NCBI GenBank assembly: GCA_945864455.1
Contig: CAMBBT010000004.1
Coordinates: 1 to 35,945, forward strand
DNA from: Polynucleobacter meluiroseus
GTDB lineage: Bacteria > Pseudomonadota > Gammaproteobacteria > Burkholderiales > Burkholderiaceae
DNA: 35,945 nucleotides
Reading direction: 5' to 3'
The notes under the pieces were generated by a model, which had not been told where the DNA came from, searched no databases, and saw only the letters and a program-made list of their open reading frames with translations. Shown here piece by piece: positions 1 through 35,945 of this stretch. The stretch's first letter is position 1. The number at the start of each line of letters is the position of its first letter. The position numbers were made by a program, and so were the translations under genes.

Positions 1-965
1 AGCAAGGGCTCTAAGCTTTGACTCAAGGTATTGAGGCGGTTACTAAGTTGGGCACCAAGTGTATTTGCTCGTTTGCCTAGCATCTGCGGAAGAGATCCAC
101 TTTCCGAAGCAATTCTGAGTAATTGTAAGGTTTCAATATCAAACAAAACATGTTTAGGGTCGGCGCGCATTAGAGCATCACCCAGTGGCCAACCCCGAGT
201 AAGGTGTTTGAATACCTCAGCACTGAAGTCATGACTAAGCCAATGGTTGGAGGATTGCGCTGTTACACGAAGCGCATCGGGAAGCGCTAAACCTGAGTCT
301 AGTAAATGTCCCAAGGTTCTGCACCAGTAAGTCAGCGTTGCTAAACGAAATAGTTTACCTAGCATTGGAATGCAAAAACTCAGTTGGTCACATTTTTTCT
401 GAAGGCGGGGTATTTTGAGCCAGGCAATCAGAAATAATCCAGAGCTACTGATCAGAAGGGCGCTGATTTCTAAGAAAAAATATTCAATGATGGTGGATAT
501 TTGAATGAGCGCTTTTGTAGGCGCTGGTAATTCAGCCTGAAAGTGAGCAAAGACATCCTTAAATACGGGAACAACCCAAATCATCATGACCAGAATTAGC
601 AAAAAGGAGCTAGCAAGAGTGATTACGGGGTAACTTAAAGCCTGTTGTACTTTGCGGCGTAACTCAATTTGCGCCTCAAGCTGCTGGCAAATGGTTTGTA
701 GTGCCAGTTCAATATTTCCGGTGCGCTCACTGACTCGAATGAGATTAATAAATTCTGCTGAGAATTGATTTCTCTGAAGTAGCAAGGCTTGAGAAAAGCT
801 TTCCCCTTGCCTTAACTGCATACATAAATTGCTTAAACAGCGTTGCCACTGCTTTGGGCTGGATGCAAGTATGAGCTCCATCGCATTTAAGAGTGGGAGG
901 CCAACAGTTAAGAGGGATAGGAGTTGCTGTGCAAATGTCAGTTGATCAGATTTACTTAGTGCCAT
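1..965 (-). CDS. Type II secretion / type IV pilus inner-membrane platform protein (GspF/PilC family), 3' end outside the window
   Basis: Manual reverse-strand translation from ATG at 965 gives MALSKSDQLTFAQQLLSLLTVGLPLLNAMELILASSPKQW...LIRVSERTGNIELALQTICQQLEAQIELRRKVQQALSYPVI..., typical of GspF/PilC; open to the window edge; overlaps the GspE stop by 10 bp. Confidence 0.9.
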   Translation of the reverse strand, partial: MALSKSDQLTFAQQLLSLLTVGLPLLNAMELILASSPKQWQRCLSNLCMQLRQGESFSQALLLQRNQFSAEFINLIRVSERTGNIELALQTICQQLEAQIELRRKVQQALSYPVITLASSFLLILVMMIWVVPVFKDVFAHFQAELPAPTKALIQISTIIEYFFLEISALLISSSGLFLIAWLKIPRLQKKCDQLSFCIPMLGKLFRLATLTYWCRTLGHLLDSGLALPDALRVTAQSSNHWLSHDFSAEVFKHLTRGWPLGDALMRADPKHVLFDIETLQLLRIASESGSLPQMLGKRANTLGAQLSNRLNTLSQSLEPL

Positions 966-2035
966 GTATCGACCTCAGTCTTTAGATCGACTTCTTGAAT
1001 TAAACCTGCCTTGACGTAGTGAAGTCCAGCCTCATACATGCTTGGATACTTTAAAGATGGATCAAATAAATGGGTTGCACCCAATACTTCATGTACCCCA
1101 ATACGACCATAACTACCAGTGCCTTTGCAGGCAGAGCATTTTCTGGCCTCTTCAATACTTCGACCCAAACATTGCCGACATATTTTGCGAATCAAGCGTT
1201 GCGAGCTGACGCTACACAAGCAAGATTCGAGCGCCTCTTGGTCAAGACCTAAACTTTTTAATCTAGTCAGTGCGCCTCTAGCATTGCGGGTGTGTAGCGT
1301 GCTTAAGACAAGATGGCCCGTTTGCGCTGCTTGTATAGCAAGCTGTGCAGTAGCGCTATCGCGAATTTCTCCAATCATGATGATATCTGGATCTTGCCGC
1401 AACAGGGCTCGGATGATGGTCGAAAAATCTAAGCCTGAGCGCGGGTGATACGCCACTTGATTCACTCCAGGTAGGCGAATTTCAATAGGGTCTTCTATAG
1501 AGCAAAGATTGCGATGACTTTGATTCAGTGAACGTAAACAACTGTAGAGAGTTCTGGTTTTGCCACTACCGGTAGGACCAGTTACCAATATCAGACCATT
1601 GGTTTGCTTGAGGGCATTCTGAAATATTACCAACTGTTCTGGAAGTAATCCAACTTGTTCGATAGCAAGATCATTAATGCAATTGGGCAAAATCCGGATA
1701 ACTGCTTTTTCTCCATGCAGAGTGGGAATGATTGAAACTCGGCAGTCAACATTGGGTTTAGAAAAATCAGGGCCAATTAAAAGTCGGCCATCTTGGGGAA
1801 GGCGTTTTTCAGCAATATCAAGTCGCGCCAGTATCTTGATGCGGGTGATTAATCGCTCATGCAGTTGAATCTCAAATTGCGCTTGCACTTGTAGCAAGCC
1901 ATCCACCCGAATGCGAACTAAAGTAGCCTGTGATCCTACTTCAACATGGATATCACTCGCCCTAGATTCCAGCGCATTGACTGCGATTTCATGCCAGGTA
2001 CGAATAATGATTGAATCATCTTGGTCGTTGCTCAA
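956..2035 (-). CDS. GspE/PilB-family secretion/pilus assembly ATPase, short form
   Basis: Walker A LVTGPTGSGKTRTLY, Walker B-type DPDIIMIGEIRD, TGHLVLSTLHT, and C-terminal CRQC...CSACKGTG tetracysteine motif; TTG start overlaps the upstream stop. Confidence 0.93.
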   Translation of the reverse strand: MSNDQDDSIIIRTWHEIAVNALESRASDIHVEVGSQATLVRIRVDGLLQVQAQFEIQLHERLITRIKILARLDIAEKRLPQDGRLLIGPDFSKPNVDCRVSIIPTLHGEKAVIRILPNCINDLAIEQVGLLPEQLVIFQNALKQTNGLILVTGPTGSGKTRTLYSCLRSLNQSHRNLCSIEDPIEIRLPGVNQVAYHPRSGLDFSTIIRALLRQDPDIIMIGEIRDSATAQLAIQAAQTGHLVLSTLHTRNARGALTRLKSLGLDQEALESCLCSVSSQRLIRKICRQCLGRSIEEARKCSACKGTGSYGRIGVHEVLGATHLFDPSLKYPSMYEAGLHYVKAGLIQEVDLKTEVDTWH

Positions 2036-3321
2036 TCTTGTTCTTGAGTGAGGGCAGGTCGATAGAGCTTAACGGTCTTTACGCCCTGATCATCAAATTG
2101 AACAATCTCCATCACGATGCCTGCAATTCGCAAGCTGACATCATGATCCGGTATTGCCTCGAGCTTTTCTAGAATGAGACCGTTTAGCGTGCGAGGGCCA
2201 TCTAATGGCAGGTTGAGATTGAGTAGACGATTGAGGTCTCGAAGAGATGCGGTGCCGCTAGCTAGGTAGGTGCCATTCGCCAACCATTGGGGGTCATTTG
2301 AAAGATTAGAAAAGGAGGTTGTGAACTCACCAATGAGCTCCTCCACGATATCTTCAAAGGTCACTAAACCAAGGACCTCACCATATTCATTGACGACCAG
2401 GCTTAAACGCTGTTGATTATCTTGAAAGAATTGCATTTGTTGTAAAACTGGCGTCCCGCTTGGAATGAAATAAGGCTCATTTAATAAGGATTTAAAGTCT
2501 TCATGTTTTAAGTCTATATCACCAAGAAGTGACAAGGCCTTCTTGACAGATAGGATGCCAACTATTTGCTCAGAATCACCGTCGCAGACTGGTAGCTTAT
2601 TGTGATAGCAGGTTTCTAACTGTTGAACTACCTCGTCAATCGGTCGCGCGAGATCCAAAATTTCAATTTTTGATCTTGGGGTCATCACATCATCAACCGT
2701 AATGTTTTCTAAGTTAAATAAGTTCAGCAAAATATTACGGTGATGGTTTGATACGAAGCGATTAGATTCTAGAACCAAGCTGCGCAATTCTTCTTTACTC
2801 ATGGTTCTGCTATCCGAGGAAGATTGCAGGCCGAAGACCTTCATTAGGCCTGATACAAAGCTATTAATAAACCACAGCAGGGGCTTTAAGAAAAAGGTCA
2901 GCGGCAAAATGAACCAGCCCACTTTGGAAGCAATCTTTTCTGGAAAAGCTGCTCCTATGACCTTCGGAGTGATTTCACTAAAAATAATAATGAGCAAAGC
3001 AACTACTAAAGTTGCTAAAGAAAGTACGAGCCCACTATCTCCAAAGATATGCAGGGCAATTCCAGTCACTAGGATTGGCAGAATAGTATTGATCAGATTG
3101 TTGGAAATTAAGAGCACTGATAAAAGCGAATCAATCCGCTTTAAGAGTCGCTCTGCCAAGGCAGCCCCTTTATTGCCGCTGGTGGCCATGGCGCGTAGGT
3201 GATGACGATTTGATGAAAGCATGCTAGTTTCGGCCATTGAAAAAAAGCCCGAAAGAGCCAGTAAAAAGAGGACGAGAGCAACTTGGCTATAAAAAGGCCA
3301 ATCGTTAAAAAAGGTATCCAT
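2032..3321 (-). CDS. HlyC/CorC (CNNM/DUF21) family membrane protein with CBS pair and CorC_HlyC C-terminal domain
   Basis: MDTFFNDWPFYSQVALVLFLLALSGFFSMAETSMLSSNRHHLRAMA (DUF21), VDDVMTPRSKIEILD (CBS), EYGEVLGLVTFEDIVEELIGEF; internal ATG at 3321 preferred over the ORF-track start. Confidence 0.9.
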   Translation of the reverse strand: MDTFFNDWPFYSQVALVLFLLALSGFFSMAETSMLSSNRHHLRAMATSGNKGAALAERLLKRIDSLLSVLLISNNLINTILPILVTGIALHIFGDSGLVLSLATLVVALLIIIFSEITPKVIGAAFPEKIASKVGWFILPLTFFLKPLLWFINSFVSGLMKVFGLQSSSDSRTMSKEELRSLVLESNRFVSNHHRNILLNLFNLENITVDDVMTPRSKIEILDLARPIDEVVQQLETCYHNKLPVCDGDSEQIVGILSVKKALSLLGDIDLKHEDFKSLLNEPYFIPSGTPVLQQMQFFQDNQQRLSLVVNEYGEVLGLVTFEDIVEELIGEFTTSFSNLSNDPQWLANGTYLASGTASLRDLNRLLNLNLPLDGPRTLNGLILEKLEAIPDHDVSLRIAGIVMEIVQFDDQGVKTVKLYRPALTQEQD

Positions 3322-3439
3322 GATGTCTGCCTGCAAAAAGTAAGGATGAATCAATATAGCAAAGTGGCATTTCACAAGCTATAGATATGAAAGAAAGTAG
3401 TGTCGTCTACAGTGTTTAATTATGTGAGAATCACTTCAT

Positions 3440-3952
3440 ATGACCCCAATCAAAAAACAAGCTAGCTCAGATAGCGCCCAATATTGCGTCATTGCAGCCC
3501 CTTTTGGGGGTTTAGGGGTTTTGACTGAGCTAGTTGATGGCAGTTTGATGTTATCCAGAATTGAGTATTTACCTGCTACCACTGCCTTAGTGAGCCCTAA
3601 AAATCAACTGGCAAGAGAGGCAGAAAAGCAGTTCAAGGCCTACTTCCAGAATCCCCATCATCAATTTGATTTGCCGCTAAAGCCATCAGGAACAGAGCAT
3701 CAGCAAAGGGTTTGGAGCAGTATTCAGACGATACCGGTTGGTACAACTAAAACCTATGGCGAGATTGCAAATAAGATTAAGAGCGGCCCACGTGCGGTGG
3801 GCACAGCCTGCGGTGCCAATCCCTACCCTTTAATCTCACCCTGTCATCGAGTGGTTTCTGCTGAAGGAATTGGTGGTTTTATGAAAGAAGATGCGCCTGG
3901 CCTATATCGGCAAATCAAATTATGGCTTTTGAAGCATGAGGGCGCGCTATAG
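3440..3952 (+). CDS. ogt: Methylated-DNA--[protein]-cysteine S-methyltransferase
   Basis: QQRVWSSIQTIPVGTTKTYGEIA...RAVGTACGANPYPLISPCHRVVSAEGIGGF; PCHRV active-site motif. Confidence 0.92.
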   Translation: MTPIKKQASSDSAQYCVIAAPFGGLGVLTELVDGSLMLSRIEYLPATTALVSPKNQLAREAEKQFKAYFQNPHHQFDLPLKPSGTEHQQRVWSSIQTIPVGTTKTYGEIANKIKSGPRAVGTACGANPYPLISPCHRVVSAEGIGGFMKEDAPGLYRQIKLWLLKHEGAL

Positions 3953-3954
3953 GT

Positions 3955-4935
3955 TCAGATTTCTTTTCTGAGCGATCTAGAAAATAGATTAAAAAAGGCC
4001 TGCATGAGTACATCACTCTTCACTGAAAATTTTGTAAAAGTGTAAAAGACCATCACCGTTTTTCTAGAAAGCTTTACCTCATCTATGTTGCTAAATTCAT
4101 TTCGCTTCGCAATCTTTGAGAGTGTCATTACTGCTAAGCCAAAAGCTAGGAAGCAAAAGCGCCGCATCCCAAGTTCTGCTTTTGGAATCAGGAGTATGTA
4201 GCTTAGGGAGTCTTGGAGCTTCTGATAAGAAATCTTTAAAAGCGCTTTCTGGCTGATATCGGCTGGCTTCCAAGATACGCCGCGCGCATGATCTTCAGGC
4301 GAGTCTTTCAGGATATTGGTCATTTGTAAGGCTTGGCCAAAAGCAATAGCAAGGCCATCGTGACCCTTCATGTTTTTTGCAAATGCAGATGAGTGATTAC
4401 TAAAAACAGTAGTGAGCAGTTCTCCCACTACACCCGCAACAACATAACAATATTTCTCAAACTCGCATAAGTCTTTTAGGCCTGTCTGAGTCTGTTTGCC
4501 ATGAAAATAAGACATACCCTCTGACATAATCGAGACACAACGACTTACTGCTGCTTGATCATCTTTTGAGCAAGTATGCAAAATTCGTAAAACGGTTGGG
4601 GTGTGGGCAATGAGATCTAACTCATCTAGATTGCCATAATGATCAAGCGCTTTAAGACAGGGCTCTACAAAAGACTCAACAGGTGATTTTTTGAGAACTG
4701 CGTCTAAAAATAATTGAGAGAGCTTTTGCTTCGTCTCTGGACTTAAATCTGCTGCATCTTCAATGGTATCCACAATCCGGCACAGCAAATAAGTATTGCC
4801 CACCACTTTTTCAATCGGGGGAGGCAAAAGCGGGATAGTCAGAGCAAAGGTGCGGGAGACTGAGCCCAAAATGGCTTTTTGGTAAGCCAGATCTGTGCTC
4901 GGGTTCTCGCTAAGGCCCATTTGAGATAAATTCAC
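3955..4935 (-). CDS. Squalene/phytoene synthase family protein, likely squalene synthase
   Basis: SRTFALTIPLLP, DTIEDAAD aspartate-rich motif, YCYVVAGVVGELLTTVF, QMTNILKDSPEDHARG second aspartate-rich motif. Confidence 0.85.
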   Translation of the reverse strand: MNLSQMGLSENPSTDLAYQKAILGSVSRTFALTIPLLPPPIEKVVGNTYLLCRIVDTIEDAADLSPETKQKLSQLFLDAVLKKSPVESFVEPCLKALDHYGNLDELDLIAHTPTVLRILHTCSKDDQAAVSRCVSIMSEGMSYFHGKQTQTGLKDLCEFEKYCYVVAGVVGELLTTVFSNHSSAFAKNMKGHDGLAIAFGQALQMTNILKDSPEDHARGVSWKPADISQKALLKISYQKLQDSLSYILLIPKAELGMRRFCFLAFGLAVMTLSKIAKRNEFSNIDEVKLSRKTVMVFYTFTKFSVKSDVLMQAFFNLFSRSLRKEI

Positions 4936-5042
4936 CCTTGAATTATGTCAGAGTAGGATGCCCTAAATAGCGACAAATTCCCTTACTGGTAAAAGTGACA
5001 TGGTCATATAATTTCACCAAATTATTAAAGGAGAAATAGGGC

Positions 5043-6458
5043 GTGCTTTTTTGGTTCGTCATCATTTATTGGCTCATATCCATCGGCATTGGATTATGGG
5101 CTGCCTTACGGGTTAAAAATACCGCTGACTTTGCTGCTGCTGGTCATAGCCTACCTCTGCCGATTGTTACCGCCACTGTTTTTGCTACTTGGTTTGGTGC
5201 GGAAGCAGTTTTAGGCGTCCCCGCTACTTTTCTAAAAGAGGGTTTGGGTGGCGTCGTTGCCGATCCTTTCGGCTCTTCCATGTGTTTGATCTTAGTCGGT
5301 CTCTTTTTTGCCCGCCATCTCTATAACCGCCGAATGCTCACGATTGGTGACTTCTTTCGTGAAAAATACGGACGTACTGTTGAAGTATTGGTAACGCTTT
5401 GTATTGTGGTCTCTTATTTGGGTTGGGTTGCCGCACAAATTAAAGCTTTGGGTCTCGTATTTAATGTGGTGTCTGACGGCAGTATCACTCAGACTGCTGG
5501 CATGATTATTGGGGCTGGAAGTGTATTGATTTACACCTTATTTGGTGGCATGTGGTCGGTTGCAATTACTGACTTTATTCAAATGATCATTATCGTCATT
5601 GGCATGCTGTATATCAGTGGGGAAATGGCTGAGCAGACTGGTGGCATCGGTGTAGTAATAGAGCATGCAGCAGCTGCCGGCCAATTTAGTAACTTCTGGC
5701 CGGATATGAATCTGGCTTCTATCTTGGGCTTCACGGCAGCCTTATGCACCATGATGCTTGGCTCAATTCCTCAGCAGGATGTTTTCCAACGCATTACCTC
5801 CTCCAAGAATGTCAATATTGCTGTGCAGGCCGCAATCTTGGGCGGTGTCCTTTACTTTATTTTCGCTTTCATACCAATGTATTTGGCTTATTCGGCAACA
5901 CTCATTAATCCAGAGCTGGTGAAGGAGTATTTATATACTGATTCACAGATGATTTTACCAAAATTGATTTTAAATCACGCGCCACTGATCGCGCAGGTCA
6001 TGTTTTTTGGGGCTTTACTTTCGGCAATTAAGAGTTGCGCTAGTGCAACATTACTCGCCCCATCAGTCACATTTGCAGAAAATATTGTGCGAGGATTTTT
6101 TAAGCACTTAAGCGATCAAGAGCTATTAAAAATTATGCGTATCACGGTATTGTGTTTTTCTATTGTGGTTACCCTCTTTGCGATTAATTCTGAGTTATCG
6201 ATTTTCAAGATGGTTGAGAGTGCCTATAAGGTAACTTTGGTTGCAGCCTTTGTTCCTCTAGCATTCGGGGTGTACTGGCCAAGAGCAAATGCTTTGGGTG
6301 GTCTGCTGTCGGTAGTCTGTGGCCTCACTATTTGGATTGCTTGTGAAATTTTGGCGCCAAATGCTATTTTGCCGCCACAGTTGGCAGGCTTACTAGCCAG
6401 CATTATGGGGATGGTCTTGGGCGGCTATCTATCTAAAGATCTCTTAAAAACGGCTTAG
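5043..6458 (+). CDS. Sodium:solute symporter (SSS) family transporter
   Basis: Multi-TM protein; GTG start after AAAGGAGA; LPIVTATVFATWFGAEAVLGVPA...MLTIGDFFREKYGR...SIPQQDVFQRITSSKN typical of the SSS family. Confidence 0.9.
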   Translation: MLFWFVIIYWLISIGIGLWAALRVKNTADFAAAGHSLPLPIVTATVFATWFGAEAVLGVPATFLKEGLGGVVADPFGSSMCLILVGLFFARHLYNRRMLTIGDFFREKYGRTVEVLVTLCIVVSYLGWVAAQIKALGLVFNVVSDGSITQTAGMIIGAGSVLIYTLFGGMWSVAITDFIQMIIIVIGMLYISGEMAEQTGGIGVVIEHAAAAGQFSNFWPDMNLASILGFTAALCTMMLGSIPQQDVFQRITSSKNVNIAVQAAILGGVLYFIFAFIPMYLAYSATLINPELVKEYLYTDSQMILPKLILNHAPLIAQVMFFGALLSAIKSCASATLLAPSVTFAENIVRGFFKHLSDQELLKIMRITVLCFSIVVTLFAINSELSIFKMVESAYKVTLVAAFVPLAFGVYWPRANALGGLLSVVCGLTIWIACEILAPNAILPPQLAGLLASIMGMVLGGYLSKDLLKTA

Positions 6459-6559
6459 ATGTCCCTTGCCTAAAAATTAGGCAATCAAAATTGTTGTGTC
6501 GAAAAATATTCTCATCTAGTATTTAAGTAATACAAAAATTTTATTCTGATGGGATTCCT

Positions 6560-7579
6560 ATGAAAATCTGTGTAATTGGCGGGGGTGGCGCTATTGGCGG
6601 CTACCTAGCGGTAATGTTGGCACGAGCGGGCAATGAGGTAACCGTTGTAGCGCGCGGCGCAACTTTAGCTGCAGTTAAAGAGCGCGGTTTGGCATTAATC
6701 ATGGATGACCAGCCAGAGCCTCTGGTAGCCGAAGTCAAAGCAGTTGAAAAAATTTCTGATGTGGAAACACCAGACGTCATTATGTTGGCTGTGAAGGCAC
6801 ATCAAGTTGATCCAATCATTCATGACTTAGCAGCCATCATGGGTCCAGAGACTATTTTGATTCCGATGCAAAATGGCATTCCGTGGTGGTATTTCCAAAA
6901 GCTTGCTGGCGTTTATCAAGATCACTCTGTTGAAACAGTAGATGCAGGTGGTGTAGCAAGGAAAGCAATTAACCCAAACAATATTATTGGTTGTGTCGTT
7001 TACCCTGCAACTTTTACTCAAGCTCCTGGTGTGATTCGACACGTAGAGGGTAATCGTTTCCCATTAGGCGAGTTGGATGGTAAGCCTTCTGAGCGAATCC
7101 AAAAGATGTCTGAGATGATGGGCGCGGCTGGATTTAAGTCTCCAATTTTGGAAGATATTCGTTCAGAGATTTGGCTCAAACTTTGGGGCAATATGACTTT
7201 TAATCCAATCAGCGCTTTAACCCATGGAACCTTAGAAGGCATTTGCCAATACCCATTGACCAAAGAATTAGCGCGCAACATGATGGCAGAAGCTCAATCT
7301 GTTGCAGAAAAGTTAGGCGTGACTTTCCGGGTTGATATTGAGCGTCGTATTGCCGGCGCTGAAAAAGTCGGCAAGCATAAGACCTCTATGTTGCAGGACT
7401 TAGAGGCTGGGCGTAGCTTAGAGATCGACGCGCTTTTGGGCTCGGCGATTGAGTTAGGTAAGATCACCCAAACACCAACTCCTTGTTTGAACGCTGTATT
7501 TGCTTTGACAAAGTACCTAGATGAAAACGTTCAAGCCTCCAAAGGTAGCTTAGCCTTACCATCTGTATCAGGTTACTAG
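6560..7579 (+). CDS. Ketopantoate reductase family protein (2-dehydropantoate 2-reductase-like)
   Basis: N-terminal MKICVIGGGGAIGGYLAVMLARAGNEVTVVARG Rossmann motif; IWLKLWGNMTFNPISALT; KTSMLQDLEAGRSLEIDALLGSAIELG typical of PanE C-terminal domain. Confidence 0.9.
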   Translation: MKICVIGGGGAIGGYLAVMLARAGNEVTVVARGATLAAVKERGLALIMDDQPEPLVAEVKAVEKISDVETPDVIMLAVKAHQVDPIIHDLAAIMGPETILIPMQNGIPWWYFQKLAGVYQDHSVETVDAGGVARKAINPNNIIGCVVYPATFTQAPGVIRHVEGNRFPLGELDGKPSERIQKMSEMMGAAGFKSPILEDIRSEIWLKLWGNMTFNPISALTHGTLEGICQYPLTKELARNMMAEAQSVAEKLGVTFRVDIERRIAGAEKVGKHKTSMLQDLEAGRSLEIDALLGSAIELGKITQTPTPCLNAVFALTKYLDENVQASKGSLALPSVSGY

Positions 7580-7607
7580 GTGTTACAAAAGTAAACTGAA
7601 GATATTG

Positions 7608-7640
7608 AAAATCCTTGCTATGTTGAGTAGCAAGGATTTT
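7608..7640 (+). terminator. Intrinsic terminator, possibly bidirectional, between convergent panE-like and FAH-like genes
   Basis: AAAATCCTTGCTA (7608-7620) / TAGCAAGGATTTT (7628-7640): perfect 13-bp inverted repeat, 7-nt loop, followed by T. Confidence 0.85.
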
Positions 7641-7659
7641 TGTTCTTAGGGAAACTGCT

Positions 7660-8427
7660 TTACTCGAAGCGATTATCGAGGCGACCAACGCCATCAATGA
7701 TGATGCTGACATTGCTACCTGGCTTCATTGAGCCAACACCTACTGAGGTGCCGCAAGCAATGATGTCTCCTGCTTGCAGCGGAACATCTTGGGAAATTAA
7801 GCTAACTAATTTCGCAGGCGGAAAAATCATATCTGCAATCGGATAGTTCTGACGTTCTTGATCATTCAGAATAGTTTTGATGCTTAATTTGCTGGGATCT
7901 ACACCAGTAGTGATGAAGGGGCCAAAGACGCCAAAGGTATTAAAGCTCTTCGAGCGAGTCCATTGGGCGTAGCCTGGATCACGATTCAGAATTTCTATAG
8001 CAGTCACATCATTGATGCAGGTGTAACCAAAAATCACTTTTGCAGCCTCAATTTCATCAGCCTCATGGATATGCTGGCCAATGACAATCCCAAGCTCACC
8101 CTCATAAACTACTTTGCCTGAGTAGGACTTGGGTGTGCGAATAGTTTGATTGGCAGCTAAGAAGGAGTTATTTCCCTTTAGGAAGTACAAAGGTTCAGCA
8201 GGCACAGCATGCTCCAGTTTAGTTACCAGCGCATGGAAGTTATCGACCATTGCAACCATTTTGGATGGGATGCAAGGGATATCAATCGTGACGTCTGCTA
8301 ATTGGAGTGTTTCACCTGTTGGTTTTGGATCCCTGAACAAGTCGCCCGAATAAACCACAATGAGGTCGCCCTGCACCTGTCCTAAACCACTTTTCCCTTG
8401 ATGCTGAAATCTAAGCCATTGAGCCAT
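7660..8427 (-). CDS. Fumarylacetoacetate hydrolase (FAH) family protein
   Basis: KVVYEGELGIVIGQHIHEADEIEAAKVIFGYTCINDVTAIEIL...SLISQDVPLQAGDIIACGTSVGVGSMKPGSNVSIIIDGVGRLDN. Confidence 0.93.
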   Translation of the reverse strand: MAQWLRFQHQGKSGLGQVQGDLIVVYSGDLFRDPKPTGETLQLADVTIDIPCIPSKMVAMVDNFHALVTKLEHAVPAEPLYFLKGNNSFLAANQTIRTPKSYSGKVVYEGELGIVIGQHIHEADEIEAAKVIFGYTCINDVTAIEILNRDPGYAQWTRSKSFNTFGVFGPFITTGVDPSKLSIKTILNDQERQNYPIADMIFPPAKLVSLISQDVPLQAGDIIACGTSVGVGSMKPGSNVSIIIDGVGRLDNRFE

Positions 8428-8482
8428 GATGAGTTCCTGTAAAGTGAATATTTGATAGACAATATCTTACAGGGATCAATGG

Positions 8483-9418
8483 ATGTCTAAGGCTTCGGAA
8501 CTTACTTTTGCATCAGAATTGGATCAGCCCATCCGCTATATGGAGCGTACCCGAAGCTATTACCTGGGCTTGGGATATGACAACCCCTATATCTGGGCCC
8601 ATTACATTGATGTGCCATTTACACCACTTCAAAAACCACTCAATCAATCTGTATTGGGCTTAATTACCACTGCAGTTCCTTATGACCCCGATAAAGGCCT
8701 TCAAGGTCCAGGTGCTCCTTATAACGCTGCTGCTAAGTTTTACCGGCCCTATCAAAGCCCTGTGGCTGGTGATATCGATTTACGAATTGCTCACGTTGGC
8801 ATCGATCGTAAAAATGCCAATATGGAAGAGAGTGATTGTTGGTTTCCGTTAGCGACAGCTAAACAAGCAGTTCAGGCTGGGAAAGTGAGGGCGCTATCAC
8901 CCAATTTTTATGGACTACCAACCAATCGTAGTCAACGCCATACTCTAGAAATAGATGCGCCCCTCATTTTAGAAATGCTACGTACGGACAAAGTTGATGT
9001 TGCAGTTTTAATTCCGAATTGCCCAATATGCCATCAGAGTCAAAGTTTGTTAGCACGATATTTAGAGGCAAACGGCATTTCTACTGTTGTGATGGGCGCT
9101 GCAAAAGATATTGTGGAATATTGCGGTATACCGAGGTTTTTATTTAGCGACTTTCCTCTGGGTAATGCGGCAGCCAAGCCTCATGATTCCCCCTCTCGAA
9201 CACTAAATTTTGAATTAGCACTAAGCCTTTTAGAGAGTGCTCCTGCAGCGCGCACGACAGTGCAGTCACCGCTGAGCTGGTCTACTGATCCGAGATGGAA
9301 GTTAGATTATTCCAATCTAGAAAAATTATCCCCAGAAGAGGTTTCACGCTTAAGAGAAGAGGCAGAGCAGGTTCGTATTACTGCACGTGAGCTCAGAATG
9401 AAAAATGTAGGAAATTAA
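8483..9418 (+). CDS. Glycine/sarcosine/betaine reductase selenoprotein B (GrdB/PrdB)-like family protein, Cys form
   Basis: VDVAVLIPNCPICHQSQSLLARYLEANGISTVVMGAAKDIVEYCGIPRFLFSDFPLGNAAAKPHD resembles the GrdB/PrdB C-terminal region (redox CxxC, then ..PR..F.D.PLGN). Confidence 0.65.
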   Translation: MSKASELTFASELDQPIRYMERTRSYYLGLGYDNPYIWAHYIDVPFTPLQKPLNQSVLGLITTAVPYDPDKGLQGPGAPYNAAAKFYRPYQSPVAGDIDLRIAHVGIDRKNANMEESDCWFPLATAKQAVQAGKVRALSPNFYGLPTNRSQRHTLEIDAPLILEMLRTDKVDVAVLIPNCPICHQSQSLLARYLEANGISTVVMGAAKDIVEYCGIPRFLFSDFPLGNAAAKPHDSPSRTLNFELALSLLESAPAARTTVQSPLSWSTDPRWKLDYSNLEKLSPEEVSRLREEAEQVRITARELRMKNVGN

Positions 9419-9425
9419 TTTCTTT

Positions 9426-10430
9426 TTAAGTCTGACGTGCGAGCGAGTAGTCACACAAGGCGCGCAATGCTGATGTTGCCTCGTTCGCTGGGAAATCTTG
9501 AATGCATGCCATAGCCAATTCTGCTTCACGTTTGGCTGCGCTCTGGGTATAATCTAAAGCGCCAGAAGTTTGCACGGCATTCAGAATTTGGACAAATACA
9601 TCGTCTGGTAAATCTTGATTTTGTTGAATGGCCGCGCGTACTAAAAGACGTTCTTCACTGCTGCCATTTTCTAGTAAATAAATGAGAGGCAATGTTGGTT
9701 TGCCTTCACGTAAATCATCACCAGCATTCTTACCCATCTGTGCGGCGTTGGCCGTGTAATCTAATAGATCATCCATGAGCTGGAATGCGGTACCAATATG
9801 GCGACCAAATGCTGCAGCTTGTGCACACTGCACATCTGTTGCATTGGCTAACATTGCGCCCAGCTCGGTAGATGCTTCAAATAGTTTGGCAGTTTTATAG
9901 CGAATGACTTGTAAATAGCTCGCTTCGTCTACCTCTGGGTCATTCATATTGAGTAATTGCAATACTTCGCCTTCAGCAATCGTATTGGTGGCATCTGACA
10001 GAATCTGCATCACGCGCAAGTCATTTGGGCTAACCATCATCTGGAAAGCTCTGGAGTAAAGAAAATCACCCACTAGAACGCTGGCGGCGTTGCCAAAAGC
10101 AGCATTAGCTGTTTCCCGACCCCTTCGGAGGGTGGACTCATCGACAACATCATCATGCAGGAGGGTGGCAGTGTGGATAAATTCAACTACCGCCGCCATT
10201 TCTAAGGTGTGTGGGATTTCTTTGCCATTGCTAAGCGCTTTGGCTACCAGCATCAATAGGGCTGGCCGCACCCGCTTCCCGCCAGCCTGGATGATATAGG
10301 TGGAAATTTGGTCAATTAAGGCTACTTTTGAGGCTAATCGTTGGCGAATTACCCCATCTAAAGCCTTGAAATCTAAGGCAATAGGGGCCAAAATTTGGCT
10401 TAAGTCATTGATTTTGACAGTACTTGGCAT
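9426..10430 (-). CDS. ispB: Polyprenyl (octaprenyl) diphosphate synthase
   Basis: GGKRVRPALLML, LLHDDVVDESTLRRGRETAN, FQLMDDLLDY motifs; start at 10430 (MPSTVKINDLSQ) preferred over the ORF-track start, which runs into the rplU leader. Confidence 0.93.
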   Translation of the reverse strand: MPSTVKINDLSQILAPIALDFKALDGVIRQRLASKVALIDQISTYIIQAGGKRVRPALLMLVAKALSNGKEIPHTLEMAAVVEFIHTATLLHDDVVDESTLRRGRETANAAFGNAASVLVGDFLYSRAFQMMVSPNDLRVMQILSDATNTIAEGEVLQLLNMNDPEVDEASYLQVIRYKTAKLFEASTELGAMLANATDVQCAQAAAFGRHIGTAFQLMDDLLDYTANAAQMGKNAGDDLREGKPTLPLIYLLENGSSEERLLVRAAIQQNQDLPDDVFVQILNAVQTSGALDYTQSAAKREAELAMACIQDFPANEATSALRALCDYSLARQT

Positions 10431-10442
10431 GCAAGATATAAT
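10414..10442 (+). promoter_or_regulatory. Consensus sigma-70 promoter for rplU-rpmA
   Basis: TTGACA (10414-10419), 17-nt spacer, TATAAT (10437-10442): exact consensus in both hexamers. Confidence 0.9.
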
Positions 10443-10451
10443 AGTCGGCTT

Positions 10452-10474
10452 AGCTGATCCAGGGTGGATTAGCT
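10452..10474 (+). promoter_or_regulatory. Stem-loop in the rplU mRNA leader
   Basis: AGCTGATCC / GGATTAGCT (9 bp including one G-U) with AGGGT loop, just downstream of the predicted TSS (about 10449). Confidence 0.5.
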
Positions 10475-10505
10475 TAAATGTAGATATTAATTGAGGTTTC
10501 AAACC

Positions 10506-10817
10506 ATGTACGCGGTCATAAAAACCGGTGGCAAACAATATAAAGTTGCCGCAGGCGAAAAATTGAAAATAGAACAGATACCAGCGGAAATCGGCAGTGA
10601 AATCACTCTTGACCAGGTCCTCGCCGTTGGCGAAGGCGCTTCACTGAAATTAGGTGATCCATTGGTTAATGGTGCAGCTGTGATGGCCACTGTCGTCTCC
10701 CAAGGACGTCACGATAAAGTGACAATCTTTAAGATGCGCCGTCGCAAGCATTATCAAAAGCACCAAGGCCATCGTCAGAATTTCACTGAAATTTTGATCA
10801 ACACGATTAAAGCCTAA
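10506..10817 (+). CDS. rplU: 50S ribosomal protein L21
   Basis: [25 protein letters not shown]...[23 protein letters not shown]. Confidence 0.98.
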
Positions 10818-10836
10818 TTCAGGGTAGGAGAAAGAT

Positions 10837-11097
10837 ATGGCACAGAAAAAAGGCGGCGGCTCAACACGAAATGGTCGCGACTCAGAATCGAAACGCTTAG
10901 GCGTTAAGGTATTCGGCGGCGAGCAAATTAATGCTGGCAGCATCATTATTCGTCAACGCGGCACCAAGGTTCATCCAGGTGTAAACGTTGGCATTGGTAA
11001 GGATCACACTTTGTTCGCCTTAATTGACGGTCAAGTGCAATTCGGAGTTAAGGGTGCTTTGAAGAAGGCCCAAGTTTCAGTCTTGCCTCGTTCATAA
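10837..11097 (+). CDS. rpmA: 50S ribosomal protein L27
   Basis: [61 protein letters not shown]. Confidence 0.98.
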
Positions 11098-11154
11098 GGT
11101 GCCTGACTGAGATCCGTTTGATTCAGATTTATTCCGAATTTAACCCTTAGGAAC

Positions 11155-11180
11155 AGGCCTCGCTAAGCGAGGCCTTTTTT
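11155..11180 (+). terminator. Intrinsic terminator after rplU-rpmA
   Basis: AGGCCTCGC-TAA-GCGAGGCCT followed by TTTTT; 9-bp perfect stem. Confidence 0.9.
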
Positions 11181-11184
11181 ATTC

Positions 11185-12273
11185 ATGAAATTTATAGACG
11201 AAGCGCGTATTGAAGTCATAGCCGGCCAGGGTGGCGCCGGAAGTGCTTCTATGCGCCGTGAAAAGTTCATTGAATTTGGTGGGCCTGACGGCGGTGATGG
11301 CGGCAAGGGTGGAAGCGTATGGGCTATAGCCGATCGTAATATTAATACCTTGATTGATTACCGCTACGCCAAAACACATACTGCAAAAAATGGTGAACCT
11401 GGTCGTGGTGCAGATTGCTATGGTCGTGCAGGTGATGATATTGAATTACGTATGCCAGTGGGCACCAGCATTGCTGACTACGAAACTGGCGAACCCATTG
11501 CCGACTTAACAACCCATGGCGAACGACTCTGTCTTGCACAAGGTGGCGTAGGTGGATGGGGCAATATTCATTTTAAGAGCAGTACCAACAGAGCACCACG
11601 TCAAAAGACCAATGGCAAGCCAGGCGAGCGCCGTAAGTTGAAATTGGAGTTAAAGGTATTAGCTGACGTCGGTTTACTGGGCATGCCTAATGCTGGTAAG
11701 TCAACTTTGATTACTGCGGTTTCTAACGCGCGTCCAAAGATTGCTGACTATCCATTTACGACCTTACATCCTAATTTGGGTGTAGTTCGTGTTGGTAGTG
11801 AGCGGAGTTTTGTAATTGCCGATATTCCAGGTTTGATTGAGGGCGCTGCTGAAGGGGCTGGCTTGGGGCATCGCTTCTTGCGCCATCTTCAGCGTACCGG
11901 TGTGCTATTGCACTTGGTAGATATTGCCCCTTTTGATGAGAATGTTGATCCTGTGGCTGATGCCAAGGCAATTGTGAATGAGTTGCGTAAGTACGATGAA
12001 GCGTTAGTTGAGAAGCCACGCTGGTTGGTATTGAACAAAGTGGATATGATTCCCGAAGAGGATCGTCAAAAGGTGGTTACAGACTTTGTGAAAAAGTTCA
12101 AGTGGAAAGGTCCTATGTTTGAGATCTCTGCTTTGACTGGCCTTGGTTGCGATAAGCTTTGCTACGCACTGCAGGATTACTTAGATTCTGTGCGTCGTGA
12201 TCGCGATGAGCAAGATGAGCGCGCACAAGATCCTCGTTACAAAGATCAGTTAGAAGTTAAAAAAACCGATTAA
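11185..12273 (+). CDS. obgE: GTPase ObgE/CgtA
   Basis: Gly-rich Obg fold ([18 protein letters not shown]), [41 protein letters not shown]. Confidence 0.97.
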
Positions 12274-12300
12274 AGTATTTATTTAAATTGATCAGTTGTT

Positions 12301-13089
12301 ATGAACACTAAACACCCTAAACGTATCGTTGTCAAAGTAGGCTCCAGTCTTGTCACTAATAATGGTGAGGGCTTAGATCATGCTGCAATTGGGATGTGGG
12401 CCGAGCAAATGGCAACTCTTTTGAAGTCTGGTCATGAAGTCTTAATGGTGAGTTCTGGAGCAATTGCTGAAGGCATGCAGCGCTTGGGTTGGACTAAGCG
12501 TCCACAAGAGATTCATCAACTTCAGGCGGCAGCTGCAGTTGGGCAAATGGGTTTAGTGCAGGTTTACGAGAGTTGTTTTGCACGCTTTGATTTACGTAGT
12601 GCACAGGTTTTGTTAACGAATGCTGACTTGGCAGACCCAGAGCGCAATGCGAATGCGAAGGCAACCTTAGAAACTTTGTTAAAGCTGGGCGTCGTTCCAA
12701 TCATTAATGAGAATGACACAGTAGTGACTGACGAAATTAAGTTTGGTGATAACGACAGTCTTGCGGCTTTGGTAAGTAATTTAATTCATGCCGATTTATT
12801 AATTATTTTGACTGATCAAGGTGGTTTATTTACTGCCGATCCACGTCTAAATCGAGATGCAACCCTACTAAGTGATGCGATTGCGGGTGATCCTGCTTTA
12901 GAGATGATGGCTGGTGGCGCAGCAAGCGAATTGAGCAAGGGCGGCATGTTGACCAAGGTATTGGCTGCGAAAGTTGCCGTCCAAACTGGAGCATCTACTG
13001 TGATCGCCTCTGGTCATGAGCCTAATGTACTGACTCGTCTCTTGGCGGGCGAGAAAATTGGCACTTCTTTGAAGGCTAAGCTAAGTTAA
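12301..13089 (+). CDS. proB: Glutamate 5-kinase, kinase domain only (no PUA domain)
   Basis: [79 protein letters not shown]; 262 aa. Confidence 0.92.
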
Positions 13090-13095
13090 GTATCC

Positions 13096-13647
13096 CTAGA
13101 ATGTGGGAGCTGGTGGGCTCCCAGTAAAAGAATTGGGATTTAGGCTTTGCAGTATCGTCTTAAGACTCTTTTCTTGCGAATTGAGATTGCAGAATGCGCC
13201 TTGCGCCAATGCGGCTTGATAGCGATTTGGGATATTAGATCTGATGGCAGCCCATGAACTAAGGGGATTTTCATTCCACTTGTTATTATCGAATGTCCCA
13301 TATAAGCGTGACTGATAAGAGTCGCAACGGATCCCTTCATATTGACTTTGCTGACCGCCACTTGGATTAGTGATTACTACGATGTAGCGCGTGATTCCAT
13401 CTGAACCAATTCCAATAGAGTTTGTATCTACTGCAAACTTGAAAATTGTGGTGTTGGTAACATAAAAGGGCTGTAGGGTAGATTTACTGGGTGGATTTAA
13501 AGGCATGGTAGTTGTACCCTCTTTAAATACCATCGGAGCAAATGGATCTAAACCACTTTGTAGAGGGTCGCCTGCGCAAGCTATTAAGCTAGCTCCGATT
13601 GCAATGCTAATCGCATAGGCATTCATTTTGCGTAAGGCAGCATTCAT
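13096..13647 (-). CDS. CNP1-like family putative lipoprotein
   Basis: N-terminal hydrophobic signal with lipobox-like [37 protein letters not shown] resembles the CNP1-like family; 4-bp overlap with rppH. Confidence 0.7.
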
Positions 13648-14243
13648 TTTTCTTTATCCGATTTGGTGGGTGTTTTGGGTTGATCCTCATGACCAGTGTA
13701 AAAAGACTGAATGAGATCGAGGGGCGTGCCCCAGGCAAGCTGCTGCATTCTCAACCCTCTAGAAAGATAGCGAGCCAGCTCCGAAAGGGCCAGTTCATAA
13801 ACTTCGCGCTTGAAATCAATCACTCCATCTAATTGAATCCAGAAGGGGACCCAGCGCCAGGCATCAAATTCTGGGTGATCTGAGGCGCGTAATTGAATAT
13901 CACTGTCTAGGCCTTCTAGGCGCAGAAGAAACCAAATCTGTTTTTGGCCTCGATAGGTGGTACGGTGGGCACGGGTGGCGTGTTGCCGGCGCAAATATTC
14001 CTCAGGGACGTCATAACGAAGCCAATCCCTAGTTCGCCCAATAATTTGGACGTGCTCCGGCAGCAAGCCAACTTCCTCATGCAATTCGCGGTACATGGCC
14101 TGCTCAGGGCTTTCACCATGTTGAATCCCACCCTGTGGGAACTGCCACGAATGCTGCCCAACGCGTTTTCCCCAGAAAACCTCATTACGGCCATTCAGGA
14201 GGACAATGCCGACATTGGGGCGATACCCTTCACGGTCAAGCAT
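13644..14243 (-). CDS. rppH: RNA pyrophosphohydrolase (Nudix)
   Basis: [60 protein letters not shown]; complete Nudix box. Confidence 0.97.
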
Positions 14244-14291
14244 GATCGTGCCTCAAATCCTTTAAAATCAACGATTTGATTATATCCATAC

Positions 14292-16034
14292 ATGAAAGCA
14301 TCACAATCATTTCTCGCCACGCTAAAAGAAGCCCCCTCTGACGCAGAGGTGGTTTCGCACAAACTGATGGTGCGGGCAGGTTTAATTCGCAAGCTGAGTG
14401 CCGGCATTTATAACTATTTGCCACTGGGCTTGAGGGTGATTCGCAAGGTCGAAAATATGATTCGTGAAGAAATGAATCGCGCTGGAGCAATTGAATTGCT
14501 GATGCCGATGATTCAGCCTGCCGAGTTATGGCAAGAGACTGGTCGTTGGGAAAAGATGGGCCCTGAATTACTGCGTATTAAAGATCGTCACGATAGAGAT
14601 TTTTTAATTCAGCCGACTTCTGAAGAAGTGATTACTGATTTGGCTCGCAACGAGATTAAGAGTTACAAACAGTTGCCAGTCAATTTCTATCAGATCCAAA
14701 CAAAATTCCGTGATGAGCGTCGCCCCCGTTTTGGCATCATGCGTGGTCGTGAGTTCAGCATGAAAGATGCTTACTCATTCGATCGTGATGCTGAAGGCTT
14801 AAAGAAGTCCTATCAAATCATGTTTGATGCCTACACCCGTATCTTTCAGCGGATGGGTTTGAATTTCCGTGCCGTTACAGCTGATAACGGTGCGATTGGT
14901 GGATCCGGTAGTCAAGAGTTTCATGTGATTGCGGATACCGGTGAAGATGCGATTGTTTATTGCCCAAATTCGGATTACGCAGCCAATTTAGAGGCAGCTG
15001 AATCACTTGCATTGTTAGCAGCAAGAGCTGCTGCAAGCACTGCGATGGCTAAGCTGCCAACACCTGACAAGACTAATTGTGCTGATGTTGCGAAGTTTCT
15101 GAATCTTCCTCTTGAGAAGACGGTGAAGTCTTTGCTATTTGCGGTTGATCAAGAAAAAGGCCCTGCCAAACTCTTTATGTTGTTGGTGCGTGGTGATCAT
15201 GATCTCAATGAAGTCAAAGCAAGCAAAGTGCCTGGTATGACCCAATCCCGTTTTGCAACTGAAGCAGAAATCAAGCAAGCCTGTAATGCGCCAGCAGGAT
15301 ATTTGGGTCCTGTTGGGGTGAGCGCTGACGTTACCGTGGTAGCAGATCGTACGGTGGCCAATATGTCTGATTTTGTTTGTGGTGCCAATGATGCAGGCCA
15401 TCATTTAACGGGGGTGAACTGGGCGCGCGACTTACCGGAGCCTTTAGTACTCGATATCCGAAATGCAGTGATTGGGGACCCGTCTCCAGACGGTAAAGGC
15501 GTCGTAGATATTTGTCGTGGTATTGAAGTGGGGCATGTATTCCAATTAGGCACGCGGTATTCCGAAGCAATGGGTTGTACTTATCTTGACCAACAAGGTA
15601 AAGCGCAGCCAATGGTGATGGGTTGCTACGGCATTGGAGTGACGCGTTTATTGGGTGCAGCAATTGAACAGGGGCATGACGAGCGCGGTATTATTTGGCC
15701 AATCTCCATGGCGCCATTTGAAGTAGTGATTTGCCCAATGGCTTACGACAAGTCAGAGGCTGTTAAGGTAGCTTGCGATCAATTGCATGATGAATTACTT
15801 GCTGTTGGTATTGATGTGATTTTGGACGATCGCAATGAGCGCCCGGGTGCGATGTTTGCTGACTGGGAGCTGATTGGCGCACCATTTCGCGTGGTCATTG
15901 GTGATCGTGGCTTAGCAAATGCTGAAGTAGAATTCAAAGGCCGCACAGATGCTGAGTCACAAAATATCCCACTGTCAGATATCAAAGCAAAAGTGATTGC
16001 CGCTGTCCAGGCAGCGAAGAACGCAATTCATTAA
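14292..16034 (+). CDS. proS: Prolyl-tRNA synthetase (with editing insertion)
   Basis: [46 protein letters not shown]...[19 protein letters not shown]...[13 protein letters not shown]. Confidence 0.98.
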
Positions 16035-16057
16035 GCTCTTTGTACTACTTATTGAGT

Positions 16058-17440
16058 TTATTTTTTAAAGAGTCCGCCAATCCCTTTGGCGGCTCCTTTT
16101 GCAGCCATGGTTGCCATGGTGCGTGCCATCTTTCCACCCTTAAATTGCTTCATCATGGTTTGCATTTGTTCAAACTGAGCAAGTAGGCGATTGACTTCTT
16201 GTACCTCTACGCCCGCACCTGCGGCAATGCGTCGTTTACGACTGGCCTTAAGAAGTTCAGGCTTGCTACGTTCACGCGGGGTCATGCTGTCAATAATGCC
16301 GCGCATCCGCGTAGTTTGTTTGTCTGCATTGCTGAGATTTGATTTAGAGGCTGCTTGAGCAACCTGGCTCGGTAACTTATCCATCAGGCTGGCCATGCCA
16401 CCCATCTTTTGCATTTGCATCAGTTGATCACGAAAATCTCCTAGATCAAATCCGCCCTTAGAAATCTTTGTAGCTAATTTCTCGGCCTTGGCAACATCCA
16501 CATGTTGTTGGGCTTGCTCAACTAAAGCCAGGATATCGCCCATACCCAAAATACGATTGGCCATGCGCTGTGCATCAAAAGCTTCAAGCCCATCCATTTT
16601 TTCAGCCACACCAATAAATTTGAGTGGTACACCAGTCACTTGGCGGACAGAAAGAGCGGCACCACCGCGGGAGTCGCCATCAAGCTTAGTGAGAATGACG
16701 CCCGTTAACGGAAGTGCTTCATGGAAGAACTTGGCAGTATTGACGGCATCTTGACCCAGCATGGCATCAACTACAAATAGTGTTTCGATTGGATTTAGGC
16801 TCGCATGCAAAGTTTTGATTTCTTGCATGAGTGCTTCGTCAATACCCAAGCGACCAGCGGTATCAACCAACACCACATCAAAGTAATGACGGCGCGCCCA
16901 ATCTAGGGCAGCAAGTGCAATGTCATTTGGTTTTTGATTAATGTTACTTGGGAAAAATTCTGCGCCAACCTGTTTGGTGACAGTTTCAAGCTGTTCGATA
17001 GCAGCAGGGCGGTAGACGTCACAAGAAACCGTCAACACTTTTTTCTTTTTCTTTTCCTGGAGCCACTTGGCTAGTTTGCCAACAGAAGTAGTTTTACCGG
17101 CACCCTGTAAACCTGCCATCAAAATTACTGCTGGGGGTTGAGTTGCTAGGTTGAGTTCACCACTTTGATTGGTATCGCCCATCATCACTTGGGTCAGTTC
17201 GCGCTGGACTACCCCAACCAAAGCTTGGCCTGGACTCAGGCTACCAACCACTTCTTCACCAAGGGCTTTAAACTTAATCTGCTCCAGTAAAGACTTCACT
17301 ACTGGTAGCGCTACGTCAGCCTCCAATAAGGCTAGGCGGATCTCCCGCAGCATTTCAGCGGTGTTGGCTTCAGTCAGGCGGGCTTGGCCCCGCATTGTTT
17401 TAACAACGCGTGATAGGCGGTCGGTGAGATTCTCTAGCAT
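16058..17440 (-). CDS. ffh: Signal recognition particle protein Ffh
   Basis: MLENLTDRLSRVVKTMRGQARLTEANT, GLQGAGKTTSVGKLA, VDTAGRLGIDEALM, Met-rich M domain. Confidence 0.98.
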   Translation of the reverse strand: MLENLTDRLSRVVKTMRGQARLTEANTAEMLREIRLALLEADVALPVVKSLLEQIKFKALGEEVVGSLSPGQALVGVVQRELTQVMMGDTNQSGELNLATQPPAVILMAGLQGAGKTTSVGKLAKWLQEKKKKKVLTVSCDVYRPAAIEQLETVTKQVGAEFFPSNINQKPNDIALAALDWARRHYFDVVLVDTAGRLGIDEALMQEIKTLHASLNPIETLFVVDAMLGQDAVNTAKFFHEALPLTGVILTKLDGDSRGGAALSVRQVTGVPLKFIGVAEKMDGLEAFDAQRMANRILGMGDILALVEQAQQHVDVAKAEKLATKISKGGFDLGDFRDQLMQMQKMGGMASLMDKLPSQVAQAASKSNLSNADKQTTRMRGIIDSMTPRERSKPELLKASRKRRIAAGAGVEVQEVNRLLAQFEQMQTMMKQFKGGKMARTMATMAAKGAAKGIGGLFKK

Positions 17441-17460
17441 TTATCGATTAGACTTTCCAT

Positions 17461-18309
17461 ATGGATATTTTAGGTTACTCAAGTTTCGGCTGGCTTCCCC
17501 CAGCCCTTTACTTGCTTTTGCTGCTCTTTTTGAGCCAGAGGGCTAGGGCCGGCAAGCAATCTGCCCTCTCAGCTGGGCTAATGCAAGCCTGTATTTTTGT
17601 GATTCTGATCCTTCATGGAATTGAGTTGCATGACTCCGTCTTTACATCCCAAGGCTTCGTTTTTGGGTTTGCTCAGGACTTATCCTTGATTGCCTGGGTA
17701 GGTTTAGCATTTTATTGGTTCCAATCCTGGTTTTTGCCAATCGCTAGCTTGCTTTGGATGTCCATATTATTTGCTTTTGTTTGCTCTCTGCTGCCACTTT
17801 TTTTCCCAGGGGTAGTAATTTCGCCTGTGGCTGTTTCGGATCCTTGGTTCAAGGCCCACTTTATTGTGGCAACCATTTCAGTGGGTCTCTTAAGCCTAGC
17901 CGCGATGCAGGCAATGTTGATGAGTGTTTATGACCGCGCCTTGCATCGTCAATTAGCGATTGTTCCCAATAGTCGCCTATCTCATTGGTTAGAAGATTTG
18001 CCACCACTCATGATGATGGAGGGGCTGCTATTCAATTTGCTATATGTTGGTTTTGCACTCCTAACAATGACTATTTTTTCTGGCCTATTCTTCTCACAAG
18101 TTTTATTTGGTAAACCTTTTGTACTTGACCATAAAACTATTTTTGCACTCGTCTCCTGGATCTTGTTTGCTGGTTTACTCATAGCCCGTTGGTGGGTTGG
18201 TTTACGAGGTTGGGCGGCAATTCGTTGGGTATTGAGTGCCTATGTTGTTTTACTACTCGCCTATGTTGGTAGCCGCTTTGTATTGGAAGTGGTTCTTCAG
18301 AAAGCATGA
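17461..18309 (+). CDS. Cytochrome c assembly (CcsA/YpjD-like) inner-membrane protein
   Basis: Multi-TM; DLSLIAWVGLAFYW, AHFIVATISVGLLSLAAMQAMLM, DHKTIFALVSWILFAGLLIARWWVGLRGW. Confidence 0.85.
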   Translation: MDILGYSSFGWLPPALYLLLLLFLSQRARAGKQSALSAGLMQACIFVILILHGIELHDSVFTSQGFVFGFAQDLSLIAWVGLAFYWFQSWFLPIASLLWMSILFAFVCSLLPLFFPGVVISPVAVSDPWFKAHFIVATISVGLLSLAAMQAMLMSVYDRALHRQLAIVPNSRLSHWLEDLPPLMMMEGLLFNLLYVGFALLTMTIFSGLFFSQVLFGKPFVLDHKTIFALVSWILFAGLLIARWWVGLRGWAAIRWVLSAYVVLLLAYVGSRFVLEVVLQKA

Positions 18310-18312
18310 CCT

Positions 18313-19131
18313 TTGCTTAAGTGGCTTTTACTATTTGCCGGAGCAGGCCTTTTATATTTTTGGCTTAAGGGAAAAAAGCAGGCGAAATTTGACTGGAATC
18401 AATCTGCCAATTCAGGCCCGAGTAAGGGTCAGATCCTGACGGAGCCTGAGGCAATGGTGCAGTGTCAATACTGTAAAGTACATCTGCCGCAAGCCGATGC
18501 CCTTACTGATGACAAGCGGTTTTATTGTTCAAAAGAGCATCGTAACGCTTTAGACGAGCAAGGATGGATTGGTGCTGCAGCTTGGCGCGTTTCACCAAAC
18601 CATGATGTAAGGCCAGATGAAGTAAAGCCTGATTTACTGGTGATTCATCACATTAGTTTGCCGCCCGGTGAATTTAAAAGTCAGACGTCTAGCCAGAACA
18701 TCGTGAGTTTTTTTCAAAATACATTAGACGTAAATGCCCACCCCTATTTTGCAGAGATCGCAAACCAAAAAGTTTCGAGTCATTTCCTGATTGCGCGCAC
18801 AGGAGAATTAACCCAATTTGTTTCGACCCAAGACAGGGCGTGGCATGCTGGCGCATCGAATTTTATGGGTAGAGAAAGATGTAATGATTTTTCAATTGGC
18901 GTTGAGCTGGAGGGTGATGGCGATACGCCATTTGAGGAGGTTCAATACAAGTCATTAGCAAAGCTCGTTCAGAAATTGCAAAAGACTTATCCAAATTTGC
19001 AATTTGTAGGACATAGCGATATCGCTCCAGAACGAAAAACAGATCCCGGAAAATGTTTTGATTGGGAAAAGTTCCAAAAAGAGACAGGTATTTCGCAGGG
19101 AAAAATACCGTACGGCCTAGTTTCTCGCTAG
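18313..19131 (+). CDS. ampD: PP0621-type membrane/zinc-ribbon domain fused to 1,6-anhydro-N-acetylmuramyl-L-alanine amidase (AmpD)
   Basis: N-terminal TM (LKWLLLFAGAGLLYFWLKGKKQ), CQYCKVHLPQADALTDDKRFYCSKEHR zinc ribbon, then AmpD (LVIHHISLPPGEF, SSHFLIARTGELTQFVSTQDRAWHAGAS, GHSDIAPERKTDPGKCFDW); TTG start. Confidence 0.88.
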   Translation: MLKWLLLFAGAGLLYFWLKGKKQAKFDWNQSANSGPSKGQILTEPEAMVQCQYCKVHLPQADALTDDKRFYCSKEHRNALDEQGWIGAAAWRVSPNHDVRPDEVKPDLLVIHHISLPPGEFKSQTSSQNIVSFFQNTLDVNAHPYFAEIANQKVSSHFLIARTGELTQFVSTQDRAWHAGASNFMGRERCNDFSIGVELEGDGDTPFEEVQYKSLAKLVQKLQKTYPNLQFVGHSDIAPERKTDPGKCFDWEKFQKETGISQGKIPYGLVSR

Positions 19132-19146
19132 ATCAAATCTTTACAT

Positions 19147-19168
19147 GTGAGCATACGCTCACTTTTTT
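19147..19168 (+). terminator. Intrinsic terminator after ampD
   Basis: GTGAGC-ATAC-GCTCAC followed by TTTTTT. Confidence 0.8.
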
Positions 19169-19268
19169 AGCCTTTAACTAAAATGGGTCTAGAAATTTCG
19201 CACCAAATTGACTCCTCGGTTACTGTAAAACTGACTAAAAATATAGATCAGCATTGGTCAGAAAAAAC

Positions 19269-19297
19269 TTACCAAATTCTAAATATTTCCCTATACT
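19269..19297 (+). promoter_or_regulatory. Predicted sigma-70 promoter of nrdAB
   Basis: TTACCA (19269-19274), 17-nt spacer, TATACT (19292-19297). Confidence 0.6.
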
Positions 19298-19303
19298 TAG
19301 TGT
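19288..19303 (+). promoter_or_regulatory. NrdR box 1 (predicted)
   Basis: TCCCTATACTTAGTGT resembles the NrdR consensus ACACWATATATWGTGT; covers the predicted -10. Confidence 0.75.
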
Positions 19304-19318
19304 CTTATGCGCTTCAAA

Positions 19319-19334
19319 ACACTAGATGTAGTGT
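19319..19334 (+). promoter_or_regulatory. NrdR box 2 (predicted)
   Basis: ACACTAGATGTAGTGT, within perfect 12-bp-arm inverted repeat TTCAAAACACTA-GATG-TAGTGTTTTGAA (19313-19340); starts exactly 31 bp after box 1. Confidence 0.85.
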
Positions 19335-19405
19335 TTTGAATACAGCAATACCCATTGTTTTTTAACGATATTTTGTCCGAATAACTATATAGATGCAGGA
19401 GCAAC

Positions 19406-22390
19406 ATGACATACGCTAATCCACAGACAGCAGGCCAGCCAACTGGAGCTAATAATCCAGGAATGGGCCCTGCAGGAGTTATTAACCAAACTCCTTCTGC
19501 CAGCTTTGTAGCTGGTGGTGTTGGTGGCAATCAGGCAACCCAGTTGTCTGATTACAAAATCATTCGCCGTAATGGTTCTGTGGTTGCATTTGAGCCATCT
19601 AAAATCGCAATTGCAGTAACCAAAGCATTTTTGGCAGTTAATGGTGGCCAAGGCGCTGCATCTGCGCGTGTACGCGAACAAGTTGAGCAGCTGACTAACT
19701 CTGTAATACGTGCTTTATTGCGTAGCCGGCCAAACGGCGGCACTTTCCATATTGAAGATATTCAAGATCAAGTTGAGTTGGCTTTGATGCGTAGTGGTGA
19801 GCACAATGTTGCTCGTGCCTATGTTCTCTATCGTGAAAAGCGTAATCAAGAGCGCGCAGCTCAGCAAGAAGCTTCACAAGATACTCAAGTGGCTAATCAG
19901 GCTGGTGAGTCTGGCATTAAAGTTACCGACGATGGTCAAGAGAAGTGGCTCGATATGGCTGCTTTGCGAACTGTGATTGAAGCAGCTTGCGAAGGTTTGG
20001 GTAATCAAATTGATGCAAGCCCAATCATCACTGAAACAATTAAGAATTTGTACGATGGCGTACCAATGGCGCAAGTATATGACTCTGCTATCTTAGCTTC
20101 CCGTACTCTGATTGAGAAAGATCCTGCATACAGCCAGGTGACAGCTCGCATCTTGATGCACGTTATTCGTAAAGAGATTTTTGGTAAAGAAGTATTGCAA
20201 GGCGATACACAAACTGAGTACGGCACATACTTTGCCAAGTACATCAACGAAGGCATTTCTGCAGAGTTATTAGACCCACGGATGCGTGAGTTTGACTTGC
20301 CACGTTTGGCTGCCTCCTTGAATGCCAGTCGTGACTTGCAGTTCAACTACCTTGGCTTACAAACTTTATACGACCGCTATTTCTTGCACATTGAAGAGCG
20401 TCGTATTGAAATGCCGCAGGCATTCTTTATGCGTGTGGCAATGGGCTTGTCTTTAAATGAAACGGATCGTGAGCGTCGTGCGATTGAGTTCTATGAAATT
20501 CTCTCTACATTTGATTTCATGTCCAGCACGCCAACTCTATTTAATTCAGCAACAACCCGCCCACAGCTTTCTAGTTGCTACTTGACTACAGTAGATGATG
20601 ACCTTGATGGCATCTACGAAGCATTGAAAGAAAATGCTTTGTTGTCTAAGTTTGCAGGCGGCTTAGGTAATGATTGGACTAATGTGCGTGCTTTAGGTAG
20701 TCATATCAAAGGCACTAACGGTAAATCACAAGGTGTTGTGCCATTCCTCAAAGTAGTCAATGACACTGCAGTTGCTGTAAACCAAGGTGGTAAGCGTAAG
20801 GGCGCAGTTTGTGCCTATTTGGAAACGTGGCACTTAGATATCGAAGAGTTCTTAGAGTTGCGCAAGAACACTGGTGACGACCGTCGCCGTACGCATGACA
20901 TGAACACTTCGAACTGGATTCCTGACTTGTTCATGAAGCGCGTTATGGAAAATGGTGAATGGACTTTGTTCTCACCATCGAATACTCCTGACTTGCATGA
21001 CAAGTTTGGCAAAGCCTTTGAAGAAGCTTATGTTGCCTATGAGCAAAAAGCGGATCGGGGTGAGTTAAAGCCATTCCGCAGAATCCCTGCGCAGCAGTTG
21101 TGGCGCAAGATGCTTGGTATGTTGTTTGAGACAGGCCATCCATGGATTACCTTCAAAGATCCTTGCAATATTCGTAGCCCACAACAGCACGTTGGTGTGG
21201 TTCACTCCTCTAACTTGTGCACAGAGATTACTCTGAACACAAACGAGACCGAGATTGCTGTGTGTAACTTAGGTTCTGTGAACTTAACCGCTCACATGAC
21301 TACCGATGCTAATGGCAAGATGATTTTGGATCACGAGAAGCTCCAAAAGACTGTGCGTACTGCGATGCGCATGCTGGATAACGTGATCGATATCAACTAC
21401 TACGCAGTTGCTAAAGCGCGTAACTCCAATCTGAAGCACCGTCCAGTCGGAATGGGCATCATGGGCTTCCAAGATTGCTTGCATATGCAGCGTATTCCTT
21501 ACGCTAGCGATGAAGCGGTGAAGTTTGCAGATTCTTCTATGGAATCAGTTTGCTACTACGCTTACCAGGCTTCATGCGAGTTGGCTGAGGAGCGGGGCGT
21601 ATACAGTACTTACAAAGGTTCCTTATGGGACCGCGGCATCCTCCCGCAAGACTCAGTAGCGCTGTTAGCTCAAGAGCGTGGCGGTTATTTAGAGGTTGAT
21701 AACTCCTCGACGATGGATTGGAGTGGTTTGCGTGCCCGTATTAAGCAACACGGTATGCGTAACTCTAATTGCGTAGCGATTGCGCCAACAGCAACGATTT
21801 CCAACATCATTGGCGTTTCTGCTTGTATCGAGCCTACTTTCCAGAACTTGTTTGTGAAATCTAACCTTTCAGGCGAGTTCACAGTCGTAAATGAGTACTT
21901 AGTGCGTGATTTGAAGGATCGCGGCCTTTGGGATGAAGTCATGATTGCTGATCTGAAGTACTTTGACGGTACTTTATCTAAGATCGATCGCATTCCACAA
22001 GACTTGCGTGATTTGTACGCAACCGCCTTTGAAGTTGAGCCAAGCTGGTTGGTTGAAGCTGCTTCTCGTCGTCAGAAGTGGATTGACCAAGCTCAGTCAT
22101 TGAACATCTACATGGGCGGTGCATCTGGTAAGAAATTAGATGACACCTACAAGTTAGCTTGGTTGCGTGGCTTGAAAACTACCTATTACCTCCGTACTAT
22201 GGCTGCAACTCACGTTGAGAAATCAACCGTTTCTAGCGGTCAATTGAACTCCGTATCCAGCGGTGGTGGGGTAAACGGTACAGATGCAGCTGTGGCAGCA
22301 GGTGCTGGTGGCGCAGTTGAAGCGGATGGTCCAGCTTGCACAATGCGTCCAGGCGATGCTGGCTTTGAAGAATGTGAAGCATGCCAATAA
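19406..22390 (+). CDS. nrdA: Class Ia ribonucleoside-diphosphate reductase alpha subunit with N-terminal ATP-cone(s)
   Basis: ATP-cone IIRRNGSVVAFEPSKIAIAVTKAF; SSCYLTTVDDDLDGIYEALKENALLSKFAGGLGNDWTNVRALGSHIKGTNG; C-terminal ECEAC redox pair. Confidence 0.97.
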   Translation: MTYANPQTAGQPTGANNPGMGPAGVINQTPSASFVAGGVGGNQATQLSDYKIIRRNGSVVAFEPSKIAIAVTKAFLAVNGGQGAASARVREQVEQLTNSVIRALLRSRPNGGTFHIEDIQDQVELALMRSGEHNVARAYVLYREKRNQERAAQQEASQDTQVANQAGESGIKVTDDGQEKWLDMAALRTVIEAACEGLGNQIDASPIITETIKNLYDGVPMAQVYDSAILASRTLIEKDPAYSQVTARILMHVIRKEIFGKEVLQGDTQTEYGTYFAKYINEGISAELLDPRMREFDLPRLAASLNASRDLQFNYLGLQTLYDRYFLHIEERRIEMPQAFFMRVAMGLSLNETDRERRAIEFYEILSTFDFMSSTPTLFNSATTRPQLSSCYLTTVDDDLDGIYEALKENALLSKFAGGLGNDWTNVRALGSHIKGTNGKSQGVVPFLKVVNDTAVAVNQGGKRKGAVCAYLETWHLDIEEFLELRKNTGDDRRRTHDMNTSNWIPDLFMKRVMENGEWTLFSPSNTPDLHDKFGKAFEEAYVAYEQKADRGELKPFRRIPAQQLWRKMLGMLFETGHPWITFKDPCNIRSPQQHVGVVHSSNLCTEITLNTNETEIAVCNLGSVNLTAHMTTDANGKMILDHEKLQKTVRTAMRMLDNVIDINYYAVAKARNSNLKHRPVGMGIMGFQDCLHMQRIPYASDEAVKFADSSMESVCYYAYQASCELAEERGVYSTYKGSLWDRGILPQDSVALLAQERGGYLEVDNSSTMDWSGLRARIKQHGMRNSNCVAIAPTATISNIIGVSACIEPTFQNLFVKSNLSGEFTVVNEYLVRDLKDRGLWDEVMIADLKYFDGTLSKIDRIPQDLRDLYATAFEVEPSWLVEAASRRQKWIDQAQSLNIYMGGASGKKLDDTYKLAWLRGLKTTYYLRTMAATHVEKSTVSSGQLNSVSSGGGVNGTDAAVAAGAGGAVEADGPACTMRPGDAGFEECEACQ

Positions 22391-22435
22391 GTAATTTACT
22401 CATTGGCCAGAAAAAGAAGAATTGAGGAGAGAATT

Positions 22436-23620
22436 ATGTTGAATTGGGAAGAAGAAGTTGCTCCAGCGCTAGCGAAAGTTAGCCTTGCACCGCAGCCGGT
22501 TGCAGTAGAGCCACAACGTCCACAGTTAGATCAAGTAGCAACGGTGCTACAAACTGCCGCGCCTACGCCAGTCCAGGCCGCGAATTTATCTGGTGGCGCA
22601 GCCTTGCGTGTAAACGCTGCTGATAAGCGCGTGATTAATGCCAAGACTGACGTAAACCAGCTGGTTCCATTTAAATATAAGTGGGCTTGGGAGAAGTACT
22701 TGGCGGGTTGTGCAAACCATTGGATGCCACAAGAAATCAATATGAACCGCGATATTGCGCTTTGGAAAGATCCAAATGGTCTGACTGAAGATGAGCGTCG
22801 CATTATTAAGCGCAACCTAGGCTTCTTTACTACCGCCGATTCTTTGGCTGCAAATAATATTGTTTTGGGTACTTATCGTCATATTACTGCTCCAGAATGC
22901 CGCCAATACCTATTGCGCCAGGCTTTTGAAGAGGCAATTCATACCCATGCATACCAATATATCGTTGAATCTTTAGGTCTAGACCAAAGCGAAATCTTCA
23001 ATGCGTATAACGAGATTGAGTCAATTCGCGCTAAAGATCAGTTCTTAATTCCTTATATTGACGTATTAACTGACCCAAATTTCAAGACTGGCACATTAGA
23101 AAGTGACCAAAAATTACTTCGTTCGCTGATTGTTTTTGCCTGCGTAATGGAAGGTTTGTTCTTTTATGTTGGTTTTACGCAAATACTTGCAATGGGTCGT
23201 CAAAACAAAATGACGGGTGCTGCTGAGCAGTATCAATACATCCTTCGTGACGAATCAATGCACTGTAATTTTGGCATCGATTTGATAAACCAAATCAAGC
23301 TGGAGAACCCGCAGTTATGGACTTCCGCGTTCAAAGACGAGATTAAATCCATCTTCGAAAAAGCAGTCGAATTAGAGTACCGTTATGCTGAAGATACGAT
23401 GCCTCGAGGAGTGCTCGGATTGAACGCTCCGATGTTCAAAGGGTACCTAAGATACATCTGTAATCGTAGATGTTTGCAAATAGGACTTGACGCGATGTTC
23501 CCAAATGAAGAGAATCCATTTCCATGGATGTCAGAAATGATAGATCTGAAGAAAGAACGAAACTTTTTTGAGACACGCGTTATTGAGTATCAAACCGGTG
23601 GTGCGCTAAGTTGGGAGTAG
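22436..23620 (+). CDS. nrdB: Ribonucleoside-diphosphate reductase beta subunit
   Basis: [35 protein letters not shown]-like [41 protein letters not shown] at 22436 after GAGGAGAG. Confidence 0.97.
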
Positions 23621-23766
23621 TGAGGTAAGCCTCAAGCGCATAGTCGGCTAAATAGGAGATTAGACGGTTGGATAGTTTAAGAAGTCAGCAAAATCAGACG
23701 CAAATCCGAAAACCCTTGCTCAAGGGTGTCTGGGCTATTCTCTCCATTTTTTCCAGCACATTTAAG

Positions 23767-23799
23767 AAGCCGTTGTCCTTCGGGGCCACGGCTTTTTTT
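23767..23799 (+). terminator. Intrinsic terminator downstream of nrdAB
   Basis: AAGCCGT...TTCG...ACGGCTT followed by a T run (23793-23799). Confidence 0.8.
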
Positions 23800-23955
23800 C
23801 CAGGATTCATTAGCGTGCAGCACTTAGCATCAAGCCGCGCGCCGATGAATGGCTCGCTCGTCAAATCCAATCGGTTGCAAAATCAGGCGGAAATGAATGG
23901 TCGGGTCTTCTTAATCGTTAGTTCGTACTAATCCTCACGTGAAGGAGTAACACAC

Positions 23956-24168
23956 ATGGCAACAAAGAAAAAACCTGCTGCAAAGAAACCAGCTGCTAAG
24001 AAATCAGCTGCTAAGAAGCGTCCAGCTGCTAAGAAGCGTCCAGCTGCTAAGAAGAAGCCTGCTGCTAAGAAGAAGCCTGCTGCTAAGAAGCGTCCAGCTG
24101 CTAAAAAGAAGCCAGCCGCTAAGAAGCGTCCAGCTGCTAAAAAGAAGCGCGTAGCTAAAAAAAAGTAA
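23956..24168 (+). CDS. Histone H1-like Lys/Ala/Pro-rich DNA-binding protein (zero-frame product)
   Basis: MATKKKPAAKKPAAKKSAAKKRPAAKKRPAAKKK... repeats; AAGGAG RBS at 23942-23947. Confidence 0.9.
   Translation: MATKKKPAAKKPAAKKSAAKKRPAAKKRPAAKKKPAAKKKPAAKKRPAAKKKPAAKKRPAAKKKRVAKKK
23974..24165 (+). repeat. In-gene tandem repeats encoding PAAKK(R/K) units
   Basis: Reiterated gctgctaagaagcgtcca / gctgctaagaagaagcct units. Confidence 0.85.
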
Positions 24169-24281
24169 GTAAACCTGCTGCGAAGAAAGCGGGCTCTGCT
24201 GTAAAAAAGCCCGCGGCTAAGAAAGCTGCATCAGTAACAACTGCCGCTGCTTGGCCCTTCCCAACTGGCACTCGTCCTTAA
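24165..24281 (+). other. -1 frame continuation of the histone H1-like gene
   Basis: Frame reads VSKPAAKKAGSAVKKPAAKKAASVTTAAAWPFPTGTRP*, same repeat motif, stop TAA at 24279-24281; reached by a -1 slip in the A8 tract 24157-24164. Confidence 0.8.
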
Positions 24282-24312
24282 GTTTTAACTTTAGACGGGT
24301 GGTAAGTAGTTC

Positions 24313-24340
24313 AAAGGGGTCTCTATGAGACCCCTTTTTT
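24313..24340 (+). terminator. Intrinsic terminator downstream of the histone-like gene
   Basis: AAAGGGGTCTC-TAT-GAGACCCCTTT + TTT; 11-bp perfect stem. Confidence 0.9.
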
Positions 24341-24380
24341 ATTGCCTAAATTAGCTTGGCTCGCAATGAGCTCAATAAAC

Positions 24381-25340
24381 TCAGAGGCTGAACCCAAATA
24401 CGGATTTGAACTGATCAGTAATCTGATCTTTGCTGATTTGGTGATTTTGTGGTCCCTGGTTGCTAATCTTGATTGAGCCCATCAAACTTGCTAGACGGCC
24501 GGTGGTTTCCCAATCCATGCCATTTTCTAGACCAAAAAGTAATCCTCCACGAAAAGCATCGCCGCACCCAGTGGGATCAATCACTTTTGCAGCGGGTACT
24601 GGTGGAATGGCAATGCGTTTGCCATCGGAATAGATATCGGCGCCTTCTGCACCTTTGGTCACAATCAAAGCCTTCACTCGTTCAGCGACTTTTGCTAGGC
24701 TGTGCCCAGTTCGTTGAGCCAGCATTTCACCTTCATAGTCATTGACAGCTAGATAACTGGCAATATCCACCAACTCAAGTAGCTCTGGGCCATTAAACAT
24801 CGGCAAGCCTTGGCCTGGGTCAAAGATAAAAGGGATATTGGCTTCTGCCAATTGATGGCAGTGCTCCCACATCCCTTGACGACCGTCTGGTGCAACGATG
24901 CCAAACTTTGCAGCCCCTTTAGTATTTTTATTGCGCTCGGCAAGTACTGCAGAAACTTGGTTTAAATGGGACTGATCCATTGCTCCTGGATGAAAGGCGG
25001 TAATTTGATTATTGGACTGATCGGTTGTGATCATCGCTTGTGCAGTAAATGCATGTTCAATTTGACGAATGTGGCTGGCATCAATATTCAATTGTTTCAA
25101 TCGATCTAAGTAGGGCTTGGCATCCCCACCGACTGTTGCCATGATGATTGGATCGCCACCTAAAAGACTGAGGTTATAGGCGATATTGCCAGCACAACCA
25201 CCAAATTCTCGGCGCATCGTTGGCACCAAGAAGGCCACATTCAGAATATGAATTTGCTCTGGCAGGATTTGATCGGCAAATTTGCCTTCAAAGTTCATGA
25301 TGGTGTCGTAGGCGACAGAGCCGCAGATCAAGCTAGCCAT
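24381..25340 (-). CDS. PfkB-family carbohydrate/adenosine kinase
   Basis: FGGCAGNIAYNLSLLGGDPIIMATVGGDA; VTKGAEGADIYSDGKRIAIPPVPAAKVIDPTGCGDAFRGGLLFGL. Confidence 0.93.
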   Translation of the reverse strand: MASLICGSVAYDTIMNFEGKFADQILPEQIHILNVAFLVPTMRREFGGCAGNIAYNLSLLGGDPIIMATVGGDAKPYLDRLKQLNIDASHIRQIEHAFTAQAMITTDQSNNQITAFHPGAMDQSHLNQVSAVLAERNKNTKGAAKFGIVAPDGRQGMWEHCHQLAEANIPFIFDPGQGLPMFNGPELLELVDIASYLAVNDYEGEMLAQRTGHSLAKVAERVKALIVTKGAEGADIYSDGKRIAIPPVPAAKVIDPTGCGDAFRGGLLFGLENGMDWETTGRLASLMGSIKISNQGPQNHQISKDQITDQFKSVFGFSL

Positions 25341-25410
25341 AAATTACTTTCTGTAAGAGATAAATAAGAATCAGGTTTAAGCATAAAGAAAAAGCACAAA
25401 TGAGGATGTT

Positions 25411-26940
25411 TTAGGGGTAAACAACTCTCACCCGATAGCCAGCAGTATTCTGCGGCAATGGAATTGGTAGTTGAGCTTGAATTAACTCTCCAGGGGCGAT
25501 GCCCGAGCGCAAAAAATCAGCATGAGATTCTTGCCAAGCAAGCGGTAACCATTCTTTTGGAGTTAAGCGGATTGATTGGATCTCAGATTCTTCTGCATCA
25601 GTGAGCGTAATTTCTAAATTTGGGGGTAAAACAGCGAGTGCAAGACGATTTTGTATTTCAACTTGCAGTATGGATTGATTTGCGCCGCTTTTAAGGCCCT
25701 CTCTCGCGTTTTCTGGCGATAGTGTGGCTGAAGTTATTTTCCACGCAGCAAAATCGCTTACAGGGCGATTTACGCATCCTAGTGCACCACATATTTTTTC
25801 ATCAACAGCTTGCAAAACAGAAAATGCAGCCACTGAAAAAGAATTTGATGTGCCATCCACACGTGTTGCTAACGCTGGCAGTAAAGAATTTCTAGAAAGG
25901 TGCTCACCAAATACGAGAAGCAGAACAAAAAAACTGGCTAGTAAAGCAAACTTCAACCCCTTTTTTTGCGCAGGTGCAGCAAAAAGAGTTTTTTTACTCT
26001 GCTCTTTGTCGTTGGATAGAGAGCCATGCAAGCAAACCCAGCCGTCATTCTCTTTCCAGACTGAAAGTTTGAGCCATTGACTATAGGTAGTAATCACCTC
26101 ATCAGCTTGACGAGCAAGCACTCCAGATAAAACAATTTGCCCACCTGGGCGTATTTTATTGACCAATGCTGGAGCGAGTACTTGAAGTGGGTTAGCCAAA
26201 ATATTGGCCATCACAATATCGTATTTCGTTTCTGCTGCAAGCTCTGTAGCACTCTCATTTGGTAAAACAAACTGAATGGTGGTGTTATTGATTTGGGCAT
26301 TGCTGCGGGCTGCAATCATTGCTTGAGGGTCGATATCGGTACCTACGACGGAACTACAGCCCAGCTTTGCAGCTGCAATGGCTAGAATGCCCGAGCCGCA
26401 ACCGTAATCGAGCAAACTCTGATTTTTTAGATTTGGATGCTCCTCAAGCCACAGCAAACATAAATGCGTAGTAGGGTGGCTACCCGTACCAAAAGCTAGG
26501 CCTGGATCAACCGCCAAACAGATTGCGTTTGGATCGTTGGGAGCGTCATGCCAAGATGGCACGACCCAAATGCGCTTACCAATGGGAATCGGTGCAAACT
26601 GACTTTGGGTAAGCCTTACCCAATCTTGTTCTTCAACAATTTTTTCTTGGGGGGCTGATAGCTTAAAACCAGCCTCTTTTAGAGAAGCAAGTAATTCAGG
26701 GATAAATTGCGCGCTAGCTGAGTCATCAAGCGCTGGATTAAAAAGAGCAGTTACGGAAGATCTATCCCAGGCCTGAACTTCTGGTGATAGACCAGGTTCT
26801 CCGTAAAGTGGGTTCTCATCATATCCACCAGCTGCATCATCTTCTACGGTGACGGATAGTGCTCCTAACTCCAGGAGCGCATCGCCTAATGGTTCTGCCG
26901 TTTCAGCGACTACCGTGAAGATCAATTCACGATAAGACAT
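25411..26940 (-). CDS. prmA: Ribosomal protein L11 methyltransferase (PrmA) fused to a C-terminal TM-DUF3426 domain
   Basis: Residues 1-309 PrmA (DPGLAFGTGSHPTTHLCLLWLE, LDYGCGSGILAIAAAKLG, ANILANPL); then TM GLKFALLASFFVLLLVFG and DUF3426-like ILQVEIQNRLALAVLPPNLEITLTDAEESEIQSIRLTPKEWL..GIAPGELIQAQLPI. Confidence 0.88.
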   Translation of the reverse strand: MSYRELIFTVVAETAEPLGDALLELGALSVTVEDDAAGGYDENPLYGEPGLSPEVQAWDRSSVTALFNPALDDSASAQFIPELLASLKEAGFKLSAPQEKIVEEQDWVRLTQSQFAPIPIGKRIWVVPSWHDAPNDPNAICLAVDPGLAFGTGSHPTTHLCLLWLEEHPNLKNQSLLDYGCGSGILAIAAAKLGCSSVVGTDIDPQAMIAARSNAQINNTTIQFVLPNESATELAAETKYDIVMANILANPLQVLAPALVNKIRPGGQIVLSGVLARQADEVITTYSQWLKLSVWKENDGWVCLHGSLSNDKEQSKKTLFAAPAQKKGLKFALLASFFVLLLVFGEHLSRNSLLPALATRVDGTSNSFSVAAFSVLQAVDEKICGALGCVNRPVSDFAAWKITSATLSPENAREGLKSGANQSILQVEIQNRLALAVLPPNLEITLTDAEESEIQSIRLTPKEWLPLAWQESHADFLRSGIAPGELIQAQLPIPLPQNTAGYRVRVVYP

Positions 26941-26956
26941 GAGGTACTCGCATCAC

Positions 26957-28321
26957 TTAAGATTTTCCGCGACTTGCGGCTTGTTCTTCTAAGCGATGCT
27001 CCAGGTAGTGAATGCTAGTGCCGCCTTCCATGAAGTTAGGGTCTAACATTAATTCGCGGTGCAAGGGCACGTTGGTGGTGATGCCATCAATCACCATTTC
27101 GGATAGAGCAATTTGCATGCGGCGGATCGCCTGTTCACGAGTATTGCCGTAAGAAATTAGCTTACCAATCATTGAGTCATAGTTCGAGGGAACAACGTAT
27201 CCACTATAGGCATGAGAATCGACCCGAATGCCAGGACCACCTGGCATATGGAAGGATCCAATTTTGCCTGGGCTTGGTGTGAATTTGAATGGATCTTCTG
27301 CGTTCAAACGACATTCGATTGCATGCCCACGGAACACAATATCTTTTTGGCGATAGCCTAATTTGAGTCCAGCAGCAATCCGAATCTGTTCTTGAACAAT
27401 ATCTACCCCAGTAATCATTTCAGTGACGGGGTGCTCAACTTGAACGCGGGTATTCATCTCGATAAAGAAGAATTCGCCATCCTCATACAGGAACTCAAAA
27501 GTACCAGCGCCACGGTAAGCCATTTTTCGACAAGCTTCTGCGCAGCGTTCGCCAATTTTGGCGATCAAGCGACGATCAATGCCCGGAGCTGGCGCTTCTT
27601 CAATTACTTTTTGATGGCGGCGCTGCATAGAGCAATCGCGCTCGCCCAACCAAATCGCATTGCCATGGGTGTCGGCCAGAATCTGAATCTCGACGTGGCG
27701 AGGTTTTTCTAAGAACTTCTCCATATAGACTTCTGGATTACCAAACGCACGACCCGCTTCTTCGCGCGTCATATTGACGGCATTGAGAAGTGCTGCCTCG
27801 GTATGAACAACCCGCATACCACGACCGCCACCACCGCCAGCTGCTTTAATGATGACTGGATAGCCTACTTTCTTGGCAGTAGCAATAATTTCTTTTGGAT
27901 TATCAGTTAAGGCGCCTTCAGATCCAGGAACACAAGGAACCCCTGCTTTAATCATCGCGCGTTTAGCAGAGACCTTATCACCCATTAAGCGGATTGTTTC
28001 AGCTTTAGGGCCGATGAAGGCAAAGCCAGATTTCTCAACGCGTTCGGCAAAGTCAGCATTCTCAGAGAGGAAACCGTAACCCGGGTGAATGGCTTCGGCA
28101 TCAGTGACTTCAGCCGCAGAAATAATGGCCGGCATGTTGAGATAACTCTGTGGCGAGGGGGCGGGCCCAATACAAACGGCCTCATCAGCCAGCTTCACGT
28201 ACTTCGCTTCTTTATCTGCCGTGGAGTAGACCACTACAGTTTTAATTCCCAACTCACGGCAGGCGCGTTGGATACGGAGAGCAATTTCTCCCCGATTGGC
28301 AATCAGAATCTTATCGAACAT
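26957..28321 (-). CDS. accC: Acetyl-CoA carboxylase biotin carboxylase subunit
   Basis: [74 protein letters not shown]. Confidence 0.98.
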
Positions 28322-28369
28322 GTCGGCTATGAGTTAGGTAAAAATGGATTAGTAGATGAGCTTAAAAGA

Positions 28370-28837
28370 TTAAGCAATGATGAATAGTGGTTGGTCAAAT
28401 TCAACTCCTTGACCGTTTTCGCACAGAATCTCTTTAACGACACCAGCGTATTCTGACTCAATCTCATTGAGTAATTTCATCGCTTCAATGATGCAAAGTG
28501 TTTGACCTACTTTTACCGTATCACCAATACTGACAAAATTTGGAGACTCCGGATTGGGTGCACGATAGAAAGTGCCCACCATTGGAGAGCGAGCAACCAA
28601 GCCAGCTTCACCAGTAGGGGCCTCAGTAGCCGGGGTTGCTAATGGTGCCTGATTCGCTACGGGACTAGCTGGCGCAGCATGAACTGGTGCTGGATTTGCA
28701 TAGACTGTTTGTCCAGCAGGGGCTGCAGAGTTAGAGTTAACGATGCGGACACGGTCCTCACCTTCATTAACCTCTAACTCAGAAATGCCCGACTCAGAAA
28801 CGAGGTCAATCAAGGTTTTTAGTTTTCTCAGATCCAT
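28370..28837 (-). CDS. accB: Acetyl-CoA carboxylase biotin carboxyl carrier protein
   Basis: MDLRKLKTLIDLVSESGISELEV; ...TLCIIEAMKLLNEIESEYAG (biotinylation AMKL variant). Confidence 0.98.
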   Translation of the reverse strand: MDLRKLKTLIDLVSESGISELEVNEGEDRVRIVNSNSAAPAGQTVYANPAPVHAAPASPVANQAPLATPATEAPTGEAGLVARSPMVGTFYRAPNPESPNFVSIGDTVKVGQTLCIIEAMKLLNEIESEYAGVVKEILCENGQGVEFDQPLFIIA

Positions 28838-28873
28838 AGGAATATTTCCTCTCTTGTAATGCTTTAAATAGAT

Positions 28874-29323
28874 TTATTTTTGTAAATGGGCAATGGCTGC
28901 TTGCAATGCCAATTCATAACCAATAGCGCCAAGACCACAAATGACGCCAGTGGCGATATCAGATAAATAGGAGTGTTTGCGGAACTCTTCGCGTTGATGA
29001 ATATTAGATAAATGGATTTCGATAAAAGGGATGGCCACCCCAGCTAAAACATCTCGCAAGGCAACGCTAGTATGGGTAAATGCGCCTGGATTGATGATGA
29101 TGAAATTCACCCCATCTTGGTTGGCTTTTTGAATTCGGTCAATTAACTCACCTTCATGATTGCTTTGGTAGGTGCACAGGTCTACAGATTGAGCTTGAGC
29201 CAGATTTTCCAGCTTTTGGTGGATGTCTTTGAGGGTGGTTGTCCCATAAACCTCTGGTTCACGAGTGCCTAATAGATTGAGGTTTGGACCCTGAATTACG
29301 AGAATTGAAGCTTTTTTCGACAT
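28874..29323 (-). CDS. aroQ: Type II 3-dehydroquinate dehydratase
   Basis: [72 protein letters not shown]. Confidence 0.97.
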
Positions 29324-29514
29324 AGATCCCTGTTTTTAGAGGCAGTTTGATGTTAATTGCTTCGAATGCTATGGCAGAAGTATACCTTCACCAGATTCTG
29401 AAAAAAGGGACTTCGAGGATTTTTAGGGTGAGATTTTGAAACTAAATGCCCTAATTACCTTGTTTTTAAGGGATAAAAAGGTGAATTCTAATCTATAAAA
29501 AGCAGTATCAGTCT

Positions 29515-30042
29515 CTATAAAGCTCCTTTAATTGCTTTTATGAGCTCTTCTTCGCTTATCTTTCCTAATTTTGTATATGTCGACTTACCTTTGGGATTAA
29601 TGATCACAGTATAAGGAAGGGCGCCTTGGGTATTACCCATTTGCTTAGACAGATTGCTGCCCTCTAGACCACCAATCACAATCGGATAGGAGACTGGGAT
29701 ACTTTTCAGAAATTCACGAATATTAGAGGGTGAATCGATACCGATACCGACAAATAAGACATTTTTCTGCAAATACTCTTGCGAAAGCAGATCCAAAGTG
29801 GGCATTTCCTCGATACAAGGGGGGCACCAGGAAGCCCAAAAGTTCACTACGAGGACTTTTCCCTGCCATTCAGATGTATTGACTGGTTTTCCGTCCGGGG
29901 TTTGCCAAGGGTTAGCAAAAAAGGCTTTTACAGAGGGTTCGCTAGCTAAGCCAGTTTTCGAAATCCATTGCGAAGTCAGCACACCTCCCAGCAGTGCCAA
30001 CAGACTAATTCCACAGATAGTCAGTAATTGTCTTCGGTTCAT
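29515..30042 (-). CDS. TlpA-family thiol:disulfide oxidoreductase (thioredoxin-like)
   Basis: N-terminal TM then VLVVNFWASWCPPCIEEMPTLDLLSQEY (CPPC); start MNRRQLL at 30042 preceded by AAGGAG. Confidence 0.92.
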   Translation of the reverse strand: MNRRQLLTICGISLLALLGGVLTSQWISKTGLASEPSVKAFFANPWQTPDGKPVNTSEWQGKVLVVNFWASWCPPCIEEMPTLDLLSQEYLQKNVLFVGIGIDSPSNIREFLKSIPVSYPIVIGGLEGSNLSKQMGNTQGALPYTVIINPKGKSTYTKLGKISEEELIKAIKGAL

Positions 30043-30068
30043 TGCAACTCCTTCGCTAAAATTCATAG

Positions 30069-31466
30069 ATGCATATACATATCTTGGGCATCTGCGGTAC
30101 TTTCATGGGTGGCATTGCCGCAATCGCTCGGCAAGCCGGACATCGTGTAACAGGTTGTGATGCTAACGTGTATCCGCCAATGAGTACACAGCTTGAGGCT
30201 CAAGGTATTGAACTGATTGAAGGATTTTCACCAGATCAATTATTACAGTTTGAGACGATGCCTGATTTATTTGTGATTGGCAATGTAGTTTCGCGCGGCA
30301 ATCCCTTAATGGAGGCCATTCTGAATCAGGGGCTTCCTTATGTCTCTGGCCCACAGTGGCTAGGCGAACAAGTTTTATATGGCAGGCATGTTTTAGCGGT
30401 TGCTGGAACGCATGGCAAGACAACAACCTCAGCCATGCTGACTTGGATATTAGAATTTAATGGTTACAAACCAGGTTATTTGATTGGTGGCGTGCCACTC
30501 AATTTCACCGTATCTGCACGTTTAGGCGAGAGCCAATATTTTGTGATCGAGGCTGACGAATACGACACCGCTTTTTTTGATAAGCGCAGCAAGTTTGTGC
30601 ACTACAGGCCCCGCACTGCTTTATTAAATAACTTAGAGTTTGATCATGCCGATATTTTTGCTGATCTAGCAGCCATTGAAACCCAGTTTCATCATTTAGT
30701 CCGGACCGTTCCGAGCTATGGTTTGCTGGTGGTGAACGGCGAGGAGCCTGCCTTAGCAAGCGTGATGACACGGGGTTCTTGGGCACCTGTAGAGCAGTTC
30801 GGTCATGAGTCTAACAAGGAGTGGTCATTCATCTCTCAAGCTGGTGATGGATTTATTGTGCACAAAGCTGGTAAGGAAGTCGCCACGGTGAAGTGGGCTA
30901 CAGATTCTGGAGTGATGGGCCGACATAATCAACTCAATGCTCTTGCAGCAATTGCATCAGCAAATCACATCGGTATTTCACCGGCGGATTCCGCGCGCGC
31001 CTTGGCTGAGTTTAAAAATGTCAAACGACGTCTTGAAACTATTGGTATTGCAAATGGCGTTACCGTCTATGACGATTTTGCCCATCATCCCACTGCGATT
31101 GCGACAACTGTGGATGGTTTGCGTCGTCGTGTTGGTCAGGCGCGTATCTTGGCGGTATTAGAGCCTCGCTCCAATACGATGAAGCTAGGGGTGATGAAGG
31201 CTCAGCTTCCTGGTAGCTTGAGCCAGGCCGATCGAGTTTTTGCCTATGGCGCCAATACTGGTAAGGAGTCTCTAGGTTGGGACTTGGCTGAGGTGTTATC
31301 CCCACTTAATTCCAAAGAGCAGGGCAAAGCACACGCTTTTGATGAGCTTGATGCGCTAGTCAATGCAGTTGTAAAAGAAGCAAAGCCTGGCGATCACATC
31401 TTAGTAATGAGCAATGGCGGGTTTGGTGGCGTGCATCAAAAAATATTAAAAGCGATTAGTGCTTAA
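30069..31466 (+). CDS. mpl: UDP-N-acetylmuramate:L-alanyl-gamma-D-glutamyl-meso-diaminopimelate ligase
   Basis: MHIHILGICGTFMGGIAAIARQAGHRVTGCDANVYPPMSTQLEAQGI; AVAGTHGKTTTSAMLTWILE; VYDDFAHHPTAI. Confidence 0.95.
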   Translation: MHIHILGICGTFMGGIAAIARQAGHRVTGCDANVYPPMSTQLEAQGIELIEGFSPDQLLQFETMPDLFVIGNVVSRGNPLMEAILNQGLPYVSGPQWLGEQVLYGRHVLAVAGTHGKTTTSAMLTWILEFNGYKPGYLIGGVPLNFTVSARLGESQYFVIEADEYDTAFFDKRSKFVHYRPRTALLNNLEFDHADIFADLAAIETQFHHLVRTVPSYGLLVVNGEEPALASVMTRGSWAPVEQFGHESNKEWSFISQAGDGFIVHKAGKEVATVKWATDSGVMGRHNQLNALAAIASANHIGISPADSARALAEFKNVKRRLETIGIANGVTVYDDFAHHPTAIATTVDGLRRRVGQARILAVLEPRSNTMKLGVMKAQLPGSLSQADRVFAYGANTGKESLGWDLAEVLSPLNSKEQGKAHAFDELDALVNAVVKEAKPGDHILVMSNGGFGGVHQKILKAISA

Positions 31467-31506
31467 TCAGTACGATCAAAGTAAATCCAAATAGAGAGAG
31501 TATGCA

Positions 31507-32241
31507 ATGGGTGACAGATTAAAAGATAAGGTAGCAATCATTACAGGCGCAGCAAAAGGCATTGGTTTTGCTACTGCCCAGCGCTTTGCCGGAGAGGGTG
31601 CAATAGTAATCCTTGCCGATATGAATCTAGAGTCTGTAAAAGGCGCTGCTGCGCAGATTCCGAGTGCCCAGGCCTATGCCATGAATGTGACCGACCGGGC
31701 CAGCATTCAGGCAGTGGTAGATCAAGTGATGCAAAAACAGGGCCGTATCGATATCTTAATTAATAACGCTGGTATTACGCAAGATGCCCGTTTAGTGAAG
31801 ATGACAGAGGCGCAATTTGATGCGGTAATTGATGTCAATCTCAAGGGCGTATTTAATTGCACACAGTTAATTGTTCCTCATATGTTGGAGGCTAAGTCAG
31901 GCGCGATTATCAATGCATCTAGTGTTGTTGGTATTTACGGCAACTTCGGTCAAACTAATTACTCTGCTACTAAATTTGGCGTAATCGGTTTTACCAAGAC
32001 TTGGGCACGCGAACTCGGTCCTAAAGGCGTTCGGGTAAATGCAATTTGCCCTGGATTTATTGCAACTGAGATGATTAAAGCAATGCCAGAAAATATATTG
32101 CAAGATATTAAGCGGCGGAGTTGGCTTGGTCGCCTAGGTACTCCAGAGGAAATAGCAAGTGTGTATTTATTCTTGGCTAGTAATGAGGCCAGCTTTATCA
32201 ACGGAGTTGCTTTAGAGGTTAGCGGCGGGATTTCACTCTAA
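31507..32241 (+). CDS. fabG: 3-oxoacyl-ACP reductase (SDR family)
   Basis: [74 protein letters not shown]. Confidence 0.92.
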
Positions 32242-32243
32242 GT

Positions 32244-34247
32244 ATGAACCTCGTATATGAAGAAGGCGGCGACATTAAGCTTGCCACAGTGCAGTCTGCA
32301 TCAGGTTCGGGTGATGCTGAGTCTTGGCAAGCTACCAGTCTTTCAGGAAAAAAGATCAAACTCAAAGCCAAAGAAGTTTGGCTACGCTTTGAGAAGCCTG
32401 AGGCTCAGGCAGTCATGGACGAAGCCACTACTTTGTCTAAAGATATCGATTTACAGTTACTGTGGGATTGCGCTCCCGAGGAAGAGTTTGGTCTGGTCGA
32501 TGTTTCTCATGAGTACTTTGGCGCGCAAGCGACGATTCCTCAGCAAGTCTCCTTAGGCATTGCTTTGCAGGGAGCCCCAGTATTTTTTCGTCGCAAGGGG
32601 CGCGGGCGCTTTCAGAGGGCGCCACTCGAGCAGTTGCAGGCTGGCTTAGCTGCATTGGAGCGCAAGCAAAAAGAGCTTGAACAGCAGTCTACTTGGCAAC
32701 AAGAATTAGTGGCTGGGACATTCCCAGAAACACTTCAGTCTTCTGTCCAGCAGTTATTGTTTTCACCGGATAAAAATACCACTGCGTATAAAGCGTTGAC
32801 AGCCGCATGCAATGAGACAGGAGAATCTCCTGCGCAGCTGATGATTCGTTGTGGTTCGATTAGTTCTCCTCTGGCTTATCACCAAGGCATGTTTCTCAAG
32901 GCGCATTTTCCTAATGGAGCTGCACATAGTCAAAGTATTGCCGTTGACCAAACCGCTTATGCTGCTGCTATCGCAGAACTTCCTCTGGCAGATGTGAAAG
33001 CTTTCTCAATTGATGATGCTGGAACTACGGAGATTGACGATGCCTTATCGGTAACAGAGCTCGCTGATGGTGGTCATCGCATTGGTATCCATATTGCCGC
33101 ACCTGGTTTGGTGATTACTAAAGATGATTCTCTGGATCAGGTAGCGCGGAGTCGGATGTCGACAGTGTATTTTCCGGGCGACAAAATTACGATGTTGCCT
33201 GATTCTGTCATTGAACAATTTTCTTTAGATGAGGGCGCTTCAAGACCCGCCTTATCGATCTACGTTGATATCGATGCACAAGGGGTAGCAAATAGAGACT
33301 CGCTACAAATGCGTGCCGAGATGGTACCTATGGTTGCGAACTTGCGTCTAGAGGATATTGAGCATCTCGTCAGCGAGGAAAGTTTAGCTGATGAAGGGGC
33401 TACCTATCCTTATCGTAAAGAGCTCTCTATTTTATGGAGGGCTGCTCAGCTTCTGCATGCTGGCCGCCAAGAAAAACGTGTCGCTAATGGGCTACGCGCA
33501 GAGCAGTTAGGGCTTATTGATCCCAATGCCTTAGCAAGAGATTTTCATTTCCAGATCAATGATATAAATGGAGTAGAACGCGTAGAAATTATGCCGCGTC
33601 AGCGTGGATCTATTCTTGATACGATTGTTGCTGAATGGATGATTTTCTGTAACAGTGCTTCCGGTCAGCTCTTGGCTGATCATGGTTTGCCAGGCTTATT
33701 TAGAACCCAGAAGGGTTGGGGCCCTTTGCGCACGCGCATGCAAACTACCCCAGGTCCACATGAAGGCTTGGGTTTAGATTACTATGCGTGGTGCACATCG
33801 CCACTACGCCGCTACTCAGATTTAGTTAATCAATGGCAACTCATTGCCTTAGCTAAGCATGGCGTAACCGCCAAGATGGTTGCGCCCTTCCCACCGCGCG
33901 ATGCTAGTTTGATGGGGATTGCTGCAGATTTTGAGTCTTGTTATCAAACTTACAGTGAATACCAAGACCGATTAGAAAAGTACTGGTGTCTGCGTTGGGC
34001 TACTCAGGATGGCGAGTCTAAGAATGTACATGTACGTCATTTAAAAGAAGGCATGTCTCGACTGGAGTTAGTCCCATTGCACCTCCCTGTTCCAGAGCTA
34101 GCAAGCCATTCGCGTATGACTCGCGCCGAGGTGGTGCTAGCCGATATCGATTTATTGCAGCTCAGTGCCGCTGTTAGGGTCCTAGAGATTGAAGCTAAAG
34201 TTGAAGTGCCCGAGGTTAGCGCGCAAGAAGATGGTAGCGCAGACTAA
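32244..34247 (+). CDS. RNase II (RNB domain) family exoribonuclease
   Basis: KAFSIDDAGTTEIDDALSVTELADGGHRIGIHIAAPG; YFPGDKITMLPDSVIEQFSLDEG; YAWCTSPLRRYSDLVNQWQL. Confidence 0.95.
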   Translation: MNLVYEEGGDIKLATVQSASGSGDAESWQATSLSGKKIKLKAKEVWLRFEKPEAQAVMDEATTLSKDIDLQLLWDCAPEEEFGLVDVSHEYFGAQATIPQQVSLGIALQGAPVFFRRKGRGRFQRAPLEQLQAGLAALERKQKELEQQSTWQQELVAGTFPETLQSSVQQLLFSPDKNTTAYKALTAACNETGESPAQLMIRCGSISSPLAYHQGMFLKAHFPNGAAHSQSIAVDQTAYAAAIAELPLADVKAFSIDDAGTTEIDDALSVTELADGGHRIGIHIAAPGLVITKDDSLDQVARSRMSTVYFPGDKITMLPDSVIEQFSLDEGASRPALSIYVDIDAQGVANRDSLQMRAEMVPMVANLRLEDIEHLVSEESLADEGATYPYRKELSILWRAAQLLHAGRQEKRVANGLRAEQLGLIDPNALARDFHFQINDINGVERVEIMPRQRGSILDTIVAEWMIFCNSASGQLLADHGLPGLFRTQKGWGPLRTRMQTTPGPHEGLGLDYYAWCTSPLRRYSDLVNQWQLIALAKHGVTAKMVAPFPPRDASLMGIAADFESCYQTYSEYQDRLEKYWCLRWATQDGESKNVHVRHLKEGMSRLELVPLHLPVPELASHSRMTRAEVVLADIDLLQLSAAVRVLEIEAKVEVPEVSAQEDGSAD

Positions 34248-35118
34248 ATTGGCCCAATTCGTGGTGCCTGAAAGATTAAGCAGAGCAGTGCTTTACTTTC
34301 AGACTACTTGGCAGCGCTACCCATTTCGCTTAGCACTTTGCATCTCTCTTGTAATTCACATTATTTTCTTATCGGTTCGTTGGGGATTTGGAGAAATTGA
34401 GAATCGTCGACTCAATACGCCGCTGAGTGTCGTATTAGTAAATGCCAGCAATAAAACACCCCCCAAGGAGGCTAATAAATTAGCGCAAGCAGATTTGCAG
34501 GGTGGTGGCAAAACAGAAAATCAAGATGCAACTGCTGTGCATCGAGCTCGCATGGGAGCTGAAGCTCGTCTTGAGGTTTTAGAGAAACAGCAAAAACAAA
34601 TGTTGGCAAAGTTGACGCAAGAGCGAATTCGTTCGGGTGGACACAAGAGTGGCGACGATCAAAAAATGACGCCCCAACTCAATTCTCTGGAAGCGGAACT
34701 GGCTAAACGTTTGCAGGCAGATGGACGCGAATCACGTCGTAAAGTCTTAACGGGTAGCAATACCAAAGCCGTGACTTTTGCGCACTACTACGATGCCATG
34801 CGTCAGAAGATCGAAGCTTATGGAAGTGCATTTTTTCCGCGCGCCAATGGTCGCCCTTTGTACGGTAGCTTGGTAATTGTGGTCAGCGTGGATGCCCAAG
34901 GACGAATTACTACGAATGCTCAAGGCAAGGATGGTTTATCGGTAGGGCGTAGCTCAGGCAATCCTGAGTTAGATAGGCAGGCCATTGCAATCGTGCGAGC
35001 TTCTGCTCCCTTTGGACCATTTCCTTCCGAAATGCGTAATCAGATCGATGTACTAGATTGGGTTTCTACCTTTGAGTTTGCGCGCGATGGTGCTGACCGT
35101 CTGGAGTTACGACGTTAA
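34231..35118 (+). CDS. TonB-family energy transducer-like protein
   Basis: N-terminal TM (LALCISLVIHIIFLSV), coiled region, C-terminal TonB-like YGSLVIVVSVDAQGRI...ELDRQAIAIVRASAPFGPFP; start 34231 overlaps the RNB gene stop. Confidence 0.85.
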   Translation: MVAQTKLAQFVVPERLSRAVLYFQTTWQRYPFRLALCISLVIHIIFLSVRWGFGEIENRRLNTPLSVVLVNASNKTPPKEANKLAQADLQGGGKTENQDATAVHRARMGAEARLEVLEKQQKQMLAKLTQERIRSGGHKSGDDQKMTPQLNSLEAELAKRLQADGRESRRKVLTGSNTKAVTFAHYYDAMRQKIEAYGSAFFPRANGRPLYGSLVIVVSVDAQGRITTNAQGKDGLSVGRSSGNPELDRQAIAIVRASAPFGPFPSEMRNQIDVLDWVSTFEFARDGADRLELRR

Positions 35119-35160
35119 TTTTGAAAAATAGTTCATAAATTCGCTTATTCTGTAGTCATC

Positions 35161-35945
35161 ATGAATTCACCTAACCCAGTCAATCTGCATACTGATCCCA
35201 GTTTATTTTCTGGGGTGGATGTGTACGCTGTTGCTGGCAATCCAATTGCTCATAGCAAGTCTCCTGTAATCCACCAAAGCTTTGCAGAACAAGCTAAGCA
35301 AAAAATGCACTATGGGTGCTTGCAGCCTGACATCAATGCATTTGCGGTAGCGGCGAAATCTTTTTTTGCAGCTGGCGGCAAAGGTATGAATGTCACCGTA
35401 CCGTTTAAATTGGATGCACAAGCTTTTGCGGATGCATTAACTTCCCGTGCCCAGCTTGCTGGTGCCGTAAATACATTATGGACAAAAGATGGCAAGATTT
35501 ATGGTGACAACACTGATGGTGCAGGTCTAGTACGTGACTTATTAGCGCAAGGCATTGCCATTCATCAATCGAGAATCTTGCTCTTAGGTGCAGGCGGCGC
35601 AGCCCGTGGTGTGATTGGCCCATTGCTGGAGCAATCGCCAAAGTGTTTGGTGATTGCCAATCGTTCTAATACAAAAGCACAAGAGCTGGTGAAGTTATTT
35701 GCTGATCTTGCGGCCTCTTCAGAGAGCGCTCTTGAGTCTAGAGCCTTGGCTGAACTCGAGGATGCTGAAAAAACGCCGTATCCATTTGATTTAGTCATTA
35801 ATGCCACCGCTGCCGGCTTAACTGATCAATCCCCTTTAAGCACTCAGGCAGTAGCTAATATTTTTGTACCCAGCTCTTTTGCATACGATATGGTTTATGG
35901 AAAATCTACCGCATTTATGCAGCAAGCTTTGCAAAAAGGCGCAAG
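35161..35945 (+). CDS. aroE: Shikimate dehydrogenase, truncated by the window end
   Basis: Manual translation: [44 protein letters not shown]...[12 protein letters not shown]...GAVNTLW...[13 protein letters not shown]...[17 protein letters not shown]. Confidence 0.96.

Follow-up and report, generated by a model that had tools for sequence, protein, structure and literature searches.

Escherichia coli dnaX, which yields tau and gamma, is a non-mobile chromosomal gene with two products, made at an in-phase A_AAA_AAG heptamer that is read by tRNA-Lys(UUU), followed at short spacing by a hairpin and preceded by a strong SD-like element. Where tRNA-Lys(UUU) is the sole tRNA-Lys, AAG is prone to slip to AAA, as it does in E. 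coli. A_AA.A_AA.G ranks with the most efficient -1 motifs of that organism, and stimulators usually start 5–8 nt downstream of the slip site (PMC4066793). In Thermus thermophilus dnaX the slippage is transcriptional; it acts on a nine-A run with stops nearby in the other frames, and two C-termini result, of which the long one belongs to the unslipped product. In many bacteria, selection against slippage becomes evident at runs of nine (PMC1088944). IS3-family (IS911) cassettes combine A_AAA_AAG with downstream RNA structure, and there the shift extends the protein, although these are mobile elements. Finally, the NCBIfam family NF038053 (hist_H1_lk_Burk) comprises Burkholderiales H1-like proteins with KPAAKK repeats and a WPFPTG tail, encoded in one frame.

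The window, a 35,945-nt stretch of Polynucleobacter meluiroseus DNA (contig C4 of an assembly that totals 1.49 Mb in 147 contigs and is 81% complete), carries an H1-like gene that shares features with each of these systems (Table 1). With E. coli dnaX it has in common the in-phase heptamer, tRNA-Lys(UUU), a candidate hairpin at short spacing and two predicted products of a non-mobile chromosomal gene. However, the shift would add a tail rather than yield the short product, an SD-like element is not seen, and the gene family is that of a nucleoid protein. Thermus dnaX is matched by the nine-A run found in most of the genus, by the nearby stops and by the two C-termini; the window itself has A8, sequence constraint in the H1-like gene reaches well beyond the tract, and the long unslipped product of Thermus has its counterpart in the A10-fused relatives. 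With IS911 the gene shares the heptamer, a candidate RNA structure 3' of it and a shift that would lengthen the protein; it differs in being chromosomal with conserved neighbours, the order nrdB, H1-like gene, pfkB being kept. Orthology with the NF038053 family follows from the position beside nrdB and from the tail. Full-length fused orthologs in relatives match the model (125 bits along the entire protein in a fused outgroup, and 80.3 bits, against a cut-off of 80 bits), whereas the long form of the window scores 22.9 bits, below that cut-off, and its short form, which lacks the tail, gives no match to the model.

Table 1. Features of the H1-like locus and its surroundings (positions in the window).
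Feature	Position	Strand	Basis or remark
nrdB	22403-23620		One flank of the H1-like gene
Zero-frame ORF, short H1-like KPAAKK-repeat protein, 70 aa	23956..24168	+	ORF translation; kept gene order
Slip site AAA AAA AAG	24157..24165	+	9-mer AAAAAAAAG identical in 133/133 split genomes
-1-frame tail, 38 aa, VSKPAAKKAGSAVKKPAAKKAASVTTAAAWPFPTGTRP	24165..24281	+	Codon-position diversity; fused in frame in outgroups
TAAGTAA	24166..24172	+	Stops in zero frame (24166-24168) and third frame (24170-24172)
Near hairpin CCTGCT (24174-24179) / AGCGGG (24188-24193)	24174..24193	+	Minimum-energy folds; candidate stimulator
Far hairpin GCGGGCT (24189-24195) / AGCCCGC (24208-24214)	24189..24214	+	Hairpin scan
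Terminator-like hairpin with T run	24313..24337	+	Hairpin scan; just 3' of tail stop
pfkB-family kinase	24381-25340	Opposite to H1-like gene	Other flank
PrmA-DUF3426 fusion ORF	25411-26940	-	Neighbour of the H1-like locus

An earlier note on this DNA had described a zero frame ending in AAA AAA AAG TAA after GCT, with an in-phase slippery heptamer and a 38-codon extension in the -1 frame, and re-reading of the coordinates bears this out. The GCT codon lies at 24154–24156, the A8 tract at 24157–24164 and the G at 24165; the ORF being in phase, A_AAA_AAG is placed at 24159–24165, correctly phased with the zero frame. The -1 reading starts with GTA at 24165, reaches a TAA at 24279–24281 and gives the C-terminal end AAAWPFPTGTRP. 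Since TAAGTAA supplies stops in two frames, both non-tail frames close immediately. A hairpin scan of the same strand found no terminator-like hairpin in the stretch from the zero-frame stop to that of the tail, and the one just beyond the latter indicates that the tail probably shares the histone transcript.

A query with the tail matched 149 of the 186 genomes of the genus, and all 149 loci were retrieved and classified. In most of them the tail lies in a short open frame of ca. 40–59 aa, apart from the histone frame. The split state, defined by AAA AAA AAG TAA with a WPFPTG(T/S)RP tail in the -1 frame, occurs in 133 of the 149; among these the tract is A8, A9 or A10 and the slippery phase is conserved. 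TAANTAA (N being G, C or T) follows the slip site in all 133. The preceding codon is GCA in 112, GTA in 11, GCT in 9 and GAA in one, and it is through substitution in this codon that the tract varies between species, which leaves the phase fixed. A9 prevails in most of the genus, and among the split genomes A8 is found in the window and eight relatives, nine genomes that retain both heptamer and intact tail. The choice of GCA over GCT for the alanine before the slip site (112 vs 9) contrasts with that before lysine elsewhere in the same genes (GCT 1200 and GCA 105 of 1329), where A runs in the 180 nt 5' of the site do not exceed 7.

Exceptions are few. Two genomes are re-fused (G033, with A7, and G182), and a third is fused with the tract absent (G030). 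G018 (L044) and G050 (L113) have A8 in a GCA context and an intact tail in the +1 frame, out of reach of a -1 shift, while G002 keeps the slip site with a broken tail. The losses of the split state in G033, G182 and G030 count against programmed -1 frameshifting, as do the unreachable tails of G018 and G050. In the complete same-genus genome G005, synonymous shuffling predicts 23.4 A8 runs in 706 kb of ORFs against 9 observed, and ca. 11 runs of A9 or longer against 3 observed; long T runs (T8/T9) are likewise depleted. The H1-like gene keeps its tract in spite of this depletion, which favours a programmed shift. One of the three A9 runs is the H1-like slip site; the third lies at nt 433 of a 239-aa ORF starting MKSQIQIGEMALEVVRKNIKNVHLSVHPPL. 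In 800 kb of G005, 1454 ORFs start with ATG and encode 60 aa or more; A_AAA_AAG falls within the last four codons of 3 of them, the histone having by far the longest -1 extension among the three (41 codons, the next having 12). A slip site with a long -1 extension thus occurs here more than by chance.

The tail is maintained as protein. Read in the -1 frame, its distal part has a diversity of 0.012 at first, 0.007 at second and 0.226 at third codon positions. So strong a third-position bias is the mark of a translated segment and shows strong purifying selection on the tail in this frame. Translation of the tail as a protein of its own was ruled out, as no conserved ATG, GTG or TTG is present near its 5' end. 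Purifying selection on the tail also bears on the view that the tail is a dead remnant, the gene having been broken by a recent deletion or the assembly having lost one A. Relatives are indeed fused and the window assembly is fragmented and 81% complete, but the identical phase in more than 130 species-level genomes, many of them isolates on one or few contigs, makes this view scarcely credible; together with the selection on the tail it rules out assembly error or a pseudogene, and the missing A considered in the earlier note is thereby refuted.

The fixed phase also weighs on a second alternative, also put forward earlier, in which replication slippage in the A tract toggles the long form between cells as a phase-variable switch. 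Homopolymers are mutable, and the re-fused A7 variant (G033) and the third-frame A8 variants (G018 and G050) do occur between species. However, free switching predicts near-equal numbers of both phases across genomes, whereas the same phase is found in 133, with length altered by substitution only and indel variants of the tract rare (G018, G050, G033 and G182). Such a switch is therefore improbable.

Alongside its protein-level conservation, the region just 3' of the slip site carries a second signal. Fourfold diversity is 0.059 there; the distal part of the tail has 0.184, and the values for nrdB and pfkB are 0.315 and 0.588. Over ca. 50 nt synonymous variation is several-fold below that of the neighbouring genes. 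At one position past the slip site the residue may be A, T, V or S while the third base is always G. Constraint on these codons thus reaches beneath the encoded residues, which points to a signal carried by the nucleotides themselves.

Programmed -1 ribosomal frameshifting on A_AAA_AAG, giving a short and a long nucleoid protein, is on balance the probable explanation, and it is the one of the three alternatives offered in the earlier note that the shared phase of 133 genomes and the selection on the -1 tail support. Under this mechanism the majority of ribosomes would stop at the TAA and release a short, nearly pure Lys/Ala/Pro/Arg protein. A fraction would slip back by one base as tRNA-Lys(UUU) re-pairs from AAA-AAG to AAA-AAA, probably aided by a hairpin starting 6–8 nt downstream, and would append ca. 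38 residues with the WPFPTG tail. Consistent with this, tRNA-Lys has the anticodon UUU only in 7 complete or near-complete relatives, as found with a pattern allowing either anticodon. Judging from the sequences, cells of nearly every sampled Polynucleobacter species probably make both the short and the long protein from one gene, and the tail may alter the binding of the nucleoid protein. An H1-like protein of Burkholderia cenocepacia, HctB, was recovered in a pull-down with the DNA-mimic protein Bnr1 (PMC9060813).

The RNA downstream of the slip site offers two candidate stimulators. The GCGGGCT/AGCCCGC stem noticed earlier exists and starts 23 nt after the AAG, as had been stated; as a candidate stimulator, however, it ranks behind a nearer hairpin, which starts 8 nt after the AAG in the window and 6 nt after it in most relatives. 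Many relatives have a near stem AGCCTGCT/AGCGGGCT 6 nt after the AAG, plus a further hairpin, in minimum-energy folds. As GCGGG belongs to both the near and the far stem, only one of the two can form at a time. The fold of the window has a z-score of only -1.1. Relative to synonymous randomisation, the first 45 nt are more stably folded in split genomes (mean z -1.08) than in A10-fused genomes (+0.83), the samples being related and non-independent. Pair counting gave no significant covariation for either hairpin among sequences that are 93% identical, a similarity too high for covariation to settle the choice between them. Pairs of the far hairpin are kept in 98% of cells, the shuffle control not being significant, and one compensatory change, in G098, favours the far stem. 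On the predicted folds, the near hairpin appears the better candidate stimulator. The earlier remark that no strong SD-like stimulator is evident agrees with inspection of the window and its relatives, in which no AGGAG-like element was found just 5' of the slip site; many but not all -1 sites of the dnaX and IS911 type have such an element.

Programmed transcriptional slippage, in which RNA polymerase stutters on A8–A10 and one extra A puts the tail in frame, is a less probable but serious competitor that the earlier note had not raised, perhaps working alongside the ribosomal kind. Most genomes have A9, the length already under evident selection against slippage (PMC1088944), GCA is favoured before the tract, and related lineages combine A10 with an in-frame tail, as expected if phase hardly matters. 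The preference for A9 over the minimal A7 and the phase-indifference of A10 fit polymerase slippage equally, and the other frames close at once in split and A10 arrangements alike. A second conserved A9 in the neighbouring prmA-DUF3426 gene points the same way, as does the depletion of A8/A9 and T8/T9 runs in G005 ORFs, although the latter is ambiguous in that replication slippage also depletes runs. Against polymerase slippage as the only process stand the nine genomes around the window, which retain the tail with A8 only, one short of that length; this argument is tempered by the fact that A8 is itself already depleted in the genus. Furthermore, polymerase slippage does not need the nucleotide constraint over ca. 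50 nt past the tract, and in Jezberella a perfect 12-bp hairpin (z -4.4), 10 nt downstream of the slip site, sits as it would for ribosomal shifting. On this evidence slippage by the ribosome is likelier than slippage by RNA polymerase. Under either mechanism one would expect a short protein rich in Lys and Ala and a longer one that carries the WPFPTG tail.

Outside the genus the same tail is fused in one frame in other Burkholderiales of several families, mostly in proteins of 100–337 aa, and the WPFPTG ending that the earlier note had ascribed to related H1-like proteins is indeed found in many of them. As relatives outside the genus are fused, sequence comparison places the fused gene as ancestral and the split state as derived. 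In a FastTree phylogeny of NrdB and PfkB the split genomes form two clades, a large one to which the window belongs and one of seven genomes including P. cosmopolitanus, which adjoins fused A10 clades (GCA AAA AAA AAA GTA) such as that of P. rarus; parsimony counts five changes between split and fused on this tree, whose support is moderate. A10 lineages keep the tail in the zero frame, and both other frames reach stops within three codons in these lineages and in Sheuella. An order-wide pattern search of 300 sampled genomes recovered an A8 or longer tract with the tail in same-genus genomes only, while a scan of named contigs beyond the genus reached Jezberella, Sheuella and one MAG. Jezberella montanilacus is split (GTA AAA AAA AAG TAG, A9) with the tail in the -1 frame, as is the MAG Ki1-2-7m_bin-567 (GCA AAA AAA AAG TAG), whose host gene is AAG-rich apart from the A9 site. 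These two splits indicate repeated origin, or repeated retention, of the arrangement. In another family, a fused ortholog (L325, in G661) has an A9 tract ca. 79 nt before the WPFPTG codons.

To our knowledge, only a handful of cases of conserved recoding in non-mobile bacterial genes are known. The H1-like gene would be a rare and apparently undescribed example of programmed frameshifting outside mobile DNA, here fixed across most of a genus and in a chromatin-type protein. A literature search on the gene, the tail and a frameshifted nucleoid protein, with most subscription papers outside its reach, returned no report of it as a recoded gene; histones are not mentioned in PMC3711429, and the accessible part of PMC5009743 mentions them in passing only. 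Standard gene calling would report the short protein only and lose the conserved tail. Split, fused, re-fused and phase-inverted versions occur naturally in related and often culturable species, so what a cell gains or loses by recoding, and what the tail does, can be tested directly.

The neighbouring prmA-DUF3426 gene has a tract of its own. Among 36 loci of this gene with an A run of 8 or more (e.g. L203, L235 and L344), the tract at the junction is A9 in 35 and A8 in one, and in 29 of the 36 both other frames close within about six codons. In outgroups PrmA stops ca. 10 aa after residue 300. The tract looks like a second slippage site, which could release PrmA alone. A broader reading can be advanced tentatively, namely that one ancestral slippage tract was kept across the genus and beyond, its default frame flipped (long with A10, short with A8 or A9), its unused frames closed by nearby stops and the ratio of short to long protein set by tract phase. 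With the second A9 site in prmA-DUF3426, A-tract slippage would perhaps be a general route to nested protein pairs in some freshwater Burkholderiales. In the window itself the prmA-DUF3426 tract is shortened to A7 (25961–25967), followed by GGGG.
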